The notes under the pieces were generated by a model that saw only the letters and a list, made by a program, of their open reading frames with translations, was not told the DNA's origin and did not search any database. This document shows, in pieces, positions 1-64,000 of a stretch of DNA of 64,000 nucleotides (position 1 is the first letter of the stretch; the number at the start of each line of letters is the position of its first letter). This stretch comes from Sorex araneus (taxonomy: Eukaryota > Chordata > Mammalia > Eulipotyphla > Soricidae), in assembly GCF_027595985.1 (NCBI RefSeq), contig NC_073304.1, positions 221,316,500 to 221,380,499 on the forward strand, in the 5' to 3' direction. The translations under genes were made by a program, and so were the position numbers.

Positions 1-555
1 CATGCAAAGTAGCCGAAAGAGTGAGTTCCATCCCAGGCCCCAGCCGCCAAGGTTCCACCCAACCCCGATCCAGCCCTAGGCTGGAGGGGGGGTGGGGCGG
101 GGAGGTGGGGGAAGGCAAAGGGGAGCAACTTTCAGGCTCTGACCAAGAACAGGAGCTGACCGCATTCTAACTGTTGGAACATGTGGGCTCAATCTCTTCC
201 TTCCTGACCCTCAGACCAGCCTGTGTCCCCCACCTCCCACAACGCTGTCCTGGGAGCAGGTGTCCCCTGGGGCTGTGCTCATCTGGACGCCCCACACCCT
301 GCTTGCACACTCACCCCACACCCGCCACCCTCCCCCGGAAGGCCTTGAGTCCGTGATGACTGGAACTCGGGCATCAGCCCGCCCCAGCCTTGGCACAGCC
401 CTGCAGGAGCCCCGGGTCCCCTGACCCCTGATCCCCCACTTCCCCTGCTCTCTCCCCCAGCTCTGTGTGCCCTTTGGTTGGAGAGCTTTCAGCGCGTCTT
501 AAAGAACAATCAATTTTATCCACTTTTTAAAATTTTCCAGTAAATGGATTTTCGG

Positions 556-750
556 GGGCGGGGGGAGTGGATAGTACAGTGGGTAGGGCACTTGTCTTGC
601 ACACAGCTGACCTGGGTTCCGTCCCCGGGGCCCTGCCAGGAGTGATCCTTGGGTGCAGAGCCAGGAGTAAGGCCTGAGCACCAGATAAACAAAAAAACAA
701 ACTCAAAACAATAAACTCAAACTCAAAAAAATAAACTCAAAAAACAAAAA
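556..750 (+). repeat. SOR-like SINE, diverged
   Basis: The head ATAGTACAGTGGGTAGGGCA, a degenerate B box and AGCCAGGAGTAAGGCCTGAGCACC are followed by an A-rich tail of (AAACTCA) runs. It is an old copy. Confidence 0.75.
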
Positions 751-969
751 GAGGGGGGAAAAGACCCCAGGGTTTATGAGCAACCCCAGCCCAGCGGAGG
801 GGAGGTGGGTGCCGAGGCCCTCTGAGCTGCGAGCCGCCTCATCCAGACTCAGTGGCCAGGCCGGCAGGGACACAGGAGACGCTGTATCCCATGCTGTCAC
901 CCACTGAGGCCCCCGGAGGTCTGATGTCCCTTAACTTACCAAAACCCCCACAAACCTACAAAGTGGGCA

Positions 970-1045
970 CGGCCATTCACAAAAGAGAAACCGAGGCCTG
1001 GAGTCACCTAAGGCATCCACCTGCGGTGACACAGCCTGTAAGAAA
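970..1045 (-). repeat. MIR-like fragment
   Basis: CATTCACAAAAGAGAAACCGAGGC followed by GGTGACACAGCCTGTAAG resembles the reverse complement of the MIR core. It is short and diverged. Confidence 0.4.
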
Positions 1046-1570
1046 GGAGAAGGTGGGGGGGGGGTCCCGACCCAGGGGTCTCTGCAGACAGCTGAGCTCA
1101 GCCCCCCCCCCACTGAGGAACCAAGAACTGTCAGACCCACTTCCTGCCACCCAGCACCCTACGCTTCCTGTTGTTGCCCACATTGAGCTCTTACTCACTG
1201 GGGAACCCCCCCCACAAGCACCCCTCAGAGGGAAGTGGGGGGCCGCCCCTCCCCGTGTGCACAGCCTACCGTTGGCGCCCGCCCCGCCCCGAGAGGTGGG
1301 CCTCCTGGTTTCCGGTGCCAGGCAGCTCTGGGCTGGGCCACAGTAGGGATGGGACCCGAGGTGGTGGGCACCGGGCAGGGGGGCGCAGTGGCAGGGTAGA
1401 GTGGTCCTGGTGGTGCTGGTGGAGGGGGTCCCCCTGGAGAGGTGGGTCAGGGCCCCAAGGTGAAGCCCACCATGGGATTCAGCCCCCTAACTTCCTTGCA
1501 GGGGTGAGGGTGAGGCGGGCACCTCCTCTGAGTCAGGCCTGGTGCTCAGCACTCTTTGTTTTTATTTTTG

Positions 1571-1733
1571 ACTTTTTGGGTCACACCCGGTGATGCTCAG
1601 GGGTTACTCCTGGCCCTGCACTCAGGAATTACTCCTGGTGGTGTTTGGAGGACCATATGGGATGCTGGGGATCGAACCTGGGTCGGCCGCGTGCAAGGCT
1701 AATGCCCTCCCCACTGGACTAACGCTCTGGTCT
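1571..1733 (-). repeat. SOR SINE, reverse orientation
   Basis: It reads TTTTTGGGTCACACCCGGTG to the reverse-complemented head (CTAACGCTCTGGTC). The whole body is present with moderate divergence. Confidence 0.9.
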
Positions 1734-1734
1734 C

Positions 1735-1919
1735 TATTTTTTTTTTTTTTTTTTGGTTTTTGGGTCACACCCGGCGATGCATAGGGGTTACTCCTGGCTC
1801 ATGCACTCAGGAATTACTCCTGGCGGGGCTCGGGGGACCATATGGGATGCTGGGAATCGAACCCGGGTCGGCCGCGCGCAGGGCAAACGCCCTACCCGCT
1901 GTGCTATCGCTCCAGCCCC
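1735..1919 (-). repeat. SOR SINE, reverse orientation, young
   Basis: A T-tract, GGGTCACACCCGGCGATGC, the full body and GCTATCGCTCCAGCCCC are all near consensus. The flanks CTGGTCTCTATTTT and CTGGCCTCTATTCT look like a target-site duplication. Confidence 0.92.
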
Positions 1920-1989
1920 TGGCCTCTATTCTTGAGCCCCTCAACTTGGTTCCATCCCTTTGGGGCTTCCAAGGAGCCTGCCCCGGAGG

Positions 1990-2255
1990 CCCCGAGTCGG
2001 GTGAAGCCAGAGTGAAAGCAGGGCCTTAGGTCCAGGGTGAGGCCTCAACTCACTCACTTCCGGCTTCCAGCTGCTCTAAATGATGCATGTGCTCCCCCCT
2101 CCCCGCCCAGTACCTCCCCCCTCTGACCGGCTCTCCCACCCTGTGCACGGAGGCAGGTGGGGGTAAGGCCTATGTCCCCCCCCAGCACTGACTCAAGCTC
2201 AAAGATGGCCCCAGGGACTGTGGCTCCTTCTCCCCTCACCCCCTTCTGCCCCACG
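1990..2255. repeat. Dispersed duplication, copy A (partner at 3580-3825)
   Basis: The stretch from GTGAAGCCAGAG through CTCTAAATGATGCA to GGCTCCTTCTCCCCTCACC is repeated about 1.58 kb downstream with substitutions and small indels. It does not resemble the SOR, MIR or L1 sequences in this window, so it looks like a local duplication in FMNL1 intron 1 or an unrecognised repeat family. Confidence 0.75.
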
Positions 2256-3579
2256 GGTCCCGCCTCTCTGCTTGTGTTTTGTTTTCTTCTCCTTCCTTCT
2301 GGAAACCGGCTCAGAGAGCGCAGCCTGGTGCTCGGGGTCACTCAGGTAGGGGGTGACCCAGCGGCCCCCACACCGTGCCACCCCAGAGCCCTGGAAGCAG
2401 CTCGGTCTTTCCCACCATGAGTCACCACCTTCCCGGGCAGGCCCGGCTCTCCCTGGGGCAACCCCACCTGCTCCCGCTCGTCTCCCCCAGCCCGGTGCCA
2501 ACGGGTCCCACATGTCCCGGTGAATCACGCCTCCTGCATGCTCGGCCCCCCTACCCGTGTCCTGTCCAGCGGCCGGCCGGGCATGTCAGCCACAGCCTGG
2601 CCCAGCCCCACACCGCCCCATGTGGCCATGACCTTGCCGGACCCTCCACGTGAGACACAGCTGTCTGTCCCCAGACGTCCCCTGGCCCACTGAGGAGGAG
2701 GCCGCTGGCTCCAGAAGCTGCTGCAGCCCCATCAGACCGCGCCTGGTCAGCCTCAGAGGGACAGGGGCCAGCGGAACGGCAGGACCGCCGGGGTCACACC
2801 CCGCCCAGGACCCACGACGTTCTGAGGCACATGCTTAGGGTACCCCAGGTGCGAACCGTGTCCAGGACCTGGAAGGACACGGCCGCTGGGCCTGGCCCCC
2901 GGCGGGCGGGTTCTCCGAGCCTCAGCCCCCCTGTCCCCTTCCACATTGCCGGGGCAGCAGTGGGGGGCCCTGGGTTCAACTCTCTCCCCGCCCCCCAAGC
3001 CGGGGCACCCCTTGCCCGCAGGAGGACCGCCCCACCAGCAGCGGGGAGCAGTTCAGGGCCGGGGGATCCTACTCGCCACCCGAGAGGTGAAGGCTGAGCT
3101 TCAGGAAGAGGAAGGGACTCTGGGAGCCACGTGGCTGGACCCCGGCTCGGGCTGTGGCCCGCAGGCAGGCTGAGGTGGCCGCTGGGCTGAGCACATGCCC
3201 CGAGGGAGGAGCCCTGGGTTGGGTCCCAGCACCACGAAAAGGACGAGGGGGTCCCATCGTGGCGGGGGCGGCCATCCCCCGCCTTCCCCCAGACAGTGGC
3301 CAAGCAGAGCACCGGAGGTCAGCAGGGGTGCTGAGGTGCCCAGCGGGCCTGTGGGTCTCCCAGCTGCTGCCAGCCCTGCATTCTCGAGCTGTGCGGGTTG
3401 GGTGTGTCCTGCCCGCAAGAGGACAGGGGGTGGCAGGCTCCCTCCCCAGGAAGCAGGTGTAGGTATAAACAGGCTGGGCTGGGTGGAGGGAGCCCCAGCG
3501 GTGACCCGCGCCCTACACTCCCCCCAGCCTCCCTCCCCTGCTTCAGCACAGCAGCCCAAGCGGTCCAGCCCTCCGCCAA

Positions 3580-3825
3580 GTGGGGTGAAGCCAAAATGGA
3601 AGCCCTGTCCTTAGGAGGTCCATGGCGGGGAGCCCTCAACTCACTTCCGGCTCTTCTGCTGCTCTAAATGATGCACGTGCTCCCTCCCCGCAGTGCTCCC
3701 CCACCCTGTATGCAGAGGCAGGCTGGGGGGGGAAGGCTTCTGTCCCCTCAGAACCGACTGGGGCTCGCAGATGGCCCCAGGGGCTGCGGCTCCTTCTCCC
3801 CTCACCCCCATCTGCTCTGCTCGCT
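3580..3825. repeat. Dispersed duplication, copy B (partner at 1990-2255)
   Basis: Second copy of the intronic duplication, in the same orientation. Shared landmarks in order are GGTGAAGCCA, CTTAGG, CAACTCACTTCCGGCT, GCTGCTCTAAATGATGCA, CACCCTGT, GAGGCAGG, GATGGCCCCAGGG and GGCTCCTTCTCCCCTCACC. Confidence 0.75.
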
Positions 3826-4320
3826 GCCTGGGCTCTGCCGGGCCCTGGGGGAGCAGAAGTAGAGAGGGGGCTTCCCCGAGGGCACCCAGAGCTCCTCCAG
3901 ACAGCCCCCTCAGCCTTTCTCCCAGGAGAGGCTGCAGCCACACGGTTTCCAGGAACTCCTAGGAGGGGCCTCGGCACATCTGGCAAGTGTGCCCTAAGGA
4001 CAGGCCTGGGGAGGGAAATGATGTCAGGGGGTGGGGGAGCCCCAGCCCCTGGGCCAGCCTCCGGCCCCCACCCTCAGCCGGGTCACACCAGGCAGGGCCT
4101 GGGGGTGCGGGGAAGCACACTTTCTTCCTCCGTTGGCTGGGTCCTGTGGGGGGGGACGGACCCCCAGGTCATCCTAGGGAAGGAGCCCCGGGACCATCTG
4201 CAGGAGAGGAAGTGAGAAAGTGGCCTCCCCTCACTTCTGCCTCCACCGGCCTCCCATCCCGGTCAACTCCACTCTGAAGCCCCAGCCCACCCCACCCAGC
4301 CTGGCCCCAAGCCCCCCACC

Positions 4321-4516
4321 CCAGGACAATGTGTGCGTGTGGGAGGGGAGGGTGTTCCCGAGAAGCCTTCCTGACCCTCCCTCCTGCCTCCTCCCCCGTG
4401 GCCCTGAGCCCCCCCTCCCCAGGACAATGTGTGTGTGTGTGGTGGAAGGGGTCCACTCAAGCCTTCCTGACGCCCCCTACCTACCCCGAAGCCCTCGGGT
4501 GGGGAGGGGGTACCCG
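4321..4516. repeat. Tandem duplication, two units of about 97 bp
   Basis: CCAGGACAATGTGTG occurs at 4321 and again at 4419, and AAGCCTTCCTGAC at about 4363 and 4459. The two diverged units lie head to tail in FMNL1 intron 1, about 430 bp from the exon 1 donor. Unit 2 carries a short TG expansion. Confidence 0.8.
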
Positions 4517-4549
4517 GATAAGGACCCCAGACCCCTCTCCCACATTTGC

Positions 4550-5960
4550 AGGTCTGACCCCGCTCCCAGCAGCCCAGGCAGCCGGAAAAGCGGCCCGCGG
4601 GCGCCTCCACCGGCCCCCCTTGCCCAAGCAGAAATGTCACCCTCGCCGGGCACCGCAGAGACGCGCCCGACCCCGACGGGGGGCCGAGGACCCCCCCTCG
4701 CCGGCTGCGCTCCCAACTTCCTCACCGGACATTTCGGAGCCCTTTCGACCCAGGAGCGCAGGGGGAGGGGAGCGCCCCGGGGAGGGAACGGGGCGCAGCA
4801 GAAGAAAGTTTAGGGGGGGGTGAGAGCGGCGCCCCGGGGCGCGGCCGCCCGCTCCCCCCGCCGCCCTCGGGGCACCGACGGGGCCCGGGATCCCGGGGGC
4901 GGGGACGCGCGGCGCGCCCCGCGCGGGCCGGGGACACTCACCAGCACCCGGTGGAAGCGCTCCTCCAGCTCGCCGGCCGCGGGCATCGGCTGCTTGGGCG
5001 GCGCGGGCGACCTGGGGGGCGGCGCGGCGGGGGCCGCGGGCGGCTCGGCGCCGCCGGCCGCGTTGCCCATGGTGGTCCCCACCCAGCCGGTCAGGCGCCT
5101 CCAGCCGCGGAGATCCAGCTTGCCGGGGGCCCGGGGGCGCGGCGGGGCGCGGCGGCGGGGCGGGCGCTCGGCTCAGCGACCCATCGGGGCGGCCCCGGGC
5201 GGCGCGGCGGGGGGAGGAAGTGGGGCTCGGGGCGCGGGGGCCGCGGCGGGCCGGGCCGGGGGCAGGAAGCGGCGGCGCGGGCTCCCCCCTCGGCGCCTCT
5301 CCAACTTCTGCTGTGGCTCCCCGAGCGCGCAAACCGCATCTCGCCGCCGCGCGCCCGGCCCCGGGGGGGCGGGCTGCAGGGAGGGGCGGCCGCGGCCCGG
5401 CCGGCCGGGGGTCCAGCCGCAGAGGGGGCGGCCCGCGCCGCTCCACCTGCCCGAGCGCGGGGCCACCGGGCGCGGCTCCGCCGGCGGCGCGCGCGGCTCG
5501 GCCGCCTCCGGGTCCTAGAACCGCGCGCTCCGCACCGCTCCGGGCCGGCACCGCGGGCTTGCCGGGGGAAGAGTCGCGGACCCCGGGTCGAGCGGGGCAG
5601 ACCCCCGGGCGGCGGCTGGGGGACCCCCGGAGCCGGCGGTGCAGGGCGTCAGGGCTGCGCCCCCCTTCCGGGTCCCCGGCTGAGGAGGTGGGAGCCCCCT
5701 TCCAGGCCCCCCACCCCGTGTTTCTCTCCGCCTCCGTTTAGCCCAGAACCGAGCTAAGCACCCGGAGGGGTCCAGCTGCGAACGGGAACCCCTGAGGCAG
5801 GCCGGGGCGCAGACTCGGACCCGCGGAGACCACCCCCGCCCTCGGTCCCACCCCGGGGCTCGTGCCCGCCTGCCCCGGGGCTCTGGCAAGGGGGCTCCCC
5901 GGGGAAAGGCCGCCGGCCACAAGCCGGCGCCCGCCGAGGTGGTGTCCAGAAACCGGGGGA
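4550..5960 (-). promoter_or_regulatory. FMNL1: CpG-island promoter and 5' UTR of FMNL1
   Basis: Very GC- and CpG-rich sequence surrounds FMNL1 exon 1, with the promoter side at higher coordinates. No TATA box is apparent, so initiation is probably dispersed. ETS/PU.1-type cores are visible at about 5214-5222 (GAGGAAGTG) and 5263-5271 (CAGGAAGCG), which would fit haematopoietic expression, but this is inference from short motifs. The transcription start cannot be placed from sequence alone. Confidence 0.7.
4942..5070 (-). CDS. FMNL1: FMNL1 coding exon 1 (formin-like 1, N-terminus)
   Basis: This exon encodes the first 43 residues of formin-like protein 1, a Diaphanous-related formin that nucleates and elongates actin filaments, mainly in blood cells. 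The peptide starts MGNAAGGAEPP, runs through a Pro/Ala-rich stretch (residues 8-28) and ends in the family-typical PMPAAGELEERFHRVL. It then meets a consensus donor (CTG then GTGAGT) at a codon boundary. Gly2 in the MGNAA context is the known N-myristoylation site type of FMNL proteins, suggesting membrane targeting. The ATG at 5070 has a strong Kozak context (ACCACCATGG); an in-frame GTG 12 bases upstream is not needed. The GTPase-binding/FH3, FH1 and FH2 domains are in exons beyond the left edge. Recognition is from similarity to human FMNL1 as remembered. Confidence 0.93.
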
Positions 5961-6112
5961 GGCTGGGGAGCTGAGATCGGAGCCGGAACAAGCGCCCCAC
6001 CCGCCGGGACCCCTTTGCACCCGCGCCCCGCTCTCCTGAGCAAGCCTGCGTCTGGCAGTTACAGAAATACTTCCAGCCTTTCTTGCTTCATCTTCACCAT
6101 GGCTGGGGGAAG

Positions 6113-6190
6113 GTAGGTGCGCTACCCTCATTTCCGAGGCTGGGGAAGTTGAGGCTCCGAGAGGTTAAGTGACTAGCCCAAGGGAAGCGC
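6113..6190 (-). repeat. MIR fragment
   Basis: AAGTTGAGGCTCCGAGAGGTTAAGTGACTAGCCCAAGG is the reverse complement of the conserved MIR core. Some sequence on either side may belong to it. Confidence 0.8.
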
Positions 6191-6934
6191 CTCCCAGGTC
6201 CACACTGCGTGGAGCTGCCGGCCCACCCCGTGCCCACCCCGTGCCCACCCCTCTCTTCCCCGGTGGGAAAGGATTAAGGGAACCCTGGACCTTGGCACAC
6301 TGCTCCTGTCCCTTGTGTCCCTCCTTGGTTTGTGGGCATCTCTGTGCTATGGAGGGGTTAATGAGAGAGACCTGGATTTCTTTTCTAGGCCAGACCAAGG
6401 TCCTAAGCTTCCCCACCCTCTCAATAACCAAACCACTGGCGAGCTTAAACCAGAGCTGGGGCTGAGCTGTCTCCTTATGAAGACGGCCTTGGGGTGGGTG
6501 CCTCTCCCCCGCCACCCCCGCCCCTCCAGGCTGACCTGATTTCAGTCTTTCTGGTGCCAAGGTCACCAGGTGGGTGAGCTACGACGAGGCCACTTATTTC
6601 CTGTCCCAGCTGGGCACTGGAAGGTAAAACCAAGCAGGGTCCTTCCCCCTTGCCCCCCGCCCCCTGCCCTCTCCCCCAGCCTAGGTCCGTCTTGCCCCAG
6701 AGATGGACTAGGACCACTTCTTTCCTCCCCCCGTTGTCCTCAAGGGCAGTCAGTCTCTCTCCACGTACTGCCCTGCTGTGGGCCGGCATGGCCTGTGTTG
6801 GGGATTGGGTGACAAATGACAAGAGGCCCTGTCCTTGGACTGCTCCCAGCCCTGCAGGGACAGACACTCGACGCTTCTGGGGGCAAGAGCAGCAACTGTT
6901 CATGCTCCTCTTGTCCAGAACTACTTTTTTAGTT

Positions 6935-7062
6935 GGGGGAGTGGGGGGAGGGGGTGGTCAGAGGCTGTTCCTGGCTCTGTGCCCAGGGGTCACTCCTGGC
7001 AGTGCTGGGGGATCAAAACCGGAGGGGCCACGTGCGGGGCAAGTGTCTCTCCCGAGGCGGAA
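6935..7062 (-). repeat. SOR-like SINE fragment, old
   Basis: TTCCTGGCTCTGTGCCCAGGGGTCACTCCTGGCAGTGCTGGGGGATCAAAAC matches the reverse SOR body without an intact head. Confidence 0.65.
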
Positions 7063-7079
7063 AGCCTGAGCAGGGCGAG

Positions 7080-7800
7080 GAGCCTCTAATGCAGTAGTTG
7101 CCAGGCTCTGCCCGCAGCCCCTGGGGTGCTCAGGCCACTGCCAACCACCATCTCACCAGGCCTAACGGAAATGAGTCTGGACTGACAGGACCCAGATGTG
7201 GAAAATAGTCAGCTCAGCAAGCCTGCTTTTCCTCTTGTTGTGCTGATCAGAAGCTTCGAGAGACACGTTAAAAAAAGAAAAAAGAAAATTTAATCAATCG
7301 TGGCTTAATAAATTTGGTTGACTTAGCAGGAAGTGTCTTTCCCATCAGGGTCCACAGAGGAGAAAATCCTAGAAGGGATGCTTGGGACCAACGCTTTGGT
7401 GGGTCTGTGCTGCCTCCTGCTGGGCGCAGGCAGTATGACACCCAAGACTGGGCGCAGCCGGCAGAGGTGATGAGATGGAGCCTGGGTGACATTTCTAGAC
7501 TGCCGTCACCTTGTAACTGCCAGCGGGGCATTGTGCACTCGAGGATGACACTCAGAGTTCAAATGACTGAGTAGGTTTCCCCTGGAATCTCTTCTTCATC
7601 TTCTGCTCTAGTGATGCCCTTTAAGGTAACTTTTATTTAAAGGTAATACCTGTTCACGGTTCAAATACCTTTTCAGACATATTTGAGGCAATAAATGGCA
7701 ACATATATGAGACACAATTACACAATTAGACATAAGTGATAGGTCGCACCCCATGCTGTGCCTTGCTATTCCACTCACTAATAAATCTGCCTCTTAAAAT
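7080..7800. other. Non-coding stretch, nothing recognised
   Basis: About 700 bases lie between SINE copies with no recognised exon, RNA gene or repeat. It turns AT-rich after about 7600. A minus-strand frame here has no known family resemblance. Confidence 0.5.
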
Positions 7801-7811
7801 CTGTGTAGTGG

Positions 7812-8115
7812 TGGGACCAGGGCGATAGTACAGCAGGTAGGGCATGTATCTTGCAAGCAGCTGCCCTGGGTTCAATCCCCAGCATCCCATATGGCCCTCC
7901 AGCACCACCAGGAGTAATTCTCGAGTGCAGAGCTAGGAGTAACCCCTGAGCATTGCCGGTGTGATACAAAACAAAACAAAACAAATATCTGTGTGGTCTG
8001 GGGCCAGAGTGATAGCACAGTGGGTAGGGCGCTTCTTGCCTTGCCTGGGGCAGTGCAGAGCCGGGAGTAACCCCTGAGCATCGCCAGGTTTGGCCCTCCC
8101 CCACACACAAAAAAA
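7812..8115 (+). repeat. Two SOR-like SINEs in tandem
   Basis: The first copy (about 7812-7986) is nearly complete with an (AAAAC)n tail. The second (about 7998-8115) goes from the head straight to GCAGAGCCGGGAGTAACCCC, so it lacks an internal segment of about 65 bp that includes the B box. Confidence 0.85.
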
Positions 8116-8335
8116 TCGATATCATAGTCTTCCATCACACAGGAGTTGCAATTAGTCTCACCATTGCCCTCCTGGTGATTATTCTAATGATGTCATCCTT
8201 TGTTTACTACAAATAATGCTGTCTTCAGGAGACTTGCCCATAATATTTGTTTGCGCCTCTGTTTTGTATATTTGCCTATACGACGGGCATACAAAACTGA
8301 CACTACCGAAGCAATGTACCTTTAGTTTTGTTTTT

Positions 8336-8502
8336 GTTTTGGGGGCCACAACCAACGGTGCTCAGGACTTGCTCCTTGCTCTACGCTCAGGGATCACTCC
8401 TGAGGAGGCTCAGGGACCATATGTAGTGCCAGGGATCAAACCCAGGTTAGCGGTGTGCAAGGCAAGAGTCCTACCTGCTGTACTATAACCGCAGGGCCCC
8501 TC
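8336..8502 (-). repeat. SOR-like SINE, reverse, diverged
   Basis: TTTTGGGGGCCACAACCAACGGTGCTCAGG through GGATCAAACCCAGG to TGTACTATAACCGCAGGGCCCC. Confidence 0.8.
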
Positions 8503-8524
8503 AATGCCCTTTTAAATCTTGAGT

Positions 8525-8765
8525 GAATTTTCCTGGACGTGTCCTCCTCCCCCTCTCTTTCCCCTCCCCCGTCCTCCTGTTCCTCCTTCTCTTCCCCCTC
8601 ATCCTCCTCTTCCTACATCCTCCTTCTCATCTTTGGTTTGTGGCTTTGGGGCCACTCTCGGGAGCGCTCAGGAGCTATTCCCAGCTCTGTGCTGGGGGTC
8701 GATTCAACCCGGGGCCTCCTATAAGCGAAACATATCCAGCCCAGAGAGCTGTCACCCAGTTCACC
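8525..8765 (-). repeat. CT-rich tract and partial reverse SOR-like SINE
   Basis: A (TCCTCCC)-rich low-complexity tract (about 8540-8630) precedes a degraded reverse SINE (about 8636-8765) with GGGGCCACTCTCGG and GAGCGCTCAGGAGC. Confidence 0.6.
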
Positions 8766-9549
8766 AAAGCCTTCTTTTGAACTCTGATGAGACCCCTTTG
8801 AAAGTATGTTTTGCTGTTGTTGTTTTATTGTTCTTTTGGGTTTGAGGTCTCCCAGCTAACCCGAGCAGACCCAGGGCCAGCTGGTACCCACTCCCTGGAC
8901 AGCACCAGGCCTTCTCCCCATAAGCTTTGCCACCAACAGTGTCCCGAGCATCCGCTATGCTGGGTGGCAGCCCTGCCAGATAGACCCAGGGCCTGGGAAC
9001 ACAGACAGGCCCAAGGTGACCCAGCTGGGAGATGTCAGAGACAGATCCGAGGCTGATCCACGCACACAGGGACCCGGGAGGGACCAGTGTGAGGCCCTGG
9101 GTTCCAGCCCCAGCTCTGCAAAATAAACACAGAGACGTCCATATGCAACATATATGCATCCATATGCTGATAGGGTTTTGTGGAATGGTTTGGACTGTCC
9201 AGGAAGATTTCACGGACATGGTTTAGCAGACACTTTTTCATTTTTTTTTGTTTGTTTGGTTTGGGTTTGGGTGGGGTGGGGTGGGAGGCAGCTCCCTGCC
9301 TCCCACTTACAGAGCACATGCTCCAGCCCTCTGAATTATCTCTCCCGCCCTAGCTGAAACTTTTACTTGCAGAGAACTCTAAATCCAGAGGAATCCTCCT
9401 GTTACAAAACAGCTAGAAATGTTAGATAAAGGATAAAGTGTGTGTTCTTTTCAATGCAAGGCTGATCTGGGGCTGGGGGTGGGATCCGGTGTGACCGCTA
9501 TTGTAACAAGGCCGAACGGAGAGTACAGGAAGTGAGGTGCTGCCTTTGT

Positions 9550-9910
9550 CTCTTGCAGCTTTGCTCAGGGGACCGGCTGGGCACAGCGCATGGTCCCCTG
9601 AGCAACCACCAGGGGTCACTCCTGAGCACAGAGCCAGAAATAGCCCTGGAGCCCCCGGATGTGGCCCCCACCTCAAGTTTAAAGAGAACCACATTACCTA
9701 AACTATAACTTTAATAATAATAATAATAATAACAACAACAACAACAACAGGACCTGAAAGACAGATAGAGAGATGGTAAAGTGCTTGCCTTGCACACAGT
9801 CAAGCTGGTTTGATCCCTGGCACTCCATCCGGCCCTCTGAACACAGCCAGGAATAGCTCCAATTGGATGTGGCCCAAACCCTCCCTCCCCAAGCCCCTAA
9901 AAAAAAAAAA
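9550..9910 (+). repeat. Two degraded SOR-like SINEs and a (TAA)n(CAA)n tract
   Basis: A partial body lies at about 9590-9680, a TAA/CAA triplet tract at about 9710-9749, and a diverged copy with GGTAAAGTGCTTGCCTTGCAC at about 9752-9910. Confidence 0.7.
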
Positions 9911-9915
9911 TCTTC

Positions 9916-10097
9916 GGGGCCGGAGCGATAGCACAGCGGGTAGGGCGTTTGCCTTGCATGCGGCCGACCAGGGTTCGATCCCCGGCATCCCATATGGTCC
10001 CCCAAGCACCGCCAGGAGTAATTCCTGAGTGCAAAGCCAGGAGTAACCCCTGAGCATCGCTGGGTGTGACCCAAAAAGCAAAAAAAAAAAAAAAAAA
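9916..10097 (+). repeat. SOR SINE, full length, young
   Basis: Complete head GGGGCCGGAGCGATAGCACA, B box GGTTCGATCCC, body and long A tail. TCTTC before the head and after the tail suggests a short target-site duplication. Confidence 0.95.
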
Positions 10098-10503
10098 TCT
10101 TCAAAGGGTCAAATCCAGAAAAGAGCAAGATAAAACCTTGGGGCCTCTGAGGGTCGAAGGCTGGGTCAGAACCCATCTGCTCCTTGCAAAAGTCAAGGGA
10201 ACCCAAACATTGACAGCTCTGGGTAAACTTGCAAAAACCCCGCCCTGCAGAGTGCCACGGTGCACCACTGGGCAGCTCCCGGGGCCATCGCAAAGGTGGA
10301 GCCATTCCTCAGCTAGAGGCACCTAATAACAGCTCTGAAATCATAAAGCAGACAACTACGTGGGAGAGAACCGAGGCCCAGGAGGGGCTGGCGGGGCTTG
10401 AGTCACCCCCGCCCCCAGGGCTGCTGGGTCAGGCCAAAAGTTCAGCAGAAGGCAGCAAGCTGAGCAATACAACCCAAGAGACTAAAGTATTTTGAATACT
10501 CCA

Positions 10504-10640
10504 GGGGTTGGAGTGATAGCACAGCGGGTAGGGCGTTTGCCTTGCACACAGCCAACCCGGGTTCGATTCCCGCCAAGTGCATGAACCAGGAGTAACCCCT
10601 GTGCATCGCTGGGTGTGACCCAAAAAGTAAACAACAAGAA
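10504..10640 (+). repeat. SOR SINE with internal deletion, perfect TSD
   Basis: The head and B box are intact, then GATTCCCGCCAAGTGCATG skips to AACCAGGAGTAACCCC, removing about 50 bp of body. It is flanked by the perfect 19-bp duplication AAAGTATTTTGAATACTCC (10484-10502 and 10641-10659). The unbroken TSD suggests either a deletion after insertion or an already shortened source RNA. Confidence 0.93.
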
Positions 10641-10682
10641 AAAGTATTTTGAATACTCCGGTGAAGAACTGGCAAAATCAGG

Positions 10683-10835
10683 GCTGGGATGCGTGGTTTT
10701 TGCATGTGTATGGCCCTGGATTCAATCCCTGGCACTGCTTGGTCCCCAGGCACTGCCTACAAGTCATTTCTGCCCACCAAGCTGGGAGTACCCCTTAGCA
10801 CCACCGGGCGTGACCCCAAACAGAGAGCAAATTGG
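10683..10835 (+). repeat. SOR-like SINE, diverged
   Basis: ATTCAATCCCTGGCACTGC and CTGGGAGTACCCCTTAGCACCACCGGGCGTGACCCCAAA match the SOR B box region and 3' body. Confidence 0.7.
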
Positions 10836-10978
10836 GAAAAACACATTGGGGAGGTAGGTCAGCACTGCTGGGCCCAAGGGGAAGCATCCAAGTACTGACC
10901 CAAGTACTAGGGAGCCAGGCTGGGCGTAGCTGGGATGGCCCCAAACCCCTGGGCCCCTCCACACTACTAGGCATACAT

Positions 10979-10992
10979 GTGCACACACACGT

Positions 10993-11038
<46 letters not shown>
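10979..11038. repeat. (CA)n microsatellite
   Basis: About 60 bp of CA dinucleotides with a GTGCG interruption near the start. Confidence 0.97.
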
Positions 11039-11043
<5 letters not shown>

Positions 11044-11559
11044 AGAAAAACAACAGCGCCCAGCCAGAAGGAAAAATCCTTTGCTTCCTTGCAGGACCCT
11101 GGAGCCAGCCGGAGGGAGAGGGCTGACAGCTGGACCGGCCTCTTGGTGGGGCAGCGTGTGTCCACTGGTGCCCCCAGTTAGGGTTCGGCAACAGCGGGGA
11201 ACAGCGGGTGGAATGAACCCAGCATAAACGCGACGGGGGTGTTCCGAGCCCAGTGCTGTTAGAGGAGGGGCTAGCCAGGGGACGAAACTTCCCCCGGCAC
11301 GCAGAGAAGGCCGAGCAGTGCCCAGGGCCCAGGCCTGGGGGCCCTGCACCCCACCCCACCCTACCCCCCTGCCTATGTGTTCCCTGGGCCCGGGGAGACT
11401 CCGCAGGCCTCTGTTTTGCGAGCTACTTGACGCACAGACCCCTGGGATGAAAGTGGAGATCAGAGCCAGGCCTTGGGCCGGCTGAGCCGTCACAGCTGAC
11501 TCACCAAAAGCACGGCTGGGCCAGCAGCAGGCCAGGCAGCCTGAGAACCGGAGTGGGAG

Positions 11560-11705
11560 TCGGCCCGGAGAGAGCACAGCGGGGAGGGCGCTTGCCTTGC
11601 ACCCAGCTGACCGGGGTTTCATCCCCGGCACCACTTTGTGATCCCCGGGAGTGATGCCCGAGCAAAGAGGCAGGAGTCCTGAGCCCAGCGGAGCTTAAAC
11701 AAAAC
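11560..11705 (+). repeat. SOR-like SINE, diverged
   Basis: GAGAGCACAGCGGGGAGGGCGCTTGCCTTGCACCCAGCTGACC and a degenerate body, ending in AACAAAACAAAA. Confidence 0.75.
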
Positions 11706-11822
11706 AAAAATCCTAGGACTCTAGCTCTGCCCTAGAAAAGGAAAGTTCAGAAAGAGCCGCGCCTTCCCTCACTGCCCTGCATTGAGGGGCATCCCCCAGC
11801 AGGCACCCACCCCCACCCCCAC

Positions 11823-11869
<47 letters not shown>

Positions 11870-11872
11870 AAC
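11823..11872. repeat. (CA)n microsatellite
   Basis: About 45-50 bp of nearly uninterrupted CA repeat. Confidence 0.97.
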
Positions 11873-12202
11873 CCCTACACACATGGGCTCCAGGTCTGAG
11901 CTCAAGCCGCATTCACAGCCTACAAACAGCCCCTTTACCCACCCTGGCCCAGGGCCACAGGCCAGTGGGGCCTTCAGTCCAGGAAGGAGCCTGGGCCGGA
12001 CACTGTGCAGGCCTGGAGGCAAGCTCTGGGCTCCCTGGCAGAAAGACGTCCTGTACTGCCCAGTGGGGCTATCTCACGTGACTGGTTTTGATATAAATGG
12101 TTGAAAATGGAATGAAACTTAAAATTCAAGTTTCTCCCTGTCACAGAGCCACTCTTCAAATATCCAGAAGCTCCTGGTGGCCAAAGGCGACCAAGTCCGA
12201 CA

Positions 12203-12203
<1 letters not shown>

Positions 12204-12249
<46 letters not shown>
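12204..12249. repeat. (GA)n microsatellite
   Basis: About 44 bp of pure GA repeat. Confidence 0.97.
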
Positions 12250-12252
<3 letters not shown>

Positions 12253-12558
12253 AGCAAGCACATACGTGAGCACCTTGATGTTACAGGAAGTTCCACTGAA
12301 CCCACAGCATGGCTTAAATGGCTTCCACTTTCTTGCAATCCCTTTCCAGCTGATACACTTTTACATGACCCCAGGCATAGAGGTAAATGAAGCAAGTATC
12401 CAAGTTAAACACTTCCTGATCATAAATCATAAGGAAATTTATTTTACAACACTATTTGAAGACTCTTCAGAATCCTCACATTCAGTGAGGATTCCATCTG
12501 GGATGGAATATCACTCCATCTGGGGTCCCCTGACCCAGAGTTTAAGAAGCAACACCTA

Positions 12559-12736
12559 GGGGCTGGAGTGATAGCATAGCGGGTAGGGCGTTTGCCTTGC
12601 ACGTGGCCGACCCGGGTTCAAATCCCAGCATCCCATATGGTCCCCTGAGCACCGCCAGGAGTAATTCTGAGTGCAGAGCCAGGAGTAACCCCTGTGCATC
12701 GCCGGGTGTAACACAAAAACCAAAAAAAAAAAAAAA
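12559..12736 (+). repeat. SOR SINE, full length, with TSD
   Basis: Near-consensus element flanked by the perfect 15-bp duplication AAGAAGCAACACCTA (12544-12558 and 12737-12751). The TSD and A tail show insertion by target-primed reverse transcription. Confidence 0.97.
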
Positions 12737-12754
12737 AAGAAGCAACACCTAGGG

Positions 12755-13320
12755 ACCAGAGCAGGTACAGTGGGGAGGGTGTTTGCCTCGCATGTGGCTG
12801 ACCCGAGTGCTATCCCCAGCATCGTATAGAGTCTCCCAAATTCCCATCAGGAATGATCCCTGAGTGTAGAGCCAGAGGTAAGCATTAAGCACCACTGGGT
12901 GTGGCCCGAAAACAAAAAAAAGAAGCAATAGGGGCCGCAGTCATAGTACAGCAGGTAGGGCATTTGGGCATTTGCCTTGCACGTGGCTGACCCGAGTTCA
13001 ATTCCCGACATCCCTTATGGTCCCCCAAGCATCACGAAGTACTGAGTGCAATTTGTGAGTGCAGAGACAGGAGTAATCCCTGAGCATCGCTAGGTGTGAC
13101 CTAAAAAGGGGGGGTGGGGTGGAGGGGGGAGAGGGAAGCAACATCTCTGGCCAGAATGATAGTACAGCGGGTGGGGCACTGGTCTGACACGCAGCTGACC
13201 CCAATTTGAATCCCTGGCACCGCACAGAGTCCCCCCAGCACCACCAGGAGTGACCACTTGGGCACAAAGCCAGGAAGAGCCCCTGAGCACCGCTGGGTAA
13301 GGCCCCCAGAACAAAATGAA
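12755..13320 (+). repeat. Three diverged SOR-like SINEs, head to tail
   Basis: Copies at about 12755-12920, 12930-13110 and 13143-13320 are all in plus orientation. Each has a head like GTACAGCGGGTRGGGCA, a B-box remnant and the GAGCACCRCTGGGTRWGGCC 3' body. They carry on the same-orientation run that starts at 12559. Confidence 0.85.
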
Positions 13321-14085
13321 TGATTCCACGAGTGAAACCAAAACCAAAGAGAACAGCAGAGCAGGAGAGAGGAGCAGAGGAGGGAAGGGAGAAGCGGCGA
13401 AGAAAAGGGAAAGAAACTTCCGAGGGAGACTCTGTTTCCGTGGTAGGAAAAGGCTGCCCAGGTTTTGGGGGGCAGGTGACACAGCAAGGGTGACCCAGCT
13501 GCAAGAGGGGGTTACCCATGGGGTGGGGGGTGGAGAAAAACCATGGGGTCTGAGCAGCATTCACCAGTTCCAGCCCACATGTGGCTGGGGGCACTGACTT
13601 TCCAGGTGGGTGTGGAAGACAGAAACTGTGGAAGCTTCTGGAAGATTGAGCCATCCAGGACCCACCTAGGGAGAGGAACTGGGAAGATTACTTCCAGTGG
13701 GGTGTGCAGAGGCCACAAAGGGACCAGGCCCTGTAGACCACCTGGGGGGCCCCTTTGGGAGGGCCAGGCCTGCATTCTCATTGGTTATCGGGGAGGGTGG
13801 TGGAGACTGTCCCCACCCCCAGCTTCCAGGGGAAGGGCTGAGTTCCAAGGCTCGGAGAAGGTCAAGAGAATAAAGGGCTTTGAACACAATGGAGTTGGTC
13901 AATCAGGGTCCCTCACGGTCTTCTCAAAGAATGTCAAGGGCAAGTGTGGTGGCAGGAGGGAGAAACCCAGCACCAGGAAAAGATACAAAACTGATTTTAC
14001 AGATAACCCAGGGGCTAATTTTCAGGGGCTAAAGTTACATGAACTAAAGGTGAAGGATCCGACCCATATTTTGTTGTTGTTGTTC
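13320..14085. other. Non-coding stretch, nothing recognised
   Basis: Repeat-poor, purine-rich sequence between SINE clusters. A 182-residue plus-strand frame covers part of it but matches no family I recognise and shows no exon signals. Confidence 0.5.
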
Positions 14086-14425
14086 TTTTGAGCCATACAC
14101 AGCTGTGCTCCCGATTTATTCCTGGTATTGTGCTCCAGGACCACTCTTGGCTGTGCTTGGGGACAATACTAGGTGCTAGGCAGCCAGGTGCAAGGCAAGT
14201 GCTTTTCCTGCGGTACTATCGCTCCAGGTCTCACCCACTTTTTCTTATGATTTTCATTTTTGGGGCCACACCCAGTGGTGTTCAGGGCTTATTCCTGGTC
14301 TGTGCTCAGGGCTAAGCACAGGCAGGACTTGGGGGACCCTAGAATAGAGTGCTGGGGATCAAACCCAGATCAGCCATGTGCAAGGTCAGTGCCCTATCCA
14401 GTGCACTATCTCCCTAGTCCCCGTC
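14085..14425 (-). repeat. Two diverged SOR-like SINEs, reverse
   Basis: Copies at about 14085-14232 and 14250-14425 both run from GGGCCACACCCAGTGGTG-like starts to GTACTATC-like head ends. Confidence 0.82.
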
Positions 14426-14450
14426 ACTTTTTTAAAACGTTAACAATTTA

Positions 14451-14625
14451 GGGGCTGGAGTGATAGCACAGAGGGTAGGGCGTTTGCCTTGCACGCAGCC
14501 GACCCAGGTTCGATTCCCAGCATCCCACATGGTCCCCTGAGCACTGCCAGGGGTAATTCCTGAGTGCAGAGCCAGGAGTGACCCCTGTGCATCACCGGGT
14601 GTGACCTAAAAAGAAAAAAAAAAAA
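14451..14625 (+). repeat. SOR SINE, full length, with TSD
   Basis: A near-consensus copy flanked by the 12-bp duplication GTTAACAATTTA (14439-14450 and 14626-14637). Confidence 0.95.
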
Positions 14626-14671
14626 GTTAACAATTTAAAAAAAAAAAAGAGCCTCAAGAAATGGAACAATT

Positions 14672-14860
14672 GGGGCTGGAGAAATAGCACAGGAGGTAGG
14701 GCATTTGCCTTGCACGTGGCCGACCTGGGTTCAATTCCCAGCATCCCATATGGTCCCCTGAGCACCGCCAGGAGTAATTCCTGAGTGCAAAGCCAGGAGT
14801 AACCCCTGTGCATCGCCGGGTGTGACCCAAAAAGCAAAAAAAAACCAAAAAACAAAAAAA
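14672..14860 (+). repeat. SOR SINE, full length, with TSD
   Basis: A near-consensus copy flanked by AGAAATGGAACAATT and AGAAATGGGACAATT, one mismatch in 15. Confidence 0.95.
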
Positions 14861-15034
14861 GAAATGGGACAATTAAATGCAATGTGTGACTCTGGTCTGA
14901 ATCCTACCCCCCCCCCAAAAAAAAGTGAATCCTACCCCAGAGCAAAAAAATATTTCACAGGCCCCTCACTGAATTGATTCATAAAACTGAGATGGGGGCA
15001 ATAGATTAGATAAAGCATCATATCAGAACTAATT

Positions 15035-15375
15035 TTCCTGAGCCAGGGAGACGGCTCAACAGACCTACACATACGCTTTGCATGCACTGCATGGCCCCCT
15101 GGGCACCTCTGGGAGTGACCCCCTGAGAGCCAGGCCAGAAGTGGCCCCTGAGCAGTATCGGGTGTGGCCCAGAAAAAAAAAGTTAAATTTCTCATAGTTG
15201 AAAAGTTAAGGAGATGGAGCAATAGTACAGCCGGTAGGGCACTTTGACTTGCACACACTGACTGACCCGTATTTGATCCCTGGCATACCTGAGCCCACCA
15301 GGAGTGATCCCTGAGTGCAGAGCCAGGAGTAAGCCCTGAGTACCATTGGGTGTGATCCCAAAACCAAAAAAGTGT
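15035..15375 (+). repeat. Two diverged SOR-like SINEs
   Basis: Copies lie at about 15035-15180 and 15205-15370. The first has an atypical head (GAGCCAGGGAGACGGCTCAACAG) and may be a different tRNA-headed family. Confidence 0.75.
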
Positions 15376-15398
15376 ATATCAAAAACTAGTATGCTAGG

Positions 15399-15580
15399 GG
15401 GGCCGGAGCCATAGCACAGCGGGTAGGGCATTTGCCTTGCACGCGGCTGACCCAGGTTCGATCCTCGGCATCCCATATGGTTCCCCAAGCACCACCAGGA
15501 GTAATTCCTGAGTGCAAAGCCAGGAGTAACCCCTGAGCATCGCTGGGTGTGACCCAAAAAGCAAAAAAAAAAAAAAAAAA
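15399..15580 (+). repeat. SOR SINE, full length, with TSD
   Basis: A near-consensus copy with a long A tail, flanked by AACTAGTATGCT on both sides. Confidence 0.95.
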
Positions 15581-15593
15581 CAACTAGTATGCT

Positions 15594-15765
15594 GGAGCTG
15601 GAGTGATAGTACGGCAGGTAGAACACTTGCCTTGCTTGTGGCCAAGCCAGGTTCCATGCCCCGCATTTTCTCTGGTCCTCTGAGCCCACCACGAGTGATC
15701 CCTGAGTGCAGAGCCAGGAGTAAGCTGTGAGTGCACTGGGTGTGGCCTCCGAAACAAACCAAAAT
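15594..15765 (+). repeat. SOR-like SINE, diverged
   Basis: GGAGCTGGAGTGATAGTACGGCAGGTAG and AGTGATCCCTGAGTGCAGAGCCAGGAGTAAG. Confidence 0.85.
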
Positions 15766-15949
15766 AGCACGATGACTGTCATGCTCAGGATGGAGGGGTC
15801 TCTGTGTCTGTCTACATCTACTGAGAGAAGCTGAGAGGCTGCATCCGGGCAAAACCTGAGCATGGGATGAAGGTATGTAGAGGATCCTTGTACTGTCTTT
15901 GCAACTCTTTTGTAAAGAGTTTGAAGGTTCTTCCAAAAATAAAATTAGA

Positions 15950-16310
15950 AATTAGGGCCTGAAAAGAAGCAATTGTACAGCAGGTAAGGTACTTACTTGC
16001 ATGGCATGCGGCTGGCCCAGATTCAAAGCCCAATCGGGTCCTGGAATCCTGCCAGAAGTAAGCCCTGAGCACCGATGCCTCCCCCCCCCAAAAAAAAAAA
16101 AAAGAAAGACAAGATTAAAGTTAAAATTTAAAACAAAACAAAAAATCACTACCCATGAGGCTGGAGCCATAGTACAGAGAGTAGGGAGGGCACTTGCCTT
16201 GCACACTGCTGACCCAGGGTGTGATCCCCGGCACCCCATGTGGTTCCGAGTGCAGAGCCAGGAGTAAGCCCTGAGCATCGCCGGGAGTGTCCCTCAATTC
16301 CCCCCCCCCC
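15950..16310 (+). repeat. Two SOR-like SINEs, diverged or shortened
   Basis: Copies at about 15955-16105 and 16157-16310. Both have recognisable heads and shortened bodies, and the second ends in a poly-C run. Confidence 0.8.
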
Positions 16311-16384
16311 GTTAGGAAAACAAGCAAATAAACAACAACAACAAAATAGCTCCCAAAAAAGGATCACCCTGGCGCAGGGCCAAC

Positions 16385-16990
16385 CCTGCTCCTTCCCTTA
16401 TCTCCTATCTCTTGCCCAGAGCGGGGCGAGGTTCTGGGGGTTCTGGGGGTTCTGGGTGCACCCGGGCCCAGGTGGACCCCCGAGGGTCCTGGTGGTACTG
16501 AGGCGGCGCCCCCAAGGGCCGCGCCCGCCCAGGACACATTCCTGCGCCCAGGGAGTGACTCACCCCTGGCTCCGGGGCGCGGCGCGCTGGGCGGACCCGG
16601 CCAGCAGGTGCCGCTGTTGAGCCAGCCCTGGCCCCTGGCCGGTCCGAGGGTCAGCCCTGCTGGCGTCCCCCGAGCCCGGCCGCTGCCGGCCCCGCCCCGG
16701 ACGCCCCTAGCAACCCCCTCGGCCCATGAGGGGTGCAGAAGGGGGTGTTGAGAGAGGCTTCGGGCCGGCCCCCTTTTCTGCCTCGCTCGCTCCCGCCCTC
16801 CTTCCCCTCCGCCTCCTCGAGCCTCCTCTAGCTCCTCCTCCGGCCTCCGGGATTTCAAAACAAACACACCTCCCGGGCCAGGCCAGCCCGCCTCTGACCT
16901 TGGTCCCCGCGGGCCCCCGCCCAGTGGGGAGGCGAGGCGGAGACCCCTCCCCAGGACCCGAGCACTTACGGGACTTTGGCTTGGTTGGGT
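16385..16990. promoter_or_regulatory. Orphan GC/CpG-rich island
   Basis: About 600 bp of repeat-free, CpG-rich sequence lies 11.3 kb upstream of FMNL1 and far from any recognised exon. It contains a triple GTTCTGGGG repeat (about 16431-16458), GC-box-like runs, an AP-1-type TGACTCA (about 16557-16563), GATA-type TTATCT near 16399, and CTAGCAACC near 16708 (RFX half-site-like). It could be a distal or alternative FMNL1 promoter, a non-coding RNA promoter, or an enhancer. The direction cannot be read from sequence. Confidence 0.5.
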
Positions 16991-17009
16991 TGTAGAGACA
17001 TCTCCCTCC

Positions 17010-17280
17010 TCGAAGCTGCCCAGGGCTTACTCCTTGCCCTGTGCTCACAGATCACTCCTGGCAGGGCTTGGCGGGGTGCCAGGGATCAAAGCCGGGAGTA
17101 CCATCTCTCCAACCCCTGTAAACTTGATTTTGGTTTTTCTGTTTTTTTAGATTTTCTTTTTTTTTGGGGGGGGAGAGAAAGGTTTCACACTAGGCAGTGC
17201 TCAGGGGTCACACCTGGCTTGGCTGTATGCAAAGCAAATGCCTTCCCCCTCGGTACTGTATCTCTGGCTCCTGTACATTC
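17010..17280 (-). repeat. Two partial SOR-like SINEs, reverse
   Basis: Fragments at about 17013-17118 and 17178-17276. Both show the reverse body (TCACTCCTGGCAGGGCTTGG; GGCAGTGCTCAGGGGTCAC). Confidence 0.75.
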
Positions 17281-17544
17281 AGTCTAAAGAAGAGAAGTGT
17301 AACCCCCTGGAGCCCCCCCCCCTGCCTGAGACATTGGGGCTGGTTCTATACTTCCCCAGGGAAGGAGTTTGGGGTGTCACTTTGTTCACCACCTCCCTCC
17401 GAAAGGGACCCTGCCATCCTGACGTTCCCTAACTCCGTGAAGGACATTCCTTGAGTACCAACCAACTGTGGCAGGACCATTACCTAGCGCACCGGAAATC
17501 CTGAGTCTGGGAAACGATGTCTATTGCTCCCCTTTTTCTCTCTT

Positions 17545-17695
17545 CCGGTTTTTGGGTCACACCCGGTGGTGCTCAGGGGTTACTCCTGGTTCTGCAATCA
17601 GGCTGAGGGAGTCACGTGGGGTGCTGGGGCTGGAACCCAGGTCAGCTGTGTGCAGGGCAGGTGCCCTCCCCACTGAGCTATCACTCCAGCCCCCT
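17545..17695 (-). repeat. SOR SINE, reverse
   Basis: TTTTTGGGTCACACCCGGTG to GAGCTATCACTCCAGCCCC, with a slightly shortened body. Confidence 0.9.
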
Positions 17696-17929
17696 AGTCT
17701 GTCACTCCTGCTAGTACAGTTCTGCATGACTGTTCCTCTGGGTCCACTTGTCCAAGGTCCAGCTGAATGCGGTTTCCTCCTGCCTCCCAGGGTGGGGCTG
17801 GAGCTCATCTCACGTGGGGGTTAGCACTGCGCCTGCCTGCAAAATGTCACCGTTCTTGCATTTGCCTTGCTGCTTCCGATGACCTGTCTCCTGGGTCCCC
17901 CACCCCTACCTCTCTGAACTCCAGACCAC

Positions 17930-18040
17930 AGTTGGAGCTTAACTTCTTCAAGTTCAGCTTTCTCATCCACAAAGCAGGGTTCGTGCCAATCCTTCCTTAT
18001 GGGGAGGGTGGGACGGTAAGATAAGATGCTTCGCCCGAGG
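17930..18040 (+). repeat. MIR fragment
   Basis: GCTTAACTTCTTCAAGTTCAGCTTTCTCATCCACAAAG is the MIR core in forward orientation, followed by recognisable 3' MIR sequence. Confidence 0.75.
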
Positions 18041-18072
18041 CTGGATAGTTGGTTTTGTTTGTTTGTTTGTTT

Positions 18073-18237
18073 TGCTTTTTGGGTCACACCTGGCAATGCA
18101 CAGGGGTTACTCCTGGCTATGCACTCAGGAATCACCCCTGGCAGTGCTCAGAGGACCATATGGGATGCTGGGAATCGGACCCGGGTCGGCCTCATGCAAG
18201 GCAAATGCCCTGCCCGCTGTGCTATAGCTCCAGCCCC
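18073..18237 (-). repeat. SOR SINE, reverse, full length
   Basis: GCTTTTTGGGTCACACCTGG through GGACCATATGGGATGCTGGG to GCTATAGCTCCAGCCCC. Confidence 0.93.
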
Positions 18238-18239
18238 AG

Positions 18240-18985
18240 GAGAGATAGTTCTATGGGCTGCACATGCTTGCCTACGGGATACCTGGGTTTGATCCCTGGT
18301 ACCACATACGGTCCTGAGCAACACCAGGAGTGAACCCTGAACACTGGGCCAGGAGTAACCCCTGAGCACTGCCAAGTATGGTCCCAACACTAACGAAAGA
18401 AGCTGGGACTGGCAAGATAGGACCGTGGGTCAGGCACCTACCTTGCATGTGACTGACCCATGTTTGATCTCTGGCATCTCCATGCGATTCCCCCAAGCCC
18501 AGCCCGGAGTAGCACAGCCGGTGTGTGCTGCCAACCCCCAAAAAAGTTTTAATAAAAGGAAAGAGTAAATTTATTTTTAAAAAAGGGGAAGTGCTAGGGC
18601 TGGAGCAATAGTACAGCGGTAGGGCATTTGCCTTGCCCATGGCTGACCGGGGTTCAAGCTTCGGCATTCCTATGGTCTCCCGCAGCACCGCCGGGAGTAA
18701 TTCCTGAGTGCAGAACCAGGAGTAACCTGAACACTGCCAGGTTTGACCCAAAAAAGCCAAAAACCAAATAACAAAAAACCACAACTAAAAAGTGGAAGTG
18801 GTGCTGGGACCGGAGTTATAGTATAGCAGGTAAGGTGTTTATCTTGAACACAGTTGATTCTAGTTCGATCCCCGGTACCCCATATGGCCCCCTGAACCCA
18901 CCAGGAGTAATCCCTGAGTGCAGAGTCAGGAATAAGCCCTGAGCACTAGCCGGGTGTGACCCAAAAATCTTAAAGAAAAATAAAA
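18240..18985 (+). repeat. Four SOR-like SINEs, head to tail
   Basis: Copies at about 18240-18395, 18405-18545, 18597-18780 and 18803-18970 are all in plus orientation. The third is closest to consensus; the others are diverged. Confidence 0.82.
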
Positions 18986-19004
18986 ATGTCAATAAAATAA
19001 AAAG

Positions 19005-19135
19005 GAAAGTGCATCCCCCATCAGAATGACTAAATAAAAAGGCAGATAGGTAATAACACCAAAGGTTGCCAAGGATGTGAGGCTTTCACATTCAGCTGGT
19101 AGAGGTAGGAAGCATCCAGCATGAATATTGGTGGA
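19005..19135 (+). repeat. L1 LINE 3'-end fragment, part 1
   Basis: CCCATCAGAATGACTAAATAAAAAGGCAG followed by a GTTGCCAAGGATGTGAGG motif resembles the 3' end of mammalian L1 elements. It is interrupted by SINEs at 19140-19490 and resumes after them. It has no coding capacity. Confidence 0.7.
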
Positions 19136-19139
19136 TGGG

Positions 19140-19490
19140 GGCCAGAGCAATAGCACAGCAGGTAGGGCATTTACTTGCATGCAGCCGGCCCATCCAGGTG
19201 TTTTTTTTTTTTTTTTCTTTTTGGGTCATTGGGTCACACCCGGCAAGGTGATGCACAGGGGTTATTCCTGGCTATGCACTTAGGAATTACCCGCTGGTGG
19301 TGCTCAGGGGACCATATGGGATGCTGGGAATCGAACCTGGGTCGGCCGCGTGCAAGGCAAACGCCCTACCCGCTGTGCTCAAACGCCCTACCCGCTGTGC
19401 TATCGCTCCAGCCCCGCCCATCCAGGTTTGATCCTCAGCATCCCATATGGTCTCCAGGGCACCTCCAGATGTGTGGCCCAAAGACAAAAC
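19140..19490 (+). repeat. SOR-like SINE split by a nested reverse SOR SINE
   Basis: The host copy (plus) covers about 19140-19199 and 19417-19490. The inserted copy (minus, 19200-19416) begins with a T tract and ends GCTATCGCTCCAGCCCC. GCCCATCCAGGT occurs at both junctions as the target-site duplication, placing the insertion just upstream of the host B box. The insert has a 22-bp tandem duplication (AAACGCCCTACCCGCTGTGC twice, about 19359-19402). Confidence 0.9.
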
Positions 19491-19492
19491 AA

Positions 19493-19752
19493 AAGAATGT
19501 CAGTATATGGTCTGATTCAACCATTTCACTCTTAGATACATAGACCCATGTGCACCAAAAGACATGCAAACTAATGGTATAGCAATATTAATCATAGTAA
19601 CAACTGGAAGTAACCCAAATATTTAGCAGTAGCAGAATGAATTAATGCATTTTTGTTAGGCAATGGATTTTTTCATAAATGTTGTTAATGAATTAATGCT
19701 CATTCGTGTCACTGGAATACTAGACCACAAAAAAGAGAGAGAAGTACTGTTA
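19493..19752 (+). repeat. L1 LINE 3'-end fragment, part 2
   Basis: ACCATTTCACTCTTAGATACATAGACCC, then GCAATATTAATCATAGTAACAACTGGAAGTAACCCAAAT, matches the well-known end of L1, in the same orientation as part 1. This is an old, dead copy. Confidence 0.8.
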
Positions 19753-19757
19753 ATGGG

Positions 19758-19915
19758 GGTTGGGGGGTAGAGGGGCACACCCAGCAATGCTCAGGGCTTA
19801 TTCCTGGCTCTGGGTTCAGGGAACTATTTGGGGTGCTGGGGATCAAACCCGGGTCAGCCGCATGCAAGGCAAGTGCCCTCCCTGCTGCACTATCACTCTG
19901 GTCTATCACTTGGCT
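19758..19915 (-). repeat. SOR-like SINE, reverse
   Basis: GGGGCACACCCAGCAATGCTCAGGGC to GCACTATCACTCTGGTC. Confidence 0.87.
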
Positions 19916-20067
19916 AATAAAGCGTTGGTGCCAGGACTTAATGGCAGGTCTTCCCACACTAAACCCGAATTCGGAGCCATGGAGCCACGCCTCAGTTCAC
20001 TGCTCCCCACCCTGCTGAAAGTGGGGTGTTGCAGGGCAGCATGGCAGCCTCTGAGTCAGAACTAAAT

Positions 20068-20130
20068 TACAAAAAAAAAAAATCAAACCAAGAACACCGC
20101 CCCCCGCCCCCCCCCCCCCCCCCCCCGCCA
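20068..20130. repeat. Poly-A then poly-C low-complexity tract
   Basis: An A run is followed by about 30 bp that is almost all C (20099-20128). The minus strand is a long G run that could form a G-quadruplex and may be unreliable in the assembly. Confidence 0.9.
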
Positions 20131-21060
20131 CAAATCAAGGACAGGCTATCTAGCTGTAACAAAGCAACATCATTCATCAGAATTAACTGCAACTTCGGAA
20201 TCTGACGATCTACATTTCTATCACTTGTACTGCCAAAAGCGTTCAATAGCTTGTTCCTTAGCCCAAACCTTCCCAGATGTTTCGATAATGCCCACAGTTT
20301 ATCTGTCCTTTTCCTGTGAGTGTATTTGTCTTCTCCTGGGGACCGAAGTGGAACTTTCAAAGCCAAGCTTTGGTCCGAGAGCAGGCTGGAGGGACACCAT
20401 AGACAAACAGCCTCCAGCACGTTAATTCTCTGCATGCAAAGAGATGCCGCTAATTGCAGACGCCTCTCTCTGTTTGTTCGGCCCTGAGTGGAATGCAGCG
20501 CCAGAGAAAAGCACTTCTCACCACTCCAAACCCACCCGAGCATGCTGAGCCCCGAGAGGGGCTTCTAGGAATGCAAATTCTGGGGCTTACAGCAACAGAC
20601 CAAGTCTGCGATGAATACCCGCCCAGGATGGCCTTCGTAGATTTTGAGGATTGTTTTTTGTCTGGGTTTGGGGTCATGCAGTGCCAGGGAGCAGTAGCAG
20701 GGCTGGAAACTGGGGCTCCAGCAGAAAAGCATGCACTCCAGCCCCCAAGTCCTCTCCCCGACTCTTGGAACACGGCTGGTAGGGAAGAGAAATATTTTAC
20801 TTCTGAGGGCGGCTGATGATTCACTTACCTCCAATCAGAGCTAGTGGTTTGAAGGGCTTCGAAGGGTGCTGGGGCTCGGGGGAGCATCAGGAAGTCCACC
20901 TGGCCACCTGGATCTCCTGCGCACACCAGTCTGCACAGCTGGTGCCTGGTTCTCCATGACACACAGTCAAGCAGGCCTGGCTCTGCCCATCAAGGGGGCA
21001 GCGTGGGGTGTCGGTGTTAGAACCTGAGGATGCTCTCTACAAACATCTGCCTAGCAACTG
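20130..21060. other. Repeat-poor non-coding block
   Basis: About 900 bp with no SINE or recognised exon. It includes an AT-rich motif group near 20420-20470 (GTTAATT, GCATGCAAAG, GCTAATTGC) resembling POU/homeodomain sites. It is a candidate conserved non-coding element, unproven. Confidence 0.4.
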
Positions 21061-21093
21061 TCCTCACTGCCAGCCTCATGCTTTCATGTTTCT

Positions 21094-21128
21094 CTCTCTC
21101 TCTCTCTCTCCCCGACCCTGTCCCTCCG

Positions 21129-21177
<49 letters not shown>
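21094..21177. repeat. (CT)n and (AC)n microsatellites
   Basis: A CT run at about 21092-21110 and an AC run at about 21132-21177. Confidence 0.97.
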
Positions 21178-21178
<1 letters not shown>

Positions 21179-21224
21179 CTGAGATCCACTCAACAATTAT
21201 TTGTTTCCTTCGTTACCGATTTTT

Positions 21225-21395
21225 GTTTTGTTTTTGGGCCACATCTGGAGGTTGCTCAGGGCTTACACCTGGCTCTGTGCCCAAGGGATCACTCCTGGTG
21301 GCCTCGGGAGATCATAATATGGAATGCCAGGGATCGAACCCGGGTCCACCGTATACAAGGAAGCACCCTACTCGCTATACTATCACTCTGGCCTC
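21225..21395 (-). repeat. SOR-like SINE, reverse
   Basis: TTTTTGGGCCACATCTGGAGG to CTATACTATCACTCTGGCC. Confidence 0.87.
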
Positions 21396-21429
21396 TACCC
21401 ATTTTCTAGTTAATAAAAATGCAGGAAGA

Positions 21430-21785
21430 GGGACTGGGCCAGAGAGTTAGTACAGCAGGTAGAGCATTGCCTTGTATGAGGCTGACCCAGGGTGAAACCC
21501 TGCACGCCATATAGTCCCTGAGTGCAGAGCCAGGAGTAAGCCCAGAGCACCACTGGGTGTAACCCAGAAAACAAAAAATAAAAAAAAAAAAAAGAGAGAG
21601 GAAGGTTGGGGCTGAAGCAATAGCACAGCGGGTAGGGTGTTTGCCTTGCACGCAGCGGACCCAGGTTCAAATCCCAGCATCCCATATGGTCCCCCGAGCA
21701 CCACCAGGAGTAATTCCTGAGTGCATGAGCCAGGAGTAACCCCTGTGCATCGTCGGGTGTGACCCAAACCCCCCCCCCAAAAAAA
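21430..21785 (+). repeat. Two SOR SINEs, plus orientation
   Basis: A shortened copy lies at about 21432-21590 and a full-length young copy at 21608-21785. GAGAGAGGAA before and after the second copy suggests a target-site duplication. Confidence 0.9.
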
Positions 21786-21849
21786 AGAGAGAGGAATGAG
21801 GTTGGAGAGTGGTGGGTGTGACAGAGTACCTGAGGGAGGGTTTTTTTTT

Positions 21850-22022
21850 TTCTCTTTTGGCTTTTTGGACCACGCCCAGTAATACTCAGGGCTTACTCCT
21901 GGCTCTGCATTCAGGAATTGCTCCTGGCAGTCCTTAGGGCACCAGATGGGATATCAAGCATAGAACCCAGGTTGGCCTCGTGCAAGGCAAATACCCTACC
22001 TGCTATACTATCGCTTCGGCCC
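21850..22022 (-). repeat. SOR SINE, reverse
   Basis: GGCTTTTTGGACCACGCCCAG to CTATACTATCGCTTCGGCCCC. Confidence 0.9.
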
Positions 22023-22214
22023 CACAGGGAGGGTTTGGAAAGGTGGGTACAACACAGACAGCTGCTCATTTTCTCACTCACTGCCCCAGCCACACAGAAA
22101 TAGAAGTATCTCTTTGCTTGTCTTGGACACCCTCAGGGTTGAGACCCCAAAGTAATTTTTGTCACTCCAGCACCTGCCAGTGACTGGCACAAATGTTTTT
22201 GATATCCTGACGGG

Positions 22215-22610
22215 GAGAGAAGTTGGGTCACATCTGATGGTGTTCAGGACTTACTCCTGGCTCTGTGCTCAGGAATCACTCCCTGATGGTGACAGGGGAC
22301 TGTACTGTGGTGCCAGGGATCAACCAGGTCAGCACTTGCAAGGCACCTGCCCTACTCCGTACTATCTCTCCAGTCCCACAAACGAGTTGTTAAATTTTCA
22401 TTTATCTGTTTGTTATTTTTTTGTGCAGCAGTTTTAATGTTATCTGTCCCTCCTCAGATTTGGGAGGGGTTGTTTGAGCTATTCCTGGTGGTACTCAGGG
22501 GCTGTTCTTGGCTCTGTGCTCAGGAATTACTCCTGGCAGCAATTGAATTGTGGTCAGTCACATGCAAAGCAAGAACCTTAATACCTACAGTCTCTTACTC
22601 AGCCTGCTCT
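22215..22610 (-). repeat. Two SOR-like SINEs, reverse, diverged
   Basis: Copies at about 22220-22378 and 22465-22605. The second is only partly recognisable. Confidence 0.72.
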
Positions 22611-22650
22611 TTGTGATTTAAAAGAAACAACAACAAAAAATTCTTTTGAT

Positions 22651-22837
22651 TTTTTTTTTTTTTTTTTGCTTTTGCTTTTTGGGTCACACCCAGCGATGCA
22701 CAGGGGGTTATTCCTGGCTCTGCACTCAGGAATTACCCCTGGCGGTGCTCAGGGGACCATATGGGATGCTGGGAATCAAACCCGGGTCAGCCTGGGTCGG
22801 CAAGCGCCCTACCCACTGTGCTATTGCTCCAGCCCCA
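22651..22837 (-). repeat. SOR SINE, reverse, full length
   Basis: A T tract, TTTTTGGGTCACACCCAGCGATGC, the body and GCTATTGCTCCAGCCCC. Confidence 0.94.
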
Positions 22838-22929
22838 AAAAAATTATTTTGGGAGAAAAGTAAGAGCCTTACCCACTGGACTGACTTGCCAGTCCCCAAA
22901 AATGTGGTTGGTTGTTTTCTTTCCTTTTC

Positions 22930-23545
<616 letters not shown>

Positions 23546-23554
23546 CTTTTTTTG

Positions 23555-23910
23555 GTTTGTTTTTGGGCCCATCTGTGATACTCAGGGCTTACTCCTGGCT
23601 CTGAGCTCAGGGATCACTCCAAATGGTCTCAGGGGACCACCTGGGATGCTGGGGATTGAACCCACATGGCCCGGGGCAGCTGTGTGAAAAGTGGTGCTTT
23701 CCCTACCTGCTGTACTATTGCATGGTCCTCTAAAAGATTATCATGTTTAATTTCTTTTTAATGTATTTTTATTAATTTGGGGGGATGGGTGTGCCATAGG
23801 GCTTTCTCCTGACTCTGGACTCAGGGGCTCATCCATAGTGCCGGGAACCAAACTTTGGTCAGCTACATGCAAGTCAAGTGCTTCCCCTGCTGAACTACCC
23901 CATGGACCTA
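23555..23910 (-). repeat. Two SOR-like SINEs, reverse, diverged
   Basis: Copies at about 23555-23730 and 23770-23910. Confidence 0.75.
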
Positions 23911-23944
23911 AAAAATTATTTTGATTAAAAATAAACTGGGGGTG

Positions 23945-24510
23945 GGGCTGGAGCCATAGCACAGCGGGTAGGGCGTTTGCCTTGCACGCGGCTGACCCGG
24001 GTTCGATCCCCAGCATCCTATATGGTCCTCTGAGCACCGCCAGGAGTAATTCCTGAGTGCAGAGCCAGGAGTAACCCCTGTGCATCGCCGGGTGTGACCC
24101 AAAAAGCAAAAAAAAATTTAAAAAATAAACTGGGGGCTGGAGCGATAGCACAGCGGATAGAGCATTTGCCTTGCACACAGCTGACCTGGGTTCGATTTCT
24201 AGCATCCCATATGGCCCCCTGAGCACCGTCAGGGGTGGTAATTCCTGAGTGCAGAGCCAGGAGTGACCTCTGTGCATCGCTGGGTGTGACCCAAAATGCA
24301 AAAAAAAAATTAAATAAATAAAAATAATAACAAGTTGGGAGACTGCCGGAGCAACAGTAGAGTAGGGAGGGCGTCTGCCGTGCACAACCTGGGTTCTATC
24401 CCCGGCATCCCATATGGTCCCCTGAGCACCACCAGGAGTAATTCCTGAGTGCAGAGCCAAGACGACCCCTGAGCATTGTTGGGTGGGACCCAGAAAGCCA
24501 ATAAATAAAT
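23945..24510 (+). repeat. Three SOR SINEs, head to tail
   Basis: Young copies at 23945-24117 and 24133-24310, and a slightly shortened copy at about 24342-24500. ATAAACTGGGG repeats before and after the first copy, consistent with a target-site duplication. Confidence 0.93.
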
Positions 24511-24524
24511 AAACAAATAAATTG

Positions 24525-24645
24525 GGAGATGTTTGGATCATACCTGGTTTTGCTCAGGGAACCGTATGTGGTGGCAGGAATTGAACCAAGATTGTCTGCA
24601 TGTGAGGCAAGCATCTTTCCCCTATACTATCTCTCCAACCCCTTT
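24525..24645 (-). repeat. SOR-like SINE fragment, reverse
   Basis: GGATCATACCTGGTTTTGCTCAGGG to CTATACTATCTCTCCAACCCC, with an internal deletion. Confidence 0.75.
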
Positions 24646-24675
24646 AACATAATCAATTAAATTTTCTTTGATTAG

Positions 24676-24853
24676 GGGCTGAGCGATAGCACAGCAGGTA
24701 GGGTGTTTGCCTTGCACGTGACTGACCCGGGTTCAATCCCCGGCATCCCATATGGTCTCCCCAGCACTGCCAGGAGTGATTCCTGAGTGCATGAGCCAGG
24801 ACTAACCCTTGAGCATCGCTGGGTGTGACCCAAAAAGCAAAAACAAAAACAAT
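24676..24853 (+). repeat. SOR SINE, full length
   Basis: GGGGCTGAGCGATAGCACAGCAGG through the body to CCCAAAAAGCAAAAAC. Confidence 0.94.
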
Positions 24854-24864
24854 TTCTTTGTTTA

Positions 24865-25262
24865 GTTTTGGGTGACAATTGGAAGTGCTCAAGGGTACTC
24901 TCAGCTCAGTGCTCAGGGGTCACTCGTGGTGTGTGCGCGAGGGACCACATGCTGCAGGGGAAAGAACCCAGGCCTCCCGCGTGTAAAGCATGAGCTCAGC
25001 ACACTATCATCTCCCTGACCCACTTCCCTGCATTTTATTTCATTTTGAGGCTTGGAGGTATTTTTTCTGTTTTTTCTTTTTTTTTTAATTTGCTTTTGGA
25101 TTTTTGTTGTTGCTATATTGTCTATAATTTTGGTTGCACCCGGTGGAGCTCAGAGATCACTCCTAGCAGGGCTCGGGGTCCGTATGGGGTGCCAGAGATG
25201 GAACCTGAGTCAGCAGCATGCAAGGCAAGGGCCTTCCCCACTGTGCTATCTCTCTGGCCCCC
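24865..25262 (-). repeat. Two SOR-like SINEs, reverse, diverged
   Basis: Copies at about 24865-25020 and 25130-25262. Confidence 0.75.
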
Positions 25263-25489
25263 AGCCTCTTTCCTCTTCACCCGGTGGTCCTCACTGTTAG
25301 AGACGCCGCCTCCTACCCACTCCTGACTGCACACTCTGCTTCTCGCCCCAAGACTCAGCCCCAGATTCAGGCACAGGGCATTGTGAGCATGCAGCAGGGA
25401 GGAGAAGCCTGTGGACTCTTCACAGGGCTTGTTTCCTAAGCAGAAGGGGCACCCAATTAGCTTTTGCCTTTCTTTTTCTTTATTTTTTT

Positions 25490-25808
25490 ATTTTTAAATA
25501 TTTTTGAGTCACACCTGGCGATGAACAGGGATTATTCCTGGCTCTGCACTCAGGAATTACCCCTGGCCATGCTCAGGGGAACCATATGGGATGCTGGGAA
25601 TTGAACCCGGGTCAGCCGCGTGCAAGGCAAACGCCCTACCCGATGTGCTCTCACTCCAGCCCCTTTCTTTCATTGTTTTTTCCTTTTTAGGTCACACCCA
25701 GTGGTTACTCCTGGCGGTGCTTGGGGGATCATATAAGATGCTGGGGATTGAACCCAGGTCGGCCGAGTGCAAGGCAAACATCCTACCTGCCATACTATCA
25801 CTCCGCCT
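25490..25808 (-). repeat. Two SOR SINEs, reverse
   Basis: A near-consensus copy at about 25492-25662 and a shortened copy at about 25680-25805. Confidence 0.9.
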
Positions 25809-25939
25809 TTGCCTTTCTGTGTCTGGAATGTCTCAACATGATGTATTTTTCCAGAGAAACCTTGTTCAAAAAACATCTCCACCCTGATCGCTACCTCTTG
25901 CATTGTTTCCTTGTCATGATTCAGCTCAAACATCCCTGA

Positions 25940-26115
25940 CAGGGGCCAGAACTAGAATACAGAGATAGGACATTCACCTTGCATGAGGCTGACACCGTTC
26001 CATCCCTGGCATCCCCTATAGCATCCGGAGCACCACCAGGAGTGAGCCCTGAGCACAGAGCTAGGAGTAAACCCTGAGCATTGCTGGGTGTGGCCCCCAA
26101 AGTAAGCAAGCAAAC
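25940..26115 (+). repeat. SOR-like SINE, diverged
   Basis: GGGGCCAGAACTAGAATACAGAG to CATTGCTGGGTGTGGCCCCC. Confidence 0.82.
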
Positions 26116-26324
26116 AAATCCAAGGAAACCCAAAAACAAACCTCCCTTACTGCCCATGAAAAGGACTGTGTTTCTGCAGATGTACAGAAATGTACAGAAA
26201 TGATCGTCACTCCTGGAGGGCCCGAAGACCCCTGGAGATGATGCAATCAGGGAGCCAGGGAGCCTGTGAGGAATGCCAGGGCTTCAAGCAACAACGGCAA
26301 TGAAGACCTCTCTTTTGTTTGCTT

Positions 26325-26660
26325 GTTTGTTAGGGGAGGGTGGCTTGGGGCCTACTCCCAGCTGTGTTCTGAGATCATTTCTGTGGTGCTCAAGGGATCC
26401 TCTGGGGTACTGAGGATTGAACCCCGATCAGTCATGTGCAAGGCTACCAGCTGTGTTATTTCTCCAGCCCCTGTGAGGAATTTTTGTTTGTTTTTTTTTT
26501 GGGTCATACCCAGCGATGCTCAGGGGTTACTCCTGGCTCATGCACTCAGGAATTACTCCTGGCAGTGCTCGGGGGACCATATGGGATGATGGGAATTGAA
26601 CCTAGGTCAATCACGTGCAAGGAAAACACCCTACCCGCTGTGCTGTCGCTCCAGCCCCTA
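26325..26660 (-). repeat. Two SOR SINEs, reverse
   Basis: An old partial copy at about 26330-26472 and a near-consensus copy at 26487-26658. CCTGTGAGGAATTTT and CCTATGAGGGATTTT flank the second as a probable target-site duplication. Confidence 0.88.
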
Positions 26661-26689
26661 TGAGGGATTTTCTTAAACCCAAAGGTGCA

Positions 26690-26925
26690 GGGGCCAGAGC
26701 CGTAGTACAGTGGGGTAGGGCTCTTGTACTCAGCTGACCTGGGTCCAATTCCAGGCACCACATATGGTCCCCCCTAACCCCACCCTCAAGTCCATCAGGA
26801 GGGATCCCTGAGCACTGAGCCAGGAGTAAGCCTTGCCAAAAGAAAGGAAAAGAAGAAAGGAAAGGAGGAAGGAAGGGAGGGATGGAAGGAGGAATGGAGG
26901 GAGGGGTGGAGGGAGGGAATACACA
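26690..26925 (+). repeat. SOR-like SINE followed by a purine (GGAA)n tract
   Basis: A diverged SINE at about 26690-26835 runs into a GGAA/GGGA-rich tract to about 26920. Confidence 0.82.
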
Positions 26926-27104
26926 CAGAAGCTGTCTGCTAAAGGGACACATTTCTTGCTGGCATCTCCTCGCCAACCAACAGAGGAGGGCAGCGTGTAC
27001 CCAGGCAGGCAGCAGAAGGTGCCCACTTGCTCTGTTCTGCACCTGGGGCAGGGCAGACCCTAATAAGGCAGGACGGGAACCCTGATAGTAGCTTATTATT
27101 GTTG

Positions 27105-27245
27105 TTGTTTTGGGCCACTCCTGGCTGTGCTCAGGGATCACTCCTGGCAGTGCTGCGGCCATATGTGGTGCCAGGGATCAAACCAGGGTCGGCAGTGTGC
27201 AAAGGCAACTTCCAGAACCCCTGCACCCTCTCTCTGGCTCCTGAA
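27105..27245 (-). repeat. SOR-like SINE fragment, reverse
   Basis: TTTTGGGCCACTCCTGGCTGTGCTCAGGG and TGCCAGGGATCAAACCAGGG. Confidence 0.75.
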
Positions 27246-27382
27246 ACCCTGAAAGATCAAGGCCAGGGTCAGTGCTCGCTACCGCTTCACCGGAGAAGCC
27301 CAGCTGGCTCTGGGGAGCCCTTTCTTCTGGGCCCCCAAATGCCCTCTCCTTCCCTTCTGCTCAGGAAGGTGAGAAGAAATGG

Positions 27383-27457
27383 GATGTGTGTGAGTGCGTG
27401 TCTGTGTGTGTATGTGTGTGTGCGTGTGCATGTGCGTGCCTGTCTGTGTGTGTGTTG
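27383..27457. repeat. Imperfect (TG)n tract
   Basis: About 75 bp of interrupted TG repeat. Confidence 0.93.
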
Positions 27458-27483
27458 GGGTTAATCAAGAAGGGACTAGAAGG

Positions 27484-27661
27484 GCTGGAGCGATAGCACA
27501 GCGGGTAGGGCGTTTGCCTTGCACGTGGCTGACCCAGGTTCGATTCCCAGCATCCCATATGGTCCCCCGAGCACGGCCAGGAGTAATTCCTGAGTGCAGA
27601 GCCAGAAGTGACCCCTGAGCATCGCTGGGTGTGACCCAAAAAAGCAGAGAAAAAAAAAAAA
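27484..27661 (+). repeat. SOR SINE, full length, with TSD
   Basis: A near-consensus copy; AGAAGGGACTAGAA precedes the head and follows the tail. Confidence 0.95.
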
Positions 27662-28049
27662 AGAAGGGACTAGAAAGGAAAGGAAGAATAACATTTGATT
27701 TTCTTTTTGCCACACCTGGCAGTGTTGGGGGTCACTCCTTGCACTGTTTTGGGGGAGCCACGTGGGCCAGGGCTAGAACCCAGGGTCACACATGTGCACT
27801 ATATGTGCTCTCACACTGGAGAAAGAGCTCCAAAGGGCGGCTGGCTGAGGGCCGCAGGTTCACTCTCTAGCAAGGCACAACCTTCTGGTACCCCCATGTG
27901 TATGTATCCCTGGTGATCCCTAGCATTGCTGGGGAAGCCAAAAAACAAAGTAGAAAAGTAAGACGTGTTCCACCACCCTGCCATACCCCCAAATTTCAAC
28001 TCTTCTTTGTTGTTTGTCTTATCTCTTGGGGTATATTTGTTGCTGGGGT

Positions 28050-28158
28050 GTTTTTTGTTTACGGCTGTGCTCAGGGGTCACTCCTGGCAGGGCTCAGGGG
28101 ACTCTGCATGCCAGGCCAGTGCCCTACCTGCTGGAACCATCTCTCCAGGCCCTGTTTG
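28050..28158 (-). repeat. SOR-like SINE fragment, reverse
   Basis: GGCTGTGCTCAGGGGTCACTCCTGGCAGGG to ACCATCTCTCCAGGCCC. Confidence 0.7.
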
Positions 28159-28159
28159 T

Positions 28160-28780
28160 TTTCTGGGCCATTCCCTCACACATACCAGACAGCAGCCCTT
28201 GGAGCGGCTCCCGCGGGGAGCTCAGAGTTACAGTCAAAGGTGCTCAGGTGACAGGGCTGGGCCGGCCATTGGACCCGCAGCTCCTATGTGCAAAGGTGGA
28301 TGAGAGCCCCCCCAATGTCTGACTCACTCCGGCGTCGCTCACAGATGAATGTTGGCCTGAGAAGAAGCTGGGGAGACCTCAGTCCAGAGCCATCCTAAGC
28401 AAATGGATGGGGGTCCTCACTGCTCACACCCTGGGCAGATCTGAGCATGACAGCTGCAGCGAGGATTCCGGTCTGGCCGCCTGACCCCCAATAACCTGGG
28501 GTCCATCCAACAATATGGCTTCCTGCAGATTGGGGGGATTTCCTCCTTCCACTTCCACCTGAGCTCTGCCCATTGCCTGCACCTGCTGCACGGATTCCCC
28601 GTCCTGCCCTGCATGCTGGCATGAGGCCATCCTAGAACCCTCCCGGAGATAGGGCAGGGGGTAGGCACCCCACAGACGGACACCTGTCCCAGCCAGCTGC
28701 CCATGAGCATCCTGGGCCATCCTAAAAACCTGGGTGCCTAGTCTATACCTCAGAAGAATTGTCCCGTGGTTCATTGATTT
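28160..28780. other. Repeat-poor non-coding block
   Basis: About 600 bp of unique sequence. Minus-strand frames cover part of it but match no family I recognise, and no splice pattern supports an exon. Confidence 0.4.
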
Positions 28781-28991
28781 GCTCAAGTGGGCACCAGTAA
28801 CATCTCCATTGTGAGACTTGTTGTTACTGTTTTTGGCATATCGAATACGCCACGGGTAGCTTGCCAGGCTCTGCTGTGTGGGCGGGATATCTTGGTAGCT
28901 TGCCAGGCTCTCCGAGAGGGACGGAGGAATTGAACCCAGGTTGGCCATATGCAAGGCAAACACCCTCCCACTGTGCTATTGCTCCAGTCCA
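28781..28991 (-). repeat. Second SINE type (SOR-like head, different body), reverse
   Basis: Read on the minus strand, a SOR-like head and B box are followed by a body with CTCGGAGAGCCTGGCAAGCTACC-like sequence, ATATGCCAAAAACAGTAAC-like sequence and a remnant of GTCTCTCAATGAGAGAC. It lacks the usual SOR body. The same body occurs in plus orientation at 36487-36741. Confidence 0.85.
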
Positions 28992-29039
28992 CCTCAGAAG
29001 AATTGAATTGGAATTTCTGGGAGTAGCACCTAGACATAA

Positions 29040-29245
29040 ATATTTTATTTATTTATTTATTTATTTATTTTTTAGTTTTGGAGGGTCACCCCTGGTGATG
29101 CTCAGAACTTACTCCTGGCTCTGTGCTCAGGGGTCACTCCTGCTAGGACTCGGGGGGGGGGGTGCTAGGTATTGAACCAGAGTTGGTTGTGTGCAAGGCA
29201 AGCCCCGCCCCCCACTACCAGCTGTTCTATCTCTCCAGCCCTGCA
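29040..29245 (-). repeat. (TTTA)n tract and SOR-like SINE, reverse
   Basis: A TTTA repeat at 29043-29070 is the expanded tail of a reverse SINE running to GTTCTATCTCTCCAGCCC at about 29240. Confidence 0.88.
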
Positions 29246-29277
29246 TTTATTCATTACATTTGCTTTCTTTGGGGGGT

Positions 29278-29445
29278 GAACAGAGAGATAGTCCAGTGAG
29301 TAGGGAGCTTGCTTTGCATGTAGCCGACCTGGGTTTGATCCCCAGCATCACATATGGCCCTCTGAAGCCAGCAACGAGGCTATGAGTGATCCCTGAGCAC
29401 AGAACCAGGAGTAAGTCCTAGGCCACAGAGATGGCCCCCAACAAA
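29278..29445 (+). repeat. SOR-like SINE
   Basis: GAGAGATAGTCCAGTGAGTAGGG to a degraded 3' body. Confidence 0.82.
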
Positions 29446-29477
29446 ACAAATGAATAAATGTTAGTAAAATGTAAAAA

Positions 29478-29580
29478 TCTGACTGGGAGTGTAGTTCATC
29501 AGTGGAGGACTTGCTATGACTGTGTGAAGCCCTAGGTTCAATTCCTGGCACTGAAAAATAAAAATAATAAAAAAAAATAA
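29478..29580 (+). repeat. ID-like tRNA-headed SINE
   Basis: CTGGGAGTGTAGTTCATCAGTGG and GGTTCAATTCCTGGCACTG followed directly by an A-rich tail. It has a tRNA-like head with no SOR body, so it may belong to a separate short family. Confidence 0.6.
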
Positions 29581-29624
29581 CTAGGAATATCCAGGAATCT
29601 TTACTAAAAGAAGGGTAAGAAATG

Positions 29625-29822
29625 AGACTGGATGGACCGGAGAGATAACATAGTGGGCAGGGTGTTTGCCTTGCACGTGACTGGCCGACCCAGGATCAAT
29701 CTCCAGCATCCCATATGGTCCCTGAGCACCACCAGGAATAATTCCTGAGTGCAGAGCAAGAAGTAACCCCTGAGCATCTCTGGGTGTGACCCAAAAAAGC
29801 AAAAAGAAAAAAGAAAGAAATT
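29625..29822 (+). repeat. SOR SINE
   Basis: GATGGACCGGAGAGATAACATAGTGGGC to CCCAAAAAAGCAAAAAG. Confidence 0.9.
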
Positions 29823-29929
29823 AGTCTGGAACTATCAAACCAAAAAACATTATGCAACAGTAATCATTTTTATGTATTTTGGGTTTTTGTGTGTGTGTTT
29901 TTTGGGGTTTGGGGGGTTGTATTTTGTGT

Positions 29930-30250
29930 TTGGCCATATCTGGCTCCTCTGGCTCTGCTCAGGGATCACTCCTGGCAGTGCCTGAAATCAAACCAGGACT
30001 GGCTGTGCGCAAGGCAAGCGCCTTAACCCTCAAACTATCTATCCAGCCCTTTGTTACCATGCTTTAGTCTTTGTTTTGTTTGGGGCCTTGAGGCCACACC
30101 CAGCGATGCTGTGCAAGTCTGACTCCTTGCTCTGTACTCAGGGATCACTCCTGGAGGGTTTGGGGGGCCCTATGAGGTGATGGGGATCAAACCCAGGTCA
30201 GCTGCGTGCAGGGTAAGTGCCCTGCCTGCTGCACAATTGCTCCCTGTAAT
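29930..30250 (-). repeat. Two SOR-like SINEs, reverse
   Basis: Copies at about 29930-30050 and 30085-30245. Confidence 0.8.
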
Positions 30251-30272
30251 CATTTTTTAAAATGTGATGGGC

Positions 30273-30640
30273 TCGAGGCTGGAGTGATAGCACAGCAGGG
30301 CACTCGGCCTTGCCTTGCACTCGGCCGACCTGGGTTCGATTCCCAGCATTTCGTATGGTCCCCTGAGCACCGCCAGGAGTGATTCCTGAGTGTAGAGCCA
30401 GGAGGAACCCCTGTGCATGGCCAGGTGTGATCCAAAAAGAAAAAAAAAATGCTTATGTGAGAGCCAGAGAGGTAGTTGAGGGAGTAAGGTACTTGCTTTG
30501 AATTTCACTGACACTGGTGTGAGCCTCAGCATTCCAGGGGCCCCCAGGCCCCGTGCAGAGCAGTCCCCAAGCACAGAGCTAGGAGGAGCCCCCAGGTAGG
30601 CCAGGTGCGGGCCCGGACTCCTCTCCCAAACACACAAAAG
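30273..30640 (+). repeat. Two SOR SINEs, plus
   Basis: A good copy at about 30273-30448 and a diverged copy at about 30460-30640. Confidence 0.85.
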
Positions 30641-30894
30641 ATTGCGCAGTGAATTCTGGTCAAAGTTCGAGTCACGGTGCTGAGTTTTTCAATGGGATTA
30701 GGACCACGCTTGGGTAACTATTTGGTGGAGGTGGGGGATGGCTAGCTAGAGCCGAGGGGGAAAGGTGCAGAAAGAGGGTCACTGCCCAGAGGCCACAGAA
30801 ACAGGGTGGTCCTGGGAGTGGGGCGAGTCCCGGGAAGGGTGACGTCTGTCCCTCCAGATTCGGTTGCAGAGAACAAGACACATGGACCAGGCGC

Positions 30895-31090
30895 CACAGC
30901 CAATAGCATCAATGGTGGGGGGGCATTTGGTTTGCACACACCTCTCACCTGGGTTCGATCCCTGGCATCTCCTGTGGTCCCCTGAGCACTACCAGAAGTG
31001 ATCTCTGAGTGCAGAGCCAGGAGTAGCCCCTGAGCATCGCTGGGAATGACCCAAAAAGCCTAAACAAACAAACAAACAAAAATAAAAACC
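30895..31090 (+). repeat. SOR SINE, head partly lost
   Basis: GGTTCGATCCCTGGCATC through the body to CCCAAAAAGCC with an (AAAC)n tail. The first 20 or so bases are degraded. Confidence 0.85.
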
Positions 31091-31842
31091 GCACAGACCA
31101 GGGCTCACGCAGAGACCCTCCTCTTCATTGTCACAGCAGGGCACGAGAAGCCCGGGACTGGGAAACTGGAAGGACAGTGGGCCAGGCTCTGGGTGCTCCT
31201 GGGTGAGAGGCTGATGGTCACTGACAGATCCAGGGATCCAGGGGAGCCCACGGTATGTGGCTGCAGGGGCGTAAGAGGCTGATGGGCTGTGCCACCCCAC
31301 CTGTACTCCTTGTGTCACCCACTCCCTGTGCACCCCCTGCTGGGCAGGCAGGGCTGAAGGGTGAAGGAGTCTGGAGCCTTTTCCTTCCTTCTAGGAGCAG
31401 GGGCTGGGCCTGCTGGAGGGAGCTGGGTGCCTTATCTTAGTCTCCCCTGAGCTGCTTCTCACGGGAACTGGGGGACTCTGGGCAGGGGTGAGAGTGGGGG
31501 GTGGCCTTGAGGGCTGACCTGGGTATCCCCTCTTGGGTGGGATCCAGGGCAGGTGGTCTCTGGAATGTCCAAGTCACAGGCAACTGGGAAGAGAGGCCAG
31601 CTGGCAACAGCTGCTCAGCCTGTCCCCTGCCAGCCCGGCCTGTTCTCAGCTCCCCCTTCCCTGGGCTCACAAAGGCCCTGCGGTGTGGGGGCGGGGTGGG
31701 CAGGGAAAGGCAACAAGAAAAGGGGGGAAGGGGCCAGGACCTGCCTCCTCCCTGCCCTAGGGTGCCCACCAGGCCTCCCAAAAGGCTTCACTCTAGGGGA
31801 GAGGGCAGAGAGGAAATTCTCTTCATCCAAAAGATCCCAGGG
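31090..31842. other. Repeat-poor non-coding block
   Basis: About 750 bp of unique, moderately GC-rich sequence with a GATA-type CTTATCT near 31432. No exon recognised. It is a candidate regulatory segment between HEXIM2 and FMNL1, unproven. Confidence 0.4.
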
Positions 31843-32035
31843 GGCTGGAGTGATAGCACAGTGGGGAGGGCGTTTGCCTTGCACGCGGCGGCCCCGGGTT
31901 CAATTCCCAGCATCCCATAGGGTCCCCCGAGCCCGAGCACTGCCAGGAGTCAGTCATTCCTGAGTGCATGAGCCAGGAGTAACCCCTGTGCATCACTGGG
32001 TGTGACCCAAAAAGCAAAAAAAAAAAAAAAAAGCT
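31843..32035 (+). repeat. SOR SINE, full length, with TSD
   Basis: A near-consensus body with two small duplications (CCCGAGCCCGAGC; GTCAGTCATTC). It is flanked by CCAAAAGATCCCAGGG on both sides. Confidence 0.95.
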
Positions 32036-32059
32036 ATGACCCAAAAGATCCCAGGGGTT

Positions 32060-32215
32060 CGTGTCCGAGCTAAGAAACATCGGGGAGGGCATTTTTCTGC
32101 ACACTGCCAAGCCAGGTTCGATTCCTGGAACCCTATATGGCCCCACCTGGAGTGACCCTTGAGCACAGAGCTTAAGAGTAACCCCTGAGCACTGTTGTGT
32201 GTGGCCCCCAAACAG
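32060..32215 (+). repeat. SOR-like SINE, diverged
   Basis: CACTGCCAAGCCAGGTTCGATTCC and GTAACCCCTGAGCACTGTTGTGTGTGGCCCCC. Confidence 0.8.
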
Positions 32216-32217
32216 CA

Positions 32218-32219
32218 AC

Positions 32220-32287
<68 letters not shown>

Positions 32288-32315
32288 AAAAAAGAAAGAA
32301 AGAAAGAAAGAAAGA
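32218..32315. repeat. (AAAG)n microsatellite
   Basis: About 95 bp of AAAG repeat expanded from the tail of the preceding SINE. Confidence 0.97.
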
Positions 32316-32527
32316 TCTAGGGGCAAGAGGACAGCCTCCTAGGGACCCCCTTAGGATGGAGCCCTTTGCCCCTTTCTGCCCAGCACACCACCCACCGCAG
32401 TCCAATGTCCAGAGCCCACGCAGGCTCCAGAAGTCCTGCCCTTCCTTTATCTCTTCGCAGGGGGAAGCGGCCAGGGCCAGGGGCCACTCTGATCACAGAG
32501 GCTGGGGCTGGGCAGCGGAGCTGGGCC

Positions 32528-32575
32528 GCCCGGGGCAAGTTTCTCAATGTCTCCTGCAGTTTCCTCATCTCCTGA
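32528..32575 (+). repeat. MIR core fragment
   Basis: GGCAAGTTTCTCAATGTCTCCTGCAGTTTCCTCATCTCC resembles the MIR core. Confidence 0.6.
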
Positions 32576-32689
32576 GCCTGCCCCCAGGCCCCACAGAGCT
32601 CCTTATGCTGCCCCCCAGGCCTGGCAGGGGCAGCCCACAGGCCAAGGGACCCTCTTTCTCGGCCCAGGCTGCTCGAAGCCCCTGGAGGG

Positions 32690-33235
32690 AGCGACAGTAC
32701 AGGGGGTAAGGGACACACAGCCCAGTTGGAATTCCTGGCACCTCCTGTGCCCACCCCCGCAGCACAATCAGGAGTGACCCCTGAGCACAGAGCCAAGGCA
32801 GGCTGGGGCGACAGGACCGCAGGGAGGGTGTTTGCCTTTCACGCAGCCCACCAGACCAGGGTTCGAGCCCCATCGATCCTATATGGTCCCTCGAGCACCA
32901 TCAGAAGCGACTTCTTGTGGGGCTGGAGCGATAGCACAGCGGGGAGGACGTTTGCCTTGCACGAGGCCGAGCAAGGTTCAATTCCCAGCATCCCATAGGG
33001 TCCCCTGAGCACCACCAGGAGTGATTCCTGAGTGCAGAGCCAGGAGTAACCCCTGTGCATCGCCGGGTGTGACCCAAAAAGCAAAAAAAAAAGTGACTTC
33101 TGAGTGCAGAGGCAAGAGTCACCCCAGAGCATCGCTGGAGGTGTTGACCCCCCCGCTCTGCCCCACCACCAAAAAAGAATGAGCATAGAGCCAGGCACAA
33201 GTCCTAAGCACCTTTGGGTGTGGTACAGCCCCCCA
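32690..33235 (+). repeat. SOR-like SINE cluster with a nested insertion
   Basis: A diverged copy (about 32690-32800) is followed by a host copy (about 32806-32917 and 33092-33170) split by a young full-length SOR at 32918-33091, then another fragment to about 33235. GCGACTTCTT and GTGACTTCTG at the two junctions look like a slightly changed target-site duplication. Confidence 0.85.
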
Positions 33236-35100
33236 CCCCAGAACAAAATCTTCCAGAGGGACTCAGCCTCTGGGCGGGCCTGAAGTCGCCCTACCCACTC
33301 TGACAAGGGAGAGTAACCCCTGCCCTGGCAAAGCCCACAGCCCCCCAGGACCCCTGCCCAGATACCCACGGGGTGGGGCGGGGTGGGGAGGGGGGAAACC
33401 AGGTCTGGAGGAGTTTCCTATGGGGGAGACAAGGCTGGAACTAGAGGGAAGTGGCAGCTGCGGGCTTGCGGGGTGGGGGGGGAGGGCAGGGAGGGCGGGG
33501 TATGTCACTGAATTGTGAGCTTGAAATTGTGCACAGCAAGTTGGCGAGCGGCTCTGCCGGCAGCAGGCCCAGGGTTGGATCCTCGAGCGCGCTGGGAGGG
33601 AGCCCAGAGCTGAGCTCCCCTGGGTGTGGCCCCAAAATGAAACTACAGTGGATGTCTGGGGGCGGGGGTGTGTGGGGGAGGGCTGGTATAGGGTCTGTCT
33701 GAGGGATCGGGGCCCGGCACCACCCCAAGTCCTCAAGTTCGGTCCCCGAGTGGGCGGCTTTCCAGCCAGTGATACAATCTCAAGGCCACTGCGCAGAGGT
33801 AGGTCTCTCCTGCCCCCGGCTCTCACCTCCCTGACAAATAAGGGTGCCTGTAAGTGCGAGATGAAAGGAAGAGGCAGAGGGGGAGGGGCTGAGGTATGAG
33901 GAAGGAGGACTAGGCCCAAACAGGGAAGTGGAGGCCCTGGAAAGGAGGTGGGGGGGGGGGTGGCCCTGCTCCCTGGCGGCCCAGGAGGGTGCCCCGGGGG
34001 GAGGTGGCAGAGTCTGGGGGAGTGGGAGGTGGGCACAGGCAGGAGGGAGTGGGCTGCTGGCTCTCAGCCTCGGAGCGCTTGGCTGCGGCTCAGACTCGGG
34101 CCTGGGAAGCTCCTGGCGTGGGGGCAGGGCCCGCTGGCTGGTCTGAATGTGTCCGGTGGTGCCTCAGCAGGTAGCCGGGGCTGCTTCAGAGCCTGGTGGA
34201 GCCTGGGGAGCAGCGGGAAGCTTCCCCCTGCCCACCCAGGGGAGCGGGGGCATGGGGATGGCACTAGGCTGAGTGTCCCCCCCTCAGCTCCCTGGGCCTG
34301 GCCCTCATCCTGCACTGGCCCCTGCTACCACGAAGGGCAGCGCCCCTTGGGCTGGGGGATGGGGCAGGGTAGAGGATGGGGGAGCATCATGGGCTCTTTT
34401 GTCAGACCCAAGAGGGCGAGTGGGGCAGCAACAGGAAGTAGGGGGGAGTGAGGAGAGCCCTCCGGAATCAATCCCCCCACTTCCCTCCCCTCCCTCCTGC
34501 ACCACTTCTGCACATGCTCAGTGTGCCCATGAAGTGGGTTGGCTGGGGGAGGGCATGGCCTGGCACCCCCACTTAAAGGGCCAGTGCCATCCTTGCCTGC
34601 ACCCTGCAGGGCCCTGGGACCTGGCCATGCAGGTCCCTCCACGTAGGACTCCCTCTCAGCCACCTTCCAGGCAGTCCCCCACACAGGGTCTCTTCCGGAC
34701 ATGGGCACCCCCCACCCCCAGGTGGAGAGTCCACTCAGGGAGGGAGGAGCCCGGCCAGGGGGCCCAGGGGTGGGGCCGCAACTCCCTGGTCTCCAGAGTG
34801 CACTGGAGGGAGGGGCTGAGTCAGTGTGGAGGGGCTGCAGGGGGAGGGGGCGTGTACCCCTCATGGACCTTCTGATCCCGTCACTGGGCTCACAGGCTCC
34901 GGGTAGGTAAAAGGTTCCCCTGCGGACCAGCCCTCTTATCTAAATCTCTCTCTCTCTCTGGTACTGAGCCCTGAGACACCCCAGTTCCGGTTCAGGGTTG
35001 GGGCACCAGAGGCCAGGGCCCAGATGGGGCAGGGGGTGTGACCCCAAGCCTTCTTCACTAATCCAGCTCAGCCCCTGCCCTGCGTTGTTTTTATTGTTTT
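33235..35100. other. GC-rich block, mostly repeat-poor, no exon recognised
   Basis: About 1.9 kb with one degraded SINE-like stretch (about 33525-33650). The rest is unique and GC-rich, with short motifs such as ACAGGAAGT (ETS-like, about 34428), CTGAGTCAG (AP-1-like, about 34817) and CTTATCT (GATA-like, about 34935). Long open frames here are compositional. It may hold enhancers for FMNL1 or HEXIM2, which is inference. Confidence 0.4.
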
Positions 35101-35104
35101 TGTT

Positions 35105-35225
35105 TTTGCTTTTGGGTCACCTGGCGATGCTTAGGGGTTACTCCTGGCTCTGTACTCAGGGGACCATATGGGGTAGGAGGATGGAACCCTGAGTCCCCCC
35201 CCTGTAAGGCAAACGCCTTCCCTGC
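35105..35225 (-). repeat. SOR SINE, reverse, internally deleted
   Basis: GCTTTTGGGTCACCTGGCGATGC to GGCAAACGCCTTCCCTGC. Confidence 0.85.
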
Positions 35226-35622
35226 TCAGGTCCCCTCCTGCCGCTCTTTCAGCTCACCCTTAGCTGTGTCTCCTTCTGGTCCTATCCCAGTACCCCCAAC
35301 CAGCCTGGGAACATCAACAACCAGCGGCCCTGGACTTGACCCCCAGCTACCCTCAGTCCGGGGGCGTGGGGAGGGAAGGGCTGGCCGATGGCTGCTTCCC
35401 CGCTCCAGCCCGTGGCTGTCCCAAGGCCCAGTTCTCACCTATCTCCTCTCTGTCCCCTGCTCACCCCACAACCCCACATACACACTCCCCAGCACCCTCT
35501 CCTCAGTACCACACCCCCAAACACCCGCCCCACACCTCCCCTGCCCCGCCCCACACCCCCTGCAACAGCCCTCTGGGAATCTTCTTTGTCACACACACAT
35601 ACAGAGGCATGTGCCTCCCTGG

Positions 35623-35661
<39 letters not shown>

Positions 35662-36486
35662 CAACCTTCATCCTGTCCTGCGGTCCCTTGGGGTTCCCTG
35701 CCGAGGAATGCAGCAGCAGCTGTGGTGGAGCCCCGAGCCTCCACGGCGAGGCCTTTCCTCCCGGGCAAGCAACAGGCGTCTGGCTAGTGTTCCCAGGAAA
35801 AGCCACATCCTCGGGCTGTCATCTGCAAAGTGGGAACAACAGTGCCTCTGCCTTTCCAGGCGGCTGCCGGGGATCAGAGAGACAGGGAGACCCAGAATCA
35901 CAGAGGCTGACGCTGCCCGCCACCCCCCCCCCCAACCTCTGGCCACGGCGGCTCTGCTCCCGCCGGGAGCCCGTTTCGTCCTGAATCTGCTTCTTCTGCT
36001 CCCTGGTTACAGAAGGTGCTGGCGAGGCCTGGGAGTGGCAGGGCAGCAGGGAAAGTTGTCCTGGCAACTCGGGAGGCTCGTCAGTGTTTCCATCCCCGGG
36101 AGCGCCCGGGACTGAGGTCTGCTCTTGCCCAAGTGGCTGATCCAGATGAGCCTCCTGGAATGGCAGCTGGGCCGGGCCACTGGGCCTCCCGCCGGACTGC
36201 TGTGTGTGTTGGGCCTGGTTCCTGCCAAGGAACCCCCCAACCCCCCCGCTCACCACCACCACCACCACCACTACCACCGGGGAGGGTCTGGGAAGGGCGG
36301 CCGGGAGCAGGCGGGGCGTGGCTGTCCTGTAGGTGGGTCTCTCTCTTCAGGACCGGGTGGTCCTCAGCCCCCTCACAGGGAACCCCAGAAAGGCCTCGGA
36401 GGTCTGCTAAGAAGAGCACCACCTCACCTGCCTCTTGGAGAAAATGCTGAGTGTTTAAGAACCTTTCGAGGGCGATAGTACAATGG
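35225..36486. other. Non-coding block with (TG)n and (CCA)n tracts
   Basis: Contains CCACAC-rich sequence (about 35460-35570), a TG repeat at 35624-35658, a possible MIR fragment (about 35815-35890), an RFX-like palindrome at 36055-36068 and a CCA triplet run at about 36249-36280. No exon recognised. Confidence 0.5.
36055..36068. promoter_or_regulatory. RFX X-box-like palindrome
   Basis: GTTGTCCTGGCAAC differs by one base from a perfect GTTGCC-NN-GGCAAC X-box palindrome. Sequence match only. Confidence 0.35.
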
Positions 36487-36741
36487 GGGGGCTGGAATGA
36501 TAGCACAGCGGTTGGGAGTTCGCCTTTCACGCGGCCTACCCGAGTTCGATTCCTCTGTCCCTCTCGGAGAGCCCGGCAAGCTACCGAGAGTATGGAGCCC
36601 GCACTGCAAAGCCTGGCAAGCTACCCGTGCGTATCGGATATGCCAAAAACAGTAACAATAAGTCTCTCAATGAGAGACATTACTGGTGCCCGCTCGAGCA
36701 AATCGATGAGCAACGGGATGACAGTGACAGTGACAGTACAG
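36487..36741 (+). repeat. Second SINE type, left half of a SINE dimer
   Basis: The head GGGGCTGGAATGATAGCACA and B box GAGTTCGATTCC are SOR-like. The body then differs: CTCTCGGAGAGCCCGGCAAG, GGCAAGCTACCCGTGCG, ATATGCCAAAAACAG, the perfect palindrome GTCTCTCAATGAGAGAC, and a (GACAGT)n end. It shares this body with the reverse copy at 28781-28991. Confidence 0.88.
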
Positions 36742-36875
36742 CGGGTAGGGTATTTGCTGTGCACGTAGCCGACCTGGGTTTGATCCCTGGCATCCCGTGT
36801 GGTCCCCCGAGCACCATCAGGAGTAATTCCTGAGCATCGCTGGATGTGACCCAAAAAGCAAAAAAAAAAAAAAAG
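36742..36875 (+). repeat. SOR body, right half of a SINE dimer
   Basis: It starts inside the SOR head (ACAGCGGGTAGGG), missing the first 18 or so bases, directly after the (GACAGT)n end of the left element. It then runs through a shortened body to CCCAAAAAGC and an A tail. There is no A tail or target-site duplication between the halves. Confidence 0.85.
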
Positions 36876-37264
36876 AACCTTTTCGGATGTATTAATTCTG
36901 GGCATCACCAGGTGCAGCCCCCCAAACAAAACCAAAAAGAGCCTTTCTGGGGAAGCACACAGGACCCTTCAATTTCTTCCCGCGGCTGAGAGAGGTGGGG
37001 GGCTGTCACAGACAAGAAAACGGCGCCCAGACCTCTTTGGATGTATTTCTCGATTATGGGGCGGATGGGGAGGGCCCTCAGGGACCGCTGGCTCTGGACG
37101 TCCTGGTGGCCCCTGTGCCCCCTCCTGCCCAGGAAACCCCTCCAGAGTCTGGGCACCCAGAGCAGCATCCGGGCCTCCCGGAGGCCACCCTGGGCAGGAG
37201 TGTTGAGTCCCAGACCCCCGTGCTCTGCTTCTCAGACCGGCCCCAGGGAAATCAATCCCAGCCA

Positions 37265-37293
37265 CTCCCATTCAAGCTCACTGACCATTTAAT
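37265..37293 (-). terminator. HEXIM2: HEXIM2 candidate polyadenylation site
   Basis: On the minus strand an ATTAAA signal (37288-37293) lies about 200 bases past the stop codon and is followed by a GT-rich stretch (TGGTCAGTGAGCTTGAATGG). This would give a short 3' UTR. Confidence 0.5.
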
Positions 37294-37494
37294 TTCTTTG
37301 GTGGTCGGAGAGGGGGATCAAAGCACGAGTCGTGGCAACGACAAGGTGGAAATCGGAACCGATCTCAGGATCTCAGCCATCCTCGGGGCGCGCCGGGTCA
37401 CAGTGACTTTCACTAGAGACCCAAGCATGCGGGAAAGGGCCCCTTCCTGAGGTCCACCGGGCTGGGGGTGGGGCGGAGGGAGGCCAGGACACCT

Positions 37495-38298
37495 TTAGGT
37501 GCCGGGCTCCCCTCGCCCTCCCATGCGGCTGCTCTTCCGGTGGTTCCACATCTCGTTCTCCAGCCGCAGGCGCTGGTTTTCCGTCCGCAGCCGCTCCACC
37601 TCGGCGGCCAGCTCCTCCACCTGGCGGCAGGGCTGGTGGCTGGCGGCGCCCCGCAGCTGCTGCAGCCGGAGGGTCTCCTCCTCGGCCTGCGACAGCCGCC
37701 GCTCCAGCTCCAGGTAGTCGCGCACCAGCTCCTGCTTGCTGCGGCCCTGCAGGCTCTCGGCGTGGTAGCGCTCGTAGGCCTCCGAGAAATCCCTCTGCTG
37801 GAACTCGCCGTGGGCCGTGCCGTGCCCGTCACTGTCCCCCGCCTCACTGTCCCCGCTGGAACCGGGGTGCGAGGCCCCGTGAGGCACGTCCAGGTTGGGC
37901 TCCTCTGGGTCTCGGTCGTTCATGAGGAACTGCGTGGTGTTGTAGGGGGCCACGGGCTGGCCCTTGGCGAACATCTCCTCGCGCACCCGGGAGGCCCGCT
38001 GGCCCTGCCACTCGTCCCGCTGCTGCTTCTCGGCCCAGCTCAGCTCCAGGTAGGGCCGCCAGTGGCGCTTGCGCTTCGTCGGCCTCCGCCGGTGCTTCTT
38101 CCGGCCCAGCACGGCCTCCACCGAGCTGCCCTCTGGGCTCTGGGTCCTGGAAGGCCGGCAGTCTCTGCCCGGGGCACCACCCGCTCCGGTGCCATCATCT
38201 TCTTCTGAGTGGCTGTCTAACTGGGGCGTCTGGGGCAGGGAATCGCCAGGGTCACAAGACTCGGGGGGAGTCTGGGGGCTCCCAGGAGCACCAGAGAT
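37495..38298 (-). CDS. HEXIM2: HEXIM2, main (last) coding exon
   Basis: HEXIM2 is the paralogue of HEXIM1. It binds 7SK RNA and inhibits the CDK9/cyclin T kinase P-TEFb in the nucleus, restraining RNA polymerase II pause release. This exon encodes 267 residues. In exon numbering: a Ser/Pro-rich start (1-60), the basic RNA-binding motif GRKKHRRRPTKRKRHW (65-80), the family block LSWAEKQQRDE (86-96), MFAKGQPVAPYNTTQFLMND with PYNT at 118-121 (P-TEFb inhibition), an acidic stretch (145-158), the FSEAYERYHAESLQ block (171-184) and a leucine-rich coiled coil (187-251, cyclin T binding and dimerisation). It ends GEPGT then TAA, like the human protein as I remember it. The acceptor TTTCTCTTCAG directly precedes codon ATC, phase 0. 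A longer open frame reading into the intron with an upstream ATG is not the likely start, because the splice site and the conserved upstream exon argue against it. Confidence 0.95.
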   Translation of the reverse strand: MSGAPGSPQTPPESCDPGDSLPQTPQLDSHSEEDDGTGAGGAPGRDCRPSRTQSPEGSSVEAVLGRKKHRRRPTKRKRHWRPYLELSWAEKQQRDEWQGQRASRVREEMFAKGQPVAPYNTTQFLMNDRDPEEPNLDVPHGASHPGSSGDSEAGDSDGHGTAHGEFQQRDFSEAYERYHAESLQGRSKQELVRDYLELERRLSQAEEETLRLQQLRGAASHQPCRQVEELAAEVERLRTENQRLRLENEMWNHRKSSRMGGRGEPGT

Positions 38299-38404
38299 CT
38301 GAAGAGAAAGGATGAGGGAAGGTGGCTCACAGAGGACCTCGCCTGGTGGTGAATCCTTCGCTGGCTGCCAGCCGGAAGCCGACCTTTCTGCATGTCCCGC
38401 TACC

Positions 38405-38680
38405 CCGCAAGCGTGGCACACTCCTAACGTGGCACACCCAGCTACGATGGCACACTCTGCTCATGGGGCACACTCCACTAACGTGGCACGCCCCTGCCAA
38501 TATGGCCCACTGGCCCACTCTGCTAACGTGGCACACTCCACTAACGTGGCACACCTGGCTAACGTGGCAACCCCACTAATATGGCATACTCTGCTGCCAA
38601 TGTCACACACTCCGCTGATGTGGTACGCCCCACTAACCTGGCACTCTAACGTGGCACACCCAGCTAACATGGCTACTCTC
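38405..38680. repeat. Minisatellite, unit about 18 bp
   Basis: About 14 diverged tandem units based on CACTAACGTGGCACACTC. It begins about 105 bases upstream (in transcription sense) of the HEXIM2 last-exon acceptor. Units vary between about 15 and 21 bp. Confidence 0.92.
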
Positions 38681-38774
38681 TAGTCTCTCATGTTTCTGCT
38701 ATCATTGTTTACAGGCTGACCTGTCCATTCCCAACCCTCCCCAAGCAAACTCTTGGTGACCGCTGGCAATTTTT

Positions 38775-38940
38775 TTTTTGGGGGGTGGCCATATCTGGCA
38801 ATGCTTAGGGCTTATTCCTGGCTCTCTTCTCAGGGATCCCTCCTGGAGATATTTGGGGGACCATATGTGGTGCTGGGATCAAACTGGGGCTGGTCATACG
38901 TTAGGTTAGCACTGTAGCACCTGTACTGATCTCTTCAAGC
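38775..38940 (-). repeat. SOR-like SINE, reverse, diverged
   Basis: GGGGGGTGGCCATATCTGGCAATGCTTAGGGC to GTACTGATCTCTTCAAGCCCC. Confidence 0.8.
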
Positions 38941-39011
38941 CCCAACAGTCCTCAGAGGTAGTTCTGGGGGGGCATGTGACACCAGGGATCCTAACCCTGA
39001 GTTTCCATTTT

Positions 39012-39328
39012 TGTTTTCTTTTTGGGTCACAACTAGCGATGCAGGGGCTGGAGTGATAGCACAGAGGGTAGGGCGTTTGCCTTGCACGTGGCCGACCTGT
39101 GACCTGGAGTGACCCCTGTGCATTGCTGGGTGTGACCCAAAAAGCAAAAATAAATAAATAAATAAATAAATAAAAATAAAAAAAAAAACCAACTAGCGAT
39201 GCATAGGGGTTACTCCTGGCTCATGCACTCAGGAATTACTCCTGGCTGTGCTCAGGGGACCATATGGGACGCTGGGAATCGAACCTGGGTCAGGCGCGTG
39301 CAAGGCACTGCTATCACTCCAGCCCCCT
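39012..39328 (-). repeat. Reverse SOR SINE split by a nested plus-strand SOR
   Basis: The host (minus) covers about 39012-39040 and 39192-39326. The insert (plus, 39041-39190) has an intact head but jumps from GGCCGACCTGTGACC to TGGAGTGACCCC, losing most of the body, and has an (AAAT)n-expanded tail. AACTAGCGATGCA at both junctions is the target-site duplication. Confidence 0.92.
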
Positions 39329-39451
39329 GAGTTTCCATTTGATAGTCGGAATTGTCCCAATAGAAATCTGACACTAGGAATCTGACCCTGTGACTTCAAA
39401 GCGTAGAACAGTACCTGGCACCAAGCAAGCATCCAGTGAAAGATGTTTGAA

Positions 39452-39616
39452 TGGGGGCTGAAGTGATAGCACAGCGGGTAGGGTGTTTGCCTTGCACATG
39501 GCCAACCCAGGTTCAAATCCCAGCATCCCATACGGTCCCCTGAGCACCACCAGGAGTAATTCCTGAGTGCAGAGCCAGGAGTAACCCCTGTGCATTGCCG
39601 GGTGTGACCAAAAAAT
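39452..39616 (+). repeat. SOR SINE, full length, with TSD
   Basis: A near-consensus copy flanked by ATGTTTGAATG and ATGTTCGAATG. Confidence 0.93.
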
Positions 39617-39742
39617 ACATGTTCGAATGAATGATTCAAATGAAGAAACCAGGATGACAAAGGGTTCCTGACACATCTGTTTGATCAGAAGCCCTAAAGA
39701 CATTTGACTTCTCCAAACTTGTGCTAAAAAGTTTGTCTTTCA

Positions 39743-40112
39743 GGCCAGGGAGGTGGCTCAAAGGGTTAAGCACAGGTTTTTGCATGCGGGAGTCCCTGGT
39801 TCAATCATCCTCTGTGTAGTCAGGTCCCCTGAGCACTGTCTGGAGCAACCCCAAAGCACGGGATCAGGAGTAGCCCCCCCCAAACCAACATCTGTGGCCC
39901 CCAAGACCCCCGACCCCAGAAACAAAAGCTTATCTTTGGGGCTGGACTGATAGTCCAGTGGGGAAGGCGTTTGCCTTCCCAGGTCAACCCAAGTTCGATC
40001 CCCGGCATCCCATATAGTCCCCTGAGCACTGCCAGGAGTAATTCCTGAGAGCTGAGCCAGGAATGATCCCTGAGCATCGCCAGGTGTGACCCAAAAAGAA
40101 AAAAAAAAAAGC
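39743..40112 (+). repeat. Two tRNA-headed SINEs
   Basis: The first (about 39743-39925) has an atypical head, GGCCAGGGAGGTGGCTCAAAGGG, and a diverged body. The second (39939-40112) is a good SOR copy. Confidence 0.82.
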
Positions 40113-40349
40113 ATACCTTTAGCCAGAGCTCCGGGCTGGCCCAGCTATGCTCAGAGGGGGCCCTGCCTGGCTCCACGCTGCTGGCACTGCCTTCAATTTC
40201 ATGCTAATTTTTAACTCACAGCGCTTTGCAGCGAGGCTCAAAAGGAAGCCAATCCTACCTGCAGCGACTCCAGGGCCAACTCTTTTTCCTCCTTTAAGCC
40301 TCGTTCCCAGACTACATCCTCAGAGGCCCTCCCTAGCTACCCCATTTTG

Positions 40350-40527
40350 GGGGCGGGAACAATAGCACAGCGGGTAGGGCGTTTGCCTTGCACGCGACCG
40401 ACCAGGGTTCGATTCCCAGCATCCCATATGGTCCCCTGAGCACTGCCGGGGTGATTCCTGAGTGCATGAGCCAAGAGTAATCCCTGTGCAGTGCCGGGTG
40501 TGACCCAAAAAGCAAAAAGAAAAAAAA
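40350..40527 (+). repeat. SOR SINE, full length
   Basis: GGGGGCGGGAACAATAGCACAGCGG to CCCAAAAAGCAAAAAG. CTAGCTACCCC and CTAGCCACCCC flank it as a probable target-site duplication. Confidence 0.93.
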
Positions 40528-40849
40528 TCACCCTAGCCACCCCAGTGAAGCAGCGCCCCCTCCCTTTTGCACAGACTCTGTCGTGTGACACAGCTAAGGT
40601 CCCAGACAGCCCTCACCTTGTTACTACTCACCACGTTTCTACCTGCCTCCCGTGAGACGGGGGTAGTCTGCTCTGTCCCTCCACAGAGCCCGAGAGAATC
40701 ACCCAACAGATAACTGCCAGGAGGCACAATGCCCCTGAGAGGGGCATCCCGAAGGTCTGGAAGAGTCTCTGTTCTGTCCTTCTAGGATACAGGACACGGA
40801 GCACAGCTCCCCAGGTACAAGCTGGGGTCCAGGGAGAGAACTTAAAGGG

Positions 40850-41272
40850 TCAAAGCACAAACCTGGCATGCACCAGGCCTTGAGTTTGATCCTTTGCACC
40901 CCATGGTACCCCAAGCATCACTAAGTACAGCTCGTCTGTCTCCAAATATTACTGCCCCTTCCCAAAAGAAGTTGGTCTCCTCCTTTTTTTTTCTGAGGGG
41001 TAGGGAAGAGACCCTCATGGAGGGAAGCTTCAATGTCCAGTCCAGAGCCTTGGGAATGCTAGGATTCCTCTTCAAAATAGAAAGATCTTATCTGGGCCAG
41101 AGCCATAGGACAGAGGGGAGGGTATTTGCTTTGCATGTGGCCAACCCGGCTTCAAGCCCCGGCATCCCATATGGTCCTGTAAGCACCATCAGGAGAAATT
41201 TCTTGAGAGCAGGGCTAGGAGTAACCCCTGAGCATTGCTGCGTGTGACCCAAAGGGCAAAAAAAAAAAAAAG
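40850..41272 (+). repeat. SOR-like fragment and SOR SINE
   Basis: A degraded copy at about 40850-40975 and a better copy at 41093-41271 with an A tail. Confidence 0.8.
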
Positions 41273-41514
41273 GGGGGTGTGTGTTTGGGCATCTGCTTAT
41301 CTGTGGTAGGAGGTAGGAGCTGGGTGTGGGGAACAGGGAATGAATTGCTCTATGTTTGTGGTTTGGGGGAATGCTAATAATAACTACTACAGCTAGGATG
41401 TTTCCTAATGTGCCACAGGGCTCGAGACTTCTAGTGAGGGAGGGTTCACACAAGCACAGGGGCATGTTAGGAGAGGCATGCAGCCTCTGATGTTTTGTGT
41501 TTGTGTTTTTTTTT

Positions 41515-42125
41515 TCTTCAGTTTTTGGGTCCCACCCAGTGCTCAGGGATTGAACCTGGGTCAGCAGCATATAAGGCAAGAGGCTTGCCTGCTGAACCAT
41601 TTCACTGACCTCCTTTTTTTATTTTCTGTTTTGGGGGCCACACCCAACAATGCTCAGGGCTTAGTCCTGACTCTGGCGATGCTCAGAGGACCCAATGGGA
41701 TGTCAGGGATTAAACCTGGGTTGGCTGAACTACCTCTCCACCCTCAGTGGTTACCTCCTGGCTCTGCACATAGGTTATCACTATGTATACCATATGGGAT
41801 GGCCAGGATTAAAGCCAGGTTGGCTGTGTGCAAGGCAAGTGCCCTCCCTGCTGTACTATCTCTCTGGTGGCAGGAAGCCTCTGAGAGCTTATATTTATTT
41901 TGGCTTTTTTTTGGGGGGGGTCACACCTAGTGATGCTCAGGGGTTACTCCTGTTTCTGCACTCAGGAATCACTCCTGGCGTGCTCATCCCATACTCCTGG
42001 GACCATATAGGATGGCCATACTTCCATTCTGGTGCTTAGGGGACCATATGGGATGCCGGAAATTGAACTCAGGTCAGCCACATGCAAGGCAAATGCCCTC
42101 TCCGCTGGATTTATGGCTCCGGCCC
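41515..42125 (-). repeat. Cluster of reverse SOR-like SINEs
   Basis: A shortened copy (about 41518-41615), a rearranged copy with duplicated body segments (about 41630-41875) and another with an internal repeat (about 41905-42125). All end in GGCTCTGG- or CTCCGGCCCC-like head sequence. Confidence 0.75.
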
Positions 42126-42417
42126 CTGGAACTGCATGTGGTTTAGAGACATGCAGTTCCTGTCTTAGTTTGGGATAAACTATGCCGGGGCATCAGTGTG
42201 GTTCATTGTGAGGTGCTATGAGTTCACCTGCAGGGAGATCATCCATCAAGAGCATCTGATCTTGTCTCTCACCAGTTATGTGGGCCACCCTCGACAGGGC
42301 TTCTGCCTGGTACTTAGAAGAGGCCAGGCCTCTGGGAACCCTGAGTCTGGGTGGTGTCTGTACAGGATTGTCCTCCAGCTGCTCCCAGGCCTCAGCCTTC
42401 TTGTATTTGTTTTTAAT

Positions 42418-42604
42418 TCATGAGCCATATCTGATGATGCTCAGGGGATACTCCTGGCTCTGCACTCAGGAATAATTCCTGGCAGTGCTCAAGGGATTGT
42501 ATGGGATGCCGGGAACGGAACCCAGGTCAGTCTTGTACAAGTTGAGCTCCCTACCCACTGTACTATCAATCTGGCTCCCCAAATTAGTATTTATAGATAT
42601 ACAT

Positions 42605-42641
<37 letters not shown>

Positions 42642-42805
42642 TTGTTTGGGGGCCACACCCAGCAGTGCTCAGGGGTTACTCCTAGCTCTGAACTCAGAGA
42701 TTATTTCTTGTGGTGCTCATGGCATTATATGGGATACGGGGGATTAAACCCAAGTCAACTGCATGCAAGGCAAGTGTCTTACTTGCTGTACTATGGCTCC
42801 AACTC
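42418..42805 (-). repeat. Two reverse SOR-like SINEs and a (TG)n tract
   Basis: Copies at about 42418-42575 and 42645-42805, with a TG repeat at 42605-42640 between them. Confidence 0.87.
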
Positions 42806-42824
42806 CAAAGTTAGTTTTTTGGGG

Positions 42825-42992
42825 GCCGGAGCAATAGTACAGTGGGTAGGATGTCTGCCTTGCATGCTGAGCACCTGTGTTTGATCCCTGGCATCCCATA
42901 GGGTCTCCTGAGCACCGCCAGGAGTAATTCCTGAGTGTAGAGCTAGGAGTAACCCTTGAGCCTCACCGGATGTAACCTGAAAAAAAAAGAAA
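42825..42992 (+). repeat. SOR SINE
   Basis: GGGGGCCGGAGCAATAGTACAGTGGG to a degraded CCGGATGTAACCTGAAAAAA end. Confidence 0.88.
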
Positions 42993-43179
42993 GCACAAAG
43001 TGAGTATTTTTTTACTATCTGCCCATGAGGAAACGCCAGGCCCAGGGTCATCCACCTCACTTGGTGTAGTAGAATTCACAAGGGAAGTAGATGAACCTGG
43101 GCTTCAAGTTTCCTCCCGGGAAGATTATTACAGATTCACCTCTAAAAAATAGATGTGAGGCTATCCCACCGATCTCTTT

Positions 43180-43368
43180 TTTTTTTTTCCTTTGGTTTTT
43201 GGCACACACCCAGTGGTATTCAGGGCTTATTCCTGGCTCTGCGTACAGGGGTCACTCCTGGTGGTGCTGGGGGTGGGGAGAATCCACATGGGATGCCAGG
43301 GATTGAACCCAGGTCAGCTGCATGCCAGGCAAATGACCTACCTGCTAGACCACTGGTCCGGCCCAGCC
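43180..43368 (-). repeat. SOR-like SINE, reverse
   Basis: A T tract, GGTTTTTGGCACACACCCAGTGG and GACCACTGGTCCGGCCC. Confidence 0.85.
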
Positions 43369-43829
43369 ATCTTTCGCCCCAGCTTAGCTGGCCTGCCTCT
43401 GGGCCTACCATACTCGCTCCCTTTGCAAGCCTGGCCCGTGACCACCTACTGTAGATCATGCATAGACTCTGGATGAGTCGTTTGCTCTGTCTGATGCATC
43501 TACTCCTGAAGTGAACTCTAAAATTCAAAACTCCAGGAAACACTGGAAGTGGCTCTGCAGAGGTGAAGCGGAGATGCTGAGCTCCCCTGTGGCCTCCAAG
43601 GGGCTGTGGACCAGGCAGGACACGCAGTGAGCCTGCAGGCTTCCAGAGGTCAGATCAGAAGATGAAATTATCCAAGCACCTGACACATACGTTGCTTCTC
43701 CTTTCTGGGGGACAGGCTCCCCTCCTCCCCATCCCAAATCAGGAACCCTTTGTTTACTCTCTTCTTCCAGGTGAAGACTGGGTTCTCAGCCTGGACAAAA
43801 TGCAAATATTGAACCAAGTTCTTTGTTTT

Positions 43830-44120
43830 GTTTTGTTTTGTTTTTTTGGGGGGGCGTCTACCTGGCAGTACTCAGGGCTCAATTCCTGGCTCTGTGCTCA
43901 GTCATCCTGATGGAGTAGGCGGGGGAACCATATGAAGTGCTTGGGATCGAAGTTAGGTCAGCAACATGCAAGGCAAGTGACCAATCCACTGTGTTTTGGT
44001 TTTTGTTTGGGGGCCACACCCAGTTGTGCTCAGGGAACCATATGGGGTGCTGGGGATGGAACCCATGCTTGCGGGTGAAAGGCAAGCACTTTACCTGCTG
44101 TTCTTCTTCGCTCCGCCCCC
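43830..44120 (-). repeat. Two partial reverse SOR-like SINEs
   Basis: Fragments at about 43830-43998 and 44000-44110. A short direct repeat CTTCGCTCCGCCCCC follows at about 44107-44134. Confidence 0.75.
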
Positions 44121-44169
44121 TTCGCTCCGCCCCCCTACTCTCTGTATTTTGTCTCTTCCTCCCAATGCT

Positions 44170-44360
44170 TTGATCCAGGGAGAACTGCATTCTGCTGTCA
44201 GAGGGCCCCAGTTTCACCTTCGTTGGTTGCTTGCTGGCTGCATGCAAGATGCCAGAAAATGACGCTTTACCCTCTCTGAACTTGTCTCCTTTGAAATGGA
44301 AATAAAGAGTTCCTACCTGCGAGGGTTACTAGGATTTCCCAAGTTAGCACAGATTTATCG
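44170..44360 (+). repeat. MIR element
   Basis: TTTACCCTCTCTGAACTTGTCTCC, GAAATGGAAATAAAGAGTTCCTACCTGC and GGGTTACTAGGATTT follow the MIR core and 3' part in forward orientation. Confidence 0.8.
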
Positions 44361-44500
44361 GGGCCTCTGGCACCCCGCCAGGTGCAGGAGCCATTTCAAA
44401 AGACCAGCTTTCAGTTCCACCATCACATGGGAGGCCAGAAGTCGGGCCCCAGGGGCAGGAGAGGCGCCGGGGCAAGGGCCCCGGGGAGGGTGAAGCTTAC

Positions 44501-44606
44501 CTTGACCTTCTCCAGGGCTGCAGCTGGGCGGTCACAACTGGTCTGGTTCCGAGTGGGCCCCTTCTTCTGTTCCCAGGCTTCCGCAGAGACCTTTAAGTAG
44601 GGACAC
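44501..44606 (-). CDS. HEXIM2: HEXIM2 first coding exon (N-terminus), start codon not visible
   Basis: The minus strand reads TRNQTSCDRPAAALEKVK up to a consensus donor (AAG then GTAAGC) at a codon boundary. It aligns with the human N-terminus TPNQTACNAESPVALEEAK as I remember it, and joins in phase 0 to the large exon. The 5' end is placed at a plausible acceptor (GTTTAGAGCAG, ending 44607). Human HEXIM2 starts with two Met codons and an Ala just before this peptide; here the codons are AAG, GGG and CCC. The frame stays open upstream with no ATG until an in-frame TAG just beyond the acceptor. The true start is therefore in another exon, at a non-AUG codon, or lost. The exact coding boundary within this exon is uncertain. 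Confidence 0.75.
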
Positions 44607-45399
44607 CTGCTCTAAACAACAACAGACACCCAGGCGCCTCGGGAGAGCGCCGGCCGCGGCTCCCCGGGCCCGGCCTCTGCAGCAAGGGGGAGCAGCCATT
44701 TTGTGGCGCTGCACAGCCTCCTTCCACACGCAGGCCCGGCGGGCGCCGGCCTGCACGGCCGGGCTGCCCACACCTGCGGGGGATTAAGGGAGCCTCTTCC
44801 CAGGCCGGTTCCTCAGGCCCCAGGCCAGGGCTGCCTTTGCATCCTGTTCTGGAGGGCCCCGAACCCAGCTTGGCAGCCAGGCCCAAGCTTTGTCTCCCCA
44901 ATGAGCCAAGCGGGGAAGGAAGGAGGCCGCCCGCGGGGCGGGGGGCGGGGGGGGGCAGCTGTGAAGAGGCAGCAATGACCAGGAGAGGTTGGGAGCTACC
45001 AGCGGCTAAGAAGAGAAAACAGGGAGCCTGGGGAGGAAGCACTTTCCCACGGCCTCCTGCTGCCCCCCCACCTCCTCCGAGGCGGCGTCGGTGCTTTGAG
45101 GAACACGGCCTTCTCCTCTGCAGAGCCTGGCCTGCCCTCCCTCCTCTAGCAGGGAAACCAGAGGAGCGGGGCACAGTGTTCACACTCCATGCAACTGCGA
45201 GGGAAACCCCACTGAGATCGAGCTGGACTCCTTGGAAGAGGGGGAATGATCCGGGAGGCAGGGTTTTGCAAAGGCGGAACTGACCTATTTGTTGTCAAGG
45301 GCTATGCCCACGACTACATCTGTGTGTCTTTCTGTGCGATCGCCTGTCTGCAATTCTCAACGCCTCAGCCCTACCTCCCGCTGCAGTGGCAGCAGCTCA

Positions 45400-46560
45400 G
45401 CCCGTCACTCAGGCACGGAGGTTGGGGGAGGGGGGGGCCACCCAGCTTGGGAGCGCGGTGCCTGCTGGGAACTGTAGTTCTCTTAGCCGGGAAGGCGGAG
45501 CGAGACCTCCGTCACAGCCACAGCGCCCATGGAGAACTCCAACACCCACTTCCCCTTGCGCGGGTGGCTACCCGCGCTCATCGCTGCCTATTCTAATAGG
45601 CCAACTCACCTGCCAATCAAGCCACTCCCGTCCACGATTCGCTGTGCGGAAGCACAACTTGAACCGCCTTTCTGAGCGCGATTAAAAAGAGTTCATTGAT
45701 GTCGTTAATCCTTACGGGGCGGGAGCTAGGTCCGGCTGAGGGGGCGGGGCCTGGGCGCGGAGGGATCCCGGGCCCTAGAGGAAGGCGACGAGGTGATCGG
45801 TGGCCGCCGCCGCCATTTTGGGCTGGGAGGAGGCAGCGGAGGGACTCGCTGCGCAGTGAGAGCACCCCATGGGGGGTGGTCCGGGCGCGGGGAGAGGCCG
45901 GGCCGAGAGGGCTGCCTGAAGTGGCGGCGCCGGGAGACAGCGGGGAGCGGGCTTGGGGCCTGGGACGAGGGCGGTGGGGGCGACGACGGTCGGAGTCTCC
46001 CCGGCCGGGCCCGGTCCTCAAACCGTCTCGGCAGCCCCGCAGCCCGGCCTCGGAGAGAGGGCGTGGTTCCGGGGCAGAGGCTGCGGGGGTCGTGTCCCGA
46101 GGCTCCCGTGGGGGACGAGACGGGGTGGCTCGTCTCCCCGCCGGCCCCCTGAAGCGGAGACCGGGCGCTCCCAAGTTCTTTCCCCTCCCCCCTCCGGCCC
46201 GGGCCCGGCGGCGAGACTCGGAGTGGCGGGGTTTCCCCCCCCTCCCCGGGGCGTGCGACCTGGGGACGACGCCCCGGGGGAGGGCAGAGGGGGCCTTTTT
46301 CGGCGGCGCGGGCCCCGGTGGCGCAGCAGCCCCCGGGGTTGCAGCGAGGGCGGGAGAGCCCGGGACGGCCCCCCACCCCCACCTCGAGGCGCCCGACCTC
46401 AGCACCACGCAGGGGGGTGGGGGGCACTGCCAAGGGTCGCGGTGCCCCTCCCCAAAGGTCGACACCCCAGGGGATGGGCTTGGGGGAGGGTCATTCCTTG
46501 GGGTTTTGTTTTGCCCCCTCCCAGGGTAGGGCACCAAGTGACTTGCGACTGGTCATGGCC
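45400..46560. promoter_or_regulatory. HEXIM2: CpG-island promoter, probably HEXIM2, possibly bidirectional
   Basis: CpG-rich sequence begins about 0.8 kb upstream of the HEXIM2 first coding exon. It contains a ZNF143-type motif (45460-45478, reverse complement ACTACAGTTCCCAGCAGGC), a YY1-type GCCGCCATTTTGG (about 45810-45822), GC boxes and CCAAT (about 45613). A good minus-strand donor lies at 45610. The frames across this island read both ways and look compositional. Divergent plus-strand transcription is possible. Confidence 0.7.
45604..45612 (-). other. HEXIM2: Candidate splice donor of HEXIM2 5' UTR exon 1
   Basis: CAGGTGAGT on the minus strand is a perfect donor consensus in the CpG island, and could splice to the acceptor at 44607. 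In the frame that would continue into exon 2 I found no ATG after the last upstream stop, so this exon would not supply the missing start. Confidence 0.45.
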
Positions 46561-47024
46561 GGGGAATAAAGGTGGCGCGGCCCCGTGCGGGTGCCCCAGG
46601 AAGACGTGTTGACGTGTTGAAATGAGAGCCCCGCACCAGTGTGATCTTCCTAAGAGCCCCCAGTTCCTCCCAGTTTCAGGAGTTCTTCTTCCCACCAATA
46701 AACCAGATGGGAGTGTTCTAGGCAGTGGGGCCGTGTTCCTAGGGAATCTCTGTTTTGGAAATGCTAAGTAATTGGAGTCCCGTCTGTGTGCCCTAGATGA
46801 CACCGAAATAGAAGCTGCCCGGTCCCCTCCGCCCTGGTGGCAAAGGCCATTGGGGGAGACGCAAGAGGGAAACATCCACACTCAGTCTTGCGTTGCAGTT
46901 GTAGCCCCTAAAGATGGGAGCGCTTTCTGATGCGCAAGTGTAAGCAAGCCGTCAGGCTCAAAAGCCAAATCCAGATCTGCAGTTCAGGGAGGTCTTAGTT
47001 TGCTTTTTTTTTTCTTTCTTTCTT

Positions 47025-47195
47025 CTTTTGATTTTTGTTTTTGGGCCACACCCAGTGGTGGACAAGCCTTACTCCTGGCTCAGGGATCACTGCTGGCAGT
47101 GCTCAGGAGACCATATGGGGAGCTGGGGATTGAATCCCCCTGCTCAGTTGCCTGCAAGACAAACGCCCTATCCCTAGTTACAGCTGGGGGAACCA
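47025..47195 (-). repeat. SOR-like SINE, reverse
   Basis: GTTTTTGGGCCACACCCAGTGG to CAAACGCCCTATCCCTAG; the head end is lost. Confidence 0.8.
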
Positions 47196-47416
47196 GTGTC
47201 TGAATTTTGTGGCTGAAATGTCAGTCAAGTCATGCCCAGATACTGTCGTAAAGGAGTGGCCAGGGAACATGATCTCTGAAGGAACCTTGTGATGGAAGGG
47301 CATGGCTAACTCCAGTTTAATCATTCCTGAGCTTTGTGTGGCCTGAGTAGTAAGAATTTTGAGTCTTATCGACTGAAGTCCTGTTCCTCCTATTCATGAA
47401 TAAAATCAGTTGTCAG

Positions 47417-47590
47417 GGGCTGGAGCGACAGCACAGCGGGTAGGGCGTTTGCCTTGCACCCGGCCAACCTGGGTTCGATTCCCAGCATCCCATATGGTCT
47501 CCCCTGAGTACTGCCAGGAGTAATTCCTGAGTGCAAAGCCAGGACTAACCCCTGTGCATCTCCAGGTGTGACCCAAAAAGCAAAAAAAAA
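47417..47590 (+). repeat. SOR SINE, full length
   Basis: GGGGCTGGAGCGACAGCACAGCGGG to CCCAAAAAGCAAAAA. TCAGTTGTCA precedes it and GTTGTTCAGT follows it, an imperfect target-site duplication. Confidence 0.94.
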
Positions 47591-47594
47591 GTTG

Positions 47595-48815
47595 TTCAGT
47601 AGCCTGTTTTCTGACCCTGCCCCCCACCCCCAAGTTCCCAGAGAAAGTTGAAATTGAGTTGCATAAGTGTGGTTACCTTAGACTGGTGTTGTGAATGCAA
47701 AGTCAGAACCACCTGCTTTGGGGAGCTTCAGTGGATTGACTTTGGGTTCATTTTCTCAACTTGACTTGCGGTGGGCTGCAGATCAAGAGAAGATGCAAGT
47801 TAGGAGAGGCCCAGGCTGACGTGGCATAGGAGCCTATGGGCCTGCTCTATGAAAGAGGCTTTAAAATGGTCTCTGAGGTTCTATGGTCAAGAGTAATGGA
47901 GGATCCTGGACATCCACTATGAAATGATGTAGTTAAGGATGTCACTAAGTGGAGAATACTGCACTCAGAAGTTGGATAGGTACAGAAATTCTGAACTTAA
48001 AAAAAAAAGTACATGAATAGTTTATAAGATTAGCTCATAAGTTACCCTGTTCTTTACTAAGTTAAATTAGGGATCAGACCAACTTTTAATGGCCCCTTAG
48101 TTATCTCCTGAGCAAAACAGGTCTGGAAGTTAGGAACTCCAAGTTCTGTTTCTGTGTGCTACCACAACCTGATTGGCTTGGCTAGAGGCCAAATCCTGAA
48201 GATGTGGCCAAACTGGTCGCTTTGTTGCTGAGTCTCTTGTTCATCTAATGTTCAACCAGACCTTCAACTTCCTCTTCAGCAAGTCCCCTTCAGATGAGGT
48301 GCTTTGTGGTTTATGACAAATTCTACAAACCCTATATGCCTCAGTTTCCTCATTTGAAAATGGTATCCTTGCTAGCTCCCTCATAAATACCGGGAGGAGT
48401 AACCATTCTAGCTATGTAAACATTTACTTGCTGGAACTTCATTCTTTGGGAACTTTAGAGCTTCTGCTTCAAAGGTTATTTGGGGCATTTGGGAGGCCTG
48501 CTTTATTGAAGTGTGGAGTGGTTGCCCTGGCAGCGCACAGGACAGCCATCCAAACAGGCTCAACAAAGCTCAGTTTCTCAGGGTACCAAGCAGTTGTTCC
48601 TCTGAAGGCCCTGACAGTTGACAGCCTGAAGGCCAGTTTCTGGGCCCCTATGTCTGTAGCATTCATAGAGAGGCTGTAGTGATTCTTGAAGATGCCCTCA
48701 ACTCTCTGATTTCCAGTTAATCAAATCATTACTCTGTTCAGCTTTCATCATCCACCTTCTTTATGGTTTCAAGTTCAGGTGTTAGATGTTCACTGTTTTA
48801 TTAAATATACTTTTA
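47595..48815. other. Repeat-poor non-coding stretch between HEXIM1 and HEXIM2
   Basis: About 1.2 kb of mostly unique sequence. A MIR-like core lies at about 48335-48430 (CCTCAGTTTCCTCATTTGAAAATGG). Short open frames on both strands at 48428-48679 match nothing I recognise. Confidence 0.5.
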
Positions 48816-48819
48816 ATGG

Positions 48820-49495
48820 GGTCAGAGATAGTACATCAGCTAGGGTGTGGCTGGTGTTAGATCTCTGTCATCCTATTTGGTCCCCCAAGCACTGCCAGGA
48901 GTAACCCCTAAGCACCATCATGTGTGATTCTCCCCCACAAAAAAAAACAAAAAAAAAACTTCTTAGTAATAACGGAGAGAAGATAGAAATCTTAAGTTTT
49001 CTTTTTACCTTTTACTTAAGTCTCCAGAACGCTGGACTTATCTGTACATGCATGATTTTTATATTTGGGGTTTTTTTAGGCCATACACCAAGCTCTGCTG
49101 ATGCTTATTCCTGACTCTACGTGTAAGTATCTCTCCTGGTGGGGCTTGAGAGACAGTGCCAGGAATCAAACCTACTTCATCTGCATGCAATCAGGGACCA
49201 CGCCTGGCAGTGTCCCAGGGCCCTCTGCAGTGCTGGGGTCAAACCTGCCTAGCCACATGCAAGCAAGTGCTTTGCCCACTGCACTCTCTGTGGCCCCAAT
49301 AATTATATTTAAAGCAGACTGCAGAGCTTCACACTGGTAACCAGAGAGATAGTATAGCAGGGTAGCCACTTGCCTTGCATATTGCTGACCCGACTTCAGT
49401 CCCTGGAACTGAGCCCCACCAGGAGTGATCCCGGTGTGCAAAAGCTTAATAAGCCCTGAGCATTGCTGGGTGTGGCCAAAAAGACAACATTATCC
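48820..49495. repeat. Degraded SOR-like SINE fragments, mixed orientation
   Basis: Plus at about 48820-48955, minus at about 49070-49170 and 49190-49300, plus at about 49335-49490. All are diverged, with recognisable B-box and 3' body pieces. Confidence 0.7.
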
Positions 49496-49759
49496 CCACG
49501 AAAGAGATGCTGTGTGTGAGAGAGAAAGCTAGAGCTTGAACACATACCTGTGCTTGCCCACTGAGCAACATCTTTGGCCAACCCTGGCATTTGAACATTT
49601 CACACAGCCCATAGACTGCCATTGAATATGACTGCAGATCCGAGTTTGCAGTTCCCTTTTGAATATTTCTCTTCAAGAAAAAATTCTTTTAAATCAAATG
49701 TAACTGCTCGTACTGCTATATTTAGAGAAAGATCACTATCAATTTCAAAGGATTTTGTT

Positions 49760-50265
49760 TTGTTTTTGGCTACAAGTGATGGTGGCCAGTGATTGCTCCC
49801 AGCTCTGTGCTCTTGGCGGTGCTCAGGGGACCATGTGGTATGGGAGATGTAATCCAGGCCTCCAACGTGTAAAGCATTTGCCGAACTCCGCTCAATCTCT
49901 CACACCTATTTCAGACTTAGCATTAGTTTCCAGTAGCAACTGAACCATTTCAAAGAACTTTATTAACAAACTGCTCGGACTGCTTATGCTTTGTTGTTAA
50001 ATCTTTTGCCATAATTGGACGACCATCTCTAAGTAGAACCCAAGAAGTTTATTTGGGAGAATTTGTGAGAGCTCATTTACTTTTCTCAGTTTTGTTTTTG
50101 TATTTGGGCTACACCCAGCGATGCTCAGGGGTTACTCTTGGCTCTACACTCAGGAATTGCTCCTGGCTTGCGGGACCATACGGGATGCCAAAGATTAAGC
50201 CTGACTTGGTTACATGCAAGGCAAGCGCCCTCCCTGCTCGCTGTACTATTGCTCCGGCCGTTAGT
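49760..50265 (-). repeat. Two SOR-like SINEs, reverse
   Basis: A degraded copy at about 49765-49910 and a better one at about 50095-50262, ending CTGTACTATTGCTCCGGCC. Confidence 0.8.
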
Positions 50266-50424
50266 TGACTTTCTAAGTCTTCCTTTCCTTCAGTTCCTTT
50301 ATTAATAGAATGAGATTGTGAGCTTTCCAGTATTCAAAGACAATTGGCAAAAAAAAATTGGCCCAACGTTGAATCTTTGCTTCCTAGGCTTTTTGTCCCC
50401 AGTTGAGAAGTATGGCTATCTTTT

Positions 50425-50760
50425 CTTGGCACATTCAGCTGTGCTCAGGTCTTACTCCTAAGTCTGCACTCCAGGATCGCCCCTGGTAGTGTTGGGGGAC
50501 TATATACGGTGCTGGGAATCAAATCAGGTCAGCTATTTTTTTTTTTTTTTTTTGCTTTTTGGGTCACACCCAGCAATGCACAGGGGTCATTCCTGGCTCA
50601 TGCACTCAGAAATCACCCGTGGCGGTGCTCAGGGGACCATATGGGATGCTGGGATTTGAACCCGGGTCGGCCGCGTGCAAGGCAAACGCCCTACCCACCG
50701 TGCTATCACTCCAGCCCCCAGGTCAGCTATTTGTAAGACAAGCATCTCATCTTCCTTGGC
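50425..50760 (-). repeat. Reverse SOR-like SINE split by a younger reverse SOR
   Basis: The host covers about 50425-50533 and 50718-50760. The insert (50534-50717) has a T tract, the complete body and GCTATCACTCCAGCCCC. AGGTCAGCTATTT occurs at both junctions as the target-site duplication. Confidence 0.92.
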
Positions 50761-50764
50761 TCCA

Positions 50765-51225
50765 TGGCTATTCTTTTTTCCCTTTGATTAGCAGATCCTG
50801 CTGTGTTAAGGGCCTGAATTTGAAATTGTTCCTTTATAAAATTTCCTCTCCAGCTGCAGTTTGTATTTGACATGAGAAATAGTAAAGTAAAATTTTATTC
50901 CAGTGATTTAAATATTCAATATGAAAAATAATTAAACCCATTATCCCACAGTGTACCTAAGTATAAGTACTGTCTTAACTATAGCCAACTTTTGTACCCC
51001 CATGTTTATTACCAACTGTTGCAACGGATTGTAAGTGGCCAAGAGAACACCTGTGGTACAGTACCTAATACTTGATTAAATGTAACTTGTCCTGATTTTT
51101 TGAAGATAGATTGTACAATATGGATATATTTTTTCTATATGTTGATGCTTATCTTACTGGTTTCTCTGACTTGAAATTATTAGGGTAAAGTATATTTACA
51201 CTTCCTAGACAAATTTTTTTGGGGA
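50765..51225. other. AT-rich unique stretch
   Basis: About 450 bp of AT-rich sequence with no recognised repeat, exon or RNA gene. Confidence 0.5.
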
Positions 51226-51455
51226 ATGTTAGACAATAGCAGTGTTCAGGGGGTCATGAGGTACTGAGGAGTGAAGCTAGGACTCAAAATGGTCATCAGC
51301 CCTTTGAGCCATCTCCCTGGTGGAGCAAGGGATTTTGCTTGTTGGTGTATAGGGGCTACTCCCACAGGGGTGCTCAAGGGACTCTGGTACCAGGGATCAA
51401 ACCTGGGCCTTCCACATGCAAAGCATGTGCTTAGCCCATTGAGCTCATCCCTTCT
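51225..51455 (-). repeat. Degraded reverse SOR-like SINE pieces
   Basis: CCAGGGATCAAACCTGGGCC and CACATGCAAAGCATGTGC resemble the reverse B-box region. Confidence 0.6.
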
Positions 51456-51549
51456 CCCTTCCTTGCCCCTTATCCTGTTACTGTGTTCTGAAGTAATAAA
51501 TATCATATTAACCAAATAGACAACTTGCTGTGATTAAGAACCTGTCAGC

Positions 51550-51640
51550 AGTTGGGCAGGTGATAGAGCTCAGTGGTAAAGCGCATGTCTTGCACGTATG
51601 TATTATATGAGACCCTAGATTTGATTTGTGATACTTTTTG
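51550..51640 (+). repeat. ID-like tRNA-headed fragment
   Basis: GATAGAGCTCAGTGGTAAAGCGCATGTCTTGCACG followed by a degenerate B box (AGATTTGATTTGTGATAC), without a SOR body. It resembles the short element at 29478. Confidence 0.5.
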
Positions 51641-51644
51641 TTTT

Positions 51645-51805
51645 GGGGCCACACCTGACAGTGCTCAGAGCTTACTCCTGGCTCTGTGCTAGGGGATCTC
51701 TCCTGGCTGACTCAGGAGACCATACAGGGTTCTGGGGATTGAACCTAGGTCAGCTGCAGGCAGGGCAAGCACCCTACCTGCTGTACTCTCACTCTGGTTC
51801 CTGGT
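51645..51805 (-). repeat. SOR-like SINE, reverse
   Basis: GGGGCCACACCTGACAGTGCTCAGAGC to GTACTCTCACTCTGGTTCC. Confidence 0.87.
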
Positions 51806-51835
51806 TCCTAGTACTATTAAAAAACAAAACGACAG

Positions 51836-52024
51836 GGGCTGGAGCGATAGCACAGCGGGTAGGGCGTTTGCCTTGCACGCGGCCGACCCGGGTTCGATTC
51901 CCAGCACCCCATATGGTCCCCTGAGCACTGCCAGGAGTAATTCCTGAGTGCAAAGCCAGGAGTAACCCCTGTGCATCGCCGGGTGTGACCCAAAAAGCAA
52001 AAAACAAAACAAACAAAAAAAAAA
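51836..52024 (+). repeat. SOR SINE, full length, near consensus
   Basis: GGGGCTGGAGCGATAGCACA, GGTTCGATTCC and CGCCGGGTGTGACCCAAAAA are all intact. ACGACA precedes it and CCGACA follows it. Confidence 0.96.
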
Positions 52025-52289
52025 CCGACATGAAGAAACAATACCCATATCGTAGTGTCTTTCATGTAATACAGTTTCATGCACTCTTGTTTAATCCAAG
52101 TCCCGTTTGAGAAGTATGGCATTATTTTTAGCCATACTTATAACAGCTAAGTAGTCCTGGCCATTTTTTCACTGTTGATAGATGAGGTTCTGAGACTCTT
52201 AAGATGTGTTCAGGGCTATATTGTTAGTATGGAGTAAAGGTATGATTAGGGCCCTGGTTTTCTGACTCCTGGTCTGGTCTGGTCTTTGT

Positions 52290-52412
52290 TTCCTACGGAG
52301 AGTCAGTTCCCAGGTGGGTGTTCAGGAAGCAGGCAGTGCCAGGGAATGGACCTGGAGCTCCCATATGCCAGTCCTGTGCTCTGTCCCTGTTGGCCATTGC
52401 CCCAGCCCCTTC
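52290..52412 (-). repeat. Degraded reverse SOR-like SINE
   Basis: GCCAGGGAATGGACCTGGAGCTCC to GGCCATTGCCCCAGCCCC. A short MIR-like core lies just before it at about 52185-52240. Confidence 0.6.
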
Positions 52413-52717
52413 CTAGTCTATTTTTTCCATAACTCAAGTCAATTTGGAATTCACCATCTTCTTCTTCCCACAAATTGAAATCTAAAGGTTTCTATTCTCT
52501 GTGGGATGTTTTATATTGTCCTCTATATTGTGTAGTGCCGTGCCCTCCGCCCCCAGCCGCAGAAGTGTTCTTTATTGAAAGGATCTAGTTGTCCAGGCTC
52601 GTGGGAGACAGTGTGCTCTTGCTGGATACCTAGTCCCAATGTGAGAAAGTACAAATTCATATTGCCTATGTGTCAGCCTACATTTTTTGAGCAGCATAGT
52701 TAAAATGTTTGGTGAAG

Positions 52718-52893
52718 GGGCTGGAGCGATGATAGCACAGCGGGTAGGGCATTTGCCTTGCACATGGCTGACCCAAGTTCGATTCCCAAAATCCCACATG
52801 GTCCCCCAAGCACTTCCAGAAGTTATTCCTGAGTGCAGAGCCAGGAGTTAACTCCTGTGCATCGTCGGGTGTGACCCCCCCCCCAAAAAAAAA
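52718..52893 (+). repeat. SOR SINE, full length
   Basis: GGGGCTGGAGCGATGATAGCACA (with a 3-bp head duplication) to TGTGACCCCCCCCCC and an A run. Confidence 0.94.
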
Positions 52894-53034
52894 GTCTCGT
52901 GAAGAAGACCTGAGAGACTAGAGTAGCCATGAAGACCATTGTTATCACAGCTCTCTTAAAATGCATATGACTGAGACTGGCTGGAGAGCTGTATGCTCTT
53001 CAAGTGTTTTAGTGTGGATAAAAACAAATTTCAG

Positions 53035-53400
53035 GGGCTGGAGGGATAGCACAGCGGGTAGGGCGTTTGCCTTGCACGCGGCCGACCCGGGTTCGATTCC
53101 CAGCATCCCATATGGTCCCCTGAGCACCGCCAGGAGTAATTGCTGAGTGCAGAGCCAGGAATAACCCCTGTGCATCGCTGGGTGTGACCCAAAAAGAAAA
53201 AAAAAAAGAAAATTCAGGGACTTGGAGAGAGAACAGCAAGTAAGGTGCTCACCTTGCACACAGCTGACCAGGGTTCAATCCCTTGCATCCCCTCTGGCCC
53301 CTGGAGCACTACCAGGAGTGATTCCTGAACACAGAGCCAGGAATAAGCCCTGAATATTGCCAGGTATGGCCCCAGAACAAAAATATTAATGATATTAATA
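53035..53400 (+). repeat. Two SOR SINEs, plus
   Basis: A near-consensus copy at 53035-53210 (AAATTTCA before, AAAATTCA after) and a diverged copy at about 53215-53390. Confidence 0.92.
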
Positions 53401-53766
53401 TTTTAATTAATAAATAAAAATAAATTTCACATAAGCCTCCTCTTTCTAAGAAAAAAAGAATGCAATTAAAATTTATTCTTTTCAAAAGACTGTATTGAAT
53501 TTCTCTCCTAAGAGTAAAACACACATTTTGCTCCCTGATAATAAATAATCACAGAGACTTTCCAAGACCAGGCAAAACAATACCGTCATATATTTTATAA
53601 AGAAGAGATTCTAAAATGAGAGGCCACCCTAGCTGCCTCCTTGGCAGAGCAGTCACTCGGCTTCTGCTCTGTGCTGCAAAGCCAGGGGGCAGTGTCGCTG
53701 CCTCTCTGATGTTTGCCGGTTGCTGCGGTGTGATGTCATAGCAGAAAGAAAAATAAAAACAGAAAA

Positions 53767-53925
53767 TTGGACCGGAGCAACGGGTAGGGCGTTTGCCTTG
53801 CTGACCCGGGTTTGATCCCCAGCATCCTATACGGTCCCCCGAGTACTGCCAGGAGTAATTCCTGAGAGCAGAGCCAGGAGTAACCCCAGAACAAGGCCGG
53901 GTGTGATCCAGAAAGCCAAAAGAAA
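53767..53925 (+). repeat. SOR SINE, head and middle shortened
   Basis: GACCGGAGCAACGGGTAGGGCG has lost part of the A box, then GTTTGATCCCCAGCATCC through the body to TGATCCAGAAAGCC. Confidence 0.9.
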
Positions 53926-53929
53926 ACAA

Positions 53930-55105
53930 AAACGCAGAAGTTATTTCAAAATAGATATTTAATTTTTAGGCCAAAGGGGAAAATTGGTCATACATTGTCT
54001 CCAGTGGAACATCTACTAGAATAGGCCAGATCAGTTCAACTTTAAAAGCCCTGACTCAGTCCTGACCAGCCTAACTTCCCTTGATTCATTGGTTTCTACA
54101 TGCTGCGTATTCATCATAAGGTGCATTTCACTCCCAGTTCCCACCACCTCCACTACTCCCATTTAGCTGCAAATGCATACTATCAAGGAAAGATTTTTCT
54201 TCCTGTCCCATGGAGCTTTTAGAATTTGACAGTATCTTAATTCTCTTGAACTCTCTCCCCAGAAAACTATGTAGAACTCATGGAGTTTATGGACCCCCAA
54301 GAGCCCCTACGGTTTCTAAGGCCCCAGATTAAAGAGCTGCTGGGCTAGTGAGTTGAGCAATGCACTTGCCTTAGGGAGACGGAGTGGGAGATGGGCTGGC
54401 TTAACCTTCCTGCTAAGTAGAGGGAATAATCATGCATCCGGACTTTATTTAGGGCAGAAATTAATTTCCAGGACTCGCCTGAAGTAGAACTGTTGAAGAA
54501 CATAAACTTGGGCCAGGAGTTGTGGGTCATGTTTGAGGCCCCAAGTTCAATCCCTGACACGGGGGTTTTGAGTGGTAGGGAGGAAGCTAAACTCTTATCA
54601 CACTATGAGCACAAATTTGGGAGGCTGAGAAGAATGGCCCCATAAGAAGTCCCCAAGAACTTCACTTAGTTCCTTAACCAAGAGCTCAACATTTGATTTG
54701 CAAGGAGGGGGCATTTCTCATTTCAGTTTGATTCAGGAAGGTGGACAGCTCCCATTCTTCTGTTGCAGAAAGCACCTAAGTTAGGCTAAGTCCTTGCAAT
54801 GCCCAAACAGCCATTTTCTCTTATCAGTATTCCCTCCCAACTTTGTTTTTGGGCCACACCCAGCAGTGTTCAAGAATTAATTCTTAGCAGGCTCAGGGCA
54901 GGGTGATGTGATGCCAGGGATTGAACCCAGATCAGCCACATGCAAGGCAAGCGCTCTACCCTCTGTGCTATGGATCCAGGCCCCCCCCCCCCTCATTTTT
55001 TTGAACTTATGTATCCCGCAACTTTTTAACCTCTGTATGGAACCCAGAGCTGTTCACATGTAAGGCAAGTGCTGTACCGGGGAGGGAGGAAAAACTACAT
55101 CACTA
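53930..55105. other. Stretch downstream of HEXIM1, mostly unique
   Basis: It may include extended HEXIM1 3' UTR if a distal polyadenylation site is used. It contains degraded SINE pieces near 54335-54560 and a reverse SOR-like SINE at about 54845-54985. An AATAAA on the minus strand at 54444-54449 is a distal candidate signal. Confidence 0.45.
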
Positions 55106-55131
55106 CATCCAGGCCATCCTAATATTTTATT
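55100..55131 (-). terminator. HEXIM1: HEXIM1 candidate polyadenylation site
   Basis: On the minus strand AATAAA (55126-55131) is followed by a GT-rich stretch (GGATGTAGTGATGTAG), the arrangement expected for cleavage near 55105. Other signals at 55339-55344, 55771-55776 and 54444-54449 are alternatives, so the 3' end is uncertain. Confidence 0.4.
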
Positions 55132-56142
55132 CATTGTACCCCCCAAGAAACCAAAACGCTCTTCAAGGCACCCAGAATACCCTTATTGGGGAAACTATTA
55201 AAACCCAACTTACAGGAATGAAGAAATGAACTGCCAAACACTTTTTTTTTTATATTGATACTTCTGAATAGCCATTGAGAAGCACAATGTTTAATCCAGT
55301 GATTTTAGCAGTCTACTCCCCAAACCACCCAACTCTGGTTTATTTCTCCAGCATCAAGAAAGACAAGGCACACAACTAAATATTAAAGATCATCACACCT
55401 TTATATATTTTTGTTTTCTTTTGGGACCACACCTATGATCAGGGCTTACTCCTGGCTCTGGACTCAGGGATCACTCCTGTAGGGACTCAGGACCATATGG
55501 GATGCCAGGGATGGTAGTTGGGTGGGCCACGTACCAGACAAGTAAGTGCCCGACCCCATGTAGTACCGCTCCAGCCCAAATCTTTAGATTTTGCCTAAAG
55601 CGTATATTGTAGCATACTGAAATCAAAGGAAAAACTGGCAAATTAAAAATGCTCCCATTATTTTGCAGACCAACAAATACAAGTTTACACCTCCAGTGCA
55701 ATCACATAAATCAGTACTATTTTAGCTCTAGAAATCACACTGAAACTAGGTTACATTTACAAATATTAAATTTATTATAACTAGAATGGATTTAATGTTT
55801 TTCAGATTTTGGCCACCTCATAGCTCCATTTAAGGAGGGTTTGTTTTTAAAACAAAATTTGCATTATAACTTGGTCAAATTACTTACACATTAAAAAAAA
55901 ACCCTAAAAAAAAAAAGGAAAACAAGATAAGCAACCCTTCAGTTTCACATAATTAAAAGAACAGGAGAAAGCACGCAAGCTACATCATAGTTAAATTTGC
56001 CAAACCAACCGAAGCCGTGGGGGGGATTTTTCTCTTCTGATTATGTCATAAAAAGGTTCACTGTCTTATATACACAAGTATATAATGTTACATTCCATCA
56101 CTGTAAAAAGTCCCCTTTGCCCCCGCCCCCCAAAGTTTTCCT
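55106..56142 (-). other. HEXIM1: HEXIM1 3' UTR (predicted extent)
   Basis: AT-rich sequence downstream of the HEXIM1 stop. It includes one reverse-oriented SOR-like SINE at about 55420-55582. The segment 55590-56140 is free of young repeats, as expected of a conserved 3' UTR. The exact end depends on which polyadenylation signal is used. Confidence 0.55.
55420..55582 (-). repeat. SOR-like SINE in the predicted HEXIM1 3' UTR
   Basis: TTTTGGGACCACACC to GTAGTACCGCTCCAGCCC. Its strand is the same as HEXIM1 transcription, so its tRNA-like head would be transcribed in sense. Confidence 0.82.
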
Positions 56143-57186
56143 CTAGTCTCCGAACTTGGACAGCGGCGCCCGCTCCTGCTGCCGGTGCAGCTGGTTCTCG
56201 GCGAGCAGCTGGAGGTTCTCGGCGCGCAGCCGCTCCAGCTCCAGCTCCAGCTCCCGCACGCGCGCGTCCTCGCCCGGCCGCTTGCTCTCCAGCCGCAGCC
56301 GGTTGTTCTCGTCCTCCATGCGCGAGAGGCACTTCTCCAGCTCCAGGTACTCCTTGATGAGCTCCTGCTTGCTCATGTTCTGCAGGCTCTCCGCGTGGTA
56401 CCGCTCGTACGTCTCCGAGAAGTCCCGCTGCAAGAACTCGCTGCCGTCGCCCCCCATCCCGTCGCTGCCCCCGTCCTCCTCACCCGCCTCCTCCATGAAG
56501 TCCTCGTCGCTGGTGTCGTCGGACTTGGCGGCGGCCCGCTTCGGGTAAAGGCCGGTCTTGAGGTCGGGCTCCTCCTGGTCGTGGTCATCCATGAGGAACT
56601 GCGTGGTGTTGTAGGGCGCGACCGGCTGGCCCTTGGCGAACATCTCGGCTCGCATCCTCGAGGCTCGCAGGCTCTGCTTCTCGTCGAACTTTTTCTTCTC
56701 CTCCCAGGTCAGCTTGTAGTAGGGCTTCCAGTGCCGCTTCTTCTTGGAGGGGCGTCTCCGGTGTTTCTTCTTGCCCAGCTGTCTCAGCTGCTGGCCCCAC
56801 GCCTCGCCCCCCGCGGCGGGCGCCCCCAGCTTGCTGGCGTCGGAGTCCTGGCACGGCGGGGCCGGGGGCTGCGCCTCGGGGCTCGGCTCCCCAACCGCCG
56901 CGGCCGGAGAGGGGCCGCGCTCCCCGTTCTGGCTCCTCTCGCCCGCTTCCAGGCACGGCTGGCCCTGCAGGGGCAGCATCGCGGGCCCTTTGCTCCCCTC
57001 GCCTTCCGGCCCCGGGGGACCGCCGGGCTGGGGGGCCGCTCTCGATTGCCACCTACTGTCCTCGTCGGGCGCCCGCTCCTCCGCGCCGGGGGGGCGCTCG
57101 GCCTTCGGCTCGGCGGGCACGGCAGCACCTGTGCAGTTGCTAGCCTGAGGCTGGGGCTGATGTTCTGGAAGGAGCGGCTCGGCCAT
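56143..57186 (-). CDS. HEXIM1: HEXIM1, P-TEFb inhibitor, intronless coding sequence
   Basis: HEXIM1 binds 7SK RNA as a dimer and then sequesters and inhibits P-TEFb (CDK9/cyclin T) in the nucleus, limiting pause release of RNA polymerase II. The 347-residue frame is complete in one exon, as in other mammals, and slightly shorter than the human 359 because the Pro/Gly-rich N-terminal part differs. It starts MAEPLLPEHQPQPQ. Features in order: variable N-terminal region (1-135); basic RNA-binding and nuclear-localisation motif KKKHRRRPSKKKRHWK (139-154); MFAKGQPVAPYNTTQFLMDD with PYNT at 191-194, needed for CDK9 inhibition; acidic stretch (about 223-249); DFSETYERYH block (255-264); coiled coil (about 270-338) for dimerisation and cyclin T binding; C-terminus PLSKFGD. 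All hallmark segments are intact, so it should be functional. The sequence is highly GC-rich and sits in a CpG island. Its paralogue HEXIM2 lies 18 kb downstream on the same strand. Confidence 0.98.
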   Translation of the reverse strand: MAEPLLPEHQPQPQASNCTGAAVPAEPKAERPPGAEERAPDEDSRWQSRAAPQPGGPPGPEGEGSKGPAMLPLQGQPCLEAGERSQNGERGPSPAAAVGEPSPEAQPPAPPCQDSDASKLGAPAAGGEAWGQQLRQLGKKKHRRRPSKKKRHWKPYYKLTWEEKKKFDEKQSLRASRMRAEMFAKGQPVAPYNTTQFLMDDHDQEEPDLKTGLYPKRAAAKSDDTSDEDFMEEAGEEDGGSDGMGGDGSEFLQRDFSETYERYHAESLQNMSKQELIKEYLELEKCLSRMEDENNRLRLESKRPGEDARVRELELELERLRAENLQLLAENQLHRQQERAPLSKFGD

Positions 57187-57900
57187 GGCTCACGGAATTC
57201 CTTGTCCCGAAGTTTGAGAAATTTTGGCTGCAAGTCCTTAAGCGGGGATAAAAAGGATTTCTTTTCTTGTACAAATTGCCCCCAGCAGTGTCCTTCTCCG
57301 GTCTGTGATTCCTGCAGCGACGCCCTCTCAGCCAGCCAGTCCCGTCCGCAAACTCCGGCGGCAACTTGGAGCGCAAGTCACTAAAGGGTTAAAGCACCCA
57401 CGGCACGGCCAGCTAGCGGGTCCCCCGGGTGCAGCAGCAGGAGCGGTAGGAAGAGGCGAAGGAAGTGGGCCTCGGGTCTCCCTGCAGAGCGCCCCCGCGT
57501 CCGAGGAGCAGGTGGGCAAGGAGGTGCGGTGGTTCAGTCCAAGGGGTTAAACCCAGCCCCGAAGGGGTTAAAACTACCCGATGACGCTGCCTACGAGGGG
57601 CCAAGCCCACAAAGGGTTAAATCCCCTACCGCAGAGCCCACAAGGGGTTAAAGTCCCAAAGCCGCCGCCTCCCACTTCCACGGGTGTCGCTCCAGCCCGA
57701 GCTCCCAGTTCCCTAGGCCCGGCCGGAGCCTCAGCCGAGGATAGACAAACTCATCTCCCCTCTGGCTCGATGCTCTGCTCAGCTCCGCGCTCCTCCGCCT
57801 CCTCCTGCCTCCCTCCCTCCTCCCCTCGCCGCCGGCGCCTCTTCCGCCTCCTCCCCGGCTTCCCTTCCCAACCTGCCGCTCCACCTGCCAACTTCCAACT
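57187..57900 (-). other. HEXIM1: HEXIM1 5' UTR (predicted) with AARGGGTTAAA repeats
   Basis: If transcription begins about 25-35 bases after the TATA box at 57924-57932, the 5' UTR is about 700 nt. It holds five copies of AARGGGTTAAA (plus strand) at 57383-57393, 57541-57551, 57562-57572, 57611-57621 and 57642-57652; in the mRNA these read UUUAACCC followed by YUU. A CCCCUUCGGGG hairpin with a UUCG loop lies between copies two and three (57557-57567). Confidence 0.6.
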
Positions 57901-58200
57901 GCTGCCTCCCAGCCCTCGGCGCCCCTTTTATAGGGAAGACGCCCCGCCCCGCCCCGGCGCATGCGCGACGCCGTGTCCATTGCAGGGCGCTGGGAGTCGT
58001 AGTCCCGGTCCTGCAGGCCCGCCGTCCCCGCGCGCCGGGAGACGTGGCCAATCCCGGGGCGCGTCGGGGGCGTCCTCCAGGCCGCCGCCGCCCAGCGCTG
58101 CGCCCCCGCCGGGGGAGCGTGAGCGGCGATTGGCCGGGAGACGCGCGTGCCTGCGAAGGAGGCGGGCCAATGGCGGGGCCGCGGGGCGGGCTCCGGACCG
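57890..58200 (-). promoter_or_regulatory. HEXIM1: HEXIM1 core promoter
   Basis: On the minus strand a TATA box TATAAAAGG (57924-57932) is preceded by a perfect NRF1 palindrome GCGCATGCGC (57957-57966), a ZNF143-like motif ACTACGACTCCCAGCGC (57987-58003) and CCAAT-type motifs near 58045, 58128 and 58166. The arrangement and CpG density point to a strong minus-strand promoter about 0.7 kb upstream of the HEXIM1 ATG. Confidence 0.75.
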
Positions 58201-60590
58201 TACCATTCCGCTTCAGGAATCCCGAGAGATTCCAGGGCCCGGGAGAGCCCGCGCAGCGCCTTTTCTGGGGAAGGTGCGTTTCAAAGCCTGTTCTCGGGTT
58301 CCGTCCCGAGCGGGGGAGTTCTGAAGGCCGTACTCATTCGCTAACCAAAGTAAAAATGGTTCACTCCTAAAAAGTAGTCCCTAGGTGTAAAAGTATTAAA
58401 TTCCCCAAAGAGAGGGCCCGGCCCCTGGCCAATAGCTCTGGGTTCTGAAGATGCCAGAAATGGCTTCAAGGTGCGTGGTGAGGGCCTGGGACTGACCCTC
58501 GCGGAAGGATACCGGTCCATACTTTGTAAAGCGAAGAGCGCATGAAGAAGTAAACAAATGAAGAGGAAAAAGTGCCGCCTTAAAGGAACCGCGGGGTGGC
58601 GCGGGCGCCGCCGCCTGGGGTGGGCCCCGGCGGGCGCGCGCGGCAGGTTCGAGGCCCGGCTGGCCGGCCCCACCGCTGCCGGGGGAGCCCGTGCGGATGG
58701 CCGCGCCGTGGGCGAGCCTCGCGCCGGGCCGGGGAGCGCGGCGTGGCCAGCGGCCCACAGCTCTGCAGGAGAAGATGGCCTCCCGGCTCGGGCAGCGAAG
58801 GGCCGGTTCCGCGAGCTGGCTCGGGCCCGAGGCGGCCGAGTGTGGCAGAGCCCGGCCCAGCCGCGAGGGGGAGCACGCGGGAGGCGAGCCCGAGACGGTG
58901 CCTGGGGAGAGGCGGTCCCCCCCCCCTTACCAGCGGGCCCGCTGCCTCGGCCCACTCGCGCCCGCTCCTCCCCCACCCCCCGCACGGCCTAGCCACTGCC
59001 CCCGGGCTGCAGAGAAAAACCTCTAGAAGTGAAGTGACTTGTCCAAGGTCACCTGACAACCCGTGGCAGCTCCAGCTCCTGCCGAAGCCTGCCCCCGCCC
59101 CGTTAACGTGGAGCGCCGTTTTTCACTTCCATCGCAAATCCAAAACCGCCTTCCCCCCAGGGACTCGATCCCTTTCCTTTTCCTCCCAGCAGCGACAGTG
59201 CTGGCCCACGGGAAGGCGCGGTGGGCAGTGAAATGGCGTCGCGCCGCCCCTGGGCTGGCGGGGGGGGGGGGGCGGTGGACAGGGTCACCCGCAGCAGCTC
59301 TGGGGGCAGCTGCCGAGAGCTCAGCACAGGGCAGCGGCGAAGGTGCAGCCCCAGGGAGACACGGCACGTTCTGCGGGGCAGCGGTGTGGGCAGCGGCCTG
59401 CTCTGAGACCTGGTCCTGCCCGGGCCTGGAGCGCGTGGGGTGGCGGGAGAAGCCTGCCTCAGTCTCCCCGCTGCACCCCTCCAGCAGACCCCTGCCGGCA
59501 CGGCGCCTCTCACAGCGGGAACTCCCGCGGGTAAAGGGGCTTTTGTTCCCGTTGGGGGGCATACCTGGCAGGGGTCTCTGCCCGTGGTGCTCCGCTGGTG
59601 CCAGGGTTGGGCCCAGGCCCCCAACATGCGCCCAGCCCGGCGCGCTCTCCCCAGGGCCCAGGAGGAATGGATCCTGGCAGGGAACCTCATGGGAGCCTGG
59701 GACCTCCCGGCTTTGTTTCTCCCCAACCGGGATTTGGGAGGACCAGTCAGGGCCCAGCAGGATGGGGCTGTCATATTGCAGGAGGGGTGGCCAGACAGAG
59801 CCGTGCGGGTGGAGCGTTAGGATGCTGCGAAGCAGGGTTCTGGGGCTCGTCCACTCGGGCCCCCTGAGACCCCCGCCAGCCCTTTGGCCCCAGACAGCAG
59901 CTCCTGCGACTGGTGCAGATGGTGGGACCAACGGCTTCTTGCCCAGCAGCGACTTGATTTCTTCCCCCCCACCCCCTCCAGGGCCCCTCCTAACTCGGGG
60001 GGTTCACTCAACCTGTCTGCTTTTCAGCCCTGGCTGAACACGAACACAGTTCCCTGTGTCACTGTGTCGGGCCTGAGCTTCGCTCTCTGTGCCTGGGGAC
60101 GGCGGGGACCTTGGCGGCACATGGCAAGCGTGGGCCACCGGTCCGAGGAAGCCCTGGGCGTTGAGGGCCACCCCAGGAAGACCCCTTTCGCTGACGCAGG
60201 AAGGTCCCTCAGTCCTCTGCTGGCCGCTGCAGGGACACCGGGGGCTATCAGGACAAAGTCTCCTAGCAGGAGCGGAGTCTGTGCCCATGCAGCCCTCAGC
60301 CCACCCCGACGGGGGCTCCCGGGGCGTGGGGGAGGGGCTGGGGTTTCCACACCCCACGGGGAGGGGAAGCTCCCGCAGCAAGTGCTGGGTGGGGGTTGGG
60401 GCAGAGGGCACTTCGGGGCACGCACCCCCAGACCGCAGAGAATGTGACGGGCCGCCCGGCCCTTTGATTCCGGAGGGGCAGTGTAGGTTCAGAATTCCAT
60501 CCCGGTCCTCAAAACCCTCCAGACCCCGTGGGGGGGGGGCAGCCCCGCCCGCCCGCCCCCCTCGGGCTTCCCTCCTTCCCAGGCGGTGGC
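58200..60590. other. GC-rich intergenic stretch between HEXIM1 and ACBD4
   Basis: CpG-rich in parts (58550-59000) and repeat-poor. A MIR-like core lies at about 59008-59075 and a G run at about 59258-59273. Long open frames on both strands here look compositional: no family resemblance, and they overlap antisense frames of similar length. No tRNA, snRNA or other RNA gene recognised. Confidence 0.5.
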
Positions 60591-60611
60591 AGAGCAACGT
60601 TCGCTTTTATT
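60590..60611 (-). terminator. ACBD4: ACBD4 candidate polyadenylation site
   Basis: On the minus strand AATAAA (60606-60611, in CACCAAATAAAAGCG) lies about 380 bases past the ACBD4 stop codon and defines a compact 3' UTR. Confidence 0.65.
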
Positions 60612-60988
60612 TGGTGAGAATTCAAGTGCAAGTGCGTCCTGAGTGTGAGGGCCGGCGGCCCGGGGCTGCGCCCCACCGCTCAGCCAATCGCCCGGGCCGG
60701 CCCGGCCAGGTCCCAACTTGCCCGGGAGCCAGGCCGGGCGGGACGCGGTCAGGTGACCGGCCGCGGGGGCGTGCAGGGGCCCAGACCCGCGCCCCGCCCC
60801 CCGACGCCGCACGGGGACGCGCACCGGCCGCGCCGCCTCCCTGGGACGGCGGCCAGAAGCAGTGGGCAGGGCGGTGCCGAGGCCAGCACGGAGGTGGGCG
60901 CGGGTGTCCAGTGCTGGTCTTGCAGACCCTCGCGAGGCTCAGGGCGCAGCAGGGCCTCCTGGGCGGGTGCAGACTCCCCTCCCCGGAG
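60612..60988 (-). other. ACBD4: ACBD4 3' UTR (predicted)
   Basis: GC-rich sequence between the ACBD4 stop codon and the AATAAA signal. Confidence 0.6.
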
Positions 60989-61117
60989 TCACCTCTTGTG
61001 GGTCCGGAGCTGTCTCAAGAGCCACTGGACGATGAAGGGCCACAGGAGGAGGAAGAACAGCGTGGGCCCGGAGAGTCGGAGCGGCCAGGGCCGGGCGCCG
61101 GGCTTCTGCAGGGGCTT
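60989..61117 (-). CDS. ACBD4: ACBD4, last coding exon (C-terminal membrane anchor)
   Basis: ACBD4 is an acyl-CoA-binding-domain protein; its tail-anchored isoform sits in the peroxisomal membrane and takes part in peroxisome-ER contacts. This exon encodes 42 residues ending in a single membrane segment ([18 protein letters not shown], about 17-34) and the basic tail RQLRTHKR, then TGA. That is the layout of a tail-anchored protein and matches the human tail-anchored isoform as I remember it. The acceptor has a good polypyrimidine tract (CCCCTCTCACTGCAG) in phase 0, and a second CTGCAG 12 bases in offers an alternative acceptor. The acyl-CoA-binding domain and coiled coil are in upstream exons that I could not find in 61.1-64 kb, so they probably lie beyond the right edge. 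Confidence 0.85.
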
Positions 61118-61694
61118 CTGCAGTGAGAGGGGCGGAATCAGGCGCCTGCCGGGCCCCAGCAACCCCTGGTGTCCTTCTGCCTCTTGATGGGGGGGAGAGG
61201 GGGGCAAAGTCCCTACTCCAAATCGCCACCACTAGAAGGGGTCTTGGGGGTCCTGGTGTGTCCCAGACCCCGTGGACCCCAAATCCCACATCCTCCCCAG
61301 CCACGAGGCCCCGAGACTAGGCCACACCAGTGACCCGGGGGTGGCCTGAAGACCCCAGATAGTAAGGCTGAGCCTCATGATTCAAACAAGGAACCAGGCT
61401 TCTCTTTCAGACGTTTGGTCTCTTTGAAGAAGGGGCTGACTCCAGGTCTGGGGCAGGAAAGATAGAGAGATGAACGTGGGCACCTTGTACCTCAAAGCAC
61501 AGAAGCTTTGAAAGACCCGTGAGGTCGCTTTAGAGGAGGCAGGACCCAACTGGGAAGGGCTCCGCGGACTTAAAGTGTGGACAATCTGATGCTCAAACAG
61601 TGTGATGAAATAATCGTGAAGGTCCATGAATCCATAATAATACTTTTTTTAAAAAGTTAGAGATGTCACAACTGAGGTGATTATTTAATCACCT

Positions 61695-61865
61695 GGCATT
61701 TATTTTGTTTTGTACCACACCAAGTGGTACTTAGCCTTACTCCAGGATCTGTGCTCAGGGATTACTCCTGGCAGTGCTCGGGGGACTATAAGTGGTGCTG
61801 GAGATTGAAGCCAGGTCAGCCATGTGCAAGGCAAGTGCCCTGACTGTACCATCCCTCCAGTCCCA
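61695..61865 (-). repeat. SOR-like SINE, reverse
   Basis: GTTTTGTACCACACCAAGTGG to TGTACCATCCCTCCAGTCCC. Confidence 0.85.
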
Positions 61866-61896
61866 AATTCTTTACTTTTAAAAATAGAGGTGGGGG

Positions 61897-62066
61897 GCTG
61901 GAGTGATAGCACAGCAGGTAGGGCATTTGCCTTGCACGCGGCTGACCCGGGTTTGATTCCCAGCATCCCATATGGTCCCCTGAGCACTGCCAGGAGTAAT
62001 TCCTGAGTGCAGAGCCAGGAGTGACCCCTGTGCATCGCCAGGTGTGACCCAAAAAAGCAAAAAAAT
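61897..62066 (+). repeat. SOR SINE, full length
   Basis: GGGGCTGGAGTGATAGCACAGC to CCCAAAAAAGCAAAAA. AAAATAGAGGTGG before and AAAATAGAGGCGG after look like a target-site duplication. Confidence 0.95.
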
Positions 62067-62071
62067 AGAGG

Positions 62072-62335
62072 CGGGGGCCAAGTGATAGTGAGTGGGCCGG
62101 GCTCTCGCTTTGTATGCAGTCAATCCAGGTTTGATTTCTGGAACCCCATATGGTCCCCTGACTACATAGCCAGGAGTGATCCCAGAACACAGAGCCAGGA
62201 GTAAGCTCTGAACACCACAGGCTACGGCCCCAAAACAAAACACCAAAGGAAAAACAACAAAAAAAGCCGTTAAGGAAGGGCATAGTAGAGAAGTAGCCCC
62301 TGAGCAACCCTGGGTATGGCCCACCTACCTCAACA
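62072..62335 (+). repeat. SOR-like SINE, diverged, plus a second fragment
   Basis: GGGGGCCAAGTGATAGTGAGTGGG through GAGCCAGGAGTAAGCTCTGAACACC to about 62245. A further 3' fragment (GTAGCCCCTGAGCAACCCTGGGTATGGCCC) lies at about 62293-62325. Confidence 0.8.
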
Positions 62336-62761
62336 ACCCCAAAAATATTCATGGAAAGATAAAATTAAGGACTTATCTATGCTTTCCCAGAGCGCTGTAG
62401 CAACTAAGAAATGACAGCTAATAATACAGTTAATATAGCAGAAAACAAGTTAAAGTCAATGTTCTTTTGCAACCACTATATAAAATATTGATCCCCGTCA
62501 GGGCTGTCACTCATTCGCTGTGGGAGAACCCTGAGGCAGTGGACTGACAGGAAACAGTCGGTGACTGCAAGGGAGAAACATTACATTGGGGATCAGACTG
62601 TCCCCCACCCCGCCTCTGGTCCATGCCAGATCACTGGAGGGGGCGTCCCGGTGCAGTCCCAGGACTAGGCAATAGGATGTTCTTTGTTTTAGAGATGAAG
62701 ACCCCAGAATTTCAGGGTGGAAATCTTTTATATCATCAGCATATAAAGCTAGTAAGAGAGA

Positions 62762-62915
62762 GGCTGGAGCAATAGTACAGTGGGTAAGGTGCTTGCCTTG
62801 CACATAGCTGACCTGGATTCGATCCCTGGCATCCTATATGGTCCTCTGAGCAATGCCAGGAGTAACCCCTGAACAACGCTGGGTTTAGTTCCCCGCCAAA
62901 AAAAAAAAAAAAAAG
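62762..62915 (+). repeat. SOR SINE, internally shortened
   Basis: GGCTGGAGCAATAGTACAGTGGG, GATTCGATCCCTGGC, and a body missing the GTGCAGAGCCAGG segment, then an A tail. Confidence 0.9.
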
Positions 62916-63119
62916 TGAAAGAAAAATAATACTAAATCTTGGCCAGGGGGATAGATGTTGAAAAAGAGCAGCCACTGTGGCTCTGAGGAAATTCCTGCCA
63001 CTGGTTACACTGTGCCAAGAGGGGCAGGGGTTACCCAAGTGACCTCCCAAATCTGGCAACTCCGCCTTCTCCTGACCCTGACACTGAATTGCTGAGGTTT
63101 TTTGTTTGTTTGTTTTAGT

Positions 63120-63290
63120 TTGTTTCTTTTGGTTTTGGGGCCACATTCAGGATGCTCAGGGCTTATTCCTGGCAGGTTCAGGGAGCCATATGAGATGCCA
63201 GGGATTGAATCCAGGTGGATGAACCCCAGTGAGCTGTATGCAAGGCAAGTGCCCCACTGCTGTACTATCGCGCTGCCTCTCACCCAGAGT
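63120..63290 (-). repeat. SOR-like SINE, reverse
   Basis: GGTTTTGGGGCCACATTCAGGATGCTCAGGGC to GTACTATCGCGCTGCC. Confidence 0.85.
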
Positions 63291-63384
63291 TTTTGAAGAA
63301 CATATTGGAAGTTGGCTGCTAGCACTGGAGGGAGGCGGCTACAGAGCCAGCTCCAGCTCTGTCACTTAATAGGACTAACAGTGG

Positions 63385-63557
63385 GGGCTGGAGTGATAGC
63401 ACAGCGGGTAAGGCGTTTGCCTTGCACACGGCCGACCCGGGTTCAAATCCCAGTATCCCATATGGTCCCCTGAGCACCACCAGGGGTGATTCCTGAGTGC
63501 AGAGCCAGGAGTAACCCCTGTGCATCACCAGGTGTTACCCAAAAACCAAAAAAAAAA
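63385..63557 (+). repeat. SOR SINE, full length, with TSD
   Basis: A near-consensus copy flanked by the perfect 17-bp duplication AATAGGACTAACAGTGG (63368-63384 and 63558-63574). Confidence 0.96.
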
Positions 63558-63593
63558 AATAGGACTAACAGTGGACCCCATTCAGAGCACCTT

Positions 63594-63735
63594 TCAGAGA
63601 GATAGTACAGGGGTAAGGTGCTTGCCTGGCACGATCCTGGCAGCACGTCAGATGGTCCCACAAGCACTGTCAGGAGCAATTCTAAGCACAGCGACAACCA
63701 CTGAATCCTGCTGGGTGTGGCCCCCAACCCCTGAG
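63594..63735 (+). repeat. SOR-like SINE, diverged
   Basis: AGAGAGATAGTACAGGGGTAAGG to CTGCTGGGTGTGGCCCCC. Confidence 0.82.
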
Positions 63736-63824
63736 AAAATAGTCCTCCTCTGTGTTGGTCACTGGAAGCACCAGCATGCATTATCCCCTCTAAAACTCAC
63801 AGCAGTGCTAGAACATTCTTCCAG

Positions 63825-63960
63825 GCTGTGGGCCTTTAGGTAAGTTACTCAACCTGTCTGGTGTTTCCTCATCTGGAAAAAGAAAACCTATTTCCTAGGT
63901 GGGTGTGCACGATGAAAGGAGATCAGGCAAGCCATGTATTTGGCACAGCACAGGGGCGCC
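63825..63960 (+). repeat. MIR element
   Basis: GGTAAGTTACTCAACCTGTCTGG, TTTCCTCATCTGGAAAAAG and ATTTGGCACAGCACAGG follow the MIR consensus in order. Confidence 0.87.
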
Positions 63961-64000
63961 AGGAACGGGGGCTGTTCTTTATTTTGCAGCAGCCCAGGGG

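Follow-up and report, generated by a model that had tools for sequence, protein, structure and literature searches.

The usual start codon of HEXIM2 is lost in the Sorex araneus genome. Within the stretch of 64,000 nucleotides that we analysed (the window, to which coordinates refer unless another contig is named), exon 2 of the gene, once its first coding exon (44501..44606, minus strand), contains no ATG in any frame. Instead, the codons AAG GGG CCC (44555..44563, minus strand, with AAG at 44563 and GGG at 44560) stand where Met-Met-Ala would be expected from human HEXIM2. The human frame opens with an AUG in the exon that precedes the main one, which is not so here. The same AAG GGG is carried by a retrocopy of the spliced HEXIM2 RNA, and the loss is therefore older than the retrocopy and does not represent a local assembly error. 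HEXIM2 probably still works, and we regard it as about an even call, judged from the sequence, that its full-length translation begins at a non-AUG codon, the CUG at 44515.

The HEXIM locus and the exons of HEXIM2

The HEXIM1 paralogue (56143..57186, minus strand) is an intact single open frame with an ordinary ATG in the context GAGCCATGG. HEXIM2, which adjoins it on the same strand, consists of a non-coding leader, exon 1 (45285..45462), exon 2, and a main exon that runs through the stop codon TAA (37495..38298). The 5′ end of exon 1 is approximate (~45462), being the point at which the retrocopy match begins, and its donor, TAG/GTCAGT, scores 7.0 after rounding; all splice-site scores were computed with weight tables. 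For exon 2, the donor AAG/GTAAGC scores 11.2 (maximum 12.6), whilst the acceptor is weak, at 6.4 of a maximum of 19.3 compared with 12.4 for the main-exon acceptor. The limits that the first-pass annotation gave for exon 2, 44606-44501 on the minus strand, are exact: the retrocopy joins the same edges. That annotation also had the exon splicing in phase 0 to the main exon (at 38298), with its frame open upstream as far as a TAG just before the acceptor, and both points hold.

Exon 2 and the main exon together form a 302-codon open frame that is intact to the stop, with no frame-breaking change along its length. Its translation includes an arginine-rich motif, KKHRRRPTKRKRHW (38059..38100, minus strand), which is predicted to bind 7SK, a role that we take from established knowledge of HEXIM proteins, and the PYNT motif (PYNTTQF) follows in frame. 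Substitutions are also present, including an R-to-W after the RNA-binding motif. The joined protein matches the Pfam HEXIM family (PF15313) at an E-value of 5.7e-51 (172.9 bits, curated cut-off 29), a match that also underlies our assignment of the main exon. A search of the whole assembly (2.406 Gb) with this family returned two matches, namely HEXIM1 and HEXIM2 of the window. The main exon alone matches the solved HEXIM1 coiled coils (2gd7) at an E-value of 6.6e-20, and the cyclin T-binding coiled coil is present by sequence. As such, the gene is like the known HEXIM2 and HEXIM1, the 7SK snRNP inhibitors of P-TEFb, in its PF15313 match, RNA-binding motif, PYNT motif, coiled coil and location beside HEXIM1; it is unlike them in having no AUG at the ancestral start, and in a predicted start that lies about 16 residues later at a CUG. 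No relatives were detected among the bacterial and archaeal contigs scanned.

The lack of an ATG in exon 2, and the AAG GGG CCC at the Met-Met-Ala site, had been pointed out previously and are borne out by our analysis, with the human side of the comparison taken as background. The accompanying description of exon 2 as aligning residue for residue with the human N-terminus was too strong, as nine of 18 residues equal those of human HEXIM2 and one residue is deleted. When a human 22-mer was compared with 4260 overlapping six-frame segments of the window, exon 2 gave the top score of 37, with 32 at the next distinct place; this margin is modest by itself, and the identity of exon 2 is settled by the retrocopy. 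A text search with two pieces of the human N-terminal peptide returned no match in the open-access literature.

A retrocopy as a record of the spliced mRNA

When the genome was searched at the DNA level with exon 2 and flanking sequence, two places were returned. One is the gene; at the other, which is 95 % identical, the match is confined to exon 2 plus the two bases before it. The main exon returned three, corresponding to HEXIM2, the retrocopy and HEXIM1. No second genome copy with an ATG was present among the best-scoring candidates for either query, and no HEXIM2 gene besides the one described here came to light in this genome. The second exon 2 place belongs to an element on another contig (L005, 3608-4212; G000:C1:409073107 onwards), which matches window segments 45461-45283 (87 %), 44608-44501 and 38303-37973 in spliced order and directly joined, its exon 2 match (409073434-409073541) abutting its main-exon match (409073107-409073433). 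This element is a retrocopy of spliced HEXIM2 RNA, and the path of the retrocopied transcript is exon 1 (~45462-45285), exon 2, main exon. The retrocopy bears a stop (CAG to TAG) and a one-base insertion, and is therefore dead. It samples one germline transcript only, and the transcripts of other tissues may differ.

Truncation of retrocopies usually affects the 5′ end. The one described here misses 3′ sequence of the mRNA: it ceases to match inside the main exon, at window position 37973, and has no poly(A) after that point. The transcript start that it indicates coincides with ACTACAGTTCCCAGCAGGCACCGCG (45454-45478, minus strand), which resembles the ZNF143 promoter motif. The donor at 45610 (score 12.5) was considered as the end of exon 1 and rejected, the retrocopy placing that end at 45285. 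This near-consensus site, CAG/GTGAGT (45604-45612, minus strand), is upstream of the retrocopy-indicated transcript start, and perhaps serves an alternative first exon or another transcript.

AUGs and stops along the mRNA

Upstream of exon 2, the HEXIM2 frame has the codons AGG AAT ACA ACA TTG CCC TAG, with a stop after six codons and no ATG. This TAG, in exon 1 (45302..45304, minus strand), closes the frame, and the retrocopied transcript has no in-frame ATG between it and the RNA-binding motif. The sole ATG of exon 1 (45319) forms an AUG-UAG start-stop upstream ORF (45314..45319, minus strand) that is unchanged in the retrocopy. After exon 1, the first AUGs of the spliced RNA are an out-of-frame pair at 38198 and 38195, which open an ORF of 52 or 51 codons (38040..38198, minus strand); the AUG at 38195 has A at -3 and G at +4. 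Only downstream of the RNA-binding motif does the main exon offer an in-frame AUG, that of MFAKGQP (37972..37974, minus strand; 159 codons), in a moderate context (G at -3, T at +4). The first-pass annotation named this the main exon's first Met, which holds for the HEXIM2 frame, and rightly stated that a start there would lose the RNA-binding motif; it is not, however, the first AUG, being preceded by those at 38198 and 38195. Since that out-of-frame pair lies upstream, the MFAKGQP start is less accessible.

The out-of-frame ORF stops 65 bases upstream of the MFAKGQP AUG. A frameshift from it into HEXIM2 was considered and rejected, as no classical slippery heptamer is present. Separately, an ATG in a strong context (CACAAAATGG) opens a 55-codon ORF (44532-44699, minus strand), which extends over part of exon 2 in a different frame from HEXIM2 and terminates 16 bases short of the CUG at 44515; it would be relevant if unspliced transcription starts just upstream.

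A candidate CUG start codon

The proposed start codon is a CTG at 44513..44515 (minus strand) in the context gcagccCTGgag (gcagcc CUG gag), which is identical in the retrocopy and opens a 272-codon HEXIM2 frame. A non-AUG start was among the options originally put forward for this gene; it is now the best supported of them, with the CUG at 44515 as the outstanding candidate on sequence grounds. According to PMC9082881, CUG is the most efficient non-AUG start codon, and the predicted best non-AUG site is (C/A)(A/G)(C/A)(A/C/G)CUGGAU; the CUG at 44515 fits six of the seven flanking positions of this optimum. Matches of this quality are found for 70 of the 3479 CTGs in the window (both strands), and for two of the 27 in the two exons, the other one being located after MFAKGQP. 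With three in-frame CTGs before the RNA-binding motif, one such match would arise by chance with a probability of about 6 %, and as the flanks are partly dictated by Ala-Leu-Glu codons the match may be coincidence. RNA around the CUG folds no better than shuffled sequences (z -0.18), and a helper stem-loop was thus rejected. Also rejected was the AAG at 44563, whose neighbouring bases are favourable (A at -3, G at +4), yet AAG is essentially unrecognised and unused as a start codon according to PMC9789052.

We next consider the effect of a shortened N-terminus, for which there are data from HEXIM1. The N-terminal region of that protein is described in PMC12901311 as poorly conserved and predicted to be disordered, and PMC1183248 reports that repression persists when HEXIM1 is deprived of its first 119 residues, whilst HEXIM1 181-359 does not repress. 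By analogy, HEXIM2 should tolerate the loss of about 16 residues, but not a start at MFAKGQP.

We propose that ribosomes would scan exon 1, whose sole AUG is the AUG-UAG element, and the AUG-free exon 2, and that a fraction of them would initiate at the CUG at 44515, in its context GCAGCC-CUG-GAG. The product would be a 272-residue HEXIM2, shorter by about 16 poorly conserved N-terminal residues, in which the coiled coil and both the RNA-binding and PYNT motifs are retained. Ribosomes passing the CUG would next reach the out-of-frame AUG pair at 38198/38195; because ribosomes that miss the CUG would meet this pair, the CUG would be the main route to an RNA-binding HEXIM2. Use of the CUG, its efficiency and a need for the HEXIM2 protein are what we infer from the findings presented here.

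Parent and retrocopy compared

Between the parent gene and the retrocopy there are 18 differences over 172 sites for exon 1, five over 106 for exon 2 and 27 over 326 for the main exon (4.7-10.5 % by exon); counting non-CpG sites, 31 of 533 differ (5.8 %). Assuming a few substitutions per billion sites per year, this would place the age of the retrocopy on the order of ten to twenty-five million years. C-to-T or G-to-A differences make up 35 of the 50, mainly with C or G in the parent and T or A in the retrocopy. Moreover, the parent has 35 CpGs, 15 of which appear as TG or CA in the retrocopy, compared with 0 of 17 in the reverse direction.

A comparison of 138 codons, which begins with the first complete one of exon 2 and stops short of the retrocopy insertion, gave seven synonymous and 20 amino-acid differences. 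With the human HEXIM2 protein as the outgroup, on which the polarisation depends, 14 of these 20 are changes in the retrocopy and none is parental, the remaining six being unpolarised and possibly parental. The 14:0 split has a binomial probability of 6e-5, and at non-CpG sites it is 6:0 (P 0.016). After the CUG at 44515 lie 13 of the 14 changes and five of the six at non-CpG sites, so that the split there is 13:0 and 5:0. The retrocopy has altered an arginine within the RNA-binding motif as well as residues beside the motif, and the parent carries no polarised change there; earlier S-to-T, R-to-W and S-to-G substitutions in or near the motif are common to both copies. If the retrocopy alone had changed, about nine synonymous differences would be expected for 20 amino-acid changes (neutral fraction 0.695), and seven were found in total. 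As the parent has undergone few changes of any sort, low mutational input to it, rather than selection, explains part of the 14:0 asymmetry. The comparison thus favours a gene that kept working after the loss of its AUG, less strongly than 14:0 implies.

From the RNA-binding motif to DVPHG, 72 of 75 residues equal human HEXIM2. In neutral simulations of these 75 residues, a mean of 7.5 changes had accumulated after 0.05 substitutions per site, and three or fewer changes had a probability of 0.059 after 0.05 substitutions per site and of 0.001 after 0.08. The match of 72 in 75 would therefore bound any relaxed period near the age of the retrocopy. The probability that 272 codons gain no new stop over 0.05 substitutions per site is 0.23, so that by itself the open frame says little. 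Conserved residues, counted by hand, number six of 13 ahead of the CUG at 44515 and 15 of 20 beyond it, which is not a significant difference (P 0.14). Dating the loss by the density of changes around the ATG was attempted and dropped, as residues 2 and 3 were perhaps never constrained.

Alternative explanations

Translation from an AUG in an unseen upstream exon, another of the initial suggestions, is unsupported for the transcript that can be reconstructed, with its in-frame TAG in exon 1 and no ATG before the RNA-binding motif. The retrocopy reveals one transcript only, and in non-germline tissues an alternative first exon might provide an in-frame AUG, spliced to exon 2 or to the main exon. 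Amongst donors scoring at least 7, an in-frame ATG accompanies two of the 14 located upstream, between 56140 and 44620 (49612 and 50745), and five of the 17 intron donors (44190, 42899, 42242, 38792 and 38670); these rates do not exceed the expectation from the window as a whole, at 149 of 609 donor-frame cases. Furthermore, of six of these seven cases compared with the rest of the window, 50745, 42899 and 38670 match other places in it, whilst 49612, 44190 and 38792 match only themselves, and no ATG between 46600 and 44500 reaches a donor scoring at least 7 with the correct frame still open. Such a survey can miss real exons, as the true exon 1 donor at 45285, which prints as 7.0, falls narrowly below the cut-off of 7 and outside the 14. 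Taken together, we consider a tissue-specific AUG exon unlikely. An equally doubtful alternative is that HEXIM2 is slowly dying in this lineage, tolerated through compensation by HEXIM1, with its frame open for want of time. HEXIM1 is indeed intact and adjoining, HEXIM paralogues can compensate for one another according to PMC12901311, and the stop-free probability of 0.23 given above would allow an unselected frame to survive. HEXIM2 also carries substitutions such as the R-to-W after the RNA-binding motif, and the parent has so few changes of any sort since the retrocopy that selection is not cleanly visible. Against this, the AUG was lost before a retrocopy that is now 5.8 % diverged at non-CpG sites, and the parent has since acquired no polarised amino-acid change, with six undecided; the R-to-W is itself common to the retrocopy and so does not reflect recent decay. 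The loss of function raised in the first-pass annotation is accordingly disfavoured, though it keeps some probability: the AUG had gone before the retrocopy arose, yet the frame is still open, and 14 changes are assigned to the retrocopy versus none to the parent, with six undecided.

Improbable to a greater degree is a short, 159-residue HEXIM2 made from MFAKGQP by reinitiation and without the RNA-binding motif. Its AUG is the first in-frame one of the two coding exons, and the out-of-frame ORF ends 65 bases before it. Nevertheless, its context is only moderate, and upstream of it, including the RNA-binding motif, the parent shows no polarised amino-acid change, whereas the retrocopy has changed an arginine of that motif. 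Repression is, in addition, lost by HEXIM1 181-359 (PMC1183248). Least credible by far is that the start codon was misassembled or that a rare variant occupies its site, for AAG GGG also occurs in an independent, diverged retrocopy on another contig.

Relation to known non-AUG starts

Genes that rely solely on a non-AUG start appear rare, and their origin is hard to trace once the switch is ancient. For HEXIM2, the ancestral AUG site can be located, its loss is ordered before the retrocopy, and there is a single candidate codon. Building on the CUG start proposed above, we advance more tentatively, and at somewhat less than even weight, that one mammalian lineage has switched a conserved pausing regulator from an AUG to an obligatory CUG. 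If true, HEXIM2 output would be placed under the control of the cell's start-codon stringency, with the out-of-frame AUG pair downstream absorbing those ribosomes that fail to start at the CUG. The novelty would lie in a conserved regulator having exchanged its AUG for a non-AUG start within one lineage, and in a retrocopy by which the events are ordered. Annotation restricted to AUG starts may begin HEXIM2 at MFAKGQP, or call it a pseudogene, and would thereby miss the RNA-binding half.

Several known systems bear comparison with this proposal. EIF4G2, TRPV6, STIM2 and TEAD1 are listed in PMC9789052 as mammalian genes that start exclusively or mainly at a non-AUG codon. Like HEXIM2, they have mRNAs in which no usable in-frame AUG would give the full-length protein; unlike HEXIM2, where non-AUG use is predicted and the AUG has apparently been lost in one lineage, their non-AUG use is reported there on experimental grounds. 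NELF-B, an RNA polymerase II pausing factor, has a non-AUG start, CUC, in human and mouse (PMC4444357). It is a regulator of the same transcription step with a non-AUG start, as predicted for HEXIM2, but its downstream AUG gives a working product, whereas the next in-frame AUG of HEXIM2 would lose the RNA-binding motif. Amongst the open-access literature matches listed, there was no report of AUG loss or a non-AUG start in HEXIM2: matches for HEXIM with shrew were, by title, on other subjects, and the match for HEXIM2 with start codon concerns viral transactivators.

Other features of the window

Additional features of the window include tRNA-Ala-like repeats, for which ARAGORN gave nine hits, and a minisatellite of 18-base units (38412-38591) just upstream of the main-exon acceptor. 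A long pyrimidine-rich simple repeat (22847-23601) is open in several frames, with translations of the FLSF and KKER types.
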